A DNA stretch of 64,000 nt from an uncultured Flavobacterium sp. (GTDB taxonomy: Bacteria; Bacteroidota; Bacteroidia; Flavobacteriales; Flavobacteriaceae). The first letter of the stretch is position 1, and every line of letters begins with the position of its first letter. The stretch covers positions 124,001-188,000 of the forward strand of contig CALJVL010000001.1 in the NCBI GenBank assembly GCA_937773775.1, in the 5' to 3' direction. The notes under the pieces were generated by a model. That model was not told where the DNA came from and searched no databases. It was given only the letters and a program-made list of their open reading frames with translations. Shown here piece by piece: positions 1 through 64,000 of the stretch. A program made the position numbers and the translations under genes.

Positions 1-1
1 T

Positions 2-352
2 AATTATGATTTAAATATTTCTTTGGAATATATTAAAAACGGGTATAAACTTATAGCTACTAATGATATATTAATTGAACATTTCTCATTAGGAACAATT
101 GACCAAGGATGGCTTGATTCTACTTATAAAACACATAATTTATTCAAAGATGTTTTGCCTTTAAGTACTCAGAAGAACAAGTCAAATAAAAAATTGGAAG
201 TGGTTAATGCTATTCGGTTTATAGAGAAGTGTATGGAGTATAATAAAAATAGACAGGCAATTTCAATTTGGGGCACACTTTTTTCTATACACCCCATTTC
301 TAAATATCATTATAGATTTTGGAAAAGAATAATAAAAAACAAGTTATGTTAG
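2..352 (+). CDS. C-terminal part of a GT2-like glycosyltransferase (truncated at window start)
   Basis: Open frame runs from base 2 (NYDLNISLEYI...) to the stop at 352; 'IEHFSLGTIDQGW' resembles GT2 C-terminal regions; followed by co-directional GT2 genes. Confidence 0.6.
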   Translation, partial: NYDLNISLEYIKNGYKLIATNDILIEHFSLGTIDQGWLDSTYKTHNLFKDVLPLSTQKNKSNKKLEVVNAIRFIEKCMEYNKNRQAISIWGTLFSIHPISKYHYRFWKRIIKNKLC

Positions 353-1248
353 CAATTGTTATTCCGTATTTCAAACTTACTTTTTTTGAGGAAACGTTAC
401 AATCACTAGCCAATCAAACCGATAAAGGGTTTACAGTGTATATCGGCAATGACGCCAGCCCAGAAGATCCTGCGACTTTATTAGAAAAATATAAAGGTCA
501 ATTTGATTTTGTGTATCATCGATTTGAAAGTAATTTGGGAGGGATATCGCTTACAAAACAATGGGAACGTTGTATTGATTTATCTAAAGATGAAGAATGG
601 ATTATGATTTTGGGAGATGATGATTATTTAGAAGAAACAGTTGTTGCGTTATTTTATAAAAACCATGCTGTTTTTAATGGGAAAACAAATGTTGTACGGT
701 TCTCTTCTAAAATTAAATACGAAACAACGCAAGCGTTTTCGGACATATATAATCATCCTATATGGGAAAGCGCAACCGATTTCTATTACAGAAAATTTAC
801 TTGGGCAACATGGGGGTCTTTATCAGAAAACATTTTTACGAGAGAGGCATATTTGAAATATGGTTTTTATGAGTATCCGTTGGCTTGGCATAGTGATGAC
901 AAAGCCTGGCTCGATTTTTCGCTAGGTGGGAACATATACTCCATTAATGAGGTAGCTGTAGTGGTTAGACAATCAAATGAAAACATTTCCGGCAGAAATG
1001 ATAACCTTGAGTTAAAGGATAAAGCGCGCTTATTATTTATGGAAGATATAGTAACTCATAAATTGCGATTTTTCACACAAGAACAAAAAGTGGCATTTCT
1101 TTTTGAATATGGTGTTTTAATAAAAACCCAAAAAGTGATTACATTTAGAAAAGTTAGTTACGTTTCCTTGCAATTTCTTAAAATGGGTTTAATATATAAT
1201 TGCGCAAGATTTTTAAGAAGAATATTTAAAGCTCTAATGGATAATTAA
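346..1248 (+). CDS. Glycosyltransferase family 2
   Basis: MLAIVIPYFKLTFFEETLQSLANQT...GNDASPED...LGDDDYLE; ATG at 346 preferred over the ORF-track start at 319. Confidence 0.88.
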   Translation: MLAIVIPYFKLTFFEETLQSLANQTDKGFTVYIGNDASPEDPATLLEKYKGQFDFVYHRFESNLGGISLTKQWERCIDLSKDEEWIMILGDDDYLEETVVALFYKNHAVFNGKTNVVRFSSKIKYETTQAFSDIYNHPIWESATDFYYRKFTWATWGSLSENIFTREAYLKYGFYEYPLAWHSDDKAWLDFSLGGNIYSINEVAVVVRQSNENISGRNDNLELKDKARLLFMEDIVTHKLRFFTQEQKVAFLFEYGVLIKTQKVITFRKVSYVSLQFLKMGLIYNCARFLRRIFKALMDN

Positions 1249-1251
1249 ATT

Positions 1252-2214
1252 ATGAAATTTTTAGTATCAGTTATCATTCCGGTATATAACGGGGAACGGT
1301 TTATTGAAAAAGCAATAATGTCTATATTGCAGCAGCCAGAAGTTACCGAAGTGGTGGTTGTAAACGATGGAAGTATAGACGCAACTCAAGCTATTCTTAA
1401 AAAACTACAATCGCAAAATCCAATAATTAAAGTTTACCACCATAATGACAAATTGAATAAAGGTCGTTCTGCCAGCAGAAACTTAGGGATAAAAAATGCC
1501 ACTGAAAATTTTATTGCTTTTTTGGATGCCGATGATTATTTTTTGCCCAATAGATTTACAAACGACAAGCAACTATTTCAAGGGAATGAAAAATGTGATG
1601 GAGTGTATAATGCAGTTGGATTTCATTATTACAGACCGGGAACACCAGAGGAACTACAAAAACACCAACTGTATACAGTCAACCAAAAGATAAAGCCTGA
1701 TTTTTTGTTTGAAGCTTTGTTGTCGGGTAAATACGGTCATTTTCATATTGACGGCTTAACGGTAAAAAAAACGGTTTTTGATACCATTGGTTTCTTTAAT
1801 GAAGCTTTAGTAGTAGCCGAAGATACTGAGGTATTTTGGAAAATGGCCATCAAATGTCGTCTAGAAACGGGGATGATTAATCAACCTTTCGCAATCCGGG
1901 GTGTGCACGATGCCAATGTTTTTTGCAACAAAGAATTGTATGCAAAATACACAATCAAAATGTATGAAACACTTCTGGTTTGGTGCAGTCATCATCAGGT
2001 AACTTATGCCATACAAGATGATTTATTGAAATGGATTTGGATATTAAAGTATAAACAAAAAAACAAGTTATACCAAGATATTAAGTATTGGGCTCAATTT
2101 TTTTTTCCGCAACCACAATTGTTGTTTTCGATTTTTAGTGTAAAATATTTTCCAATTGTTAGGTTTAGAAAAATGCTGTTTCCATTTTTGTATAAAACTT
2201 TAAGGAGGTCATAA
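1252..2214 (+). CDS. Glycosyltransferase family 2
   Basis: SVIIPVYNGERFIEKAIMSILQQ...VVNDGSIDAT...FLDADDYF. Confidence 0.92.
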   Translation: MKFLVSVIIPVYNGERFIEKAIMSILQQPEVTEVVVVNDGSIDATQAILKKLQSQNPIIKVYHHNDKLNKGRSASRNLGIKNATENFIAFLDADDYFLPNRFTNDKQLFQGNEKCDGVYNAVGFHYYRPGTPEELQKHQLYTVNQKIKPDFLFEALLSGKYGHFHIDGLTVKKTVFDTIGFFNEALVVAEDTEVFWKMAIKCRLETGMINQPFAIRGVHDANVFCNKELYAKYTIKMYETLLVWCSHHQVTYAIQDDLLKWIWILKYKQKNKLYQDIKYWAQFFFPQPQLLFSIFSVKYFPIVRFRKMLFPFLYKTLRRS

Positions 2215-2241
2215 TAATTAGGTGTTTTATAATTATAAGAG

Positions 2242-3090
2242 ATGAAAATGGAAATAAAAAGTAATGTTACCGTAATTATTCCCTGCTACAATGATGGCAA
2301 ATTCATTATAGAAGCAGTTGATTCGATACTTAATCAAACAATCCAAGCAGATAGAATTATTATTGTGGATGATGGGTCAGGGCAAGAAACTAAAAATGTT
2401 TTGAAAAATATTAAAAACTCTATAGTACAGATTGTCTATCAAGAAAATAAAGGTGTAAGTAATGCAAGGAATACGGCGATTAAGTTAGCTCAAACCGATT
2501 ATATTTTGAATCTTGATGCCGATGATTATTTTGAGCCTAGTTTTATAGAAAAAGCAGTCGATGTATTGAATAATAATAATCAGATAGTTGCAGTTAGTAG
2601 TTATTGCCGGGCATTTAAAAATGATAAAACCATCGAGATTATAAATCCTTTGGGTGGAAAGTTAAAAGATTTTATTGTAATTAATAATGGCAGAGCTAGT
2701 TCTATGTTTCTTAAAAAAAGTTGGGAAGCAGTAGGAGGTTTTGATGAAAAAATGCATGAAGGTTATGAAGATTGGGAGTTTTGGATTGCTATTTTAGAAC
2801 AAGAAGGGACTATGTATATCATAAAAGAAGTATTGTCTCATTATAGAATAAAAAATACATCAAGAGACCAAAAAGCTTTGGAGAATAATGATTTTGAACT
2901 AAGAAAATACATCTATTTAAAGCATAAAGTAAGCTACGAAACTCATTTTGATTTTTATGTTTTTCAATTATTGATGCAAAATTCACTTTTAAGAAATAGT
3001 ATAAATAAAGCTAAAAATTCAATAGAGTTTAACCTTGGAAAATTTATCTTGAAACCCTTTCGTTTTTTTAAAAATAAAGTAGTAAAATAA
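2242..3090 (+). CDS. Glycosyltransferase family 2
   Basis: VTVIIPCYNDGKFI...VDDGSGQ...SNARNTAI...NLDADDYF. Confidence 0.92.
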   Translation: MKMEIKSNVTVIIPCYNDGKFIIEAVDSILNQTIQADRIIIVDDGSGQETKNVLKNIKNSIVQIVYQENKGVSNARNTAIKLAQTDYILNLDADDYFEPSFIEKAVDVLNNNNQIVAVSSYCRAFKNDKTIEIINPLGGKLKDFIVINNGRASSMFLKKSWEAVGGFDEKMHEGYEDWEFWIAILEQEGTMYIIKEVLSHYRIKNTSRDQKALENNDFELRKYIYLKHKVSYETHFDFYVFQLLMQNSLLRNSINKAKNSIEFNLGKFILKPFRFFKNKVVK

Positions 3091-3938
3091 TGAGTGCTTT
3101 AGTATCTATTATTGTTCCTTGTTACAAGCAAGCCCACTTTTTAAGTGAGTCCTTGCAATCTGTTTTAAATCAAACGTATTCAGATTGGGAATGTATCATT
3201 GTAAATGATGGAAGTCCAGATGATACAGAAAGTATAGCCCAACAATGGTGTAATAAAGACAATCGATTTAGCTATTTATATAAAGAAAATGGGGGGTTAT
3301 CCAGCGCCAGAAATGCAGGAATCGCAACTAGCAAAGGAGAATATATCTTACCGTTAGATGCAGATGATTGTATTCATAAAGATTACTTAATTAAGCTTGT
3401 TCCAGAATTGCAGCAAGATAATTTTTTAGCGATTGTATCTTGCTACAGTAGGTTTTTTAAAAAGAATTTAAATAACATAGTTTATGAGTTAAAACCCCAA
3501 GGAGAATCATGTCGTTCTTTGTTGTATGTAAATCAATTAATTGCGACTTCTTTATATAGAAAGAAGTGTTGGCAAGAAGTGGGTGGATACGACGAAAGTA
3601 TGAAAAAGGGTTTTGAAGATTGGGAATTTTGGTTGGCAATTACCAAAACAGGTTGGGAATATAAAATAGTTCAAGAGTTTTTATTTTATTACCGTAAATC
3701 AAAAAAATCGATGTTAACCGATACCATTAATAATCATGCGGAATCAAATAAGGAGTATATTTATAAAAAGCACAAAGAAATATATATAGAAGATTTCGAA
3801 AATGGTCTGTTAGTTCTCTTTTATCAAATAAAAACCTATCGTACAAGCGAAATGAAAATTAAAAATTCCTTAGAATATAAAATAGGTAAATTGATAATAA
3901 AACCTTTTAGAGTTATTTCAAAACTGTTTTTAAAATAA
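3090..3938 (+). CDS. Glycosyltransferase family 2 (tandem paralogue of previous gene)
   Basis: VSIIVPCYKQAHFL...NDGSPDDT...SSARNAGI...PLDADD; same length (282 aa) and layout as 2242..3090. Confidence 0.92.
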   Translation: MSALVSIIVPCYKQAHFLSESLQSVLNQTYSDWECIIVNDGSPDDTESIAQQWCNKDNRFSYLYKENGGLSSARNAGIATSKGEYILPLDADDCIHKDYLIKLVPELQQDNFLAIVSCYSRFFKKNLNNIVYELKPQGESCRSLLYVNQLIATSLYRKKCWQEVGGYDESMKKGFEDWEFWLAITKTGWEYKIVQEFLFYYRKSKKSMLTDTINNHAESNKEYIYKKHKEIYIEDFENGLLVLFYQIKTYRTSEMKIKNSLEYKIGKLIIKPFRVISKLFLK

Positions 3939-3948
3939 ACATAAAGCT

Positions 3949-4728
3949 ATGATTTCAGTTGTTATACGAAATAAAAATCAATCGGTCGCGCTCTCTTTTT
4001 TGTTGAAAAATTTGACAGAAAGATACAGTAGTGACATTGACGAAATTATAGTAATCGATAATTTATCAACCGATAACAGCAAAGAAATAGCGGAGAAGTT
4101 TGGAGCTCGTTTTGTGACCATCAAAGACTTTAGTTTTGGTGGTAGCGCCAATCTTTGCGCCAGAGAAGCCCAGTTTCCAATAGTGGTTATTTTTAGTGCG
4201 CATTCGTATCCGGTGAGTCATGATTTTTTTAGATTAATTCAAAAAAAGTTTGACGAGAACTCTAATTTAGCAGGGTTGAGGTGTTTGCATAGTTCCAATG
4301 ATTATAGAAATTTCATCAATAGAATCCCAGCAACTCTCGATCCCAACAAATCAGGATTGATATTTTCAGGTTCAGCGTTTAGTAGAGAAATTTGGAAAAA
4401 ACATCCATTTAAAGAAGATGTAGCTACTTTTGAAGATAAAGAATGGACAGTGAGAGTTTTGAAAGAAGGTTACGAAATAGACTTTGTGGAGTCTATATTT
4501 CACTATGAAATACAAAGAACCAAAGCACAAAATTTTTTTAGGTTTAAAAATGATCTTGTAGGCAATTACCAACTATGGCATCAAGATATCAGTTTAGGAT
4601 CAGCCATCAAAGGATTTCTATTTTCTGTTTTTAATCTGATAAAATCTTTTGTAATCGATTTGTGGTATTCAATTCTTCGTTTTTTTTATCAAATAAAATT
4701 TATGTTTAATAAACCCAATAAATTTTAA
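3949..4728 (+). CDS. Glycosyltransferase family 2
   Basis: MISVVIRNKNQSVALSFLLKNL...IDNLSTDNS. Confidence 0.85.
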   Translation: MISVVIRNKNQSVALSFLLKNLTERYSSDIDEIIVIDNLSTDNSKEIAEKFGARFVTIKDFSFGGSANLCAREAQFPIVVIFSAHSYPVSHDFFRLIQKKFDENSNLAGLRCLHSSNDYRNFINRIPATLDPNKSGLIFSGSAFSREIWKKHPFKEDVATFEDKEWTVRVLKEGYEIDFVESIFHYEIQRTKAQNFFRFKNDLVGNYQLWHQDISLGSAIKGFLFSVFNLIKSFVIDLWYSILRFFYQIKFMFNKPNKF

Positions 4729-4740
4729 GAAACTTTAAAA

Positions 4741-5799
4741 ATGAATAAAAATAATAATTTTGATTTTCTAAGGTTTTTGTTTGCTCTTTTAGTAGTCATT
4801 TCTCATTCTTATCCTTTATCTGGTAGTAATGAAAGTTCTCAATGGATTTATCAAATTACGAACGGGCAAATCGTTCTAGCTCAAATAGGATTAAGTGGTT
4901 TTTTTATTGTCAGTGGTTACTTTATTTTTCAAAGTTTGCAAAGAAGCAAAAGTCTATTGGATTATTTCAAAAAACGCTTTTTAAGACTTTTTCCGGCCTT
5001 AATTGTAGTTTTATTGCTGTCAATTATTCTAGCGCCCTTGGTTTATGAAGGTGATGTTGCTTATTTGGGTAATAAGGAGGTTTATACATATTTGCCAAAT
5101 AATATGTCTTTGTATAATTTTCAATCTGGGATAAAAGGAATATTTGATAGAAATTATTACCATGCAATAAATGGTTCTTTATGGACAATTCGTTATGAGT
5201 TCTCTATGTATATAGCACTTTCACTATTGTTTTTTTTTAGAAATAATCCGGTTTCAGCTAAGGTTTTACTTTTTATATCTTTTGTTGTTTTTGTTTTAAG
5301 TTTTAATTTTTTCCTCAATAGACTAGGGAGGTCTAAAATATTTGGAATGCAAGGTTTGCATATTCTAAATTTAGGAACCTTTTTTATTGGTGGTAGTTTC
5401 TTGGCATCCTTGCAATTAGAACAAATCAAGAAAAAAGGATTTATTGTGTTGGGGTTTATACTAATCGGTGTTGCTTCAATTTATTTTAATTACTTTGATT
5501 CGGTAAAACATATTATTTTACCTGTCATTATTTTATTATTTGGGTTTATACCACTTCCTTTTTTTAGTACTTTTAGTAAAATAGGAGACATGTCTTATGG
5601 GATTTACATCTATAGTTTTCCGATTCAACAAACTTTAACGTATTTTTTTAAATTGAGTACGTATGAATTGATGATTTACTCAGTGATACTCTCAATTTGT
5701 TGTGGTTTTTTATCGTGGCATTTAATTGAAAAGACCGCGTTGAAATATAAAAAAATCACCTTATTTAAAACACAAGTTTTGTATAGTCAAAAATCGTAG
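4741..5799 (+). CDS. Acyltransferase 3 family membrane protein (OafA-like)
   Basis: NFDFLRFLFALLVVISHSYPL...GLSGFFIVSGYFIF, multiple TM segments, C-terminal SYGIYIYSFPIQQ. Confidence 0.9.
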   Translation: MNKNNNFDFLRFLFALLVVISHSYPLSGSNESSQWIYQITNGQIVLAQIGLSGFFIVSGYFIFQSLQRSKSLLDYFKKRFLRLFPALIVVLLLSIILAPLVYEGDVAYLGNKEVYTYLPNNMSLYNFQSGIKGIFDRNYYHAINGSLWTIRYEFSMYIALSLLFFFRNNPVSAKVLLFISFVVFVLSFNFFLNRLGRSKIFGMQGLHILNLGTFFIGGSFLASLQLEQIKKKGFIVLGFILIGVASIYFNYFDSVKHIILPVIILLFGFIPLPFFSTFSKIGDMSYGIYIYSFPIQQTLTYFFKLSTYELMIYSVILSICCGFLSWHLIEKTALKYKKITLFKTQVLYSQKS

Positions 5800-5921
5800 A
5801 ATAGGCAATGTGGCTAGGATTTTGATTTAGGGCTAATGAAAATTTAAAATGAATCAAATGATGTTATATTGTAATAATTTAATTTTGAACAGCACTAAAA
5901 GTAGCTTAAACAATTTTTATA

Positions 5922-6854
5922 ATGAATGACATTATAGTCAGTATTTTTATACTAACCTACAATCAAGAGCAATTCATAGCACAAACTATAGAAAGTATTT
6001 TGATGCAAAAAGCGAAATTTAATTATCAATTAGTAATCGGTGAAGATTGTAGTACAGATGCAACCAGAATTATTTGTGAGGAATATGCAAATCAATATTC
6101 TCAAAAAATAAAATTGTTACCTGTTCTAGAAGGCAATATTGGTTTGATAGCTAATTATATGCGAACTATCAAGGAATGTGATGGGAAGTACATTGCCATT
6201 TGTGATGGAGATGATTATTGGATTGATGAATGTAAATTGCAAAAACAAGTCGGTTTTTTAGATAATAATCCAGATTTTTCTATTGTATACACAGGTGTTA
6301 AAAGGCTTTTTTTAAACGGAGATTGTATTGAAAAAGATAATTTAGAAACAAAGTCAATTACAAATTTTGAAGATTTGATTTTAGATAATCACATTCCTTC
6401 AGTAACAGCTCTTTTCAAAAATAGGCAAAATCAGGATAATGAACTTCCTGATTGGATTCTAAATTTTTCTTATGGAGATTGGCCTACCTACTTATGGACT
6501 ATTAAAAATGGAGACAAAATTCAATTTCTAAAGGATGTTACCGCAGTTTATAGAATGGAGGTTGGGGTTTCTGCGCAAATAAGGAAAATAAATAGTGACC
6601 TTGTTAAAGTGAATTTGGCTATTTTAGAAGCTATGGCAATAGATGGATCTTTTTCGCATAAAAAAGAAAGTGTCTCGGCGAGCATTAAAACAAAAAAATT
6701 AGAACTGATAACAAGTTTAAATCGAGAAAAAAAATATTGCAAGGCATTTAGACAATACTTAAATAGTATTGGCCGTAACGGAGACAGATATAAAATAACA
6801 AAATTATATTTGTATTCCATTTATAGGTCATTTAAAAAACCAAATACTGTTTAA
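5922..6854 (+). CDS. Glycosyltransferase family 2
   Basis: IVSIFILTYNQEQFIAQTIESIL...GEDCSTDAT...CDGDDYW. Confidence 0.92.
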   Translation: MNDIIVSIFILTYNQEQFIAQTIESILMQKAKFNYQLVIGEDCSTDATRIICEEYANQYSQKIKLLPVLEGNIGLIANYMRTIKECDGKYIAICDGDDYWIDECKLQKQVGFLDNNPDFSIVYTGVKRLFLNGDCIEKDNLETKSITNFEDLILDNHIPSVTALFKNRQNQDNELPDWILNFSYGDWPTYLWTIKNGDKIQFLKDVTAVYRMEVGVSAQIRKINSDLVKVNLAILEAMAIDGSFSHKKESVSASIKTKKLELITSLNREKKYCKAFRQYLNSIGRNGDRYKITKLYLYSIYRSFKKPNTV

Positions 6855-6869
6855 AATAATTATAAAAAA

Positions 6870-7841
6870 ATGATAACATTAGTTTTAACCTACCGCAACA
6901 GAGATTTACGAATCGTAAAAAAATGTTTCGATTCTTTGGCGGAGCAGTCCGTTAAAAACTTTAGGGTGTTCTTGGTGGATTATGGTAGTGAAGCGTCTTT
7001 TGCTATTCTGTTGGTCGAATTGGTAAATACATTTCCTTTTATACAGTTGATTTCTTGTCCGGTTCAAGGGCAGCTTTGGAACAAATGCAGGGCCATAAAT
7101 ATTGCTTTGACACAGGCGACAAGCCCTTATTTTTTGGTAGGCGATATTGATATGCTATTTAGGCGAGATTTTATCGAGGAAATGAATCAATTAAAATCTT
7201 TAAAGGAAACTGTATATTTTAAAGTTGGGTTTTTGAGCCAAAAAGAATCAGAAAAACAGCTTGCTTTTCATAATTATGTAAGCAATCATTTTTCTACAGA
7301 AGAAGCTACCGGAATTACATTATACCCCACGGATTTGCTTAAAAACATCAATGGTTATGATGAATTTTATCATTGCTGGGGAGCCGAAGACTCAGATGTT
7401 CATATTCGGTTGCGAAATGCAGGGCACGAGGTTCGTTTTTATGACAAAACTGTATTGTTATTACATCAATGGCATCCAAAAGAGTACAGAAGCAAAAGCA
7501 GCAGCAATCCTTTTCATTCTAAACTCGAGCGCATCAATCATTCCTATATGCAATCGACTGACATTACAAAAAGAATAAAAGTTAATTTGATTTCGGAATG
7601 GGGAAAAATTGCCTTGGCATCCGATTATCAAAAATTGTTAAACGAGCCCGATTATACCATTGAAATACAATCAATTGATGTTAAAGTAACGGCATTATTG
7701 GCTCAATTAAAAAACTTCGAAAGTGAATTCGTTCGTGTTGTTATAAAGGAGGTCTCTTTGCAAGAAAAAGTAAAACAAAGGCTAAAAAAGAGTCTGGGTA
7801 AAAAAAAGCCACAGTTATTGGAATATGGAAGACATCAATAA
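6870..7841 (+). CDS. GT2 / galactosyltransferase-like protein
   Basis: MITLVLTYRNRDLRIVKKCFDSLAEQS...GYDEFYHCWGAEDSDVHIRLRNAGHEV (WGxEDxD motif). Confidence 0.85.
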   Translation: MITLVLTYRNRDLRIVKKCFDSLAEQSVKNFRVFLVDYGSEASFAILLVELVNTFPFIQLISCPVQGQLWNKCRAINIALTQATSPYFLVGDIDMLFRRDFIEEMNQLKSLKETVYFKVGFLSQKESEKQLAFHNYVSNHFSTEEATGITLYPTDLLKNINGYDEFYHCWGAEDSDVHIRLRNAGHEVRFYDKTVLLLHQWHPKEYRSKSSSNPFHSKLERINHSYMQSTDITKRIKVNLISEWGKIALASDYQKLLNEPDYTIEIQSIDVKVTALLAQLKNFESEFVRVVIKEVSLQEKVKQRLKKSLGKKKPQLLEYGRHQ

Positions 7842-7947
7842 TAGACTTTTAGAAGAGATAATTGTCAATTATAGAAATTTACCTTACCATTATTCTTTTG
7901 ACAGACAAAAAGGGGAAATACAACTTTTAATACAGTTTTGCGGATGA
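7825..7947 (+). CDS. Hypothetical 40-aa ORF
   Basis: MEDINNRLLEEIIVNYRNLPYHYSFDRQKGEIQLLIQFCG*; overlaps the 3' end of the upstream gene and the ATGA of the next; may be a fragment. Confidence 0.3.
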   Translation: MEDINNRLLEEIIVNYRNLPYHYSFDRQKGEIQLLIQFCG

Positions 7948-9088
7948 AAATTTTAATGGTCGCTCCTGCTTCCTTGCACTTTTTTCGCTGGACAGAGCAA
8001 TTAAAAGGGGGGGGTCACGAAATATATTGGTTTGACATAACCGACGGTGGAGCAAAAGTAGACCGAATTTCGTGGGTCCATCAAATTGTGGGTTGGAGGC
8101 TAAAATGGAACTATCCAGGCAGGTATTTTATAAAAAATACGTTTCCCAAAGTTTATCATTTTATTCAAAAATGGAATGAGCATGACTTGGCTGAAGTATT
8201 TGAACAAAAGTTGCTGGAAATACAACCTAATGTTGTGCATAGCTTTGCCTTGTATCTTTCATGCGCTCCCATTTTACAGGAAATGAAAAAACACAAATCG
8301 ATACATTGGGTCTATTCTTCTTGGGGAAGTGACTTATTTTATTTTCAAAATAATTCAGCTTGTTTGAAAGATATAAAAATGGTTTTACCACACATTAATT
8401 CTCTTTTTACGGACTGTAGCCGTGATTATGAAATTGCCAAAAAGTACGGTTTTTCAGGAGAATTTCTAGGGGTTTTTCCCGGTGGAGGTGGATTCCCATT
8501 GGAAGAAATGGCAACCTATTTTTTGCCTTTTGAGCAGAGGAAGACTATTTTAATCAAAGGATTTCAAGGACGTTCTGGTCGGGCTATTCCGGTTCTGAAA
8601 GCAGTTGAAAAAATGGAGGAATCTTTAAAAGAATATGAAATAGTCGTTTTTTGGTGCTGATAAAGAAGTTATTACATATGGTAATGAAAGTATTTTATCC
8701 AAATGGCATAACTTTAAGATTTATGGAAAATTACAGCACAATGAAATTTTTAGATGGATGGGTAAGTCCTTGATTTATATTGGAAATAGCAATTCAGACG
8801 GAATTCCAAATACACTTTTAGAAGCTATTTGTATGGATGTGTTTCCAATACAGTCTAATCCAGGAAGAGTAACGGAAGAAGTGATTGTCAATGGTGAGAA
8901 TGGATTGTTAATCAATGATTGCGAGGATGTGAATGAGATTATGGGGAAAATGAAACAAGCCATTGTCAATAAAGAAATGGTATTCAAATGCCATAGCTTC
9001 TAATTACAAAAAAATGAACCCAATTTTAGGAAATGACTACATTAAAGAAAAAGTGATAGAAAAATATAAAAACCTAATGTTAGATTAG
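7944..9088 (+). pseudogene. Glycosyltransferase family 4-like, two apparent +1 frameshifts
   Basis: ORFs 7938-8660 and 8758-9003 join into one GT if one T is removed at T6 (8647-8652) and one at TT (8983-8984); GIPNTLLEAICMDVFPIQSNPGRVTEEV is a GT4-type C-domain; frame then runs to TAG at 9086-9088. Confidence 0.75.
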
Positions 9089-9180
9089 CTAAATTATGAA
9101 ATTGAAAAGGGTAGCTCTTTATAATTTGATTGAAGAGTTATTTAATAAACCTAATTGACATTTATTTTTAATAAAACAGT

Positions 9181-10346
9181 ATGAAAAAAATAGGAATTAT
9201 TCCGCTTCGTAAAGATTCCAAAGGAATCCCTGGCAAAAACAAAAAGAAAATTTTGGGTCGCCCGTTGTTTTCTTGGGTGCTGACTGAAGCTATTTTCTCT
9301 GATTTGGATTTCGTCTATGTTTTTACGGATGATTTAGAAATTATTGAATTTGTGCAACGCGAATACCATTGGACAAACAAAGTAAAAAACACTGTTGCGC
9401 AACAACGAAAATGCGAATGATAGTGCTTCAACCGAAAGTGCCATGTTAGAGTTCAGCGAGAAAATTAATCCTGACTATGATATATTGTGTTTGCTTCAGG
9501 CAACCTCACCATTAACCTTGGCGAAAGATATTAACAATGGGTTGAATAAAATAGCACAAGAATCATTTGAATCCGCACTAAGTGTTGTGAAAACACATCG
9601 CTTTACTTGGAATGCAGATGGTACGCCCACAGAATTACGATGTATTCAACAGGCCCAGACGACAGGATTTTGAAGGTTTGTTGATGGAGAACGGAGCAGT
9701 ATACTGCACCAATAAAGATGCTTTTTTAAAATCAAATAACAGAGTGAGTGGAAACATTGGATTAATCGAAATGCCCGAAGAAACATTGATGGAGATAGAC
9801 AGTGTATCCGATTGGGAGATCGTAGAGAATATTTTGATTACACGTCAAAAAAAGATGAAAACTAACCAGAGAATCCAATATTTGGTGCTGGATGTCGATG
9901 GTGTTTTTTACCGATGGAAGTATTTAATTATAATGAAGAGGGTGAGTTTGCCAAAAGATTTGATATGCGTGATGGCATGGGCTTGGAAATACTAAGGCAA
10001 AATAATGTGGAAGTCATCGTGCTGACTTCAGAAAACTCTAAATTGGTGGCCGAGCGAATGAAAAAACTGCAGATACAAGATGCTTTTTTAGGGGTAAAAG
10101 ATAAATATTCTTTTTTAAAAACAATTTCTTGCCACTAAAAACTGTAGTTTTGATGCTGTAGCTTATGTGGGCGATGATGTGAATGATTTAGCGAACATCT
10201 GCAGTGTTGGCTGGTCTTTTGCCCCGGGAAATGCGATGAATGCGGTGAAAGCAAATGTCGATATCGTCTTGACTCACGATTCTGGAAATGGGGCTATTCG
10301 AGAAGTTTGCGAAATCATAATGAAGTACAATAAAAGATATGAATGA
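9181..10346 (+). pseudogene. neuA: Acylneuraminate cytidylyltransferase fused to KdsC-like HAD phosphatase, five apparent +1 frameshifts
   Basis: IGIIPLRKDSKGIPGKNKKKILGRPLFSW...NRPRRQDFEGLLMENGAVY...LVLDVDGVF(TDG)...YNEEGEFAKRFDMRDGMGLEIL...VAYVGDDVNDLANICSVGWSFAPGNA; the linker ILITRQKKMKTNQRIQYLVLDVDGVF is open in one frame, indicating a fusion. Confidence 0.85.
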
Positions 10347-11217
10347 TTATAAAAAACCTTTTGTTATCGCTGAAATAGGCCTGTAACCATAAAGGAGATA
10401 TTGAAAATTGCCAAAGAATTAATCAAGATCGCCAAGATTTTTTGTAATGTCGATGCCGTGAAATTTCAAAAACGAAATAATAAAGAATTATTGACAGAGG
10501 AACAATACAATGCTCCTCATCCCAATAGGTCTAATTCATACGGAGATACTTATGGAGAACATCGGGAATTCTTAGAGTTTGATGTCAACCAACACAAAGA
10601 ATTATATAACTATTGTGAGGAAATTGGAATTGTTTATTCCACTTCGGTTTGGGATTCCACTTCGGCTAAAGAAATAGCCTCTTTAAACCCAGAGTTTATT
10701 AAAATCCCATCCGCATGCAATAATAATTATGAAATGCTAGGCTGGTTGTGTGATAATTACAAAGGTGAAATCCATATTTCAACGGGAATGACTACCAAGA
10801 ATGAAACAGAAACGCTAGTTAATTATTTCATCGAAAAAGAAAGAAATAAGGATTTAGTGCTCTACAATTGTACATCCGGTTACCCCGTTCCTTTTGAAGA
10901 CGTTTGTCTTCTAGATATTAATTTACTAAAAGAAAAATATGGGGATAAAGTAAAACTGATTGGTTTTTCGGGACATCACCTAGGAATAGCAGTTGATATT
11001 GCAGCTTACACTTTGGGTGCTAATATCATTGAAAGGCATTATACAATTGATAGAACGTGGAAAGGAACAGATCATGCGGCCTCTTTGGAACCTATGGGTT
11101 TGAGAAAACTTTCGCGCGATTTGAATGCGGTTCATAGTGCTTTAAGCTTCAAAAAAAACAGATATATTGCCTATAGAACAAGTACAACGCGATAAATTAA
11201 AAAATAAAAAAGCATAA
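10339..11217 (+). pseudogene. neuB: N-acetylneuraminate (or related nonulosonate) synthase, three apparent +1 frameshifts
   Basis: MNDYKKPFVIAEIG(C)NHKGDIE...VDAVKFQKRNNKELL...KIPSACNNNYEMLGWL...LIGFSGHHLGIAVDIAAYTLGANIIERHYTIDRTWKGTDHAASLEP. Confidence 0.88.
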
Positions 11218-11220
11218 TAA

Positions 11221-12039
11221 TTGAGGCTATTTTCAAATACAATCAGACTTTTTTGGTGGAATGAAAAAATAATCCAAGGTAAATCCAGAGAAAACTATGG
11301 TGATCTTTTGGGGAAATACTTAGTTGGTAAAATTTCAGGGAAGAAAGTTGTTTTTGCATGGCCAAGTAAATTCTCAATTAATGATTTCTTTGCACCCATA
11401 TATGTTACTGTGGGCAGCATCTTAACCAATGTCAATTACAAATGTATTGTTTGGGGGAGTGGTATTATTAGCCAACAAGCCACAATTAAGAAAGCGAAAT
11501 TTCTGTCTGTCCGAGGTCCTCAAACGCGTAAATTCCTCATAAATTTAGGCTATAAGGTTCCTGAAATATATGGTGACCCCGCACTTTTATTACCCAGATA
11601 CTTTAACCCGGTCATTGAAAAAAAATACCGCTATGGGATTATTCCCCATTACAACGATTTGAAAACGGTAAAAGAGTGGTACAAGGACAAGGCTGATATG
11701 GTGTTAATTGATATGATGACAGAAGATATCGAATCAAAAACTATGGAGTTCTTGCAATGCGAAAAAATTATATCTTCTTCATTACACGGAATTATCATTG
11801 CGCATGCTTATGGAATTCCGGCAGTATGGCAAAAATTTTCGGATAAAGTTTTTGGTGATGACATCAAGTATCAGGATTATATGGAGTCAGTGCAACTGGA
11901 TTTTTACCGCCCCAAGATTAAAGAAAGCAAATTTACCGAAGAAGAATTGAAGGAGTTATTTGAAAACTTAGCTAGCTTACCCAAAGAGCAGGACTTAGAA
12001 GATTTACGAAATGGTCTAATGAAAGTATGTCCTTTTTAA
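11221..12039 (+). CDS. Polysaccharide pyruvyl transferase family protein
   Basis: TTG start; FWWNEKIIQGKSRENYGDLLGKYLVGKISGKKV...VRGPQTRKFLINLGYKVPEIYGDPALLLP...SSSLHGIIIAHAYGIPAVW. Confidence 0.88.
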   Translation: MRLFSNTIRLFWWNEKIIQGKSRENYGDLLGKYLVGKISGKKVVFAWPSKFSINDFFAPIYVTVGSILTNVNYKCIVWGSGIISQQATIKKAKFLSVRGPQTRKFLINLGYKVPEIYGDPALLLPRYFNPVIEKKYRYGIIPHYNDLKTVKEWYKDKADMVLIDMMTEDIESKTMEFLQCEKIISSSLHGIIIAHAYGIPAVWQKFSDKVFGDDIKYQDYMESVQLDFYRPKIKESKFTEEELKELFENLASLPKEQDLEDLRNGLMKVCPF

Positions 12040-12053
12040 AACGAATTAAAAAT

Positions 12054-13451
12054 ATGAAGAAAAAAGTTTTTGTTTTTTTACCAGATGGAGTGGGATTGCG
12101 CAATTTTGCTTTTACCCAATTCAAGGAAATCGGTGAAAAAAAAGGATACGAAATAGTGTACTGGAATAACACAGTGTTTTCATTAAAAGAAGAACTGAAT
12201 TTTGATGAAGTGAAAATAGAAAATCGTAAAATTCATAAATTAACTTCCGTATTCACAAGAGCCAGAAAAAGAATAGAGCTTAATATTTTTGATAAAAAAT
12301 TCAAGGAAACAGTTTATAACACTTATAATTTTCCACAATCGTACCGAGGTTCCACTAATGCCTTCAAGAGTATTTTAGTAGATTTGTTGGTGTTTTTTGG
12401 GTCGAATGAAAAGGGCTTGTTATTTGTTAGAAATCAAATTAAAAAACTCGAAAGAAAGAATTCTAAATACGAGTATTGCAAAGCACAATTAAAAGAGCAT
12501 CAGCCTGATTTTATTTTTTGTAGCAATCAAAGACCTTCTCAAGCCATTGCGCCACTTTTGGCAGCGCAAGATTTAGGAATTCCCACGACAACTTTTATAT
12601 TTTCTTGGGATAATTTACCTAAAGCAACAACATTAGTCGAGACCGATTATTATATGGTATGGAGTGAACACATGAAACGGGAAGTAGTAATGTATTGTCC
12701 GTATGTAAATCCTGAAAAAGTCCTGGTTACGGGTACACCTCAGTTCGAAAGCCATTTTGACGTAAGTTTATTAAAAAGCAGAACTGCATTTTTTGAAGAA
12801 AACAATTTGGATTTGCACAAACGTTATATCTGTTATTCTGGAGACGATATTGTGACTTCTCCATTAGACCAATATTATGTGGAGGATTTGGCGAAATCGG
12901 TAATTCAATTAAATAAAATAGGCTATGATCTGGGGATAATATACAGAAAATGTCCAGTTGACTTTACTAGTAGATATGAAGCTATCCTCGAAAAATACAA
13001 GGAGGTTATTGTAGCAATTGATCCTATTTGGAGGCCTATTGGCACCGATTGGAATGAGATTATGCCAACCAAAGAAGATTTTATAATGCAAGCCAATGTT
13101 TGTGAGCATACCGAATTTGTTGCGAATGTAGCTTCTTCGATGGTATTTGATTTTGTAGCACACGGTAAATCCTGTTTGTTCTTCGATTACGAGCAACCTC
13201 AACTCAAAAAAGGGATCAGGGATATTGGTCAGAATTATAGATACATTCATTTTCGATCAATGCCCGCAAAAAGTGCTGCTTTGTGGTCTTTTGATAAAAA
13301 CAGCTTAACAGGAACAATAAAAACAATTCTAGATGGAGATGTTTCGAGTGTTGCAGAGGGTCAGCAATGGTTTCGGGTAATTGTCGGTAATAACCCTACT
13401 GAAGCTTCCAATGAAATTTGGAATGGAATAGATAAAATAATTGGAGAATGA
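12054..13451 (+). CDS. Uncharacterised GT-B / CDP-glycerol-transferase-like protein
   Basis: ATG at 12054 after 'aaaaat'; LGIPTTTFIFSWDNLPK...VWSEHMKREVVMYCPYVNPEKVLVTGTPQFESH; TagF-like C-terminal layout. Confidence 0.6.
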   Translation: MKKKVFVFLPDGVGLRNFAFTQFKEIGEKKGYEIVYWNNTVFSLKEELNFDEVKIENRKIHKLTSVFTRARKRIELNIFDKKFKETVYNTYNFPQSYRGSTNAFKSILVDLLVFFGSNEKGLLFVRNQIKKLERKNSKYEYCKAQLKEHQPDFIFCSNQRPSQAIAPLLAAQDLGIPTTTFIFSWDNLPKATTLVETDYYMVWSEHMKREVVMYCPYVNPEKVLVTGTPQFESHFDVSLLKSRTAFFEENNLDLHKRYICYSGDDIVTSPLDQYYVEDLAKSVIQLNKIGYDLGIIYRKCPVDFTSRYEAILEKYKEVIVAIDPIWRPIGTDWNEIMPTKEDFIMQANVCEHTEFVANVASSMVFDFVAHGKSCLFFDYEQPQLKKGIRDIGQNYRYIHFRSMPAKSAALWSFDKNSLTGTIKTILDGDVSSVAEGQQWFRVIVGNNPTEASNEIWNGIDKIIGE

Positions 13452-14593
13452 AAATAGCTTTCCTAACACCTGAATATCCTCACAAAAAGATCAGTCATGC
13501 CGCGGGTATTGGCACCAGTATCAAAAACTTGGCAGTGACTTTGGTTAAAAATGGTTGTGGGGTAACAGTAATTGTATACGGCCAAAAGGAATCTACTGTT
13601 TTTGAGGATGAAGGAGTAACAATTCATCTCATTGAAGATAGAAAGTATCATTTTGCCAAATGGTTTTGGTACAGAAAGCACATTCAAAATTATTGTAATA
13701 AAATAGTTAAGGAACAGAATATTGATATTCTGGAAGCACCAGATTGGACAGGGATTACAGCTTTTATGAACTTCAAAGTTCCTTTAGTGATTCGTTTTCA
13801 CGGTAGCGACACGTATTTTTGTCATCTCGAAAATCGTCACCAAAAATGGAAGAATTTTTGGTTTGAGAAATTGGCTATTCAAGGTGCTCAGGCCTTTATT
13901 GCTCCAACAACTTTTGCAGGAGCGGTTTCCCAAAAGCTTTTTGGCATAAAAAACAAAACTATAAAAACCATCCACTATGGAGTGGAACTGGATAAATTCG
14001 AAAATCTTAACCCTGAGATTTATGAAAAAGGATTGATTTTATATATTGGAACCATTATCCGCAAAAAAGGAGTTTTTGAATTGCCCGAAATTTTTAATCT
14101 AGTTCGGCAGCAACATCCCGAAGCGAGATTAGTGTTAATTGGCGGCGATTCGGCTGATATTGCAACACAGTCTCCATCTACTTGGCAGTTACTGCGGCAA
14201 GAATTTCAAGATCAAGATTTGAAAAAAGTAACGTATTTGGGTACAATCCCATACAAAGACGTACAAGATTACATAAAAAAGGCAAATATTTGTGTTTTTC
14301 CTAGCTTTGCAGAAACGCTTGGAATGGTGACGATCGAATCGATGGCAATGCAAAAACCGGTAGTAAATAGTAATATAGGTTGGGCAAAAGAATTAATGAT
14401 AGATGGGGAAAGCGGTTACTTGGTTCATCCTAAAAATCATGTTGAATACGCTGCTAAAATCAATTATATTCTAGATGATAATCAGTTGGCGAAACAACTG
14501 GGAGTAAACGCACGTAAACGTGTGTGGTCTATTTTTGATATTGAAAAGATTGCTGTTGAAAATATTCGTTTTTATAAATCATTAATAGAATAA
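13448..14593 (+). CDS. Glycosyltransferase family 4
   Basis: MKIAFLTPEYPHKKISHAAGIGTSIKNLA...YIGTIIRKKGVFELPEIF...FPSFAETLGMVTIESMAMQKPVV. Confidence 0.93.
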   Translation: MKIAFLTPEYPHKKISHAAGIGTSIKNLAVTLVKNGCGVTVIVYGQKESTVFEDEGVTIHLIEDRKYHFAKWFWYRKHIQNYCNKIVKEQNIDILEAPDWTGITAFMNFKVPLVIRFHGSDTYFCHLENRHQKWKNFWFEKLAIQGAQAFIAPTTFAGAVSQKLFGIKNKTIKTIHYGVELDKFENLNPEIYEKGLILYIGTIIRKKGVFELPEIFNLVRQQHPEARLVLIGGDSADIATQSPSTWQLLRQEFQDQDLKKVTYLGTIPYKDVQDYIKKANICVFPSFAETLGMVTIESMAMQKPVVNSNIGWAKELMIDGESGYLVHPKNHVEYAAKINYILDDNQLAKQLGVNARKRVWSIFDIEKIAVENIRFYKSLIE

Positions 14594-14596
14594 GTT

Positions 14597-16141
14597 TTGA
14601 TAGTAGTATATCATACAAATAATCAGATTTCTAAAGTGGTGTCAGACGGGGAAAACTTTTTATCTTTTGATGGCAAGGGTATGATTTCTGAAGAATTATA
14701 TAAATTAGCGGTACGGTTTCCAGAATCGAAAATAGTTTGGTGTGAGGAAACTTGTCGACAATACCTTAATTTAAAAGATATTGACTTTATTTTTCATCAT
14801 AACAAAATGATGCTTTCTTATAGTCCTGAGGAAAAGTTTTTTTTGGGTGGAACAATTGGTTATGTAGATCAATCTCCATTTATCAATACAAACAAAAAAG
14901 TTTCCTACCCAACCTGGCAAATGAGCAGTTTGGTAGGAGTGATGCATGCTTCTTTGTTAATCGAATTAAAAGACAAGATAAAATGGGATACGAATTTTGC
15001 TTACTACTTGAATTCAGTAGCCAAAGTCTGTATGCCATTAGGTTTATTATGTTATTCGGAACCAAAATTAGTGCAAGGTTTTAATAGTATTGACATTGTT
15101 ACTGCTGCTAGAATTAATGTTGTTTTCAAATTTGTAAAACAACATTACAAAACAAGGTGGCTGTTTTTATTACTCCTAAATCTAGTGGTTTACGAGAAAA
15201 AGTTTCCTTTAGGGGCTTTTTTGGTAGCGTTTTTTTTTAAGAACAGGAATAAAAACACAATCAATCTGGACACTATTGTTGTTCATTCTTCCTTGAAAGT
15301 GGTTGACAAAGCTACTATAGATGTTATTATCCCAACTATTGGAAGAAAAAAATACTTGTATGCGGTGTTGTGTGATTTGCGGAGTCAAACTCATTTGCCG
15401 AAAAATGTAATTATAGTGGAGCAAAATCCAGCACTAGATAGTTTCTCAGAACTGGATTATATAACTAATGAAATTTGGCCCTTTACCATCAAGCATACTT
15501 TTACGCATAGATCTGGTGTTTGTAATGCGCGGAACATTGCATTAAGCAAGGTGGAAAGCGAATGGGTTTTTTTAAATGACGATGACAATAGGTTTAAAAT
15601 TGATTTAATAGAAAAAGTATTGCTAAACATTTCCACTTATGGTAGTTCGGTTTTAACAACTTCTTATTTGCAATTAAATGAAAAACAAGAGTATAAGCAA
15701 ATTAGCCAGTCCGGTATATTTGGGTCAGGGAATAGCTTTTTGAGGGCCGATCTTCTTAGAAAAGTGTCGTTTAATGAAAGTTTCGAATTTGGATACGGAG
15801 AAGATACTGATTTCGGATTGCAATTACGAAACTGTGGCGCTGACGTCATTTATTTTCCTGAAATACATATTTTGCACCTTAAAGCACCTATGGGTGGCTT
15901 TAGGATAAAGCCAGTTTTGAAGTGGCAAAACGATATTATTCAGCCTAGGCCATCACCAACGATTATGCTGTATAAGAAGATATATGAAACAAAAGAGCAA
16001 ATTTTGGGTTATAAAGTAGTACTGTTTATCAAGTTATTTAAAAGTAAGGGATGGAAAAATCCAATGCAGTTTGTATCTTTATTCCAAAAGCAATGGGAAG
16101 TTAGTTTATACTGGGCTAATAAATTGGTTAAAAATGATTAA
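14597..16141 (+). CDS. Two-part protein: uncharacterised N-terminal region plus C-terminal GT2 domain
   Basis: TTG start; C-part TIDVIIPTIGRKKYLYAVLCDLRSQTHLPKNVIIVEQNP...NARNIALSKVESEWVFLNDDDNRF; N-terminal ~230 aa not recognised. Confidence 0.75.
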   Translation: MIVVYHTNNQISKVVSDGENFLSFDGKGMISEELYKLAVRFPESKIVWCEETCRQYLNLKDIDFIFHHNKMMLSYSPEEKFFLGGTIGYVDQSPFINTNKKVSYPTWQMSSLVGVMHASLLIELKDKIKWDTNFAYYLNSVAKVCMPLGLLCYSEPKLVQGFNSIDIVTAARINVVFKFVKQHYKTRWLFLLLLNLVVYEKKFPLGAFLVAFFFKNRNKNTINLDTIVVHSSLKVVDKATIDVIIPTIGRKKYLYAVLCDLRSQTHLPKNVIIVEQNPALDSFSELDYITNEIWPFTIKHTFTHRSGVCNARNIALSKVESEWVFLNDDDNRFKIDLIEKVLLNISTYGSSVLTTSYLQLNEKQEYKQISQSGIFGSGNSFLRADLLRKVSFNESFEFGYGEDTDFGLQLRNCGADVIYFPEIHILHLKAPMGGFRIKPVLKWQNDIIQPRPSPTIMLYKKIYETKEQILGYKVVLFIKLFKSKGWKNPMQFVSLFQKQWEVSLYWANKLVKND

Positions 16142-17156
16142 AATATACACCGATACAACTATGATAACGTCTCAATACAGGAAAATAATCTTTCCTTTAT
16201 TGTTCGATTTGTGTTATATCAATACTATAAGTTTATTGAAATTATACAAAATTGTTGAGAGTGTCAATGAGGCGGACATTGTTATTGTGCCAGTTGATAT
16301 TGCTTTTTTTTTAAAAAATGGGCGAAGACAAGTGCTTTATAATATTATAGTTAAGGGCAATGATGCTAAAAAACCAGTTTGGCTATACTCTGCTGGAGAT
16401 TTTGGTATTAGCTTAAGGGCAGATGTTTATACGTTTCGGTTAAGTGGTTTTCATAACAAGTTAAATGAGGAAACATTTATTTTACCCTCTTTTATAATTG
16501 ATCCATTGAGTATATTAAAAAAAGAATTTAAACCTATTCCCAAAGCTATACTTCCCAGCATTGGCTTTGTAGGCCATGCCGATAGCTCGGCGATCAAATG
16601 GCTCAAAGAAATTTTAGTCTTTCTATATCATAATGTAAAACGAATAAGTAAACGCACTTTTGTAGATTATCAGTCCTTTTATCCTTCAAGTATAAAACGC
16701 TATCATTTTTTGATGATTTTGAAGAAAAATAATCAAATTAAAACCGAATTTATTTTTAGAAAAAAATATCGTGCCGGTGTCAAAACTGAAGAAGAAAAAG
16801 TAAAAACAAGCATTGATTTTTTTGAAAACATATATGATAATCCTTATGTTTTTTGTGTAAGAGGAGCTGGAAATTTTTCGGTTCGATTCTATGAAACATT
16901 AGCAATGGGTCGCATACCGGTGGTGATTGATACCGGTTTTCGGTTACCTTTGGATAAAATTATTAACTGGAAAAAACACTGTATTATAGCTACAGAAAGT
17001 GATTTTGTGGATAAGTTAATTGATTTTCATTCAACTATAGATGAAAATGATTTTATACAAATACAAGTTAATAATCGAAAATTGTGGTTAGATTATTTAA
17101 CTTGTGACAGATATTTTAGTCATATTTATACGGATTTTAAAGATGAAGTAAAATGA
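16134..17156 (+). CDS. Exostosin-like (GT47-type) glycosyltransferase
   Basis: ATG at 16134 (MIKIYTDTTM); NEADIVIVPVD...YDNPYVFCVRGAGNFSVRFYETLAMGRIPVVID. Confidence 0.8.
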   Translation: MIKIYTDTTMITSQYRKIIFPLLFDLCYINTISLLKLYKIVESVNEADIVIVPVDIAFFLKNGRRQVLYNIIVKGNDAKKPVWLYSAGDFGISLRADVYTFRLSGFHNKLNEETFILPSFIIDPLSILKKEFKPIPKAILPSIGFVGHADSSAIKWLKEILVFLYHNVKRISKRTFVDYQSFYPSSIKRYHFLMILKKNNQIKTEFIFRKKYRAGVKTEEEKVKTSIDFFENIYDNPYVFCVRGAGNFSVRFYETLAMGRIPVVIDTGFRLPLDKIINWKKHCIIATESDFVDKLIDFHSTIDENDFIQIQVNNRKLWLDYLTCDRYFSHIYTDFKDEVK

Positions 17157-18154
17157 AATTCTCTCTGATAATTTGTACCTGTATGCGTCCCAAACCTTTA
17201 CTGCAATTATTGCAATCTGTTCAGAGACAATCTTTATTTCCTGATGAAATCTTAATTATTGACGGTTCTAGAGACAAAGAAACCGAGACTATTATTTCCG
17301 AAAATCAGTTTAGGAATGTACAGTACTTCTTCGTTCCTGAGAACTTTAGAGGTTTGACCAGGCAGAGAAATTTCGGATTAGATATAGTGGCCGATACGAG
17401 TACTGTTGTAGCATTTTTGGATGATGACACTGAATTGACGCCAAATTATTTCGAAGAATTAATCAAGACGTTTGCGGATAATCAAGAAATCTCCGGTGTT
17501 GGAGGGGTTGCGATCAATGAGAATGGCTGGAGCTTGTCAGACCCAAATAAAAAACATGATCCTTATCGCTATTTTCAGTTTGAAGGATATGTGTACAAGG
17601 AAGGGCAGCGCAATGTAATGCGCAATTATCTGGGATTGCAATCCAATCTTGGACCGGGAAGAATGCCGGATTATTCGCATGGAAAAACCTGTGGATTTCC
17701 TTTAAATGGGAAAACCTACGAAGTCGATTTGCTGGTAGGTATGTCATTTGCTTTTCGAAAAAAAGTGTTCGACTCCATTCGTTTTTCAACTTTTTTTGAA
17801 GGCTATGGTCTATATGAAGATGCTGATTTTAGTTTACGAGCCTTAGAGTATGGAAAAAATGTAATTAATACTAAAGTACAATTATGCCATTATCATCATC
17901 CATCCGGTAGACCCAATCAATATCAATATGGAAAAATGGTAGTCAGAAATGGATGGTATGTTTGGAGAACTAAAAACCCCCAGCCTAATTTTAAAGACCA
18001 ATTGAAATGGCATTCCATAACGATGATGTTGGCATTGATTCGATTTTCCAATACATTTACTACTGCTAAAAAAACGGAGGCGTTCACAGAAGCTTTGGGC
18101 AGAACGGTTGGCTGGTGGAGTTTATTAATTCACAAACTACAAACGAATATTTAA
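17153..18154 (+). CDS. Glycosyltransferase family 2
   Basis: KFSLIICTCMRPKPLLQLLQSVQRQSLFPDEILIIDGSRD...RGLTRQRNFGLD...FLDDDTEL. Confidence 0.92.
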   Translation: MKFSLIICTCMRPKPLLQLLQSVQRQSLFPDEILIIDGSRDKETETIISENQFRNVQYFFVPENFRGLTRQRNFGLDIVADTSTVVAFLDDDTELTPNYFEELIKTFADNQEISGVGGVAINENGWSLSDPNKKHDPYRYFQFEGYVYKEGQRNVMRNYLGLQSNLGPGRMPDYSHGKTCGFPLNGKTYEVDLLVGMSFAFRKKVFDSIRFSTFFEGYGLYEDADFSLRALEYGKNVINTKVQLCHYHHPSGRPNQYQYGKMVVRNGWYVWRTKNPQPNFKDQLKWHSITMMLALIRFSNTFTTAKKTEAFTEALGRTVGWWSLLIHKLQTNI

Positions 18155-18201
18155 TTTATTGTAATGATTTGTGCGGATTATTACAATAGCATTTTTTTGA
18201 T

Positions 18202-18756
18202 ATGACACTATTTAAACTCATACAATCTGATTACTGTAAATACAAAAAATATGGAGGTCATTTTTTTTCCATTGTGATGCTGAATCAAGGCTTTTGGGCT
18301 GTTTTTCAGTATCGTGTAGCACATTGGATTCATCAAAAAATCAAACTTCAACCTTTCCGGTTTATATGTAGTACAGTAACTTTATTTTGGAGAAAAATAA
18401 TTGAGATAGTTACCGGTATTTCTATCCCGGCGTCTGTTTCTATTGGCCACTCTTTTTATATTGGTCATTTTGGGGGAATTGTATTCAACTCCAATGCTAT
18501 TCTGGGGGATAATTGCAATGTTTCTCAGGGAGTCACTATTGGAGTATCTGGAATTGATGAAAGAAGAGGTATACCAATAATTGGTAATGATGTTTATATT
18601 GGTGCTAACGTTGTTGTGGCAGGAAAAATTACAATTGGTAATAATGTATTAATTGGTGCTTGTTCTATGGTAAATACTTCTTTCGCAGATAATGTTGTTG
18701 TTATGGGTGTTCCTGCAATAGTTGTTTCTAGTAATGGATCTAAAGGCTATATTTAA
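18202..18756 (+). CDS. Serine O-acetyltransferase-like hexapeptide-repeat acyltransferase
   Basis: IGHSFYIGHFGGIVFNSNAILGDNCNVSQGVTIGVSG...PIIGNDVYIGANVVVAGKITIGNNVLIGACSMV. Confidence 0.88.
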   Translation: MTLFKLIQSDYCKYKKYGGHFFSIVMLNQGFWAVFQYRVAHWIHQKIKLQPFRFICSTVTLFWRKIIEIVTGISIPASVSIGHSFYIGHFGGIVFNSNAILGDNCNVSQGVTIGVSGIDERRGIPIIGNDVYIGANVVVAGKITIGNNVLIGACSMVNTSFADNVVVMGVPAIVVSSNGSKGYI

Positions 18757-19892
18757 TGAAGTTATTGATTGTTTCAACTGCGCCGTTTATATATATGGAG
18801 AAGGATATATACGCCTATGGACCTTATGTAAGCGAACTTATAGTCTGGAATAAAACTGAAAGTACAATAGCATTCTGTTGCCCTGTTTGGGAAGCAGATA
18901 GAGGGTTGTTAATATCAAAAGTACCGTTTGAAATTAAGAAACATTTTAAATTAATAGATTTAAATGGCCTTAGTTTTAAAGCTAAAATGCAGTCCTTTCT
19001 TTGGTCTTTTTATAATATAATTATCCTATTTAAAGCTTTTTATTGGGCCGATCATATCCATATACGTTGTCCAGGAAATCTAGGGTTATTGGGCTGTTTT
19101 GTTCAGATACTCTTCCCAAACACACCAAAAACGGCCAAGTATGCAGGGAACTGGGACCCACAATCTAAGCAACCACGGAGTTATCGTTTGCAAAAATGGA
19201 TTTTAAGTAATACTTTTTTGACCAGAAAGATGCAGGTTTTAATTTATGGGGAGTGGCCTAATCAATCCAAAAATATAAAGGCTTTTTTTACGGCCAGTTA
19301 TTATGAAGAGGAGAAAGAATCTTTGATTGTTAAAAATTTAGGATCTAAAATTACCTTCATTTTTTTAGGGAGCTTAGTTAAAGGTAAAAACCCAATGTAT
19401 GCGGTACAAATAGTAGAAGGATTATTCAGTAGAGGTTTTGATGTTTGTTTGAATATATATGGAGAAGGGGTAGAGCGAAATAATTTAGAAAGATATATTT
19501 TAAAAAATAAGTTAGCTGAGGTAATTTCCCTAAAAGGAAATCAAGATAAAGGAACTTTGAAAACAGCATATCTAGAAAGTCATTTTGTATTGCTTCCTTC
19601 TGAAAGTGAAGGTTGGCCCAAAGCAATTGCAGAAGGTATGTTTTGGGGCTGTGTTCCCATTGCGACTTCGGTTTCCTGCGTTCCCTTTATGCTGGATAAC
19701 GGAAATAGAGGTGTTTTATTGAATAAGAATTTGAATAGCGATGTGATGCAAATAGCCACATTATTAACTACTACTAATGATTACATTATAAAGCAGAAAA
19801 AAGCTTTTGAATGGTCTCAGGCTTATACGCTTGATGTTTTTGAATCGGAAATCAAAAAATTAATGGTCCAATGCGTATACTTCAAATTATAG
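18756..19892 (+). CDS. Glycosyltransferase family 4
   Basis: ITFIFLGSLVKGKNPMYAVQIVEGL...LPSESEGWPKAIAEGMFWGCVPIATSV. Confidence 0.88.
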   Translation: MKLLIVSTAPFIYMEKDIYAYGPYVSELIVWNKTESTIAFCCPVWEADRGLLISKVPFEIKKHFKLIDLNGLSFKAKMQSFLWSFYNIIILFKAFYWADHIHIRCPGNLGLLGCFVQILFPNTPKTAKYAGNWDPQSKQPRSYRLQKWILSNTFLTRKMQVLIYGEWPNQSKNIKAFFTASYYEEEKESLIVKNLGSKITFIFLGSLVKGKNPMYAVQIVEGLFSRGFDVCLNIYGEGVERNNLERYILKNKLAEVISLKGNQDKGTLKTAYLESHFVLLPSESEGWPKAIAEGMFWGCVPIATSVSCVPFMLDNGNRGVLLNKNLNSDVMQIATLLTTTNDYIIKQKKAFEWSQAYTLDVFESEIKKLMVQCVYFKL

Positions 19893-20953
19893 ACTCACTC
19901 GAAGCTGGAGGTGCCGAAAGCATGGCGGTGAACTATGCCAATGCACTAGCGAAGAATGTAAAATTTTCGGGATTAGTTAGCAGTCGTGAAGGAGGACCAT
20001 TGGTTCAGCAATTAGGCGATCAGGTATCGTACTTTCATCTAAATAAAAAAAGCACCTTTGATCTGGGAGCTCTGTTTCGGCTGCGTAATTTTGTAAAAAT
20101 AAATAATGTTGCTATTGTTCAAGCCCATAGCAGCTCTTTCTTTATTGCTTTTCTTTTGAAATTGATTTGTCCTTCGATAAAGTTGATTTGGCAGGACCAT
20201 TATGGTGACAGTGAGTTTCTAAATAAAAGAGCTAGCTTAGTTTTTAGAATTACAATCCCCTTTTTTGACGGAATTATAGCCGTAAATCAGAAGCTTAAAA
20301 ACTGGTCTACTGAAGTTCTGTGTTTTAAAAATGTTATTTATTTGCCCAATTTTTCTGGAGTAAAAAAAGAAGTTTTACCGGCTACAACTTTGAAAGGCGT
20401 GCCCGGTAAGCGAATAGTCCTGTTGGCAAATTTGAGAGCGCAAAAAGACCACTTTTTAGTGTTGGAGGTGGCCAGAAAAATAAAAGAATTTTATCCTGGC
20501 TGGAGTTTTCACCTGATAGGTAAAGATTTCGATGATACATACTCACGAAAAATAAAGAATCTTATTAGTGCTTATAATTTGGATGAAATGTTTTTTCTTT
20601 ACGGCACACGTCAAGATATAGGAGCTATTTTAGAACAGGCTAGTATCGGAATCCTTAGTTCAAAATCAGAAGGACTGCCTGTTGCTTTACTCGAATATGG
20701 CTTTCATAAAAAGCCAGTAGTAGTTACGAATGTGGGAGATATTTCTGAGGTAATTAAAAACCGTGAAAACGGCTTTATAGTGAATGCTGAAGAGGAAGAA
20801 GCGTTTTATAAGGTAGTAGCGGAATTAATCGATGACGATAATTTGAAGATTACTTTTGGCAATGAATTGTATAAGACGGTAACTGAAAACTTTTCAGAAG
20901 GGGTGGTAGTTAAGAAATATTTAAATTGGTTGCAAAGCACTATTTTGAAATGA
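19871..20953 (+). CDS. Glycosyltransferase family 4
   Basis: MRILQIIDSLEAGGAESMAVNYANAL...LANLRAQKDHFLVLEVA...ILSSKSEGLPVALLEYGFHKKPVVVTNVG. Confidence 0.93.
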   Translation: MRILQIIDSLEAGGAESMAVNYANALAKNVKFSGLVSSREGGPLVQQLGDQVSYFHLNKKSTFDLGALFRLRNFVKINNVAIVQAHSSSFFIAFLLKLICPSIKLIWQDHYGDSEFLNKRASLVFRITIPFFDGIIAVNQKLKNWSTEVLCFKNVIYLPNFSGVKKEVLPATTLKGVPGKRIVLLANLRAQKDHFLVLEVARKIKEFYPGWSFHLIGKDFDDTYSRKIKNLISAYNLDEMFFLYGTRQDIGAILEQASIGILSSKSEGLPVALLEYGFHKKPVVVTNVGDISEVIKNRENGFIVNAEEEEAFYKVVAELIDDDNLKITFGNELYKTVTENFSEGVVVKKYLNWLQSTILK

Positions 20954-22281
20954 AAAAAGAAGAATTATCATATCTCTATTTAATTCTAATCCATGTCTTT
21001 ATTGGGTTTGTGATTTATTTGCTGCCTTTTACCGCAAAATTATATGGGTATTCTATTTTTATTTTGGGTACTTATTATGTGATTAAATCGAAGGATAAAA
21101 ATAATGAAGCTTTGATGGTAGCTGCTTATATAGCAGGCAGTGAAGTGTTGCTAAGAATGACAGGAGGAAATATATCCTATGAGTTTTCAAAATACGGGGT
21201 TGTATTTTTTATTTTTATAGGGATGTATTTTAGTGGCTTTTCGAAAGGGGCTATACCTTATTGGATTTTTTTGTTGCTGTTGGTGCCTAGCGTGCTGATT
21301 GCTACTTTTGTGTTGGATTTTGATACTAATATAAGGACCACTATCGCCTTTAATATTTCAGGGCCAGTCTGCTTAGGCCTAGCCTCTATATATAGCTATA
21401 GACGAAAAATTGGGCTTGCACAGCTCAATAATATTCTACTTAGTTTGGGACTCCCCATTTTAAGTTGTGCGATTTATTTGTTTTTTTATACGCCCAATGT
21501 ACGTGATGTGATTACGGGTACACAATCTAATTTTGAAACTTCAGGGGGTTTTGGTCCCAATCAGGTGGCCACCTTTTTAGGACTGGGGATGTTTATTTTT
21601 TTCTCTAGGATTATTTTAGAATCCAGATCCAAGTTTTTGGTACTCCTTAACTTGATCATTGTTTTCAATATTAGTTATCGGGGAATGGTTACTTTTTCTC
21701 GAGGGGGCATGATTACTGGCTTTCTGATGATTGTTTTATTATTGTTTTTCTTGTATTTTAAAACCAACACCCGAGGAAAGCTAAAGTTGAATTACATTTT
21801 TGTTATTATTGCAGTAGCAATGATTTCCATTTGGACTTACACCTCATTACAGACAGGCGGTTTGATCAATAAGCGGTATGCCAATCAGGATGCCGCGGGA
21901 AGGGACAAAGCAAGTAAGTTTACAGGTAGGGAAGATGTGGCTACTAGTGAAATCGATATGTTTTTACAAAATCCTATTTTTGGAGTTGGAGTCGCCAAAG
22001 GAGCTGAAATTAGAGAATCAAAAACGGGCACGTTTGTCGCTTCACACGATGAAATTACCCGTATGCTTGCAGAACATGGTAGCTTGGGGATTTTTGGCTT
22101 ATTGATTCTTCTTTTTACGCCCTTAGTATTGTATCTGGAAAACAGTTTTAATATGTATTTGTTGTGCTTCTTGGCTTTTTGGTTTTTGACGATCAATCAT
22201 GCGGCGATGCGAACTGCCTTGCCTGCGTTTGTGTATTCCTTGTCATTGCTTAATGTGCAATTGGGGGTGGGTAGGAAGTGA
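20950..22281 (+). CDS. O-antigen polymerase/ligase family membrane protein (Wzy/WaaL-like)
   Basis: Many TM segments; FSRGGMITGFLMIV and FGVGVAKGAEIRESKTGTFVASHDEITRMLAEHGSLGIFGLLILL are typical of the Wzy_C region; ATG at 20950. Confidence 0.85.
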   Translation: MKKEELSYLYLILIHVFIGFVIYLLPFTAKLYGYSIFILGTYYVIKSKDKNNEALMVAAYIAGSEVLLRMTGGNISYEFSKYGVVFFIFIGMYFSGFSKGAIPYWIFLLLLVPSVLIATFVLDFDTNIRTTIAFNISGPVCLGLASIYSYRRKIGLAQLNNILLSLGLPILSCAIYLFFYTPNVRDVITGTQSNFETSGGFGPNQVATFLGLGMFIFFSRIILESRSKFLVLLNLIIVFNISYRGMVTFSRGGMITGFLMIVLLLFFLYFKTNTRGKLKLNYIFVIIAVAMISIWTYTSLQTGGLINKRYANQDAAGRDKASKFTGREDVATSEIDMFLQNPIFGVGVAKGAEIRESKTGTFVASHDEITRMLAEHGSLGIFGLLILLFTPLVLYLENSFNMYLLCFLAFWFLTINHAAMRTALPAFVYSLSLLNVQLGVGRK

Positions 22282-22465
22282 TTAGTATTCAGTGGGCAGT
22301 GTTTAGTTTTTAGTGAGTAGTATTCAGTGAGCAGTGAGTAGTGAGCAGTGAGTAGTGAGTAGTGAGAAGTGGGCAGTGTTCAGTGATCAGTGATCAGAAA
22401 TCAGGTAGCAGTGTTCAGTGAGTAGTGTTCAGTGGTCAGTTTTTAGGGATCAGTGTTCAGTATTT
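22277..22465 (+). repeat. Heptanucleotide array, 27 units in unbroken 7-nt register
   Basis: AGTGATT AGTATTC AGTGGGC AGTGTTT AGTTTTT AGTGAGT ... AGTGTTC AGTATTT; begins at the wzy-like stop codon. Confidence 0.95.
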
Positions 22466-22651
22466 TAGTACGGCCCGACAGAGAGCTAAGATGTAGCATA
22501 CATTTTTCATGTTTTGCACTGTAGTTTAGCTGTTTCTTCCGCGTTAGATAGATTAGGTCTTTAAAGGAAACAAATCTTGTTAAAATATTTAACGTTTTTT
22601 AGAACGAGATGAGGTCAAAAGCATTAAATTGCGGTGGTAACCACGAAACTA

Positions 22652-24046
22652 ATGTTTAAGAATAAAATACATTTTGAAGTCTCCGAGAGGAAAATGATTC
22701 TTCGGCTATTTGATGTATTTTTTGCATTGGTTGGTTTGTACGTGGTTGGGAACGGTTTAGGATTAAATTATTTGCAAGCCGCTGTTTCTAATTTTTATGT
22801 GGTGTTTGTTTTGGCCATTTATATCAATATTTTCGGAGCGATCTTCGAGATGTATAATCTTCAGGTGGCTAGCAATGAATTTCAGATTTTAAAAAGTACA
22901 CTTCTTACTGTTTCTACCACCGTTTTGGTCTATCTGTTGACCCCAGTTTTTGCGCCTGAATTACCCGCTAATCGGCTTCAGATTTTTGCATTTTATGTTG
23001 TTATATTTGCGGCCTTGATTTTTTGGAGGTTGTTTTATGTTCGATTTTTGGCATCGACTCGTTTTCTCCAAAATGCTATATTAATCTGCGAAGAAGAGCA
23101 GCTGGAAGAGCTCGTTTTGGGCTTGGAAAACATAGATCCCCACTACAAAATTATTGGTTATGTGAGTGGAGACAAAACTGAAAATCAGCCGCTTTCACGA
23201 GACCATTTCGTGCAACATGTTAGAAGGGATGATTTAATTTCTTTTGTAAAAGAAAATGCGGTTACGGAAGTTGTACTTGCAACACAAAACACCCAAGGGA
23301 TTACTGCAGGATTATACCAACAATTACTTCAACTATTAGAGTCTGGTAAAGTGATTAGGGAATATGCCCAAGTGTATGAAAGTAAGACACAGCGTATTCC
23401 TGTTCAACATATGGCCAGAGATTTCTATAGTTTTTTTCCATTTAGCAGAAGCAATCAAAATAAATTGTATTTATCAATAATTAGATCTTTTGAAATAGTA
23501 GTTTCTTTAATAGGGCTGATCATTGGGGTTATACTATCACCCTTGATACTCTTTGGAAATGCTTTAGGCAACAGAGGAAAATTGTTTTATACCCAAGAAC
23601 GCGTAGGAAAAGATGGTGTGGTGTTCAATATTTTGAAATTCCGAACTATGTTGCAGGATGCAGAGTTGAATGGCGCCGTTTTTACTACAGTAAATGATAT
23701 AAGGATTACCGCATTTGGAAAATTTTTAAGAAAATCAAGGATAGATGAAATTCCCCAATTTATTAATATCATTAAAGGAGAGATGGCACTTATAGGCCCG
23801 CGTCCCGAAAGACCACAATTTGTAAAAGAAATCAGTGTGCTCATGCCATTCTATGAGACGAGACACGTTATTAAACCTGGGCTGACCGGATGGGCACAGG
23901 TTAATTATTCTTATGGGGAAACTATAGAGGATAGCCTGATTAAACTGCAATACGACCTTTATTATATCAAGCACAGGAGTTTCTACCTGGATTTTAATAT
24001 TACATTAAAAACCATCACTACTGTTTTGTTTTATAGGGGACAGTAG
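22652..24046 (+). CDS. Polyprenyl glycosylphosphotransferase (WcaJ-like initiating sugar transferase)
   Basis: KLFYTQERVGKDGVVFNILKFRTMLQDAE...FGKFLRKSRIDEIPQFINIIKGEMALIGPRPERPQFV...HVIKPGLTGWAQVNYSYG. Confidence 0.93.
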   Translation: MFKNKIHFEVSERKMILRLFDVFFALVGLYVVGNGLGLNYLQAAVSNFYVVFVLAIYINIFGAIFEMYNLQVASNEFQILKSTLLTVSTTVLVYLLTPVFAPELPANRLQIFAFYVVIFAALIFWRLFYVRFLASTRFLQNAILICEEEQLEELVLGLENIDPHYKIIGYVSGDKTENQPLSRDHFVQHVRRDDLISFVKENAVTEVVLATQNTQGITAGLYQQLLQLLESGKVIREYAQVYESKTQRIPVQHMARDFYSFFPFSRSNQNKLYLSIIRSFEIVVSLIGLIIGVILSPLILFGNALGNRGKLFYTQERVGKDGVVFNILKFRTMLQDAELNGAVFTTVNDIRITAFGKFLRKSRIDEIPQFINIIKGEMALIGPRPERPQFVKEISVLMPFYETRHVIKPGLTGWAQVNYSYGETIEDSLIKLQYDLYYIKHRSFYLDFNITLKTITTVLFYRGQ

Positions 24047-24089
24047 GGAATCGTTGACCGTTGTTTGATTTTCGATTAAAGAAAATCGG

Positions 24090-25232
24090 TTAACGCTGAA
24101 CGACGATCGAAGTTCGTCTGTTTGCGATTAACAATCTCACTAATAGAACGCCACTAGTCACTACCATAGGGAGTACAATCAAAAGATGGGCTTTGTTGAT
24201 TAAAATAAATAAGTAAACGACCAACGCAGCAAGGTTGAATAAAGACAGTGCATAAATCCATTTTTTATTCTTCCTATAACAGAAATAAAGAAGCGCCAGT
24301 GCGCCCGGATTGAATAAGAGGACATTGTAATTGTAGACCAACTCCAGATGGCTGGAATAGAATCCCACGGCCAAAAAGAACAAACCCAGCACTCCCATCG
24401 TAAAAAGATACAACTGATTTGTGAATTGTCTGTTTACAATAACTATCGCTATCAGGAAAAGAAGGTAAGAAAGGCAATTGTTCCACCATGAACTCGGAGG
24501 AGTTTCATTGAACTCGAGTAGGGTCTTGTTTTCTTGCGCGAGCAGCTGATTGTTGTATTGCACTTTTTTCAAACTTTTTAGCAATTCGAAGGGCAAAAAG
24601 ATCTTTGTTCCCAATTGGTCCACTTTTTTCCCAAAAATAATACTGGTGCCCAGTTGTTCGTAAAAGTGACCGTCAAAATAAGGATACAAGATAGTTCTGT
24701 ATGTAATGTGAGTATCGGTGTTTTTGACTATCGCGACCGTGTCCAGGGTTTTATTGATGATATCGACTACCATGGACGTACAGTTTTTATCGATGAATTT
24801 ATAGGTGTAGTGGCTTTCTCCCGATGCCAGAGACGTATTCAAATTATCAAATAGTTTTTGTTTAAGAGCATACGGAATATTTAGTTCCTGCTCGTAAACC
24901 GACCTTCTTTCATAGCTGTATTCATTCATGAAGTCTGAAAAGGGATGGGCTACCGCAAAATATTGTAGGTCTCCCTTTGTGAATTTAGCGACAAAATTGG
25001 GTGTATTGAAATCAAAAGCACCATAATTATAAACTAGATCTATAAAATGCTCTGTATCTGTGATTCGGATTGCAGTATGTCCAAACAGCGAATAGGATTC
25101 ATTGCCAGTTCCACATGTCAATAGACTAACTTTGGCATTTTGAGACAAGATTTTGTTTTGGCCAAAGCTGCTAGTTGCACTGCCTATGAAAAGGGCGAAA
25201 AAGATTATTTTTTTTAAAACGGAAACCTTCAT
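24090..25232 (-). CDS. DUF4105-domain protein
   Basis: Signal peptide; KVSLLTCGTGNESYSLFGHTAIRITD...DLVYNYGAFDF...YSYERRSVYEQELNI, C-terminal TM helices. Confidence 0.85.
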   Translation of the reverse strand: MKVSVLKKIIFFALFIGSATSSFGQNKILSQNAKVSLLTCGTGNESYSLFGHTAIRITDTEHFIDLVYNYGAFDFNTPNFVAKFTKGDLQYFAVAHPFSDFMNEYSYERRSVYEQELNIPYALKQKLFDNLNTSLASGESHYTYKFIDKNCTSMVVDIINKTLDTVAIVKNTDTHITYRTILYPYFDGHFYEQLGTSIIFGKKVDQLGTKIFLPFELLKSLKKVQYNNQLLAQENKTLLEFNETPPSSWWNNCLSYLLFLIAIVIVNRQFTNQLYLFTMGVLGLFFLAVGFYSSHLELVYNYNVLLFNPGALALLYFCYRKNKKWIYALSLFNLAALVVYLFILINKAHLLIVLPMVVTSGVLLVRLLIANRRTSIVVQR

Positions 25233-25298
25233 TTTTGTTATGTTAAAGAGTGTAATCAGTTTCTAAATAGAGATAAGTCTACTTTTACCGAAAAAATA

Positions 25299-26327
25299 TT
25301 AGAATATACAGCTGCGCTCTGATTGCCCTAAATTGGTTAAAGCATAATCCACTTGGATGCCTTTGTATTTAAAGCCCAAACCCATATTGGGTTGGAACCC
25401 CACTTTTTTGGTGCTGTCTAATTGCTGTATGTTTTGAAAGTTACCCACGCCAGCGCGAACAAAAACCAAATCAGTATAGCCAAATTCAAAACCCAAGGCA
25501 GGATCAACACTGACGAAATCAGTTGAAATCAAATCATTAGTTTTGGCAAATCGCATATTAATATTGGCTGCAGCCAAAAGACTGTAGTCATAACGGATGA
25601 TAAACTTTTTAGAAAGTCCCAGCTGCACTTTGGGAGCAGTAATCTCACTGCTTTCAGGTAGTTCTTGGTTTTGGCCTGGTACTGCGTCGGCAATTTTTTG
25701 GTACTCCTTCTCATCAATATTCCACACATTACAGGTGGTGGTGATATCGCGAACCATCAGTCCAAATTGCCAGTCATTTCTTTCGAATTGTAGTCCAACA
25801 TCAAAACCAAATCCCCAAGAGCTAGCAAATTTACCGATTAGCCTTCTTATAAGTTTTGTGTTGACGCCATATTGAAATCCTGGAACGGCTAATTTGCGCG
25901 CAGAGGAAAAAGTAAAGCCGTAATCGGCGGTGGAAAAAAGACTGATTCTGTTGTAGTCAATATTTCCTTGGCTGTCAATCAATTCAGTCGTGTTCAGGAT
26001 ATCGTCAACTCCAAAACGGATTAATGAAATTCCCCAGGCACTGCGGTCATCAATAGGACTGGCGTAGGCGATATAATCGTATTGAGCGATATTAGCAAAG
26101 TAATTCGCGTGCATCAGAGAAATTTGATGGTCTTCCAGATTACTAAGGCCCGCCGGATTCCAATAAGCTGAATTCACGTCATTTGTCGAGGCCACAACCG
26201 CATTCGCCATGCCCAAGGCAGCCGCATCAACGCCAATATTCATAAATTCATTGGAATATTTTCTAAGGGTTTGCCCATAACTTAAGGAGCAAATCAAAAG
26301 CAATATAAAGAATTGAAATTTTTTCAA
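25299..26327 (-). CDS. PorV/PorQ-family outer-membrane protein
   Basis: Signal peptide; EFMNIGVDAAALGMANAVVASTNDVNSAYWNPAGLSNLEDHQISLMHANYFANIAQYDYIAYASP. Confidence 0.85.
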   Translation of the reverse strand: MKKFQFFILLLICSLSYGQTLRKYSNEFMNIGVDAAALGMANAVVASTNDVNSAYWNPAGLSNLEDHQISLMHANYFANIAQYDYIAYASPIDDRSAWGISLIRFGVDDILNTTELIDSQGNIDYNRISLFSTADYGFTFSSARKLAVPGFQYGVNTKLIRRLIGKFASSWGFGFDVGLQFERNDWQFGLMVRDITTTCNVWNIDEKEYQKIADAVPGQNQELPESSEITAPKVQLGLSKKFIIRYDYSLLAAANINMRFAKTNDLISTDFVSVDPALGFEFGYTDLVFVRAGVGNFQNIQQLDSTKKVGFQPNMGLGFKYKGIQVDYALTNLGQSERSCIF

Positions 26328-26519
26328 TCGAATCGTTTTTACAAGCGGAGAAGCCGTTTAATTTTTATCAAAAATATAATTTTTTACTGAGCTTCTTTTG
26401 CTCTTGCGATAAATAAATGTCAATGGGAAAAGCGCTGTTGATAATCTCTATACAAAACGGGGAATGGATTCACTTATTATATTAAATTTGTAGGCTAAGA
26501 CTTTAAATTTCAAATTGTA

Positions 26520-27245
26520 ATGAACATTAAAAAACACATCCCCAATTCAATTACGCTACTTAATCTGCTATGCGGTTGCATTGCTATGGTCTTCGTAACT
26601 AATTCGGATTTCGAAATGGCTTTTTATTTTGTCTGTCTTGGAATATTTTTGGATTTTTTTGATGGCTTTTTTGCTCGACTGTTGAAAGTATCTGGACCGC
26701 TAGGTTTGCAGTTGGATTCTTTGGCTGATATGGTAACTAGTGGAGTGGTTCCGGGATATGTGATGTTTTTTATGCTTTCAAATAGCCAGCACGAGATTTC
26801 TGCGAGTCCCCTGTTGCCCTACCTTGGGTTTATTATCACTCTGGGATCTTGTTATCGTTTAGCCGTATTTAATATTGATACGCGTCAAACTAATTCTTTC
26901 ATCGGTTTGCCCACACCAGCCAATGCCTTGTTTATTTTGAGTTTGCCTCTGGTACTAAAATATTCCGATTCTTTAATTACTCTCGAAATCCTCACAAGTC
27001 AATGGGTTTTGTTGATCATAACATTATTTAGCGCTTATATTTTAAATGCGGAGATTCCTTTATTTTCTTTGAAGGTTAAAAAGTTTAGTTTTAAACATAA
27101 CGCACTTCAGATTGGCTTTTTGTTTCTGTCCTTTTTGTTGTTGTTTTTTTTCCAATATGCAGGAATTCCTTTGATCATCATTAGTTATGTGTTGCTGTCG
27201 ATCGTGAGCAATAAATTTTTATTGGATGAGAAGAAAAAGCGTTAA
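26520..27245 (+). CDS. pssA: CDP-diacylglycerol--serine O-phosphatidyltransferase
   Basis: MNIKKHIPNSITLLNLLCGCIAMVF...GIFLDFFDGFFARLLKVSGPLGLQLDSLADMVTSGVVPG (CDP-alcohol phosphatidyltransferase motif). Confidence 0.93.
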   Translation: MNIKKHIPNSITLLNLLCGCIAMVFVTNSDFEMAFYFVCLGIFLDFFDGFFARLLKVSGPLGLQLDSLADMVTSGVVPGYVMFFMLSNSQHEISASPLLPYLGFIITLGSCYRLAVFNIDTRQTNSFIGLPTPANALFILSLPLVLKYSDSLITLEILTSQWVLLIITLFSAYILNAEIPLFSLKVKKFSFKHNALQIGFLFLSFLLLFFFQYAGIPLIIISYVLLSIVSNKFLLDEKKKR

Positions 27246-28089
27246 GAAAAAAACTATTATAAGGAGAAGGACTAAAAAGAAAGGGTCTTTTTTTTCTGGC
27301 AAAGTATTGCAATTTATGGTACTTGCTTTTTTTGTTCTTCTTGTTTTTGGACTAGGCTACCACTATCGCAGCGGTCTGGGCTATTATTTTAGTTTTAAAT
27401 CAAATCACATTGCACAAAAGGAGTTGGAAGACAAACGTATTTCTGATGTGCGAAATCAGCAAGTTTTAGATAAACACGAAGGAAAATCAATAGGTATAGA
27501 TGTGTCTGAATACCAAGGAAAAATTAGTTGGTTGGAAGTAGATACTCTAGAAAGCAAGTACCCTGTAGACTTCGTCTTCATCCGCGCAACAGTTGGTGAA
27601 GACAGACTTGACAGACAGTTTAAGAATAACTGGCTTGGCGCCAAAAAAAACAAACTCCTAAGGGGAGCTTATCACTATTACCGTCCCAATGAAAATTCGC
27701 TAGATCAGGCGGAGCTTTTTATTAAAACTGTTTCTTTGAGTAAGGGAGACTTACCTCCGGTTTTGGACATTGAAAAATTACCTAAAAATCAATCGATAGA
27801 ACAACTAAAAGTTGGACTGAAAAGATGGTTGAAGAAGGTGGAGGAACATTATAAAGTGAAGCCAATTATTTACACCGGAGAGAGCTATTATGACGATTTC
27901 TTGAAAGAAGAATTCAGTGATTACCTTTTTTGGATTGCCAATTATAATTTTTACCGTGAGAAAATTGACGAGGAGTGGTTGTTCTGGCAATTTACAGAAA
28001 AAGCATCCGTAAATGGAATTAAAGGGAATGTAGATGTTAATATTTACAACGGAGATTTACAGCAATTGCAGTTTATTACAGTGGAGTAG
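27226..28089 (+). CDS. GH25-family lysozyme with N-terminal TM segment
   Basis: SIGIDVSEYQGKISWLEVDTLESKYPVDFVFIRATVGEDRLDRQFKNNWLGAKKNKLLRGAYHYYRPNENS...WQFTEKASVNGIKGNVDVNIYNG. Confidence 0.92.
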   Translation: MRRKSVKKKTIIRRRTKKKGSFFSGKVLQFMVLAFFVLLVFGLGYHYRSGLGYYFSFKSNHIAQKELEDKRISDVRNQQVLDKHEGKSIGIDVSEYQGKISWLEVDTLESKYPVDFVFIRATVGEDRLDRQFKNNWLGAKKNKLLRGAYHYYRPNENSLDQAELFIKTVSLSKGDLPPVLDIEKLPKNQSIEQLKVGLKRWLKKVEEHYKVKPIIYTGESYYDDFLKEEFSDYLFWIANYNFYREKIDEEWLFWQFTEKASVNGIKGNVDVNIYNGDLQQLQFITVE

Positions 28090-28136
28090 TTGGTAGTGTT
28101 CAGTGAGCAGTGTTCAGTGAGCAGTATTCAGTACTC
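28088..28136 (+). repeat. Heptanucleotide array, 7 units
   Basis: AGTTGGT AGTGTTC AGTGAGC AGTGTTC AGTGAGC AGTATTC AGTACTC; starts within the GH25 stop codon TAG (28087-28089). Confidence 0.93.
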
Positions 28137-28141
28137 ATCCA

Positions 28142-28372
28142 TTATTTTGGCAGAATCAGGCTTATTCCAATTATTATAATAATAACAATCAAAAAAACGG
28201 CAACGGAAATTGAATTGGCAAAGTTAACAGTCCAGCCAGCCCAAGCCATTCTTTTAGGTGGCAATATGCGTTTGTCTTCTTTGTTGTAGTAAAAAATGCC
28301 GAGCTTCCAGTTATTGGGGTCTTTGTGCCATTTCTCTATAGTGTCTTTACCGGGTTTTTCTTTTTGGCTCAT
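28142..28372 (-). CDS. Small DUF5808-like membrane protein
   Basis: WHKDPNNWKLGIFYYNKEDKRILPPKRMAWAGWTVNFAN followed by a C-terminal TM helix. Confidence 0.75.
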   Translation of the reverse strand: MSQKEKPGKDTIEKWHKDPNNWKLGIFYYNKEDKRILPPKRMAWAGWTVNFANSISVAVFLIVIIIIIGISLILPK

Positions 28373-28479
28373 AAAGTAAATTCGTTTAAGTCGTGGATTT
28401 GATATTCTTTAATTTTGTAACAAAATAAAGTTCTTTTTCTATAACTAATTACTCTTTTAAGCCAATCGCTGTGCACTTA

Positions 28480-28657
28480 ATTTTAATCTGATCACAGGCC
28501 ACTTTTTTTTTAATCTGATCACTCTTTTAACCTGATCACTGACCACTTTTTTTATAACTGATGACTTTCTTAGAACTGACTACTGACTACTCTCTTAGAA
28601 CTGATTACTCTTTTACACTGACCACTGACCACTCTCTTAGAACTGACTACTCTTTTA
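28480..28657 (-). repeat. Composite heptad array (minus-strand AGTNNTC units with 11-nt AGTTCTAAGAG spacers)
   Basis: Plus strand: gatcact gaccact ... gactact gactact ctcttagaact gattact ... gaccact gaccact ctcttagaact gactact; starts at the lptB stop codon. Confidence 0.9.
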
Positions 28658-29395
28658 AAACTCCAATTTCTTCTTTCTCAATTCAAAATTCTGTCCTAAA
28701 TATACCCTACGTACCATTTCGTCTTCCACCAATTCCTCGGGAATTCCAGCTTTCAATATACCACCCTCAAACATAAGATAGGTTTTGTCGGTAATAGCGA
28801 GGGTTTCCTGAACGTTGTGATCAGTAATTAAAATACCTATGTTTTTATTTTTTAATTGCGCTACAATTCGTTGTATGTCCTCAACAGCAACAGGGTCGAC
28901 GCCGGCGAAGGGTTCGTCGAGCAAAATGAATTTTGGGTCTGTAGCTAAACAGCGCGCTATTTCAGTACGACGTCGCTCACCACCCGAAAGTAAATCGCCC
29001 CGATTCGTGCGAATGTGTTGTAAACCAAATTCATCAATCAAGCTTTCCATTTTGGCCTCTTGTTCTTCTTTTGAAAGATTAGTTAGCTGTAAAACGCTCA
29101 ATATGTTGTCTTCGATGCTTAGTTTCCTAAAAACGGAAGCTTCTTGCGCCAAATAACCAATCCCGTGCTGGGCCCTTTTGTACATGGGGTAGTCGGTAAT
29201 GTTCCTATCATCAAGGTAGATGTTTCCTGAATTGGGTTTTACCAAGCCCACAATCATATAAAAGGAAGTTGTTTTTCCAGCACCGTTTGGTCCCAAAAGA
29301 CCTACGATTTCGCCTTGGTTTACTTCAACCGAAATGCCTTTAACTACACTTCGTCCTTTATATTTTTTAACTAAGTTTTCTGCTCTTAAAATCAT
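28655..29395 (-). CDS. lptB: LPS export ABC transporter ATP-binding protein
   Basis: GLLGPNGAGKTTSFYMIVGLVKPNSG...GIGYLAQEASVFRKLS...LLSGGERRRTEIARCLATDPKFILLDEPFAGVDPVAVEDIQ. Confidence 0.95.
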   Translation of the reverse strand: MILRAENLVKKYKGRSVVKGISVEVNQGEIVGLLGPNGAGKTTSFYMIVGLVKPNSGNIYLDDRNITDYPMYKRAQHGIGYLAQEASVFRKLSIEDNILSVLQLTNLSKEEQEAKMESLIDEFGLQHIRTNRGDLLSGGERRRTEIARCLATDPKFILLDEPFAGVDPVAVEDIQRIVAQLKNKNIGILITDHNVQETLAITDKTYLMFEGGILKAGIPEELVEDEMVRRVYLGQNFELRKKKLEF

Positions 29396-29553
29396 TTTGT
29401 TTCGTGTAATTGTTTAATCATAGTACTGCCTAACCGTTACAAATAAACGAATAAACAAATCAGAAAATCAAGCTATTAACAATATTTTAGTCTCTTTCGT
29501 AATGCAATTGACCTCTCAAAAATAGTAAGACGTTTTATATTGGGTAAGGAATA

Positions 29554-29907
29554 CTATTTCGCGGCCTCTTCTTCTAATGCTTCCCAAAATTCATATGCCC
29601 TGCGCAAATGTGGTACAACGATAGTTCCGCCAACTAATGTGGCAATTCCCATTGCTTCCATCATTTCTTCTTTGGTAACCCCTTCTTTATGGCTGGTTTC
29701 CAAGTGGTATTTTACACAGTCATCGCAACGTAAAACGGCAGAGGCGACCAATCCTAGTAGTTCTTTTGTTTTCACGTCGAGGGCACCTGCCGCATAAGCA
29801 TTGGTGTCGAGGTTGAAAATACGCTTCACTATTTTGTTGTTGTCAGCCAGTAATTTTTCGTTCATTTTAGAACGGTAGTCATTAAATTCTTCAATAATAG
29901 CACTCAT
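29554..29907 (-). CDS. Carboxymuconolactone decarboxylase / AhpD-like protein
   Basis: ELLGLVASAVLRCDDCVKYHLETSHKEGVTKEEMMEAMGIATLVGGTIVVPHLRRA. Confidence 0.88.
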   Translation of the reverse strand: MSAIIEEFNDYRSKMNEKLLADNNKIVKRIFNLDTNAYAAGALDVKTKELLGLVASAVLRCDDCVKYHLETSHKEGVTKEEMMEAMGIATLVGGTIVVPHLRRAYEFWEALEEEAAK

Positions 29908-29909
29908 AA

Positions 29910-30716
29910 TTATTCTTTTTTATTTTTAGTTACAAGTACTGAAATAAAGATACTTGCTTCATAGATTAATAACATTGGTATTGCAACGATAGTTTGACTT
30001 ACAACATCCGGTGGCGTTACGATGGCAGCCACGACAAGAACAAGTACAATAGCGTATTTGCGATAGGTTCTTAAAAACGCAGGAGTCACTAATCCCAGTT
30101 TTGTCAAGAAGTAGATAATAATTGGTAATTCAAAAAACAATCCACTTGCCAAAACGGAGGTTTTTACCAACCCAATATAGGAGTCTAATGTAAACTGATT
30201 GAGGACTAAATCACTGACTTTAAAAGTTGCGACAAAGTTAACTGACATGGGAATTACGATATAATAGCCAAATAGCACTCCAATAAAGAAGAGTAGCGAA
30301 GAAAAAAATATGAATGCCTTGGCATTTTTCTTTTCATTCTTGTAAAGTGCAGGACTTATAAATTTCCATATTTCTAATAAGATATAAGGAAAACTTAGAA
30401 TAAATCCGGCAAGAAGACACACCCAAATAAACACATTTACCTGTCCCTCCATGGAGGTATTCTGGATGATAAAGGGAAATTCAGTAATACAGAAACTATC
30501 CGTTAATCCGAAGTATTGAGATAGGTCACAAAAAAATTGATAGGTAGTAAATGTTGGCCGTACCGGACCAAATATGATAGTGTCAAACAAGTAATCACTA
30601 AAAAAATACGTGGCAAAAGCCATAATTACTATTGCTATTGTACTTCGCACCAATAACCATCTTAAATCTTCAAGATGATCTAAAAACGACATCTCGTTCA
30701 AGTTTTTTTTTGCCAT
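29910..30716 (-). CDS. tatC: Sec-independent protein translocase TatC
   Basis: MSFLDHLEDLRWLLVRSTIAIV...GFILSFPYILLEIWKFISPALY...TPPDVVSQTIVAIPMLLIYE. Confidence 0.95.
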   Translation of the reverse strand: MAKKNLNEMSFLDHLEDLRWLLVRSTIAIVIMAFATYFFSDYLFDTIIFGPVRPTFTTYQFFCDLSQYFGLTDSFCITEFPFIIQNTSMEGQVNVFIWVCLLAGFILSFPYILLEIWKFISPALYKNEKKNAKAFIFFSSLLFFIGVLFGYYIVIPMSVNFVATFKVSDLVLNQFTLDSYIGLVKTSVLASGLFFELPIIIYFLTKLGLVTPAFLRTYRKYAIVLVLVVAAIVTPPDVVSQTIVAIPMLLIYEASIFISVLVTKNKKE

Positions 30717-31681
30717 TATAGTATTCCTTCTTTTAAAATATCATGTAAATGTAAAATACCTTTGTACTTCTCGTTCTCTACAACTACCAGTTGGGTAATA
30801 GAGAAATCTTCGAGAATGTTTAAAGCGTCTACGACCATGTCTGTTGACTGGATCAATTTGGGGTTTCTGGTCATGATGTCTTTTGCGGTTAAATCGGCAA
30901 AAGAATCCCTTTCACTCAGCATTCTTCGTATATCACCGTCAGTAATAATACCGATGACTTTTTCCTGATCCACAACTGCGGTCACGCCCAGTCGTTTTTC
31001 CGAAATTTCAAAAATCACCTTTTTTATCGAAGTGTCTGGAGAAACCATTGGTTTTAGTGTATGTTCCAACATGTCTTGGACCCTAAGCAACAATTTTTTT
31101 CCTAATGCACCTCCCGGATGGTATTTTGCAAAATCATCTGGCGTAAAACCACGGATTTCCATCAAGCAGACTGCTAGGGCATCACCCATGACCAGTTGGG
31201 CAGTAGTGCTGTTTGTTGGCGCTAAGTTGATAGGACAAGCTTCGGTTTCTACCGTAGTGTTTAAAATAAAATCCGAGCCTTTGGCCAGAAATGAGCTTAT
31301 GTTTCCCGTAATGGCAATTAATATATTTCCAAAACGCTTAAGAAGAGGAACTAAAACTTTTATTTCTGGACTATTTCCGCTTTTAGAAATGCATATAATC
31401 ACATCGTCATTTTGTACCATACCTAAATCTCCGTGAATTGCTTCGGAAGCATGAAGAAACATGGACGGAGTTCCTGTAGAGTTGAAGGTAGCTACCATTT
31501 TTTGTGCTATGATAGCGCTTTTTCCGATGCCGGTGACGATCAATCGCCCTTTTGAATTATAGATTGCTTGAGTTGCATCTGAAAAATTATCATCCAGTAG
31601 CTCAGTTAACTTTGTAATCGATTGGCTCTCAGACAAGATGGTTTTTTTGGCGATAGCCAATATATTTTCGTTAGATATCAA
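30716..31681 (-). CDS. kdsD: KpsF/GutQ family arabinose-5-phosphate isomerase
   Basis: RLIVTGIGKSAIIAQKMVATFNSTGTPSMFLHASEAIHGDLGMVQNDDVIICISKSGNSPE, C-terminal CBS domains; TTG at 31681 preferred because a TAnnTTTG-like element lies upstream on the minus strand at 31734-31741. Confidence 0.9.
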   Translation of the reverse strand: MISNENILAIAKKTILSESQSITKLTELLDDNFSDATQAIYNSKGRLIVTGIGKSAIIAQKMVATFNSTGTPSMFLHASEAIHGDLGMVQNDDVIICISKSGNSPEIKVLVPLLKRFGNILIAITGNISSFLAKGSDFILNTTVETEACPINLAPTNSTTAQLVMGDALAVCLMEIRGFTPDDFAKYHPGGALGKKLLLRVQDMLEHTLKPMVSPDTSIKKVIFEISEKRLGVTAVVDQEKVIGIITDGDIRRMLSERDSFADLTAKDIMTRNPKLIQSTDMVVDALNILEDFSITQLVVVENEKYKGILHLHDILKEGIL

Positions 31682-31766
31682 AACAGAATGTTTAAAATTT
31701 GTATGTGTTAAAGAAAGTTGTATCTTTATATATCGCAAATTTATACAAAATACCACATAATAAAGA

Positions 31767-33962
31767 ATGAATTCAAACGAAAATGACATCCATAAAGAAT
31801 TAAAGAAATATTTTGGCTTTAGTCAATTTAAGGGCCTGCAGGAGCAAGTGATTAAAAGTTTGCTCAATAAGCAAAATACATTCGTCATTATGCCAACAGG
31901 AGGTGGTAAGTCACTCTGTTATCAACTGCCAGCTTTAATACAAGAGGGAACTGCTATTGTTGTTTCTCCTTTGATTGCCTTAATGAAAAACCAGGTCGAT
32001 GCAATTCGAAGCTTGTCTTCAGAGAACGGGATTGCCCACGTTTTAAATTCTTCACTAACAAAAACGGAGATTACGCAAGTCAAAAAAGACATTACGTCCG
32101 GACTGACAAAACTGCTGTATGTCGCGCCAGAATCTTTGACTAAGGAGGAAAATGTTAATTTTCTTAAAACGGTCAAGATTTCTTTTTTTGCTATTGATGA
32201 AGCGCATTGTATCTCTGAATGGGGTCACGACTTTAGACCAGAATACAGAAATTTGAAACAGATTATAAGACAACTGGGTGACTTACCTATTATTGGTCTT
32301 ACAGCTACGGCAACTCCAAAAGTGCAGGAAGATATTCTGAAAAATTTGGACATGTCTGATGCCACTACTTTTAAGGCATCGTTCAACAGGCCTAATTTGT
32401 ATTATGAGGTACGCACAAAAACACAAAACGTAGAATCTGACATCATCCGTTTTATAAAACAGCATAAGGGGAAGTCAGGAATCATTTATTGCTTGAGTCG
32501 CAAAAAAGTTGAGGCAGTCGCTCATGTGTTACAAGTGAACGGAATCAGCGCAGTACCATATCATGCTGGATTAGATGCGAAAACTCGAGCTAGACATCAA
32601 GACATGTTTCTTATGGAGGATGTAGACGTTGTTGTGGCGACCATCGCTTTTGGTATGGGGATTGACAAGCCAGATGTTCGTTTTGTGATTCATCATGACA
32701 TTCCAAAATCTTTAGAAAGCTATTATCAAGAGACGGGTCGTGTCGGGCGGGATGGCGGCGAAGGTCATTGTTTAGCTTACTATTCATACAAAGATGTTGA
32801 GAAACTAGAAAAATTCATGTCGGGGAAACCCGTTGCAGAGCAAGAAATCGGCTTTGCTTTATTACAGGAAGTCGTGGCTTATGCCGAAACCTCCATGTCT
32901 AGAAGAAAATTTTTGTTGCATTATTTTGGTGAAGAGTTCGATAGTGAAACGGGTGAGGGTGCAGATATGGATGACAACGTCAGAAATCCAAAAGTAAAAA
33001 TCGAAGCCCAAAATCAGGTCTTGAAATTGCTAGAAGTGGTAAGAGATACTAGGCATTTATATAAATCCAAGGAGATTGTTTTCACCTTAACCGGTAGGGT
33101 TAATGCAGTGATAAAGGCACATAGAACAGATGTTCAGCCTTTTTTTGGATCAGGAGCTGCCTTTGATGAGAAATACTGGATGGCCTTATTGCGGCAGGTT
33201 CTTGTAGCGGGCTATTTGGCTAAGGATATTGAGACCTATGGTATCGTTAAAATTACTGACAAGGGATTAGACTTTATAAAGAACCCAAGTTCTTTTATGA
33301 TGTCTGAGGATCATGAGTACAATGAAAAGGTAGATGAGGCCATTGTAAGTGCTTCGAAATTATCGGGCGTTATCGACGAAACCTTAATGGCAATGTTGCG
33401 AGATTTACGTAAAAAGGTGGCTAAGAGAATTGGCGTTCCTCCTTTTGTCGTTTTTCAAGACCCTTCACTTGAAGACATGGCTTTAAAATATCCAATCTCC
33501 GCAGAGGAATTAATCCACATTCATGGGGTTGGGGAAGGTAAAGCAAAGAAGTACGGTAAAGAATTCGTTGAATTAATAAGTCATTATGTTGTAGATAATG
33601 AGATCCTTCGTCCTGAAGATTTAATCGTAAAGTCAACAGGAATCAAGTCGGCTAATAAATTATATATTATTCAAAATGTTGACCGCAAGTTACCTCTTGA
33701 TGATATAGCTAAAGCCAAAGGATTCTCTATGGATCTTTTGATGAAAGAAATGGAACAAATAGTTTATTCTGGGACTAAGCTGAATATCAAATATTGGATT
33801 GACGAGATGTTGGATGATGATCAACAAGCTGAGATTTATGACTATTTTATGGAATCAGCAACCGACCAAATTGAATCGGCACTAAAAGAGTTTGATGGTG
33901 AATACGATACAGAAGAACTTCGTTTAATGCGAATTAAATTTATTAGCGAAGTCGCTAATTAG
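31767..33962 (+). CDS. recQ: ATP-dependent DNA helicase RecQ
   Basis: FVIMPTGGGKSLCYQLPAL...FFAIDEAHCISEWGHDFRPEYRNL...GIIYCLSRKKVEAVA...ATIAFGMGIDKPDVRFVIHHDIPKSLESYYQETGRVGRDGGEG. Confidence 0.96.
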   Translation: MNSNENDIHKELKKYFGFSQFKGLQEQVIKSLLNKQNTFVIMPTGGGKSLCYQLPALIQEGTAIVVSPLIALMKNQVDAIRSLSSENGIAHVLNSSLTKTEITQVKKDITSGLTKLLYVAPESLTKEENVNFLKTVKISFFAIDEAHCISEWGHDFRPEYRNLKQIIRQLGDLPIIGLTATATPKVQEDILKNLDMSDATTFKASFNRPNLYYEVRTKTQNVESDIIRFIKQHKGKSGIIYCLSRKKVEAVAHVLQVNGISAVPYHAGLDAKTRARHQDMFLMEDVDVVVATIAFGMGIDKPDVRFVIHHDIPKSLESYYQETGRVGRDGGEGHCLAYYSYKDVEKLEKFMSGKPVAEQEIGFALLQEVVAYAETSMSRRKFLLHYFGEEFDSETGEGADMDDNVRNPKVKIEAQNQVLKLLEVVRDTRHLYKSKEIVFTLTGRVNAVIKAHRTDVQPFFGSGAAFDEKYWMALLRQVLVAGYLAKDIETYGIVKITDKGLDFIKNPSSFMMSEDHEYNEKVDEAIVSASKLSGVIDETLMAMLRDLRKKVAKRIGVPPFVVFQDPSLEDMALKYPISAEELIHIHGVGEGKAKKYGKEFVELISHYVVDNEILRPEDLIVKSTGIKSANKLYIIQNVDRKLPLDDIAKAKGFSMDLLMKEMEQIVYSGTKLNIKYWIDEMLDDDQQAEIYDYFMESATDQIESALKEFDGEYDTEELRLMRIKFISEVAN

Positions 33963-34018
33963 TCTTGAAGTCTTAAAGCTATCAAGTCATAATGTCTAAG
34001 AGTTCGTTCTTTAAGATA

Positions 34019-34270
34019 TTATGACTTTTCTGTTTCGACATAAACTTCGCCACGATTAGGTTTTAGGGCATCCCGTACCTGGATCATATGTTCGTCCGTG
34101 ACTACCATAAAAGCGATAGCCATCATCTCACTTTGGATCTCAAAGCCCGTAATGTTCAAAGGTAATTTTTCAATAGCAATGTACTCTTTCAGATGAACTT
34201 CATGATGTTCGGCTGTTTTTGTGGAAGCAGGCCCACGGAAATCCCATATTAATTTTATTTTTCTAGACAT
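34019..34270 (-). CDS. Conserved hypothetical protein
   Basis: 83-aa complete ORF MSRKIKLIWDFRGPASTKTAEHHEVHL...; co-oriented gap-filling gene between recQ and an oxidoreductase. Confidence 0.7.
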   Translation of the reverse strand: MSRKIKLIWDFRGPASTKTAEHHEVHLKEYIAIEKLPLNITGFEIQSEMMAIAFMVVTDEHMIQVRDALKPNRGEVYVETEKS

Positions 34271-34427
34271 TTTTGTGTGTTTTTGATTTAAAAAAGCAAA
34301 GTTACAATGTTTATGCGCTTAAAAGCGAATAAACAAACTATCAAATCCACTTCAAAATACTATTTTTGCACTTTGATACTGTTCTCGGATGACCGATTAA
34401 GCATGTCATAGAATAACAAATTCACAA

Positions 34428-36011
34428 ATGCCTCAAGAACACCTATTACAAGTATCTCCAGAAATAGCCGCAAACGACTTGTTGCTAAAAGATTATCTTG
34501 GAAAATTATTAAAAATTTCTCCAAAAGAAATTCAACAAGTCTCCATATTAAAACGCTCCATTGATGCCCGTCAGAAAACAATAAAGCTTAATTTAAAAGT
34601 AGCCGTTTATTTGAAAGGGGAAGCTTTTCAGGAGAATAAAATTCAAATTCCAGACTATCCCAATGTTGGCACTGCACAAGAAGTTATTGTTGTGGGCGCT
34701 GGCCCTGCGGGACTTTTTGCCGCCCTGCAGTTAATTGAATTGGGCCTAAAGCCAATAGTCATCGAACGGGGAAAGGAGGTACGTGGTCGTCGTCGTGATT
34801 TAAAGGCTATCAATGTAGACCATATTGTAAATGAAGATTCTAATTATTGTTTCGGTGAAGGTGGGGCAGGAACTTACTCTGATGGAAAACTATATACCCG
34901 TTCCAAAAAAAGAGGGGATGTAAACCGGATTCTAGAGCTGTTGGTTGCTTACGGTGCGACACCGGATATTTTAGTGGAGGCACATCCGCATATCGGAACT
35001 AATAAATTACCTCAAATTATTCAAGATATTCGTGAAAAAATTATTGAATGTGGGGGGGAGGTATTGTTTGAGACCAGAGTCACTGATATCTTAGTCAAAA
35101 GCAATGAAGTGGAAGGAATCGTAACCCAAAAGGGAACTACTATTCTAGCGAATAAATTAATTTTGGCTACGGGACATTCTGCGCGGGATGTTTTTGAGCT
35201 GCTGGATCGCAAAAAAATATTTATCGAGGCTAAAGCTTTTGCCTTAGGAGTTAGGGCTGAACACCCGCAATCGTTAATTGACAGTATTCAATATAGCTGT
35301 GATTATCGTGGTGCGCTTTTACCACCTGCTCCCTATAGTATAGTAAAGCAAGTGGGAGGAAGGGGAATGTATTCTTTCTGTATGTGTCCGGGAGGTGTAA
35401 TTGCCCCTTGCGCAACTAGTCCAGGAGAAGTGGTTACAAATGGCTGGTCTCCATCAAAACGGGATCAGGCGACCGCCAACTCGGGGATAGTTGTTGAACT
35501 GAAACTAGAAGATTTTAAGCCGTTTGCCAAATATGGAGCTTTGGCTGGAATGGAATTTCAAAAAAGTATCGAACAAAAAGCATGGCATCTAGCTGGGGAA
35601 ACTCAAAGAGTTCCTGCTCAACGAATGATTGATTTCACACAAAGTAGAGTTTCTTCTGAAATTCCGAAAACATCATATGTTCCTGGGACCACTTCGGTAG
35701 AAATGGGACAGGTTTTTCCTGGTTTCCTGACTCAAATATTGCGTGAAGGTTTTTCTGAATTTGGAAAGTCTATGAAAGGCTACTTGACTAATGAGGCCAT
35801 ATTGCACGCTCCAGAATCAAGAACCTCTTCGGCTGTTCGTGTTCCAAGAGATCCTATAACATATGAGCATATGCAAATAAAGGGATTGTATCCTTGCGGC
35901 GAAGGAGCCGGTTATGCTGGGGGTATTATATCTGCCGCTATTGATGGTGAAAAATGTGCCTTAATGATCGGGGAAAGTTTAAATAAAAAACAATTATTCA
36001 AAAACAAATAG
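34428..36011 (+). CDS. FAD-dependent oxidoreductase (NAD(P)/FAD-dependent protein family)
   Basis: VIVVGAGPAGLFAALQLIELGLKPIVIERGKEVRGRRRD...CFGEGGAGTYSDGKLYTR...GLYPCGEGAGYAGGIISAAIDG. Confidence 0.92.
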   Translation: MPQEHLLQVSPEIAANDLLLKDYLGKLLKISPKEIQQVSILKRSIDARQKTIKLNLKVAVYLKGEAFQENKIQIPDYPNVGTAQEVIVVGAGPAGLFAALQLIELGLKPIVIERGKEVRGRRRDLKAINVDHIVNEDSNYCFGEGGAGTYSDGKLYTRSKKRGDVNRILELLVAYGATPDILVEAHPHIGTNKLPQIIQDIREKIIECGGEVLFETRVTDILVKSNEVEGIVTQKGTTILANKLILATGHSARDVFELLDRKKIFIEAKAFALGVRAEHPQSLIDSIQYSCDYRGALLPPAPYSIVKQVGGRGMYSFCMCPGGVIAPCATSPGEVVTNGWSPSKRDQATANSGIVVELKLEDFKPFAKYGALAGMEFQKSIEQKAWHLAGETQRVPAQRMIDFTQSRVSSEIPKTSYVPGTTSVEMGQVFPGFLTQILREGFSEFGKSMKGYLTNEAILHAPESRTSSAVRVPRDPITYEHMQIKGLYPCGEGAGYAGGIISAAIDGEKCALMIGESLNKKQLFKNK

Positions 36012-36072
36012 AAGCCTTAGCTTCTTGCCTAGTGATGTGGATCGTTAATTGTTTGTCTGCGAATTGTAAATA

Positions 36073-36504
36073 TTAATCAGAATCCCCAAAGTAGGTATTC
36101 ATTATGCGGCTTACTTTTGTTAGATCCAAAGGTTTGCTTTGAAACCCAGAAATTTCTAAAATATTCTCGGCTCTTATTTTGTCATACGGTGTGAAGGATG
36201 TGGTGAGCATTACTAATATTTTTGCGTTTTTTTTATTGCTATCCAGCTCACGATAAGCAGTCAAAAAATCCCAGCCATCCATAACAGGCATGTTGATGTC
36301 CATTAAGATCAACATTGGTTTTGGAAATTGCGCTCCTTCTTTTTCATATTTTCCTCTACAACAAAGATAGTCTAAAGCTTGTTTACCATTATAAGTGACT
36401 TCAATATGATCTGTAATTCCAGCTTTCTCAATAATTCTGCGGTTAATAAAATTAGTTGCTTCATCGTCATCGACTAACAAAACACTATTTAGTTTTGTTT
36501 TCAC
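36073..36504 (-). CDS. Response regulator receiver protein
   Basis: SVLLVDDDEATNFINRRIIEKAG...PMLILMDINMPVMDGWDFLTAYR. Confidence 0.93.
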   Translation of the reverse strand: MKTKLNSVLLVDDDEATNFINRRIIEKAGITDHIEVTYNGKQALDYLCCRGKYEKEGAQFPKPMLILMDINMPVMDGWDFLTAYRELDSNKKNAKILVMLTTSFTPYDKIRAENILEISGFQSKPLDLTKVSRIMNTYFGDSD

Positions 36505-36655
36505 AAATATAAAATAGTGTTGAATGTTTATATTTTTTGGAATTGTGAAATTGAATATACTTCCCTCTCCTAGTTTACAAAATATAGCAAAGTTAAGTTA
36601 TTTTTAGATAGTAACTGGACACAGTAGTCGCTCCGTGGTTCATAGATAAAAAAAA

Positions 36656-36706
36656 AACAATGAAGTCTGAATCAAAAATCACTTTTCGGTTTCAGACTTC
36701 ATTGTT
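36656..36706 (-). terminator. Long hairpin aacaatgaagtctgaa...ttcagacttcattgtt
   Basis: About 16-bp perfect stem with flanking A- and T-runs, between the M20D and response-regulator genes. Confidence 0.65.
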
Positions 36707-36902
36707 TCGTTTTTAGGAGATCTATTTTACGGCTGCTTCTCCACAAATCAGCATTTAATTAATTTCTAGTCGGAACTTAATACAGCCCGTAATTGTTCTT
36801 TATTTGACAAATAAAAGCAAAATAAAAGCAGATAACAACAGAAGCTTTAGTCTACTAGTTTATTTTTGATTTAATCTAGAGATATAAAAGCTCCCGCTAG
36901 TA

Positions 36903-38222
36903 TTATTCAGCTCCTATTTTGGCAGCATTTAAATTCATATAATCTACTGTCAAATTTGACATCGCCTTAACTCCTAAAACAAAACTGCTTTCATCTATGT
37001 AAAAATCAGGTGTATGGTGTGAGGCTGTTTCGGAGACTTCTTTCCCTTTAGGCATCCCTCCTAAAAAAATAAAAAGCCCAGGGACTTTTGCTTGGTAGAA
37101 AGAAAAGTCTTCTGCTCCAGTTCTTGCTGGCGCTAATATAACGTTAGTTTCTCCGGCTGTTGCCCGTAATGAAGGGAGCATTAATTCTGTTAATTCAGGA
37201 TCGTTATATGTTATAAGGGTTTGTTTCGTGATGCTTACTTCAGCCGTAGCTCCAGCGCTTTCAGCAATGTTGGTTACTATTTGATTTACTTTAGCATGAA
37301 TCATTTCTTGAACTTCGCTGTCTAGTGTGCGAATGGTACCATTCATTTCGAGTTCTTCTGGGATAATATTACTTCTTACGCCAGCAGTTATTTTTCCAAC
37401 ACTGACTACTGCAGCAGATTCTGTGAGGTCTACATTTCGGCTAACAATTGTTTGTAGTCCTAAAATAATTTGGGATGCTGTAACAATTGGGTCAACCCCC
37501 TGCCAAGGGCTAGCTCCATGCGCTTGCTTGCCTTTTATTTTTATTTTAAACCAGTCTGAGGCAGCCATGGCTCCTTTAGGACGATAGTTAATTTTGCCAA
37601 CTTCAGCTTGAGCACTGATGTGTAAGCCAAAAATCACATCAACTTTAGGGTTTTCAAGGACGCCTTCCTTTACCATTAATGCTGCGCCCCCTTCTTCTCC
37701 CTCAGGAGCTCCCTCTTCTGCTGGTTGAAATATAAATTTCACGGTCCCTTGTAGCTCATTTTTCATAGAAGCTAAAACTTCAGCAGTACCTAGTAAAATG
37801 GCCATATGCGAATCATGTCCGCAAGCATGCATTACTCCTACAGATTGGCCATTATATTCCCCGATGACTTTAGATGCAAACGGGATGTCTACCCTTTCAG
37901 TAACAGGTAGTGCATCCATATCTGCTCTAAGAGCTACAACAGCTCCGGGTTTACCTCCTTTTAAAATACCAACTACTCCAGTTTTTGCTACTCCAGTTTG
38001 AACTTCTATACCTAAAGAACGAAGGTAGGAGGCTATTTTTTCTGCCGTTTTGAATTCTCTATTTCCTAATTCAGGATTTTGATGAAAGTCTCTTCTTAAA
38101 GCAATAACTTTAGACTCAATAGATTCTGACTTTTGATTAATTTTAGTTTTTAAACTTGGGGTTTGAGCTGAGATAATAGAAGAAAAGGACAAAAAGACAA
38201 GGTAAAGAAATAGTTTTTTCAT
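36903..38222 (-). CDS. M20D-family amidohydrolase (secreted)
   Basis: RRDFHQNPELGNREFKTAEKIASYLRSLG...ALRADMDALPVTE...MHACGHDSHMAILLGTAEVLA...QPAEEGAPEGEEGGA. Confidence 0.93.
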   Translation of the reverse strand: MKKLFLYLVFLSFSSIISAQTPSLKTKINQKSESIESKVIALRRDFHQNPELGNREFKTAEKIASYLRSLGIEVQTGVAKTGVVGILKGGKPGAVVALRADMDALPVTERVDIPFASKVIGEYNGQSVGVMHACGHDSHMAILLGTAEVLASMKNELQGTVKFIFQPAEEGAPEGEEGGAALMVKEGVLENPKVDVIFGLHISAQAEVGKINYRPKGAMAASDWFKIKIKGKQAHGASPWQGVDPIVTASQIILGLQTIVSRNVDLTESAAVVSVGKITAGVRSNIIPEELEMNGTIRTLDSEVQEMIHAKVNQIVTNIAESAGATAEVSITKQTLITYNDPELTELMLPSLRATAGETNVILAPARTGAEDFSFYQAKVPGLFIFLGGMPKGKEVSETASHHTPDFYIDESSFVLGVKAMSNLTVDYMNLNAAKIGAE

Positions 38223-38353
38223 GAAAATTAAGGTTATTTGTGGATTATTTTATTTGAAAAATCTTATCCTTTGATGAATTGTACTTTATCCCATCAAATA
38301 TAAGAAAAAACTTTATTATTGACTTCGCTGTTTTTTAGTTTACGAAATTAAAA

Positions 38354-38377
38354 AAACCGAAAATTACTTTTCGGTTT
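38354..38377 (-). terminator. Terminator downstream of msrB
   Basis: AAACCGAAAA-ttac-TTTTCGGTTT, T-tract on the minus strand. Confidence 0.75.
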
Positions 38378-38541
38378 CAAGAGCTATTGTTTTTTATTTT
38401 TCAACGCTGGTTTTAAATAGTACTTCCGTTTTTTCCCGCCGACCAAGATGATGATTTCGGCATTAGGTTTGTTCGTAAGGCTGCTATTTTGGACAAACAA
38501 ACTTAGCTTAGTTTAAGGCCAAGCTTGTCCAATGCCCGAGG

Positions 38542-39000
38542 CTATTTTTCGTCGGGGATAAAGTCAAGTGCTATAGAATTCATGCAGTATCTTTTACCGG
38601 TTGGCGCAGGGCCATCATCAAAAAGATGACCAAGGTGACCATCGCATCTTCCGCATAGCGCTTCTATTCGCTGCATCCCAAAAGAGTTGTCTTTTTTATA
38701 AATTACGCTGTTTTTATTGTCTTGTTCAAAAAAACTGGGCCATCCGCAGCTGCTGGAAAACTTCCCACCAGAACGAAATAATTTGTTGCCGCAAGCAGCA
38801 CAATAATAGGTTCCTTTTTCATCGGTATCCCAGTACTTTCCGGTAAAAGGTCTTTCCGTATCAGCCTGTCTTGTAACTAGAAAGACTTCTTCAGGCAATA
38901 CTTTTTTCCATTCGGCATCAGATATATGCAGCTGTGTTGTGTCGGTATTTGAGTAATGTGGATTTTCGGGTTTATTAATTTTATTTTCCATAATTGACAT
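38542..39000 (-). CDS. msrB: Peptide-methionine (R)-S-oxide reductase
   Basis: ERPFTGKYWDTDEKGTYYCAACGNKLFRSGGKFSSSCGWPSF...EALCGRCDGHLGHLFDDGPAPTGKRYCMNSIALDF. Confidence 0.95.
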   Translation of the reverse strand: MSIMENKINKPENPHYSNTDTTQLHISDAEWKKVLPEEVFLVTRQADTERPFTGKYWDTDEKGTYYCAACGNKLFRSGGKFSSSCGWPSFFEQDNKNSVIYKKDNSFGMQRIEALCGRCDGHLGHLFDDGPAPTGKRYCMNSIALDFIPDEK

Positions 39001-39041
39001 TTTTTTGTAGTTGTTCTATTTTTTTATTTCTTCGCCGGAGT

Positions 39042-39503
39042 TTATAAACCCGCTCTCATATTGATGAGGTGCTTTTTGAATCCTACTTTTTCATAGGCTT
39101 TTATTGCAGAAGGATTGTCGCTGTAAACGTCTAAACGTAGTTCATATATGTCAAGGGAGTTACACCAGTTCTTTAGTTCTTCGATAATTTTTGAATTTAT
39201 CCCTTGTCCTCGATATTCCGAATGTGTAAACATAAAACCTAAATAAGCATAATTCTCATGGTTTAAATAAGGTTTTGCAGCTGCTATTCTCGCATAACCG
39301 GAACCTACGATAAGCTCGTCAATTTCAGCAACCAGGACTTCAACATCAGTGGCTAAAATCATTTTTTCAATATTGTAATAACTAATTGTGCCTTCTTTTA
39401 AAGTCGGGTCGTATAGACGTTCTGCTGCGATAATCCCTTGCTCGAATTCGAGGAGTGTATTTAGATCGTCTAAGATGGCTTTTCGTATTTTTAGCGGGGT
39501 CAT
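39042..39503 (-). CDS. GNAT-family N-acetyltransferase
   Basis: YLGFMFTHSEYRGQGINSKIIEELKNWC...LDVYSDNPSAIKAYEKVGFKKHL. Confidence 0.92.
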   Translation of the reverse strand: MTPLKIRKAILDDLNTLLEFEQGIIAAERLYDPTLKEGTISYYNIEKMILATDVEVLVAEIDELIVGSGYARIAAAKPYLNHENYAYLGFMFTHSEYRGQGINSKIIEELKNWCNSLDIYELRLDVYSDNPSAIKAYEKVGFKKHLINMRAGL

Positions 39504-39671
39504 TATAAGCGATAGTTTAGATTATCAAAAGTACAAAAGAATAGTGGAATGGGTAGACGCAATTCAAATTGAATTTTTGTGAGGTTTTCGGTCTTAAACA
39601 AATAGAAACAGAACGTTAAAGACGTTTATTTTGTTTATCTTTTTTGTATTTTTGTAATGCAAAAAATTGAT

Positions 39672-40199
39672 ATGATAGAAGAAAACGTAATATTAGTTAA
39701 TAAAGAGGATCAACAAATTGGCCTAATGCCTAAACTGGAGGCGCATGAAAAAGCAGTATTGCATCGTGCTTTTTCTGTTTTTGTTTTAAACAGTAAAAAC
39801 GAAATCATGTTGCAGCAGCGGGCGCAGCACAAATACCATTCCCCGTTACTTTGGACTAATACTTGTTGCAGTCACCAGCGCGAAGGCGAAACTAATATTC
39901 AGGCCGGAACTCGAAGGTTGTTTGAAGAAATGGGTTTTAAAACTGATCTCAAAGAGCTTTTTCATTTTATATATAAAGCTCCTTTTGATAACGGTTTAAC
40001 AGAGCATGAACTCGACCACGTAATGATTGGTTATTATGACAAAAATCCAGAGATTAACCCAGAAGAAGTAGCGGATTGGAAATGGATGAATATTGAAGAG
40101 GTAAAAAGCGACATGCTATTAAATCCAGAAATCTATACGGTATGGTTTAAAATCATATTTGACGAGTTCTATCATTTTTTGGAAGACCATAAATTATAA
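39672..40199 (+). CDS. idi: Isopentenyl-diphosphate delta-isomerase
   Basis: NEIMLQQRAQHKYHSPLLWTNTCCSHQREGETNIQAGTRRLFEEMGF; ATG 39672 preferred because TATTTTTG at 39647-39654 would start transcription just past 39658. Confidence 0.93.
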   Translation: MIEENVILVNKEDQQIGLMPKLEAHEKAVLHRAFSVFVLNSKNEIMLQQRAQHKYHSPLLWTNTCCSHQREGETNIQAGTRRLFEEMGFKTDLKELFHFIYKAPFDNGLTEHELDHVMIGYYDKNPEINPEEVADWKWMNIEEVKSDMLLNPEIYTVWFKIIFDEFYHFLEDHKL

Positions 40200-40246
40200 T
40201 AATACAAATCTAAGATTCAGGAAATCTTTAAAAAAAAGACAGTACC

Positions 40247-40657
40247 ATGAGAGTATGCATAAGTAGAAAAGCACATTTTAATTCGGCCCATCGATTGTAT
40301 CGCAAGGATTGGACGTCAGAAAAAAACGATACAGTTTTTGGTAAATGCAATAACCCCAATTTTCATGGTCATAATTATGACCTGATTGTTAGTGTTACTG
40401 GCCAAATTGATCAAGAAACTGGGTTTGTCATGGACGTAAAAATTTTGGCAGACATCATCAAAGAAGAGGTGGAAAATCAGTTTGATCACAAAAATCTAAA
40501 TTTAGATGTTCCTGAATTTAAAGAGCTTAATCCTACGGCTGAAAATATAGCTGTGGTGATTTGGAACAAAATAAGAAAAAGAATTTCAACTGATTTTGAT
40601 TTAGAAGTCGTTCTTTATGAAACCGCTCGAAACTTTGTAACATATAAAGGAGAGTAA
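40247..40657 (+). CDS. queD: 6-carboxytetrahydropterin synthase-like protein
   Basis: KAHFNSAHRLYR...GKCNNPNFHGHNYDLIVSVTG...GFVMDVKILADIIKEEVENQFDHKNLN...PTAENIAVVIW. Confidence 0.93.
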   Translation: MRVCISRKAHFNSAHRLYRKDWTSEKNDTVFGKCNNPNFHGHNYDLIVSVTGQIDQETGFVMDVKILADIIKEEVENQFDHKNLNLDVPEFKELNPTAENIAVVIWNKIRKRISTDFDLEVVLYETARNFVTYKGE

Positions 40658-41121
40658 TGGAATTGAAAGTAGGGGACAAAATCCCAAATTTCGTTGCAAA
40701 AGACACTGAAGGGAACGATTTTGACATCAAAGACTTGGTGGGAAAGAAACCGCTAGTTATCTATTTTTATCCTAAAGACAGTTCACCGGGATGTACGGCA
40801 CAAGCATGTAGTTTTCGGGACCAATACGAAGACTTTAAAGATTTTGGCGCCGAAGTTATTGGTATAAGTGGCGATAGTGTTGATTCACATAAAAAATTTG
40901 CCAAACAGTATAAATTACCTTTTATACTCTTATCTGACAATTATAAGAAGATCAGAAAATTATTTGGAGTTTCATCAAGCATGTTTGGCATGTTGCCTGG
41001 TAGAGTGACTTATGTGGCGGATAAAAATGGAGAGATAAAAATGATATTTGACAGTAGTATGATGGCCACGAAGCATATCACTAAAGCATTACAAGCCATT
41101 AAAAATCTGGCGGATAAATAA
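40657..41121 (+). CDS. bcp: Peroxiredoxin (thioredoxin-dependent thiol peroxidase)
   Basis: VIYFYPKDSSPGCTAQACSFRDQYEDFKDFGAEVIGISGDSVDSHKKFAKQYKLPFILLSD. Confidence 0.92.
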   Translation: MELKVGDKIPNFVAKDTEGNDFDIKDLVGKKPLVIYFYPKDSSPGCTAQACSFRDQYEDFKDFGAEVIGISGDSVDSHKKFAKQYKLPFILLSDNYKKIRKLFGVSSSMFGMLPGRVTYVADKNGEIKMIFDSSMMATKHITKALQAIKNLADK

Positions 41122-41178
41122 ATAGCATACGCTATAATTGTTGAAACAGTTAAGCATGTTTCTATTAAATAAATTTAA

Positions 41179-42147
41179 ATGGCCGCAAAAATATATCCCT
41201 TACAGTTTGAACCGATACTAAAAGAAAGAATCTGGGGAGGCGAAAAGTTAAAAACAATTCTTGATAAACCAATCGCATCTAATATAACTGGTGAAAGCTG
41301 GGAGCTGTCCACTGTCGAGGGTGATATTAGTATTGTAGCAAATGGAGAATTGAAAGGAAAGTCATTGATGGAAATCATTGACGAGTCAGCAGATGAGGTA
41401 TTAGGTACTGCTGTTCATAAGAGATTCGGGAAGCAGTTCCCATTACTTTTTAAATACTTAGATGCCCGCGAAGATTTATCTATTCAGGTACATCCCAATG
41501 ATGAATTGGCTAAAAAACGCCATAATTCTTTTGGAAAAACAGAAATGTGGTATATCATGCAGGCGGATAAAGATGCTAGAATCATTGTTGGTTTTAAGGA
41601 AAAGTCAAATTCAACCGAATATTTAGAAAACCTCAAGAATAAAACCTTGCTTTCTATTCTGGATGATGTTAAGGTAAAAGAAGGCGATGTCTTTTTTCTA
41701 GAAACGGGTACTGTTCATGCTATTGGAGCGGGATTAGTTGTGGCCGAAATTCAGCAAACTTCTGACATTACTTATCGCTTATATGATTTTGACAGAGTCG
41801 ACGCTCAGGGCAATACTAGGGAATTACATGTAGATTTGGCTCTTGAAGCTATCAATTACAATAAGGTAGATACGTATCGGGACTACGATAAGAAAATCAA
41901 TCACTCAAATACGATTGTAGACTGTCCTTATTTCACTACTAATTTTATTCCATTAGACGGAGCAGAAGAGCTTACAAAGTCGGGGGATAGTTTTACTGTC
42001 TATATGTGTGTTGACGGAAAATTTGAGTTGGAATACAAGGATGTCATTTTTAAATATAAAAAAGGCGACACCATATTGATACCTGCAGCGATGACTTTTT
42101 TCGTTCTTAATGGAAAAGCTTCTATTTTAGAAATTTACATTTCATAG
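41179..42147 (+). CDS. manA: Mannose-6-phosphate isomerase, class I
   Basis: IYPLQFEPILKERIWGGEKL...DLSIQVHPNDELAKKRHNSFGKTEMWYIMQ...LETGTVHAIGAGLVVAEIQQTSDITYRLYDFDR. Confidence 0.93.
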   Translation: MAAKIYPLQFEPILKERIWGGEKLKTILDKPIASNITGESWELSTVEGDISIVANGELKGKSLMEIIDESADEVLGTAVHKRFGKQFPLLFKYLDAREDLSIQVHPNDELAKKRHNSFGKTEMWYIMQADKDARIIVGFKEKSNSTEYLENLKNKTLLSILDDVKVKEGDVFFLETGTVHAIGAGLVVAEIQQTSDITYRLYDFDRVDAQGNTRELHVDLALEAINYNKVDTYRDYDKKINHSNTIVDCPYFTTNFIPLDGAEELTKSGDSFTVYMCVDGKFELEYKDVIFKYKKGDTILIPAAMTFFVLNGKASILEIYIS

Positions 42148-42204
42148 CGAGTAATAGAAAGATTATATGTACTTTTGCAGACGCAAATTAAAATTAAAAA
42201 TAAA

Positions 42205-42471
42205 ATGGCAAATATTAAGAATTTAAAAAAAGACATCAACTACGTTTTAGGAGATATTATTGAAGCAGTTTACTTGTTCGAAATTTCAACAACAGGAAAA
42301 CCAACAACTGAAACTAACAATTTAATTGATGAAGCTATTGCTGCATTTGACGACTTGATCACTAAAGTGAACGCTAAGAAAGTTGAAAACAAAAAAGCAC
42401 ACTTCAAACAAATTAACATAGAATTGGAACAAACTGCAAATCAATTGATTGCTAAAATCAACGAATTGTAG
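42205..42471 (+). CDS. Conserved hypothetical 88-aa protein
   Basis: ATG at 42205; MANIKNLKKDINYVLGDIIEAVYLFE..., complete ORF. Confidence 0.75.
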   Translation: MANIKNLKKDINYVLGDIIEAVYLFEISTTGKPTTETNNLIDEAIAAFDDLITKVNAKKVENKKAHFKQINIELEQTANQLIAKINEL

Positions 42472-42503
42472 TCAAAAAAAACGATAAAAAAGCGCGAATT
42501 TAT

Positions 42504-42534
42504 TTTGGAAGTTTAAAATTCAGACTTATATTTG
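42504..42534 (+). promoter_or_regulatory. Bacteroidetes-type sigma-A promoter for tRNA-Thr
   Basis: TTTG at 42504-42507, 19-nt gap, TATATTTG at 42527-42534; matches the known TTTG/TAnnTTTG consensus. Confidence 0.75.
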
Positions 42535-42549
42535 CACCTTGAATGAGAC

Positions 42550-42623
42550 GCCAGCGTAGCTCAGTTGGCTAGAGCAGCTGATTTGTAATCAGCAGGTCGT
42601 GGGTTCGAGTCCCTCCGCCGGCT
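42550..42623 (+). tRNA. tRNA-Thr (TGT anticodon)
   Basis: GCCAGCGTAGCTCAGTTGGCTAGAGCAGCTGATTTGTAATCAGCAGGTCGTGGGTTCGAGTCCCTCCGCCGGCT; D-, anticodon- and T-arms fold, T-loop GGTTCGAGTCC. Confidence 0.95.
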
Positions 42624-42631
42624 CATCGGTT

Positions 42632-42664
42632 AAACCACCTAACTTTTGTTAGGTGGTTTTTTAT
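42632..42664 (+). terminator. Intrinsic terminator after tRNA-Thr
   Basis: AAACCACCTAAC-tttt-GTTAGGTGGTTTTTTA stem-loop with T-tract. Confidence 0.85.
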
Positions 42665-42778
42665 TTTATACTAGTCCATGAATTATTTATTTATTTCATA
42701 GGCCAAAAAAAAACGTATCGATTTTCACGAGACGTTTTTTTGTTTTTACAAATAATCGAAATGGAGTTTCTAATCGAT

Positions 42779-43489
42779 CTATTTTTGATTTTTGATGGAT
42801 GCTACGTATTCGGTTAATTTCTTTCCGTAGAGCGATTGTGCCACTTTTGGACTCATTGATTTTTGGATAGTATCCAAGTATTTAATATTGATGTCGTAAA
42901 TCTCGGATAAGGCAATGTAAGGAGCTATCTCATGATCTTTATTGTTTATCGCGAAATTAGTGGCATACAAATATTTCCGCTTTATGTTGGATTCTTGTTT
43001 TGCGGTCAAGCTGTCAGCGGCTTTGCTATTCTTGTTTTTAATAGCATTGAACTTTTGTTCAATTAAAGTTAGTTTTTCGTCTATAAAACGAGAATTTATT
43101 TTTTTGTATTCTTCAAATAATTCTTGATTTTTTGAACCTGTAATTTTAGCGTCCGCAATATAAGACTCCAATTTGGTGTCTATGGTTATATTTCCGGGCT
43201 CAGCAAAAAACAGTATGTTATTGTCTAATGAGTTACTTGTACCTCTGTCGAGAAATAAGTATAGCATCTCAGGAGACTTTAAATCGATGTCGCTTTCAAA
43301 TATAGAGCTGCCATCAATTGTAATTGTGTCTATGGCCACAAGGCTAGTGTCAACAATTCTTTGGATGTATAAGGTGCCTTTCTTCAGCCCCTTGATATTC
43401 CCTGTAATATGCAAGTTTGTTTTTGATTCATTTTTGTTACAAGATGCTAAAAGCACAAGAGAAACAAATGCAAGAATTATTTTTTTCAT
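42779..43489 (-). CDS. DUF4369-like lipoprotein
   Basis: MKKIILAFVSLVLLASCNKNESKTNLHITGNIKGLKKGTLYIQRI...; lipobox LLASC. Confidence 0.8.
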   Translation of the reverse strand: MKKIILAFVSLVLLASCNKNESKTNLHITGNIKGLKKGTLYIQRIVDTSLVAIDTITIDGSSIFESDIDLKSPEMLYLFLDRGTSNSLDNNILFFAEPGNITIDTKLESYIADAKITGSKNQELFEEYKKINSRFIDEKLTLIEQKFNAIKNKNSKAADSLTAKQESNIKRKYLYATNFAINNKDHEIAPYIALSEIYDINIKYLDTIQKSMSPKVAQSLYGKKLTEYVASIKNQK

Positions 43490-43562
43490 TGGTTATATAT
43501 TTTGCTGCAAAATAAAGAAAATAGTTGGAAAGATAAGAGACTAACTTATCGAAATTTAATAA

Positions 43563-43593
43563 AAAATCCCAATATATCTCTATATTGGGATTT
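43563..43593 (-). terminator. Terminator downstream of the M61 peptidase gene
   Basis: AAATCCCAATATA-tctc-TATATTGGGATTT with T-tract on the minus strand. Confidence 0.8.
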
Positions 43594-43611
43594 CTAAAGT
43601 AGAATTTGAAA

Positions 43612-45477
43612 TTAGCTTTTCAACCAGGCTTCTTTTAGTTGTGTTTTTGAATCATCGGTCGCTTTGAGGACTTGTTTTTCTTCATAAGGAAGTTTCACTG
43701 TTCCTTTAATGGTTTGTGGTGTATCGTCGCGTTTTATTTTCACAACTATAGCATCGTTTTCTTTCCAGTTCTGACTTGCGCCTATCATCTCATATATGTT
43801 GTCCAGATTATACCCTTTATCGTTTATAGACACTATTACGTCGCCGCCTTTTAGACCTAAAGAGGTGTAAAAGTCATTTAACTCAATATTTGGTATAACA
43901 ACAATTTCTTTAGTTTGTGGATTCACTGTGATATAGGGTTTTTGCCCTTTTAGGAAAACATTGGAGGGTGATTTTATTGTAGATACTGATAGTCCTACTT
44001 TAGCGAAATAATTTTCATAAGGAATCGGTGTTGTGCCTGAAACATAAGTATTTAAAAAGGTTCCCACTTCCGGATAAGTTAAAGCGATTATTTTGGCGAA
44101 TAGCTCATCGTCGTTGAATGGTTTTGAAACGCCATATTCATCGGAGAGTTTTTGCATCAAATCAAGAACTCCTCTTTCTCCATTGCTTTTTTCTCTTATG
44201 ATGATATCTAAACACATTCCTATTAACGCTCCTTTTTGGTATACATTGACATATTGGTCTTTGTATGGTTGTGTCAATACATTGGCGCTCATGGTAGTGA
44301 AAGACATGCTGTCGTTCATTGTTTCGGCTCTTTCAACCTTTTCTGAAATTCGGGTATAGAATTCGTCCTCAGTAATCAGTCCTTGGTTGATTTGGAATAA
44401 ATTAGCAAAATACTCCGTAACTCCTTCGTACATCCATAAATGTTTCGACATTTTTGGCATATTGTAATCAAAGTATTGAATTTCTTTCGAGTGAATACTC
44501 AATGGTGTTACAATATGAAAAAATTCATGGGAAACAACATCTTTCATCGATTTGACTAATTCTTCTTTTGGCATCACTTCAGGCAAGACAACGGTAGTGG
44601 CGGTTGGGTGTTCTAGAGCACCAAAACCTTTGGCATCGCCATCAGCCATTGTAGATAGATACAATAGTACGCTGTATTTTTTGGTCGAATTTATTTTTCC
44701 CAAAAAATTCTTTTGTGCGGTCATCATTGTTTTCATCTCTGGCGTTATGCTCTCGGCCGTAATTTTTCCAGACGGGGAATAAACGCTGATGTTAATTTCC
44801 ATTCCGTCAACTGTAAATGAAGTATGGTCTGGCTTGGAGTACATGATGGGGTTTTCAACTAGCTCTGCGTATCTAGAGGTTACAAAGACATCGTTTGTGT
44901 CACTAGAGTCTATATCAGTCATTGAAGTTGCACCCCATATTTCCATCGGATGAGAAATAGCCACTTGGTATGGAGTGGACATAAAATTAGTGAAGTATCC
45001 TACGAAACAATGAGTGTTAAGCATCACATTTTTACCGGCGTCTATGTTCGAGCCTGCAGGCGAAAAAACATCGTCTTGGCCAAAACCGCTACCTTTTTCA
45101 ACGTCAAAGCTGTCGTTAACCAAATAAGTGATTTTGTCTACGGTCTTCGCTTTTGAAATTGACCATGAATTAGTGTCCGTTTTATTTACTTGCAATAAAT
45201 TTCCTTTTGCGTCATATGCTTTTAAATCATCTATAAATCTCCCATAATTGTCTTCTGAATATGTGCCCGGCACTGTTTTTGGGATATGATAAGTGATTTC
45301 GTCGGTTTTAATTGACGGGGCTTTTACCGTCACCATTACTTTATCCTCTTTGATGTCAGTTAGATTTATTGCAACCTGAATCGGTTCTTTAGCTGAAGTA
45401 GCTGTTGTTATTGAACTGGCAGTTTTACAGCTCCATAGAATGGCTGTTATTGCAAATGCATAAATTATTTTCTTCAT
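43612..45477 (-). CDS. M61-family glycyl aminopeptidase (PDZ-containing lipoprotein)
   Basis: Start MKKIIYAFAITAILWSCK at 45477; VVSHEFFHIVTPLSIHS...MYEGVTEYFANLFQ (HExxH...E); C-terminal PDZ-like GGDVIVSINDKGYN. Confidence 0.9.
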   Translation of the reverse strand: MKKIIYAFAITAILWSCKTASSITTATSAKEPIQVAINLTDIKEDKVMVTVKAPSIKTDEITYHIPKTVPGTYSEDNYGRFIDDLKAYDAKGNLLQVNKTDTNSWSISKAKTVDKITYLVNDSFDVEKGSGFGQDDVFSPAGSNIDAGKNVMLNTHCFVGYFTNFMSTPYQVAISHPMEIWGATSMTDIDSSDTNDVFVTSRYAELVENPIMYSKPDHTSFTVDGMEINISVYSPSGKITAESITPEMKTMMTAQKNFLGKINSTKKYSVLLYLSTMADGDAKGFGALEHPTATTVVLPEVMPKEELVKSMKDVVSHEFFHIVTPLSIHSKEIQYFDYNMPKMSKHLWMYEGVTEYFANLFQINQGLITEDEFYTRISEKVERAETMNDSMSFTTMSANVLTQPYKDQYVNVYQKGALIGMCLDIIIREKSNGERGVLDLMQKLSDEYGVSKPFNDDELFAKIIALTYPEVGTFLNTYVSGTTPIPYENYFAKVGLSVSTIKSPSNVFLKGQKPYITVNPQTKEIVVIPNIELNDFYTSLGLKGGDVIVSINDKGYNLDNIYEMIGASQNWKENDAIVVKIKRDDTPQTIKGTVKLPYEEKQVLKATDDSKTQLKEAWLKS

Positions 45478-45567
45478 TTTTCGTTGGTTTATTTTTCTTG
45501 TTAGACTCTTTAAATATATAATTGTTACAGTAGCTGTCGAACTATTCATCTTTAGATTTTTTATATA

Positions 45568-45600
45568 AAAAAACACTCTTGTTTAAGAGTGTTTTTTTTT
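45568..45600 (-). terminator. Terminator-like hairpin (AAACACTCTT-gttt-AAGAGTGTTTTTTTTT)
   Basis: 10-bp perfect stem flanked by A- and T-tracts, lying between 45607 and 45477; downstream of the 45607..45885 gene. Confidence 0.75.
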
Positions 45601-45606
45601 AATTGC

Positions 45607-45885
45607 TTAATCTAACTTATTTTTTATATAGTACTTACCGTCCAAATCTTCATCAAAATGATCGATTTTTATTGGTTTTGGTTTCGGTTTGTTTGCTGTA
45701 GCTTTCTTTTTCCACATTTCAAATTTTTCTGCTGGCATCTTCTTTTTCATTATTTCCAGAATCTCTTTTTCGGACAGACCAAATTCTTTTTTGATAATTT
45801 CAAAAGGATTCTTTTCCTCTAAGGCCATTGTAACAAGTTTTTCTGTTTGTTCCCAGTTCAATTCTTTACGGTTACTCTTTTTCAT
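45607..45885 (-). CDS. DUF2805 / TIGR03643-family small protein
   Basis: ELNWEQTEKLVTMALEEKNPFEIIKKEFGLSEKEILEIMKKKMPAEKFEMWKKKA. Confidence 0.8.
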   Translation of the reverse strand: MKKSNRKELNWEQTEKLVTMALEEKNPFEIIKKEFGLSEKEILEIMKKKMPAEKFEMWKKKATANKPKPKPIKIDHFDEDLDGKYYIKNKLD

Positions 45886-46003
45886 CAGGTGAAAATTAAT
45901 TCAATTTGTTTTTAATGATTAATATAATTGATTCTAAATCAGATACCAATATTAATAAAAATATATTTACTTATGTCCAAAATATCATTTTTTTTTAGAG
46001 TAT

Positions 46004-46831
46004 TTACAAGTTTTCGGGTGAGCGATGTTTTTGAAACGGTATTTTTAATAAATTCTGTAAATGATTGTGTTCTTCGACCTTCATATGAGTGTCAACGCCA
46101 TAGATGATGTCCTCTTTTGGAAGTGTTTTAAAGGTGCCAAACATCCGGTCCCAGATCGAAAAAATATTACCATAATTACTGTCCGTATAAGGCAATTTGT
46201 AATGATGATGCACTTTATGCATGTTAGGAGATACTATGAAATAACTTAAAACGGTGTCCCATTTTTTAGGCAGATCAATATTAGCATGATTGAATTGCGT
46301 CGCGATTACAGACAGGGTTTGGTATAGAAAAACGAGCCACATGGGGCTTCCCACGATTAATACTCCCAATGTGGTGAAAGCAAATCGGATGAGACTTTCT
46401 CCGGGATGATGCCTGTTGGCAGATGTGGTATCCACCCATACATCGGTATGGTGGATTAAATGAAAGCGCCACAATAATTTGATTTTGTGTTCCACTAGAT
46501 GAACGAGGTAGGCTCCTATTAAATCCAATAACAGTAGTCCGACTAAAGCATATAACCATAATGACATTTGAGGCAGCCATTGCAAAATTCCAAATTGATT
46601 GTCAAAAGCCCAGTCAGCCGATTGTAATAAGATAAAAGCTAATGTAAAATTGACTACGATTGTTGTTAACGTCAGGAAAATATTGATGCTGGCGTGCTGC
46701 CATTTTTTGTATTTCAGGTTAAAAAGAGGGAAAGCATTCTCAATGAGCCAAAAAACAGCGATACCGCTTACAAGAATTAAACTTCTATTAGATGATGGAA
46801 TCGTTGAAAAATAGGCGGTAATTTCGTTCAT
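46004..46831 (-). CDS. Sterol desaturase / fatty acid hydroxylase family membrane protein
   Basis: LVHLVEHKIKLLWRFHLIHHTDVWVDTTSANRHHPGE...VSPNMHKVHHHYKLPYTDSNYGNIFSIWDRMFGT (His-box motifs). Confidence 0.92.
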   Translation of the reverse strand: MNEITAYFSTIPSSNRSLILVSGIAVFWLIENAFPLFNLKYKKWQHASINIFLTLTTIVVNFTLAFILLQSADWAFDNQFGILQWLPQMSLWLYALVGLLLLDLIGAYLVHLVEHKIKLLWRFHLIHHTDVWVDTTSANRHHPGESLIRFAFTTLGVLIVGSPMWLVFLYQTLSVIATQFNHANIDLPKKWDTVLSYFIVSPNMHKVHHHYKLPYTDSNYGNIFSIWDRMFGTFKTLPKEDIIYGVDTHMKVEEHNHLQNLLKIPFQKHRSPENL

Positions 46832-47093
46832 GATACTATTCTTTGTTTCAAAAATAATACTTTTTTAGATTAACTATTCATTTGACAACGTGAAATTTAT
46901 GATTTTATTTTGATCTAGGGGGTTTAGTATTGTAAGGCGTCAATAAATTATATAATACTTTGTTGTGGGTACTTTTTTTCTTAAAAAAGGAGTCAATAAA
47001 TTGCAATCCTTTGATATACATTAATTCTACTAGGGATGATTAAAATAGAAAAAATGTTATTAAGTGTGGAAACAGAACGCTAGTTTTACTCTT

Positions 47094-47447
47094 TTAAGTA
47101 TACATATAAGCCCAATAAATCAAACCCAATTGCAATGGCATACGCAAAATTAGAACGAATTTTGGTAGTCTCATTCCCGCTTTATCATTTTGGTGCATAT
47201 AGACATGAGTAGGAAAAATTGCAATTAACAAAGCTATAGTACCCCAGGCGGCGTAGCTTGATAAAATTGGTGTCAACAGCGCTATTCCTAATAGCACTTC
47301 AGCAAAACCACTTATCAAATTTAGCAATTTGGGTTTAGGAAAATACGGAGGTATTATTTTTTCATAAAGTTTAGGGCTTCTAAAATGATTGAGTCCTGCA
47401 ACTACATACATCAAAGCCATTAAGTAAAGATGCCAAGGTAATGTCAT
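47094..47447 (-). CDS. DoxX-family membrane protein
   Basis: YVVAGLNHFRSPKLYEKIIPPYFPKPKLLNLISGFAEVLLGIALL. Confidence 0.85.
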   Translation of the reverse strand: MTLPWHLYLMALMYVVAGLNHFRSPKLYEKIIPPYFPKPKLLNLISGFAEVLLGIALLTPILSSYAAWGTIALLIAIFPTHVYMHQNDKAGMRLPKFVLILRMPLQLGLIYWAYMYT

Positions 47448-47511
47448 AATGAAGCGAATTGGATTTGTTGTAGTTGCGAATGTAGGTATATTAAATTAAT
47501 AGTTTTATCGA

Positions 47512-48429
47512 TTAAAAAGACCGCTGTTTATTTCGCTTTTTAAAATTCACATTCATTATCACTATGGCCAAAATAATTAAAATAATGCCGAGCCACTGCG
47601 TCATATTTACTTCTTCTTTCAAAAGGAAATAAGCCATCGTTACCGAAACAGGAAGTTCTAATGCAGAAACAATACTTCCTAAGCCGATTCCAGTAAGGGG
47701 AAAGCCCGCATTCATCAGCAGAGGAGGAATTATGGTCCCGAAAAGGGCCAATACGATTCCCCATTTAAGAAATATATCAAAGTTATATGGGGCAGTTTCC
47801 GTTGCTATCGAAAATGAAAATACTATTACTGCCCCACCAAGCAACATATATAAACTACGTTGAGCTGAAGAAATTTCTGTTGCCACTCGATTGGCGGTAA
47901 ACATTGTCGTGGTAAATGAGGCTGCTGCCAAAACTCCCCACATAATCCCGTGCCAGTCTAAAGGAATTTCATTTTTGATTAAGTTGGTAGCCAAAACGGT
48001 TCCTATCAATACGACAACGACCGAAATAATTTTCTGGGTAGAAGGGATTTTTTTTTCTAAAATCATTTCGAGTAAAACTCCCATCCAGACGGTTTGCATT
48101 AATAAAACAATACCAATAGAGACCGGAATGTATTTTACCGCTAAATAATAAAAGACACTAGTCATTCCTAAAGAAGTTCCTGCCAGCATTAAATGGAATA
48201 TATTTTTCTTTGATGCCTTTAGCGTCTTGTTTTTGTTTTTATTTCTTGTTTTTTGAAACAAATTGATAACTAATATTCCTAGTATTCCCAATATAAACTG
48301 AGACGAGGTAATCTCGGCAGTGGTGTATCCTTCGTTATAAGCCATTTTCACAAAAGTAGCTAGCATGCCATAACTGGTTGCGCCAAATGCCACTAAAAAA
48401 ACTCCTTTTAAGACCCTGTTTTCAATCAT
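47512..48429 (-). CDS. EamA-family transporter
   Basis: Ten-TM pattern with two EamA-like repeats; LELPVSVTMAYFLLKEEVNMTQWLGIILI. Confidence 0.88.
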   Translation of the reverse strand: MIENRVLKGVFLVAFGATSYGMLATFVKMAYNEGYTTAEITSSQFILGILGILVINLFQKTRNKNKNKTLKASKKNIFHLMLAGTSLGMTSVFYYLAVKYIPVSIGIVLLMQTVWMGVLLEMILEKKIPSTQKIISVVVVLIGTVLATNLIKNEIPLDWHGIMWGVLAAASFTTTMFTANRVATEISSAQRSLYMLLGGAVIVFSFSIATETAPYNFDIFLKWGIVLALFGTIIPPLLMNAGFPLTGIGLGSIVSALELPVSVTMAYFLLKEEVNMTQWLGIILIILAIVIMNVNFKKRNKQRSF

Positions 48430-48564
48430 TATTTTTTAATTTAAAGCTTGCGAAGATACTTTTTTATCTGACAAGACATTGCTTTTGGCCACTTTTTAGT
48501 TTTGAAACTTCAATTCAGAGAGAATGAAAATTAGAAAACTCATTAAGTAGAAATGGTTTTTTGT

Positions 48565-48966
48565 TTATTTTTTTTCAAAATCCATTAAGTCACTTAAATG
48601 TAAGCGTAGCGCATTTACGGAAATACTGATTTCCCAAAATGATAATCCCAAAGAGATGAGTAAGCTTAGTAAGCTCAAACCAAAAAGGTAGATGCTGATT
48701 AATTGATAATCGAGAAACAGCAGTAACATGGCGAAAACAGAAAGGAATAAACAGCATACCCCGAAAAGTTGCATATAACGAATTAAGGTTAAACGCAGGT
48801 TGAGATTTTTAATTTCCAGTAATATGGTTTTGTTTTCTTTTTCATCATATATCTTTTTTAAACCGCGAATAATGGACGCAATGGTCAAAAAACGATTGGT
48901 GTATGCCAGAAGGATTAAAGAGGTGGCTGAGAATAGTAAGGCCGGGGTTTCTATGTTTAAGGTCAT
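48565..48966 (-). CDS. DUF2721-family membrane protein
   Basis: ALLFSATSLILLAYTNRFLTIASIIRGL...FGVCCLFLSVFAMLLLFLDYQLISIYLFGLSLLSLLISLGLSFWEISISVNALRLHLSDL. Confidence 0.82.
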   Translation of the reverse strand: MTLNIETPALLFSATSLILLAYTNRFLTIASIIRGLKKIYDEKENKTILLEIKNLNLRLTLIRYMQLFGVCCLFLSVFAMLLLFLDYQLISIYLFGLSLLSLLISLGLSFWEISISVNALRLHLSDLMDFEKK

Positions 48967-49092
48967 TATTAGTTTCTAAAAATTAGGCGACAAAGTTCGT
49001 GATTCTATATTTATTACATCCTTTTTTATTGAAGCGAATTTCTAAAAAGTATTATTTGATCATTTCAATTTTTTTTTATTACAAAAGGGTTT

Positions 49093-49224
49093 AATGTCCC
49101 GCAGCTTTGCTCGGATTTAGGGAGTAAATTAAGTTTTATCTTTCGGTTAATCACTTTCAATTCAAGTACAAAACCAACAACCAATTAAGGCGAATACACA
49201 AATTCAGCAAAACCGCTGTTGTCA
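49093..49224. repeat. Element E1: long imperfect palindrome (attC-like?)
   Basis: Left arm aatgtcccgCAGCtTTGCTcggATTT (49093-49118) pairs with right arm aattcAGCAAAACCGCTGttgt (49201-49224). Confidence 0.5.
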
Positions 49225-49248
49225 TTTCATTGTTTTTTAGAGGTCTAA

Positions 49249-49425
49249 TCATTCAGTTAAATTCCGTTTTCTGAAAGGAATCCATTTAAAAACAAGTCCG
49301 ATTCCACAAGCAGATAAAATCCCTAATATAGGTCCAATAAAGTTGTTTTCAGTTAAAAAGGAAGCTGAAACAGCTAAAACAAATAATCCAATTCCGATAA
49401 TCTGTGCTTTATTAAGTTTTTTCAT
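49249..49425 (-). CDS. Small membrane protein
   Basis: MKKLNKAQIIGIGLFVLAVSASFLTENNFIGPILGILSACGIGLVFKWIPFRKRNLTE, two hydrophobic segments. Confidence 0.55.
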   Translation of the reverse strand: MKKLNKAQIIGIGLFVLAVSASFLTENNFIGPILGILSACGIGLVFKWIPFRKRNLTE

Positions 49426-49541
49426 GTTTTTATATTGAGTTATTGTGGTTAAGATTTTTATTATCAATATTTTTTTTTAGAGACCTTTTTAGACTCATTC
49501 ATCGTACTTACTAAGGTAATATTAGTCTCACTGTTCCGAAT

Positions 49542-49712
49542 TTACTTTTCTGTTTTAATTATTTGAGAGGACAATCCAGCTATTATAATCACAGCAGTAC
49601 TCACAAAAATAGCTTTCCCATTTTTCTCAGGGAATAATAAAATACTCGCTATTATCCATAAACCGATAGAAATTAATCCCGTTATTTTTGTAGTATTAGA
49701 TATTTTTTTCAT
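49542..49712 (-). CDS. Small membrane protein (not in ORF track)
   Basis: Reading the minus strand: MKKISNTTKITGLISIGLWIIASILLFPEKNGKAIFVSTAVIIIAGLSSQIIKTEK*, two hydrophobic segments, same layout as 49249..49425. Confidence 0.5.
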   Translation of the reverse strand: MKKISNTTKITGLISIGLWIIASILLFPEKNGKAIFVSTAVIIIAGLSSQIIKTEK

Positions 49713-49843
49713 TATTGATATTTTTATGTTTTTTTTTCAGATTTGTAAAAGTTCTATTAATACAGCGGATTTTGTATCTGTCTTGTATACTTTTTCTATT
49801 TAAATATAATGATGTTTAACTATAAAAAACTGCATTACAAATA

Positions 49844-49890
49844 GTTGCTAATTGGAATGGGTACGAAGTCGAGAGACTTCGCATAGCAAC
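49844..49890. repeat. Nested inverted-repeat element with GAGA loop
   Basis: GTTGCTA-attggaatgggta-CGAAGTC-gaga-GACTTCG-ca-TAGCAAC; both 7-bp arms perfect. Confidence 0.65.
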
Positions 49891-49999
49891 GTTTCTAATA
49901 GCAATACCGATTTTTAATAAAATTTGGGCTTTTAAGGAAGACCTCGGGGAGCCGGCTATTGTTTCACTGTTACAAACATTGCCATTGTTAATCCTTTTT

Positions 50000-50776
50000 T
50001 TATGTTCCAAGACCTAAACTAGAAGATCGTGTTATAGATTCGCCAAAAAGTTGGCCACTATATCGAAAAGGTTCCTTTTCATCTAATTTTTCGGGTATAT
50101 ATTCAATAGTAATAAATAATGGATTAGCGAATGTTAAGTTATATTCAGTTAGGTCAAATTTATTCCAACCATTCTCAACTTTTTGTTTCAGAATTATATT
50201 TTCAGTGTTTATTTTTTCGAATGGTAATTTATCTTTAATATTATAAAAGTTTATTCTAAATCTTGTTGAATCAACATTTACATTAAATAAATTGATATTT
50301 ACATTTAGTATTTCTGACGGTTTTTTTAATTTAATTTTTTTCGCAAATTCTTGAATGTCTTTATTTTTGTCATTATTTGCTCGAACATAACCTGCAACCA
50401 TACTGCTGTAAGATTTCGTCCCAATTTCCAATTCTGTTGCTTTTGTCGCTACAATAATAACGTCTGATAAATCAATTGTTTTTTGCGTAAGAATAAATTC
50501 TTTATTGTTAGATTTTAAAACATTTTCGATCTTGATATTTAACTCTTCAAAACCGACATATGAAAAAGTTAATATTTCATTTGTCTTCGAATTGTCAATT
50601 TTCAATGAAAATTTTCCGTTTTCGTCAGAAACAGTTCCAATGTTTTTATTTTTAATTCCAATATTTACAAATTGCAATTCTTTACCATCATTACTTTTTA
50701 TTTTTCCATTAACTACTACTTGACAAAAAATTGTATTGTAAAAAAGGAGTAATGATATTAAGATATATTTTCTCAT
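50000..50776 (-). CDS. Carboxypeptidase-regulatory-like (CarboxypepD_reg) domain protein
   Basis: Signal peptide; VVVNGKIKSNDGKELQFVNIGIKNKNIGTVSDENGKFSLKIDNSKTNEILTFSYVGFEELNIKI. Confidence 0.85.
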   Translation of the reverse strand: MRKYILISLLLFYNTIFCQVVVNGKIKSNDGKELQFVNIGIKNKNIGTVSDENGKFSLKIDNSKTNEILTFSYVGFEELNIKIENVLKSNNKEFILTQKTIDLSDVIIVATKATELEIGTKSYSSMVAGYVRANNDKNKDIQEFAKKIKLKKPSEILNVNINLFNVNVDSTRFRINFYNIKDKLPFEKINTENIILKQKVENGWNKFDLTEYNLTFANPLFITIEYIPEKLDEKEPFRYSGQLFGESITRSSSLGLGT

Positions 50777-50803
50777 AATTTGGGGTTAGCTTGCCTACAA
50801 CGT

Positions 50804-52523
50804 CAGTCTGTGAAAAAACCGTCGTTATGTTCTTTCAAATATAATGTATATTTCGAATATTAAAGCAAGAAAAGTTGTATATTTAATGATGCAACACATC
50901 ACAGGAACTCCTCGCAATCAGCTATTTTTTTCTAGTTTAGAAGACACTATTTTACCGGAAAACCCCGTTCGTTTTATCGATGCTTTTGTCGAAGCATTGT
51001 CATTACAAACTTTAGGTTTTTCTGTTCAAACCATTAAAGGGGAAGGTCGCCCGAGCTTTGATACTAAAATCTTTCTTAAAATCTATTTGTATGGTTATCT
51101 AAATGGGCTGCGTAGCTCAAGAAAGCTAGAAAAGGAGTGCGCTCGCAATAACGAATTGCAATGGCTTTTATGTGCAATCATACCCAACTACCATAGTATA
51201 TCCGACTTTAGAAAACAAAATCCATTGGGATTAAAAAAACTCTTTAAACTCTTTGTTTCTTTCCTTAAAGATGCTGACCTAATTGGCTGTGAAATCATCG
51301 CTATTGACGGCACAAAAAGCAGAGCGCACAACAGTAAGAAAGCAAACTTCAACCAAAAGAAAATAGAGAGACACTTAGCGTATATTGAAGAGCGAACCCA
51401 AGAATATCTTGCCGAATTGGCTAAGAATGATCTACAGGATAATAGCATTGCAATCACAAAGATTGCAGAAAAAATAGAACGATTAAAAAAGAATAAAATA
51501 CGCTACGAACTTCTAGAAGACAAACTAAAAGAGAGTGGACAACCCCAAATAAGTACCACCGATCAAGATGCGAGAGCCCTTTTAGTTCAAGGAGTAGTAG
51601 TTGAGATAAGCTATAATATCCAAGCAGCAGTGGATAATAAGCATAATTTAGTTGTGGCTACTCACACCATAAATCGGAACGATCTTAACGCCTTAGGAGC
51701 TATCGCTTTGGAAGCAAAGGAAAATTTGGGACTAGATACTTTTACTGTTTTGGTGGATAAAGGCTACCATAATGGAAGGGAAATCGCCCAATGCATAAAC
51801 CATAACATCAGCACCATTGTAGCGCATCCTACGCCAGGAACAAGCAAAGAAAGCGTTACGCAACCCGATTACTTGGTAGCCAAATTTAAATACGATGCAG
51901 AAAACGACAGCTATACGTGTCCCCAAGGAGAAACTTTAAAAACTACAGGAAGGTGGCATAAAAAAAGTGGGCGAACAGAGCAAAGTAGTTATCAATTTAA
52001 AAAATACCGAACCCCAGCCTGCCGGGAATGTCTTGTAAAACATCTTTGTACTGCTAGACCAGCAGGGCGGGAAATCGATCGGAGCCAGTACGCGCAAGCT
52101 GTTGAAGAAAACAACAAACGCTATCAGGAAAACCCACAATTATACCGAACACGACAAGAGATAAACGAACATATATTCGGTACTATAAAAAGACAATGGG
52201 GTTATAATCACACTAATTTAACGGGACTAGAAAAAGTAAACGGAGAACACAGCTTAATTATGCTGGTTTATAACATCAAACGCAGTATCAATATACTGGG
52301 CGTTCCTGATCTGATTGCCAAACTCAAAAAATGGAACACACCTTACAGAGCACAAGTCTTGCTTTTGCTAAAAACGGAGTATTTAAAGCGAACTAACGCC
52401 CTTGATTATTATCTAATGAAATTAGTAGCCTAAAAAAAGAGCCTTCTTAAAAGGCTTTATTTGACTTGTAGAACAGGAAAATTCAAGCTTTTTAATGGAA
52501 AAAGGAGGTTTTTTCACAGCCTG
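50804..52523 (+). mobile_element. IS1182-like insertion sequence, ~1.72 kb
   Basis: IRL CAGTCTGTGAAAAAACC (50804-50820) and IRR GGTTTTTTCACAGCCTG (52507-52523), 16/17 match; flanked by ACGT at 50800-50803 and 52524-52527; single complete transposase. Confidence 0.88.
50886..52433 (+). CDS. IS1182-family-like transposase (DUF772 plus DDE domain)
   Basis: MMQHITGTPRNQLFFSSLEDTILPENPVRFIDAFVEALSLQTLGF...IAIDGTKSRAHNSKKANFNQ...TVLVDKGYHNGREIAQC...EINEHIFGTIKRQWGYNHTNLTGLEKVNGEHSLIMLVYNIKRSINILG. Confidence 0.92.
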   Translation: MMQHITGTPRNQLFFSSLEDTILPENPVRFIDAFVEALSLQTLGFSVQTIKGEGRPSFDTKIFLKIYLYGYLNGLRSSRKLEKECARNNELQWLLCAIIPNYHSISDFRKQNPLGLKKLFKLFVSFLKDADLIGCEIIAIDGTKSRAHNSKKANFNQKKIERHLAYIEERTQEYLAELAKNDLQDNSIAITKIAEKIERLKKNKIRYELLEDKLKESGQPQISTTDQDARALLVQGVVVEISYNIQAAVDNKHNLVVATHTINRNDLNALGAIALEAKENLGLDTFTVLVDKGYHNGREIAQCINHNISTIVAHPTPGTSKESVTQPDYLVAKFKYDAENDSYTCPQGETLKTTGRWHKKSGRTEQSSYQFKKYRTPACRECLVKHLCTARPAGREIDRSQYAQAVEENNKRYQENPQLYRTRQEINEHIFGTIKRQWGYNHTNLTGLEKVNGEHSLIMLVYNIKRSINILGVPDLIAKLKKWNTPYRAQVLLLLKTEYLKRTNALDYYLMKLVA

Positions 52524-52657
52524 ACGTCCCGCGGCTTGCGAGCAGTGGCGGGAACCATCACTACCAATAACAAATATATACGAAAATTGGAATTAACAGC
52601 GTTTTTTTCCGAAGGAAAAAACAACTAAAGCCATTGACGCAAACCGCTGTTGGCAAC
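52524..52657. repeat. Element E2: attC-like imperfect palindrome, one end displaced by the IS (other end 50791-50803)
   Basis: Reconstructed GCCTACAACGTCCCGCGGCTTGCG ... GCAAACCGCTGTTGGCAAC; 9-bp inner stem CGGTTTGCG/CGCAAGCCG and outer TTGCC.ACA/TGT.GGCAA with an asymmetric 5-nt bulge. Confidence 0.55.
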
Positions 52658-52765
52658 TGCCATTTTCACTCGTAAAGCGGCGTCGTGGCATTCGTATTTT
52701 CTATAAATATCAATGAATCAAATAGTTTAATTAATGGAAGTTGATAAATATCCTTATTTGTTTCT

Positions 52766-54451
52766 TTACCGTATCCAATCAATTTCGTTAGTCCTATAAT
52801 TCCGTCCGTTTTTTAATTCTTTTGTTAATGTTGGCATATCTAAATAAAATGATTTGCCATTTAAGGTAAGTGAATTTTCCCAAAGATTAGTTTCAGTTGA
52901 TTGCATGGTAGTCTTTTTTAATTCATCTATATAAAAATGGTCTCCATTAATAAACCTCTCATCAATAAACGAATAGTTCCCTTTTAGAGAAGTAAGTCCA
53001 ATTGAATGATAGTCATTTTTAAATTCCTGTTTTAAATTCCGTCCCATTATTCCGATCTCATTATCCGTAATAATTTCGTTGGAAATATGCGCATTATGAG
53101 CCCAAACAATTATTTTGCTATCACTATTATGTGCTAAATAAGAAATTCTATCCGCCATAATTTCATCCCGACTTTGATTTTGTTTACCGTTTTTACGATT
53201 TACGTAGTTGATGTGAGTGTTTTTGCCATTGAATAGAATTTCTTTGAGGGATGCGGTCAAATTACCTGTGGATTCTAATTGATTTTCGATTTCTAAAATA
53301 GTATTATAGTTAGCCAAAACTATTTTTTTAATTCTGCTTCAAAGCTGCCAGTAGTTTTTGCACTATTTGATTTAAGTTTTTGCACTAACGTCACTAATTT
53401 TTCGTCTTTAATGCCTTTCACATTTTCTGATAATAATTCATAGAAAGCCCAATAGGAGTCATCACAGCCTTTGAATTGTATGTTGTAATTTGAGCGGTTC
53501 TCCTTATACCATTGAAGAAAAGATTTCATTTCTTTGGTTTGATATATTGAAAATAAATGTTTTTGGATTAAGCTCTCTATTGAACTTGTCATCAAATCTT
53601 TATTCAATAGTTCAATATCGTCATAAGAACTTTCCAAAATAACCATCTTAAATCCTTTTTCTAGGATTAATCTCTTTGTGATCATTTCCCGCAGTCGGTA
53701 AAACTCGGCCGTTCCGTGTGTGCTTTCACCAATGGACACGATTTTTTTGTCACCTACTTTTGCTATCAATGCGTCTAAACTGAAAGATAGACTCTCGTTT
53801 GTTGATAAATCTAGTGCTGTGGATGCGATCTGGATTGCTGTATTTAAGTCAGCCGTATTGTAATTTTTTAAATATATTTTGGGCGTTTCGGTCATAGTCT
53901 GAATGTCTTTACCATCTATGGTTATTATAAAATCATCAAACCAAGCCGTTCCTTTACCATCTACAATTCCGCCAACATAGATGGCTTCAGCACCCGTTGG
54001 ATAGGGTAATGTTATCGAATATTCTTTCCAATTATTAGTGCCTTTAATCTTGTATCGCTGCATATTTTTAAAAGCCAGTGAACCGTTAAAGCCATCAATA
54101 CGCATCACAAGGCCAACCGATTTATCCACCTTTTCGTGTTTTATGCGTCCGGTAAGTGTAATGGAATCTCCCACATAATTGGCAGGGATTTTATACGTGA
54201 TACACCCAAACTTACTTTTGTCTGTTGACGTTACTTTTCCAACGCCATTTCCATTACTCATTTTTTTCGGCAGTAATTTCCCCGGAACTTTTTTCTAAAT
54301 TCCCCCATTTGAACCAACCTTCCGGCATACTTTGTTTATCGTGATCAAAATTCAAATTGTACTTTTTTGGATATTGATTTTGAGCTAACATAATTGGATG
54401 TGAAACCAAAATTCCAATTAAACAGAGCAAAAAGGTTTTAATGTTTTTCAT
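52766..54451 (-). pseudogene. Erythromycin esterase-family protein with N-terminal carbohydrate-binding-like region, two apparent frameshifts
   Basis: Three ORFs (54254-54451, 53320-54261, 52766-53317) chain into one protein if the 7-nt A/T runs near 54261 and 53325 are changed by -1 and +1; KIVSIGESTHGTAEFYRLREMITKRLILEKGFKMVILE...IIVWAHNAHISNE. Confidence 0.82.
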
Positions 54452-54478
54452 TATTGTGATGTTTATTTTTTAGTGGTT

Positions 54479-54617
54479 GTTGCCAACAACGTTCCCTTGC
54501 TACAAGCGGTTTGGGACTAAATTAATCCCATTATTCGGATTTGACAAATCATACCAAATACAAACCCATTTTCCAATCAAGCCAATTGCCCAAATCTCTT
54601 GTGAGCAAGTGTTAGCC
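54479..54617. repeat. Element E3: attC-like imperfect palindrome
   Basis: GTTGCCAACAACGTTCCCTTGCTACAAGCGGTTTGGG...CCCAAATCTCTTGTGAGCAAGTGTTAGCC; arms CTTGCT.ACAAG.G.TTTGGG complementary. Confidence 0.55.
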
Positions 54618-56246
54618 CTAGTTAATACTGCCGTGGCATTTTTTATACTTTGTTCCGCTACCACAAGGACAAGATTCATTTCTTCCTGTTTTTTTTCTAA
54701 GATTTTCTTGAATCTTTTTTATTCCTGAAATCTTCCCATAATAGTCTTCGTCAAAAAATTGTGCCCAAGATTCATCTAAAGCAATCAGATCTGAGTCAGG
54801 AAACTTTTGGAGTCCTTTTTTTAAATGAAAACCTAAAAAGCCAAGTTCATTGTCTGCTTTATAGTATTTGCTAAATTTTATTCTTCTTTCTATATAATCA
54901 ATAAATTTCCCAGAAGTATTTAGGTAATTAGCTACAGTCTCCAAATCAAAAATGTTTAACGCTACTGGAAATTCTTCATATTCTTTTTCTAATAGGATGT
55001 GTGTCTGATGTGTGATTGCTGGATAATCATCTAATACAATCGTAACAACAAAGGATTGTTTAATATCAAAATCAAATTGAAAATTTGGTTCTGCTTTCAA
55101 TACAAATAAATAATCATTTGAAGATTTGAGACATTCTGAAGCAGTTAATCCTTGTTCGTAAGCATCTTCCACTGCTTTTTTAAAATCACTTTGTATAGAT
55201 TCAATATTTCCTTTTTTTGAAAGTGCAGTTAGCTTTTTTGATTTGACTTGAAAAATAATTGCTTTATTATTATGTACAGCAAGAATATCTATATCGGTAA
55301 CCATTGTACTTTTAGATTTCTTTATTATCAAATTTTTTAAAGTGTTTTCAATACCGAAAATATTTTCAATAATCTTATATGTAATTTCTTCTGCAATCTC
55401 ACCACGATTGAATTGAGCTTTTGAACGATAATTGTCATCACTATACATCCAATAAAAAGGTGATTCATATATAGCCTCTGATAAATGATAAAGCATAGGA
55501 ATAAAGTATTTACCATTAGATAACTTAATTATGGGCTTCTCGGAAAGAATATTAAAATCTCCTATATCGCAAAATTGTTGGTTTTGAAGTTGTTCTAAGT
55601 CAAGTGTGAAATTTTCTAAAATATCTTGAAAATCTTTATTTTTTTGAGTAATATCTTCTTTTGAAAGGCAAAAAACATCAAGTAATTTTTCTTTAAAAGT
55701 ATTTTTTGATTCGAATTTTAATTTATTCAATTTACCTTGTAGAAGAATCTTTAAAGAATGATAAAACTCTGGCAGTATATCTAGCTTGATAGATTTTGAT
55801 TTAGAAAGCCAATCTATATCATATTTGTATTTTTCCGTGACCCATTTGGTGTATTGATAATCATAAGCCCCAGTTCCAGAATAGAACATAGCTTCTTGAA
55901 ACATTAATCCGTTATTAAAGAAGTCAAATGGACTTTCAGATGGACTTTCAAGCATTTTTGATATGTCAGGCATAAAAGTATAGTGTAGCTGTTCCATTAA
56001 ACTATACACTTCTTCTAATACTTTTAATTCACCATATTCTATTTCTTTTTTTGAATTCCAATTTTTCACCCAAAGTCCCATTAGAAACTTTATTTCATTG
56101 TTATTCAGACTCTCTCTCACATTTTTAGATGAGAGTTCGCTTAAAGTACCGCAGAAATCTTTAAGTACGATAGTTGATAAGATATAAATAAAGTTAATAT
56201 CAGAAGTGATTTCATTTAGTCTGTATAATATTTGTTCTTTATTCAT
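54618..56246 (-). CDS. SEC-C zinc-motif protein with possible PD-(D/E)XK-like nuclease core
   Basis: C-terminus GRNESCPCGSGTKYKKCHG (SEC-C); internal RGEIAEEITYKIIENIFG...VTDIDILAVHNNKAIIFQVKSKK resembles an E...D...QxK nuclease core. Confidence 0.75.
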   Translation of the reverse strand: MNKEQILYRLNEITSDINFIYILSTIVLKDFCGTLSELSSKNVRESLNNNEIKFLMGLWVKNWNSKKEIEYGELKVLEEVYSLMEQLHYTFMPDISKMLESPSESPFDFFNNGLMFQEAMFYSGTGAYDYQYTKWVTEKYKYDIDWLSKSKSIKLDILPEFYHSLKILLQGKLNKLKFESKNTFKEKLLDVFCLSKEDITQKNKDFQDILENFTLDLEQLQNQQFCDIGDFNILSEKPIIKLSNGKYFIPMLYHLSEAIYESPFYWMYSDDNYRSKAQFNRGEIAEEITYKIIENIFGIENTLKNLIIKKSKSTMVTDIDILAVHNNKAIIFQVKSKKLTALSKKGNIESIQSDFKKAVEDAYEQGLTASECLKSSNDYLFVLKAEPNFQFDFDIKQSFVVTIVLDDYPAITHQTHILLEKEYEEFPVALNIFDLETVANYLNTSGKFIDYIERRIKFSKYYKADNELGFLGFHLKKGLQKFPDSDLIALDESWAQFFDEDYYGKISGIKKIQENLRKKTGRNESCPCGSGTKYKKCHGSIN

Positions 56247-56272
56247 TAAATAATCGTGATGTTTTTTTCAAT

Positions 56273-56332
56273 TAGGGCTAACGGTAGGACGCTTGGAGAA
56301 GGACGACCCCCTTGGGAGTCTTTCTCCAAACG
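56273..56332. repeat. Element E4: inverted-repeat core TAGGGCTAAC plus 15-bp hairpin
   Basis: TAGGGCTAAC 56273-56282; hairpin CGCTTGGAGAAGGAC (56290-56304) / GTCTTTCTCCAAACG (56318-56332). Confidence 0.6.
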
Positions 56333-56921
56333 GCCAGTTGAGCGTAGTTACTCTATTTATTCCTACTATTCTTTTTTTGTAACGGAGTTGGTTTAGCTAC
56401 TCCTATTATTTTTTTATCACAATACCTTTCAATGAAACAATTATTTATTTCGATTTAGCAAGCCTGCTAAACGTAGTTAATAATTGGGTTTTCGAGCTCT
56501 TTTTTTCAGATTTAAAAGTTAATGAGTCTTGACTTTATCCTTTTTTATCACTAACTTAGTCAAGTCATTACGTTGTCAAACGTTTGAAAGTAAACTTTCT
56601 ACGATTTAATCGCATGACTTGAAGTGGAAATCCTTTTCCTTTTTAATCTTATAAAAATATCTCTAAAATTCATTGTGCAAATAACACGTAGATTGAGCCA
56701 ATTACGCTCTAACTAGTGTATAGGCGAAATTAAACTTCGCCAATTCGCCCATTTTTGGTTGTATATACGAAGTTTTGTTTCGCTTTATACTATTCCAAAT
56801 ATATTACTTTATTTCTTACAAATCATCAAGAGGAATTATATTCACTTTCCGTTTTTGTGTACATATAAATCTTTTTACATTTTCTTTACTAGATTTTATT
56901 TTGAAAAACTAAACGCTCTAA

Positions 56922-56997
56922 TTAGCCCTGATGGCAATGAAAATCCCGTGCCTTTTTTTGGTGCGGATTGTAATGAACAGCAGGACGAGGCGTTGTG
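56922..56997 (+). ncRNA. Candidate structured/repeated intergenic element
   Basis: TTAGCCCTGATGGCAATGAAAATCCCGTGCCTTTTTTTGGTGCGGATTGTAATGAACAGCAGGACGAGGCG; resembles an element recalled from other flavobacterial intergenic regions (possibly Rfam Flavo-1); not verified. Confidence 0.35.
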
Positions 56998-57025
56998 ATA
57001 AAAATAAATCGTTCTGCTCCCAAAC

Positions 57026-57058
57026 AAAAAAGACCCACAAGTTTTTACTTGCAGGTCC
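57026..57058 (-). terminator. Terminator hairpin downstream of htpG
   Basis: gacccacaag-ttttta-cttgcaggtc; T-tract follows on the minus strand. Confidence 0.7.
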
Positions 57059-57139
57059 ATTTTCTATTTTCAATAGTTTCTGAAACAACTTCGGAATAAG
57101 CGATTCACAGCATTTTACTTCATAAAATTGGTTGTCGAC

Positions 57140-59044
57140 TTATTTGATCATCTCAAAACTTCTTTTTACAAAAGTAGTCAAGGCTTCCCCTTTCAACAGG
57201 TTTTGTGATAATTTAGCCAAGTCAAGTGCTTGTTTTACTAAGTGTTCTTGATTTGATTTGTCTTTTGCATTCAGAATGGTTGTTGCTAAAGGAGAGTTTG
57301 TATTGACAACTAAGTTATACATTTCCGGCATATTGCCCATTCCGAACATTCCACCACCACCGCCAGACTGACTCATTTCTTTCATTCTACGCATAAATTC
57401 AGGTTGCGTGATAATAAACGGTGCCGATTGACTGTCCATAGCTTCCAGTTGTACGCTATAAGTTTCTTTTGGCACAATTGTTTCCAAAACTGTTTTTAAG
57501 CTTGTTTGTTCTTCTTCTGATAATTTAGAAATAGTAGTTTCCTCTTTCTTGATTAAATTATCGATATGATCTGAATCGACACGAACGAAGCTTACATCAT
57601 TATTGTCTGCTTCCAGTTTTTGGATTAAATGTGAAATTATTGGAGAATCTAATAATAGCACTTGATATCCTTTTTCTTGCGCAATTTCGATGTAAGAATG
57701 CTGTGCATCTTTATTTGCTGCGTATAAAACAACTAGTTTGCCGTCCTTGTCCGTTTGATTGTCTTTTAAGTTCTCTTTTAACTCCTCAAGTGTATAGTAC
57801 TTGTCGTCAACTGTTGGGTATAAAAAGAAAGCGGCTGCTTTTTCGTAGAATTTATCTTCAGAAAGCATTCCGTATTCTAAAACGATTTTGATATCATTCC
57901 ATTTTTTCTCAAAATCTTCACGATTTTCAGTGAATAGCGATTTCAATTTATCGGCAACTTTACGAGTGATATAGTTGGATATTTTCTTAACTGCTGCATC
58001 TGCTTGTAAACCTGAACGAGATACGTTCAATGGAATGTCTGGTGAATCGATAACTCCTTTAAGCATCGTTAAGAATTCAGGAACAATTCCTTCTACATTA
58101 TCAGTTACGTAAACCTGATTTTGGTACAATTGGATTTTATCCTTCTGAATTTGTAAGTCAGAACCTAATTTTGGAAAATACAAAATACCAGTTAGGTTAA
58201 ACGGATAATCAACATTCAAATGGATGTGGAATAACGGTTCTTCAAATTGCGCCGGATACACCTCATGATAGAAAGATTTATAATCTTCATCTGTCAATTC
58301 AGTTGGTTGTTTTGTCCAGGCTGGATTTGGGTTATTGATGATGTTATCTACTTCAACGGTTTTAAAGACTTCGTCCTTGTCTTCCGCTTCAACAGATTCT
58401 CCCTTTTTTTGTTCTATTTTTTCAGTTCTAGTTCCAAATTTAATTGGCACAGGCATGAATTTATTGTACTTGTTCAGTAGGCCTTTGATTTTAGACTCTT
58501 CTAGGAACTCTAAAGAATCCTCAGCAAGGTGTAAAATTATTTCAGTTCCACGTGTAGTTTTGTCAGCAGGCTCTAAAGTGAACTCTGGACTTCCGTCACA
58601 GGTCCAGTGTGCCGCTGGTTCGTCTTTATATGATTTAGTAATGATTTCCACTTTTGCAGCAACCATAAATGCGGAGTAGAAACCAAGACCAAAATGACCA
58701 ATAATGCCAGAATCTTTAGTCGAATCTTTGTATTTTTCAAGAAACTCTTCAGCTCCTGAAAAAGCCAGTTGATTGATGTATTTCTCTACTTCCTCGGAGG
58801 TCATTCCTAAACCTTGGTCAGTAATATGAATTTTCTTCGCCTCTTTGTCAATTTTTACTTCAATAATTGGATTACCATATTCTACGTTGGTTTCACCAAT
58901 ATTTGTCAAATGCTTTAATTTTAGTGTCGCATCTGTTCCATTTGAAATTAATTCACGCAAGAAAATCTCGTGGTCACTATATAGGAACTTCTTTATTAAA
59001 GGGAAGATATTTTCCACCGAAACATTTATTTTTCCAGTTGTCAT
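57140..59044 (-). CDS. htpG: Molecular chaperone HtpG (Hsp90)
   Basis: MTTGKINVSVENIFPLIKKFLYSDHEIFLRELISNGTDATLKLKHL...ITDQGLGMTSEEVEKYINQLAFSGAEEFLEKYKD...GHFGLGFYSAFMVA. Confidence 0.97.
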   Translation of the reverse strand: MTTGKINVSVENIFPLIKKFLYSDHEIFLRELISNGTDATLKLKHLTNIGETNVEYGNPIIEVKIDKEAKKIHITDQGLGMTSEEVEKYINQLAFSGAEEFLEKYKDSTKDSGIIGHFGLGFYSAFMVAAKVEIITKSYKDEPAAHWTCDGSPEFTLEPADKTTRGTEIILHLAEDSLEFLEESKIKGLLNKYNKFMPVPIKFGTRTEKIEQKKGESVEAEDKDEVFKTVEVDNIINNPNPAWTKQPTELTDEDYKSFYHEVYPAQFEEPLFHIHLNVDYPFNLTGILYFPKLGSDLQIQKDKIQLYQNQVYVTDNVEGIVPEFLTMLKGVIDSPDIPLNVSRSGLQADAAVKKISNYITRKVADKLKSLFTENREDFEKKWNDIKIVLEYGMLSEDKFYEKAAAFFLYPTVDDKYYTLEELKENLKDNQTDKDGKLVVLYAANKDAQHSYIEIAQEKGYQVLLLDSPIISHLIQKLEADNNDVSFVRVDSDHIDNLIKKEETTISKLSEEEQTSLKTVLETIVPKETYSVQLEAMDSQSAPFIITQPEFMRRMKEMSQSGGGGGMFGMGNMPEMYNLVVNTNSPLATTILNAKDKSNQEHLVKQALDLAKLSQNLLKGEALTTFVKRSFEMIK

Positions 59045-59221
59045 ATTTAAAATTTTAAGGGTTTTACAATCTCGTCAACTCTTTCAAATAGAGTACCAAT
59101 ACTTACTCAAGTGACAAATTGTCGTAACTGTTAATTTTGAAACAAAAATATTGAATTTTGAAACTATAATTGTTAATTCCCTTTGTACCTTTATCTAAGC
59201 TTAATTTAAAACAATAGAGCA

Positions 59222-59701
59222 ATGAAAAAAATATTTCTTTTAACAGCTTTAGCATTAATGCTGTTTTCATGTAAGACCACTTCAGTAACAACTAATAAGT
59301 TGGATAAAAGTGCTCAAGTAGCAATAAAAGGAAACTGGATTTTAACTTCGGTGACTTATCCCGGTTCAGAATACATCAAGGTAAACTCTTTTGATATTGC
59401 TGATTCAAAATGTTTTGAAGGAAGTACGTGGAAATTTATTTCAAATAATAACAAAGGAGATATGGCATTGACAAAGTTTGATTGCCCTGTTTTTAGCTCT
59501 CCTATAACTTGGTTTATTAATAAAGACGGTGAATTTATTTTGAAAGTTTTAGATGCAGACGAAAAAGCAAAAAGAGTAAGAGCAGGTTATGTATTGCAGG
59601 TAGCAAATCAATCTGAGAATTCTTTCCAATTGGTTGACAAAGGAATTAATGTCGCAGGTAAAAGCATTGACGTAGTTTACCAATTTCAAAAATCTAATTA
59701 A
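59222..59701 (+). CDS. Lipocalin-like lipoprotein
   Basis: MKKIFLLTALALMLFSCKTTSVTTNKLDKSAQVAIKGNWILTSVTYPGSEYIKVNSFDIADSKCFEGSTWKFISNNNKG. Confidence 0.82.
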   Translation: MKKIFLLTALALMLFSCKTTSVTTNKLDKSAQVAIKGNWILTSVTYPGSEYIKVNSFDIADSKCFEGSTWKFISNNNKGDMALTKFDCPVFSSPITWFINKDGEFILKVLDADEKAKRVRAGYVLQVANQSENSFQLVDKGINVAGKSIDVVYQFQKSN

Positions 59702-59727
59702 TAAGAAACATTATAAAAAAGACAATT

Positions 59728-60423
59728 ATGAAAAAATTTTCTATACTAGCGCTGGCATTAACTATGTCAATTGGAACGCTTTTTACAAGTTGTGAATCGT
59801 TAAAGAACACAAATAATACGCAAAGAGGTGCCGGAATCGGAGCTGCCGGTGGTGCAGTAATCGGAGCTATACTAGGCAATAATGTAGGTAAAGGCGGTAA
59901 AGGTGCCGTGGGAGCAGTAATTGGTGGTGTTGTTGGTGGTGTTGCCGGTGGAGTTATTGGTAACAAAATGGACAAGCAAGCCAGACAAATTGACGAAGTG
60001 CTGCCGGGAGCTGAGGTAAAACGAGTAGGTGAGGGGATTCAATTAGTTTTAAATGAAAATGCGGTACGTTTTGACACGAACAAATCTAGTTTAATGAATG
60101 AAGCCAAAGCTAATTTGAACAAACTAGTTCCTGTTTTTCTGGAATATCCTGACACTGACATTACTATATTTGGGTATACAGATATTACAGGTCCTGCGGA
60201 TTATAATCTGAAACTTTCGGCAGAAAGAGCAACTTCTGTTAGAGAATACTTGGTAGGTAAAGGATTAGCTTCAAGTAGGTTTAACGTAACTGGTTTAGGT
60301 ATTGCCGATCCAATTGCGGCAAATGATACTGCAGAAGGAAGAAGCCAAAATCGCCGTGTTGAGTTTGCTATTACCGCAAATGATAAAATGAAGGCAGAGG
60401 CCAAAATAGAAGCAGGGAACTAA
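59728..60423 (+). CDS. OmpA-family lipoprotein with glycine-zipper region
   Basis: LFTSCESL lipobox; GAAGGAVIGAILGNNVGKGGKGAVGAVIGGVVGGVAGGVIGNKMD; FDTNKSSLMNEAKANLNKL...IFGYTDITGPADYNLKLSAERATSVREYLVGKG...SQNRRVEFAI. Confidence 0.93.
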   Translation: MKKFSILALALTMSIGTLFTSCESLKNTNNTQRGAGIGAAGGAVIGAILGNNVGKGGKGAVGAVIGGVVGGVAGGVIGNKMDKQARQIDEVLPGAEVKRVGEGIQLVLNENAVRFDTNKSSLMNEAKANLNKLVPVFLEYPDTDITIFGYTDITGPADYNLKLSAERATSVREYLVGKGLASSRFNVTGLGIADPIAANDTAEGRSQNRRVEFAITANDKMKAEAKIEAGN

Positions 60424-60445
60424 AGTTTAGTTTGTTTTAATAGCA

Positions 60446-60487
60446 AGAAAGCCATTTCGTTATCATAATGAAATGGCTTTCTTTTTC
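60446..60487 (+). terminator. Intrinsic terminator
   Basis: AGAAAGCCATTTCgttatcataatGAAATGGCTTTCTTTTT. Confidence 0.88.
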
Positions 60488-60565
60488 AGTTAAATTCTTG
60501 TTTCAACAAAGGATTCTTGTTGAAGAAAACTATCTTTGTAGTCTCAAAACATCATCATAATAAAA

Positions 60566-61513
60566 ATGCTTCAAGTTCAAAACATCTCATTTGGTTATGC
60601 CGAAAGGCGCGTGATCCATAATATAAACTTTACAATCGAAAAAGCGCAGAATATTGCCGTGATTGGCGAAAGCGGTTGCGGAAAAAGCACGCTTTTAAAA
60701 CTAATTTACGGCTTGTACGATCTAGACGAAGGGAATATATTTTGGAATGAAACGGAAGTGTTGGGTCCAAAGTATAACTTAGTTCCCGGAATGTCGTTTG
60801 CCAAATATTTATCTCAGGATTTTGATCTGATGCCTTACACAACTGTTGCAGAAAATGTAGGTAAATTTCTTTCTAATGTTTTTCCTGAGAAGAAAAAAGA
60901 ACGAGTCCAAGAGCTCTTGGAAATTGTTGAAATGACAGAATATGCAGATGTCAAAACTAAGTATTTGAGTGGTGGTCAGCAGCAAAGAGTAGCTCTTGCC
61001 CGAGTCTTGGCTTTGGAACCAGAGATACTTTTACTAGACGAACCTTTCAGTCATATTGATAATTTCAGGAAGAATGCGCTTCGCCGCAATTTGTTTGCCT
61101 ACTTAAAATCAAAGGGAGTAACCGTTATTGTTGCTACCCATGATAGTACAGACGCGCTTTCTTTTGCTGACGAAACTATTGTTTTACAAGACGGAAAAAT
61201 TGTTGATAAGGCAGGTTCGCAAAGTTTGTACAGTAATCCAATTAATAAATATGTAGCCTCGCTTTTTGGGGAAGTTAATGAGTTAAAATTATCTCATTTA
61301 GTCGCCGTAGAAGAAGGCGAGGATGAAATAATTTTGTTGTATCCTCACCAACTTAAAGTAGTTGATAATGGCTTAATGGAGGTGATTGTCAAACAATCGT
61401 ATTTTAAAGGAAGTCATTATTTGATTAAAGCGGTTTTTGACCGAAAAGCAATCTTCTTCGAGAATGATACTGAATTAGAAGTAAATCAAATGGTAACGCT
61501 GATGATAGCGTAA
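60566..61513 (+). CDS. ABC transporter ATP-binding protein
   Basis: IGESGCGKSTLLKLIYGLYDLDEGN...YLSGGQQQRVALARVLALEPEILLLDEPFSHIDNF, C-terminal accessory region. Confidence 0.92.
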   Translation: MLQVQNISFGYAERRVIHNINFTIEKAQNIAVIGESGCGKSTLLKLIYGLYDLDEGNIFWNETEVLGPKYNLVPGMSFAKYLSQDFDLMPYTTVAENVGKFLSNVFPEKKKERVQELLEIVEMTEYADVKTKYLSGGQQQRVALARVLALEPEILLLDEPFSHIDNFRKNALRRNLFAYLKSKGVTVIVATHDSTDALSFADETIVLQDGKIVDKAGSQSLYSNPINKYVASLFGEVNELKLSHLVAVEEGEDEIILLYPHQLKVVDNGLMEVIVKQSYFKGSHYLIKAVFDRKAIFFENDTELEVNQMVTLMIA

Positions 61514-61740
61514 TAGACAAAACCCCTAAAAACCTTATCTAATAATGTGTTTTTTAAATAAATGATAGTCCTAGTTGTAGTAATGAATGGGATTTGTCAC
61601 ACAGGAATACGAAAATATTGCTAATAGCAGGAAGTAGCGCACGAAAGATATAAGTTGTACATTGATAAAAAAAGAGTAATTTTCCATCCAGAATTTAAAG
61701 TATGCTTAATTTTAGCAACTTATTTTAATAAAACTATAAT

Positions 61741-62748
61741 ATGTACCATTCAAAAATATCGGGGTTAGGGTATTATGTCCCATCAAATGTTGTCACTAAT
61801 GACGATTTATCTAAAACTATTGATACTAGTGACGAGTGGATTCAGGAAAGAACTGGTATTCAGGAAAGAAGGCATATTATACCTGGAGAAGACACAACCA
61901 CTTCAATGGGTGTAAAAGCGGCTGAGATCGCTATTAAACGTTCCGGTGTTGCCAAAGAAGATATCGATTTTGTGGTTTTTGCCACATTAAGTCCCGATTA
62001 CTATTTTCCTGGCCCCGGAGTTTTAGTACAACGTGATTTAGGATTGAAAACCGTGGGTGCATTAGATGTAAGAAATCAATGTTCAGGTTTTATATACGCA
62101 TTGTCGGTTGCCGACCAGTATATTAAAACGGGTATGTATAAAAATGTTTTAGTGATAGGGTCTGAAGTACATTCAGCAGGTTTGGATATGACTTCTCGCG
62201 GACGTGGAGTTTCTGTCATTTTTGGAGATGGAGCGGGAGCGGCTATTCTAAGTAGAGAAGAGGATTTGACCAAAGGAATTCTTTCTACTCATTTACACTC
62301 AGAAGGGCAACATGCCGAAGAATTAATCGTAAAGGCCCCAGGAATGGGAGGGCGTTGGGTAACTGACATCCTTGCCGATAATGATCCTAACGATGAAAGT
62401 TATTTCCCTTATATGAACGGTCAATTTGTGTTTAAAAATGCAGTAGTTCGTTTTGCCGAAGTGATAAATGAAGGATTAGAAGCAAATGATTTGCAAGTAT
62501 CGGATATTGACATGTTGATTCCGCATCAAGCCAATTTAAGAATTTCTCAATTTATTCAAAAGAAATTTGGTTTGAATGACGATCAGGTCTACAATAATAT
62601 TCAGAAATATGGTAACACAACTGCGGCGTCGATTCCGATTGCCTTAACTGAAGCATGGGAGCTAGGTAAGATAAAAACAGGAGATACAGTTGTTTTGGCT
62701 GCTTTTGGTAGCGGATTCACATGGGGAAGCGCCATCATAAAATGGTAA
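61741..62748 (+). CDS. fabH: 3-oxoacyl-ACP synthase III family protein
   Basis: SKISGLGYYVPSNVVTNDDLSKTIDTSDEWIQERTGIQERR...LDVRNQCSGFIYALSVADQYIKTG...IPHQANLRISQFIQKKFGL...YGNTTAASIPIALTEA...GSGFTWGSAIIKW. Confidence 0.94.
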   Translation: MYHSKISGLGYYVPSNVVTNDDLSKTIDTSDEWIQERTGIQERRHIIPGEDTTTSMGVKAAEIAIKRSGVAKEDIDFVVFATLSPDYYFPGPGVLVQRDLGLKTVGALDVRNQCSGFIYALSVADQYIKTGMYKNVLVIGSEVHSAGLDMTSRGRGVSVIFGDGAGAAILSREEDLTKGILSTHLHSEGQHAEELIVKAPGMGGRWVTDILADNDPNDESYFPYMNGQFVFKNAVVRFAEVINEGLEANDLQVSDIDMLIPHQANLRISQFIQKKFGLNDDQVYNNIQKYGNTTAASIPIALTEAWELGKIKTGDTVVLAAFGSGFTWGSAIIKW

Positions 62749-62795
62749 AATCATTTTGTTTTTTAGTTTAATAAAAAGACTTTTTTCTTATATAT

Positions 62796-62831
62796 AAAAA
62801 ACCCCGGAGTTGGCATACTCCGGGGTTTTTT
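62796..62831 (+). terminator. Intrinsic terminator after fabH
   Basis: AAAACCCCGGAGT-tggcat-ACTCCGGGGTTTTTT. Confidence 0.92.
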
Positions 62832-63192
62832 GGGTAACAAATTATCTAAACTAAATCTTAGAAAACTCTAGCAATGCCGTGGGTTTCATTTTTGTTTCTT
62901 TGTTTTCTTTGGATGGCTTTGTTTTTTTTGCCTCCGGCTTTTCTACAAACAGTTCTGGAATAGAAAGTAGGAATGATTTAACAAAAGTTCTCGCTTGTAT
63001 TTAAAAACATTTACTAAAGCCTTCTTAATAGACTCGCTAAAAGAAAAAATGTTACACTTTAATTTGAAAAATTAGTGTATTGTGGTAGTCAAAGAGTAAA
63101 AACCCTTGTTTTGAGTAAGAAATTATCTTGTTTTCCAATTTACAAATTGCTGCATTATAGTTATATTTGCAAGCTTAAATTAAATACATAAA

Positions 63193-64000
63193 ATGACATT
63201 ATCCCAAATTCTTACGCCATCAATCGAAAAAGCCATTCAAGCTTTGTTTGACATTGCTATTGACAAAGTTGAATTTCAGTCCACTCGGAAGGAATTTGAG
63301 GGGGATATTACGATGGTTATTTTTCCTTTATTAAAAGTTGTAAAAAGCAACCCAGTGGAGTTGGGTAATAAAATAGGAAACTACCTAGTTGAAAATGTAG
63401 CGGAAGTTGCCAGATTCAATGTAGTTTCCGGCTTCTTGAATATTGTGATTTCAGATGAGTACTATTTGAATTTCTTTAATGAAATTAGAGATGACCTGAA
63501 ATTTGGTTTTGTTATGCCAAATCCTAATGATAAGGCTGTGATGGTAGAATATTCCTCACCAAATACAAATAAGCCACTGCATCTAGGTCACGTCCGTAAT
63601 AATCTATTGGGTTATTCTGTTGCAGAGATTATCAAAGCTTCAGGTAAAAAAGTATATAAAACTCAAATCATAAACGATAGAGGAATTCATATTTGTAAAT
63701 CAATGCTGGCTTGGCAAAAATTTGGAAATGGAGAAACTCCCGAATCGTCAGGTTTAAAAGGAGATAAATTAGTAGGTAATTACTATGTGGCTTTTGACAA
63801 AGCCTATAAAGTAGAGATCGCTCAATTAATGAGCGAAGGAAAAACAGAGGAAGAAGCTAAAAAGCAAGCGCCAATTATTATAGAAGCGCAAGAGATGCTT
63901 TTAAAATGGGAAGCGGGTGATGAAGAAGTGATTTCGCTTTGGAAAAAGATGAACCAATGGGTTTATGATGGTTTTGCCATCTCTTATAAAAAGCTAGGTG
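63193..64000 (+). CDS. argS: Arginyl-tRNA synthetase, 5' part (truncated by window end, absent from ORF track)
   Basis: ATG 63193; MTLSQILTPSIEKAIQALFD...VMVEYSSPNTNKPLHLGHVRNNLLGYSVAEIIKASGKKVYKTQIINDRGIHICKSMLAW. Confidence 0.95.
   Translation, partial: MTLSQILTPSIEKAIQALFDIAIDKVEFQSTRKEFEGDITMVIFPLLKVVKSNPVELGNKIGNYLVENVAEVARFNVVSGFLNIVISDEYYLNFFNEIRDDLKFGFVMPNPNDKAVMVEYSSPNTNKPLHLGHVRNNLLGYSVAEIIKASGKKVYKTQIINDRGIHICKSMLAWQKFGNGETPESSGLKGDKLVGNYYVAFDKAYKVEIAQLMSEGKTEEEAKKQAPIIIEAQEMLLKWEAGDEEVISLWKKMNQWVYDGFAISYKKLG

Follow-up and report, generated by a model that had tools for sequence, protein, structure and literature searches.

Organization of the SEC-C locus

The window, that is, the whole 64,000-nt stretch of Flavobacterium DNA analyzed here, carries between 49.1 and 56.84 kb the genes and repeated structures compiled in Table 1. 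The gene encoding the SEC-C protein is enclosed by a perfect 10-bp inverted repeat, the copies of which lie at 54611-54620 (GTTAGCCCTA) and, reverse-complemented, at 56273-56282, with the TAG stop codon lying within the former copy and the ATG located 26 nt inside the latter. In the preliminary description, this arrangement, in which the stop codon overlaps the inner core and the leader is short, had been taken as that of an integron-type gene cassette, and the present analysis bore out both the repeat and this reading. The proposal that the 10-mer itself is a common core proved wrong, as it is the R'/R'' pair of this particular cassette, and only GTT/AAC is common to all sites.

Table 1. Features recognized between 49.1 and 56.84 kb of the window
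Feature	Position	Strand	Basis and remarks
Fossil 3' end of integrase gene	56816..56839	-	Reads IIPLDDL-stop (intact relatives end IKSPFDDL); alignment with intact locus L070, three-frame translation
attI	56713..56815	-	Long inverted repeat GCGAAACAAAACTTCG..GCGAAGTTTAATTTCGC, then CTATACACTAG^TT; putative crossover between 56713 and 56712
Cassette 1	56282..56712	-	Starts GTTAGAGCGT; ends in short hairpin site 56282-56345, R'' ACGCTC-AAC
Cassette 2 (R' GTTAGCCCTA, leader, SEC-C gene, attC)	54488..56281	-	Repeat search, attC profile match, pairing
SEC-C gene, 542-aa protein	54618..56246	-	SEC-C motif at the C-terminus; NERD-like nuclease region weakly matched, under the Pfam cut-off
attC of cassette 2	54481..54624	-	R'' TAGGGCTAAC at 54611-54620, stem arms, AACG^TT; 126 bits, E 1e-22
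Cassette 3	52524..54487	-	Erythromycin-esterase-family gene; R' GTTGGCAAC, R'' GTTGCCAAC at 52649-52657; attC cut by IS
IS1182-type insertion sequence	50804..52523	+	In R' box of cassette 3 attC; ACGT on both sides
Cassette 4 (or what is left of several cassettes)	49086..50801	-	CarboxypepD_reg-like ORF 50000-50776, small ORF 49249-49467
Degenerate attC of cassette 4	49086-49231	-	79.7 bits

In integrons, the attC of a circular cassette has complementary R'' and R' boxes, and insertion leaves R' at the start and R'' at the end of the cassette; since insertion splits the two boxes, pairing is expected for each cassette, not for each site. Such pairing of a cassette start with its own attC is the classic sign of a once-circular cassette, and the 10-mer is exactly a cassette-specific pairing of this kind, in which the start R' (GTTAGCCCTA) matches the outer arm R'' (TAGGGCTAAC) of the cassette's own attC. 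By itself, the 10-bp repeat is weak evidence, as 33 of 2000 random 10-mers of the window (1.65%) found their reverse complement within 3.5 kb, a frequency that lends some weight to a chance repeat around an ordinary chromosomal gene. The repeat nevertheless goes beyond chance because the 54.6-kb copy is the first arm of a structured site that recurs and that the attC model matched with the E value given in Table 1, because the adjoining cassettes carry their own, different start/end pairs, and because pairing of this kind was seen over 47 cassettes of related arrays. Furthermore, a fossil attI lies upstream, the 10-mer occurs in only three copies in the 3.44-Mb genome, two of which flank the SEC-C gene, and the gene is not syntenic in the genus, being found among 150 genomes in its own genome and as one 30%-identical homologue. 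The last two results run counter to both conditions under which the preliminary description would have given up the cassette reading, namely conserved synteny and a commonplace 10-mer. A chance origin of the repeat thus appeared extremely improbable. No allele lacking exactly the 54.6-56.28 kb segment was found, and no excised circle was seen. A role of the SEC-C protein in defence was considered and discarded, given that the PADLOC match covered the SEC-C tail alone.

Structure and pairing of the attC sites

Several other positions of the genome carry relatives of the site at 54481-54624. In gene direction, the members of this family start with CTAAC and end with GAACGTT, share the middle GGCTTAAT..TTTTGTATTTGG..AAATCCGAA, and form a hairpin of ~130 nt whose stem arms vary between copies yet change in concert. 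Across 51 sites from several genomes, double changes were found in 15 of the 16 stem pairs and 89% of cells paired, resulting in a covariation score of 0.590, compared with 0.204 after shuffling and at most 0.09 when the partner was slid by 1-3 columns. These covarying stem arms and conserved ends thus correspond to the design of an integron attC. As in canonical integrons, the sites are imperfect palindromes with AAC/GTT cores, and they mostly delimit single-ORF cassettes of the same direction; the R boxes rarely followed the canonical consensus (GTTRRRY in 3/46 and RYYYAAC in 2/49), with GTTR being present in 42/46.

Of 61 genomes examined in the genus, 32 contained the site, one of them with ~145 candidates. 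The arrays run one way with one site per 0.5 to 2 kb, and a profile search returned 134 sites over 24 loci and no match once the sequences were reversed. Typically one ORF lies between consecutive sites, the longest ORF of a cassette being in sense orientation in 67 cases and antisense in 7, and its stop codon precedes the end of the following R'' by a median of 17 nt. No cassette common to different species was found in a 100-cassette sample, the sole matches being same-strain records, one weak 81% match and an IS91-like element.

Pairing was scored by comparing the seven bases after GTT with the complement of the seven bases before AAC. Over the 47 cassettes, R'/R'' pairing reached 5.68 of 7, whereas shuffled pairs gave 2.58 (sd 0.19; the highest of 10,000 shuffles was 3.43) and the R' of the neighbor gave 2.45; the SEC-C cassette showed 7 of 7. 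Pairing between attI and the R'' of the first attC was likewise high (6.03 of 7 versus 2.96 after shuffling, sd 0.22, n = 33).

Remains of an integrase gene and attI in the window

Upstream of the first cassette, the end of an integrase gene reading ATTCCTCTTGATGATTTGTAA was recognized, the remainder of the gene not being detectable in the window by tblastn. The G of the adjacent attI lies 103 nt past the fossil stop codon, like that of the intact family, and the attI block shares 87.7% identity across 114 nt with its counterpart in an intact integron (G020). The fossil integrase end and attI thus identify the segment of 49.1-56.84 kb as an integron with a dead integrase. No integrase ORF was found in the window array, and the sites at 54481-54624, near 52.6 kb (interrupted) and at 49086-49231 conform to the definition of a CALIN, namely at least two attC within 4 kb with no integrase nearby. 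An intact integrase of the family is present elsewhere in the same genome (contig C25), and none of the fetched loci of relatives carried an integrase at the orthologous position beside htpG. A Flavo-1 RNA (Rfam RF01705, 54.9 bits) occupies 56920-56991, between the fossil integrase end and htpG. Such decay is not unique to the window, since an integrase with internal stops also precedes a second array, which has at least 14 sites (L182-L183, G538:C2:149000-187000).

With respect to the individual cassettes, cassette 1 lacks any ORF of at least 60 aa on its own strand, and its R'' is one base short relative to R'; the pairing was read by eye and is missed by an ungapped search. The erythromycin-esterase-family gene of cassette 3 (52766-54451) is broken into three ORFs. 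For the R' of cassette 4, a matching R'' was sought and none was found.

The integrase family and its association with the arrays

A genome-wide scan returned at least 575 relatives of the integrase, mostly from Bacteroidota, of which 80 loci were fetched. The tyrosine recombinase near the arrays always precedes the array and is read the same way, the direction of the array agreeing with that of the integrase for 49 of 49 sites in four arrays. At least one site match was found in 40 of the 80 loci, many contigs ending shortly after the integrase; with three exceptions, the matches are located downstream of the integrase and on its strand. About 105 nt past the integrase stop codon, a long inverted repeat ends in TATATACAAG^TTRnn and is followed by the first cassette; this element was assigned as attI because the bases after its G^TT pair with the R'' of the first attC. 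An attI as the place of cassette insertion is also a feature of canonical integrons, and the window retains a fossil of it. Intact integrons composed of an integrase, attI ~105 nt downstream and an array of the same direction occur across Bacteroidota, at another locus of the genome studied here and on one plasmid of Chryseobacterium sp. SNU WT5 (L172, NZ_CP041688.1), where the sites directly follow several ORFs. The cassettes of this plasmid encode Crp/Fnr, RidA and metallophosphoesterase proteins, and an IS110 transposase and group II introns are located near its attC sites. Overall, 109 of 398 Bacteroidota genomes contain matching attC-like sites, and 123 encode a close relative of the integrase.

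Hairpins that stand close behind stop codons, and that are also present outside integrase contigs, might be regarded as a dispersed REP- or terminator-type repeat following genes and not as recombination sites. This reading leaves unexplained the pairing of the first bases of a cassette with its last hairpin, the pairing between attI and attC, and the one-way arrays adjoining one recombinase family, and we consider it very unlikely compared with a function of the hairpins as attC.

All six catalytic residues are present in the integrase (R204, K229, H294, R297, H320 and Y329 in L087), and the C-terminal tail SPFD is kept in the family. The IntI-specific additional domain (~40 residues near patch III) is absent; the spacing from KGxKDR to HxLRHS was 58-59 residues in 36 integrases, compared with 100 in IntI1 and 66 in XerD, and alignment to IntI4 (2A3V) skipped the region of the insertion, with the alignment to IntI1 also lacking it. 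The score against TIGR02249 (IntI) was 202.7 bits, below the cut-off of 265, while that against NCBIfam NF040815 lay just above the cut-off (221.5 versus 220 bits). In a phylogenetic tree, the family branched apart from XerC and XerD of the genome; its placement relative to canonical IntI depends on IntI1 as the sole representative, on a long branch.

The integrase carries an extra N-terminal domain of ~70 residues, modeled as a beta-beta-alpha-beta-beta-alpha fold, which gave no significant Pfam match. The closest PDB match of this model was the HARP substrate-recognition domain of SMARCAL1, with a non-significant E value of 0.49. Homology to HARP was not adopted, since the hint comes from the fold only and the HARP profile gave no match near the integrase of the own genome. 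The full-length model (pLDDT 84.5, pTM 0.52) was good locally, its domain arrangement not being reliable. Integrases of ~600 aa, seemingly with several N-terminal modules, adjoin arrays of similar sites in two other loci (L073 and L074 from G016 and G024).

Mobile elements at the attC sites

The IS1182-type element that interrupts the attC of cassette 3 has 15 right ends in its own genome and is inserted in one orientation. At the right end, all 12 flanks that could be read terminate in RACGT, as does the R' side of attC; 11 of them match the attC profile, and the twelfth is the attC of the window itself. At the left end, 13 of the 14 flanks that could be read start with ACGTTR, as cassettes do. 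Judging from these flanks, the element appears to be attC-specific. The IS1111-attC group of the IS110 family, known for targeting attC, likewise occupies one position and one orientation in attC, whereas the transposase of the window element is an IS1182/IS5-like DDE enzyme and not of the IS110 type. No paper tying IS1182 to attC in such a manner was found among the open-access papers searched. On contigs C10 and C28 of G000, equal spacings of IS ends (2533 and 5182 bp) represent either a duplicated stretch of array or an assembly repeat.

An IS91-like element is a second kind of mobile element at attC sites. Its transposase and a tyrosine recombinase lie at the R'' side of an attC on contig C36 of the own genome (L032, 3.9-5.1 kb), and the element also occurs at two places of L084 (G062), the junction being GGTTTAGTTC abutting AAC in two genomes. 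The recombinase of contig C36, examined as a candidate array integrase, was rejected, since it belongs to the inserted IS91-like element.

Proposed mechanism and comparison with known integrons

Taken together, it is highly probable that the SEC-C gene is one of the cassettes of a chromosomal integron, now decayed, in which cassettes were moved by the adjoining tyrosine recombinase. In the intact relatives, the recombinase encoded just upstream would insert circular cassettes at attI, ~105 bp past the stop codon of the recombinase gene. There, attI would recombine with the attC of the circle being captured, folded presumably as a single strand, and the crossover would probably fall between G and TT of AACG^TT. 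With each insertion, R' at the cassette start would be parted from R'' in the attC of that cassette, and the perfect 10-bp inverted repeat would have arisen because of this parting; repeated insertion would build an array read in the direction of the integrase. Of this scheme, the anatomy of the loci, the pairing, the hairpin covariation and the proximity of integrase and array are observed features, whereas recombination, its precise point of cleavage and a single folded strand as substrate are inferred. In the window, only the last codons of the integrase gene survive, together with attI and at least three cassettes, and cassette 3 has been struck by an IS that appears to target attC. Excision of cassettes would then be possible only if an intact integrase encoded elsewhere in the genome acted in trans, and an excised circle of the SEC-C cassette would carry the junction AACG^TTAGCCCTA. 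Counting against this explanation are the missing IntI-specific insertion, which is reported to be required for integron recombination, the lack of a cassette shared between species in the 100-cassette sample, cassette 4 with no matching R'', and the fact that neither an empty allele nor a circle was observed.

Alternatively, the same cassettes could have been moved by host XerC/XerD, or by a canonical IntI in trans, with the adjoining recombinase being a bystander, as might be expected from an enzyme that lacks the IntI-specific insertion and scores close to Xer models. Against this stand the finding that none of the proteins in 41 genomes of the order scored above the IntI cut-off, the position of attI ~105 nt after the integrase stop across the phylum together with its pairing with the first cassette, and the arrays that begin at the integrase and run in its direction. 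We regard a bystander role as improbable and favor the adjoining recombinase as the integrase.

By its anatomy, the system is an integron, and by the usual definition of the integrase, it is not; since the integrase did not reach the IntI cut-off, we named it a variant of the integron and not a canonical integron. Integrons with a canonical IntI, such as class 1 (intI1) and the chromosomal integron of Vibrio cholerae (IntI4, 2A3V), are alike in their cassette arrays, attI beside the integrase, imperfect-palindrome attC with AAC/GTT, R'/R'' pairing, probable crossover at G^TT, catalytic R-K-H-R-H-Y and C-terminal SPLD/SPFD tail. The Bacteroidota integrase differs in lacking the IntI-specific insertion, in its extra N-terminal domain, and in its position upstream of the array, to which it runs parallel; the R boxes rarely fit GTTRRRY/RYYYAAC. 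The window locus resembles a CALIN in having an array with no working integrase beside it, but it retains the dead integrase end and attI, and its attC type is unlike those described. XerA/XerC/XerD are similar to the integrase in length and core, whereas Xer proteins are not located at cassette arrays.

The NCBIfam name of NF040815 (XerA_Arch), "site-specific tyrosine recombinase/integron integrase", already hints at an integron integrase. IntegronFinder 2.0 reported In0 elements and, from Salinibacter, a single complete integron of Bacteroidetes (PMC9024848), Bacteroidetes are absent from the attC models of 2021 (PMC8352920), and both the archaeal-integron paper and the 2008 survey used the additional domain as a defining feature. 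In the open-access papers searched, integrons in Bacteroidetes are almost unreported, and subscription journals may hold a description. Standard tools probably miss these arrays. Considering the 109 of 398 genomes with sites and the 123 with an integrase relative, a large gene-capture system of Bacteroidota thus seems to have been overlooked.

Escudero et al. proposed that a Xer-like ancestor became able to use single-stranded sites by acquiring an I2-like domain (PMC4792948), and a cassette system lacking an I2-like insertion, one example of which is plasmid-borne, makes this proposal directly testable. We tentatively suggest, with somewhat less than even confidence, that the Bacteroidota system may be a separate integron lineage, whose integrase would recombine folded single-stranded attC with no I2 region, the extra N-terminal domain recognizing the structure. 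If so, it would represent either an ancestral stage of the integron or a lineage that arrived at such a system independently.
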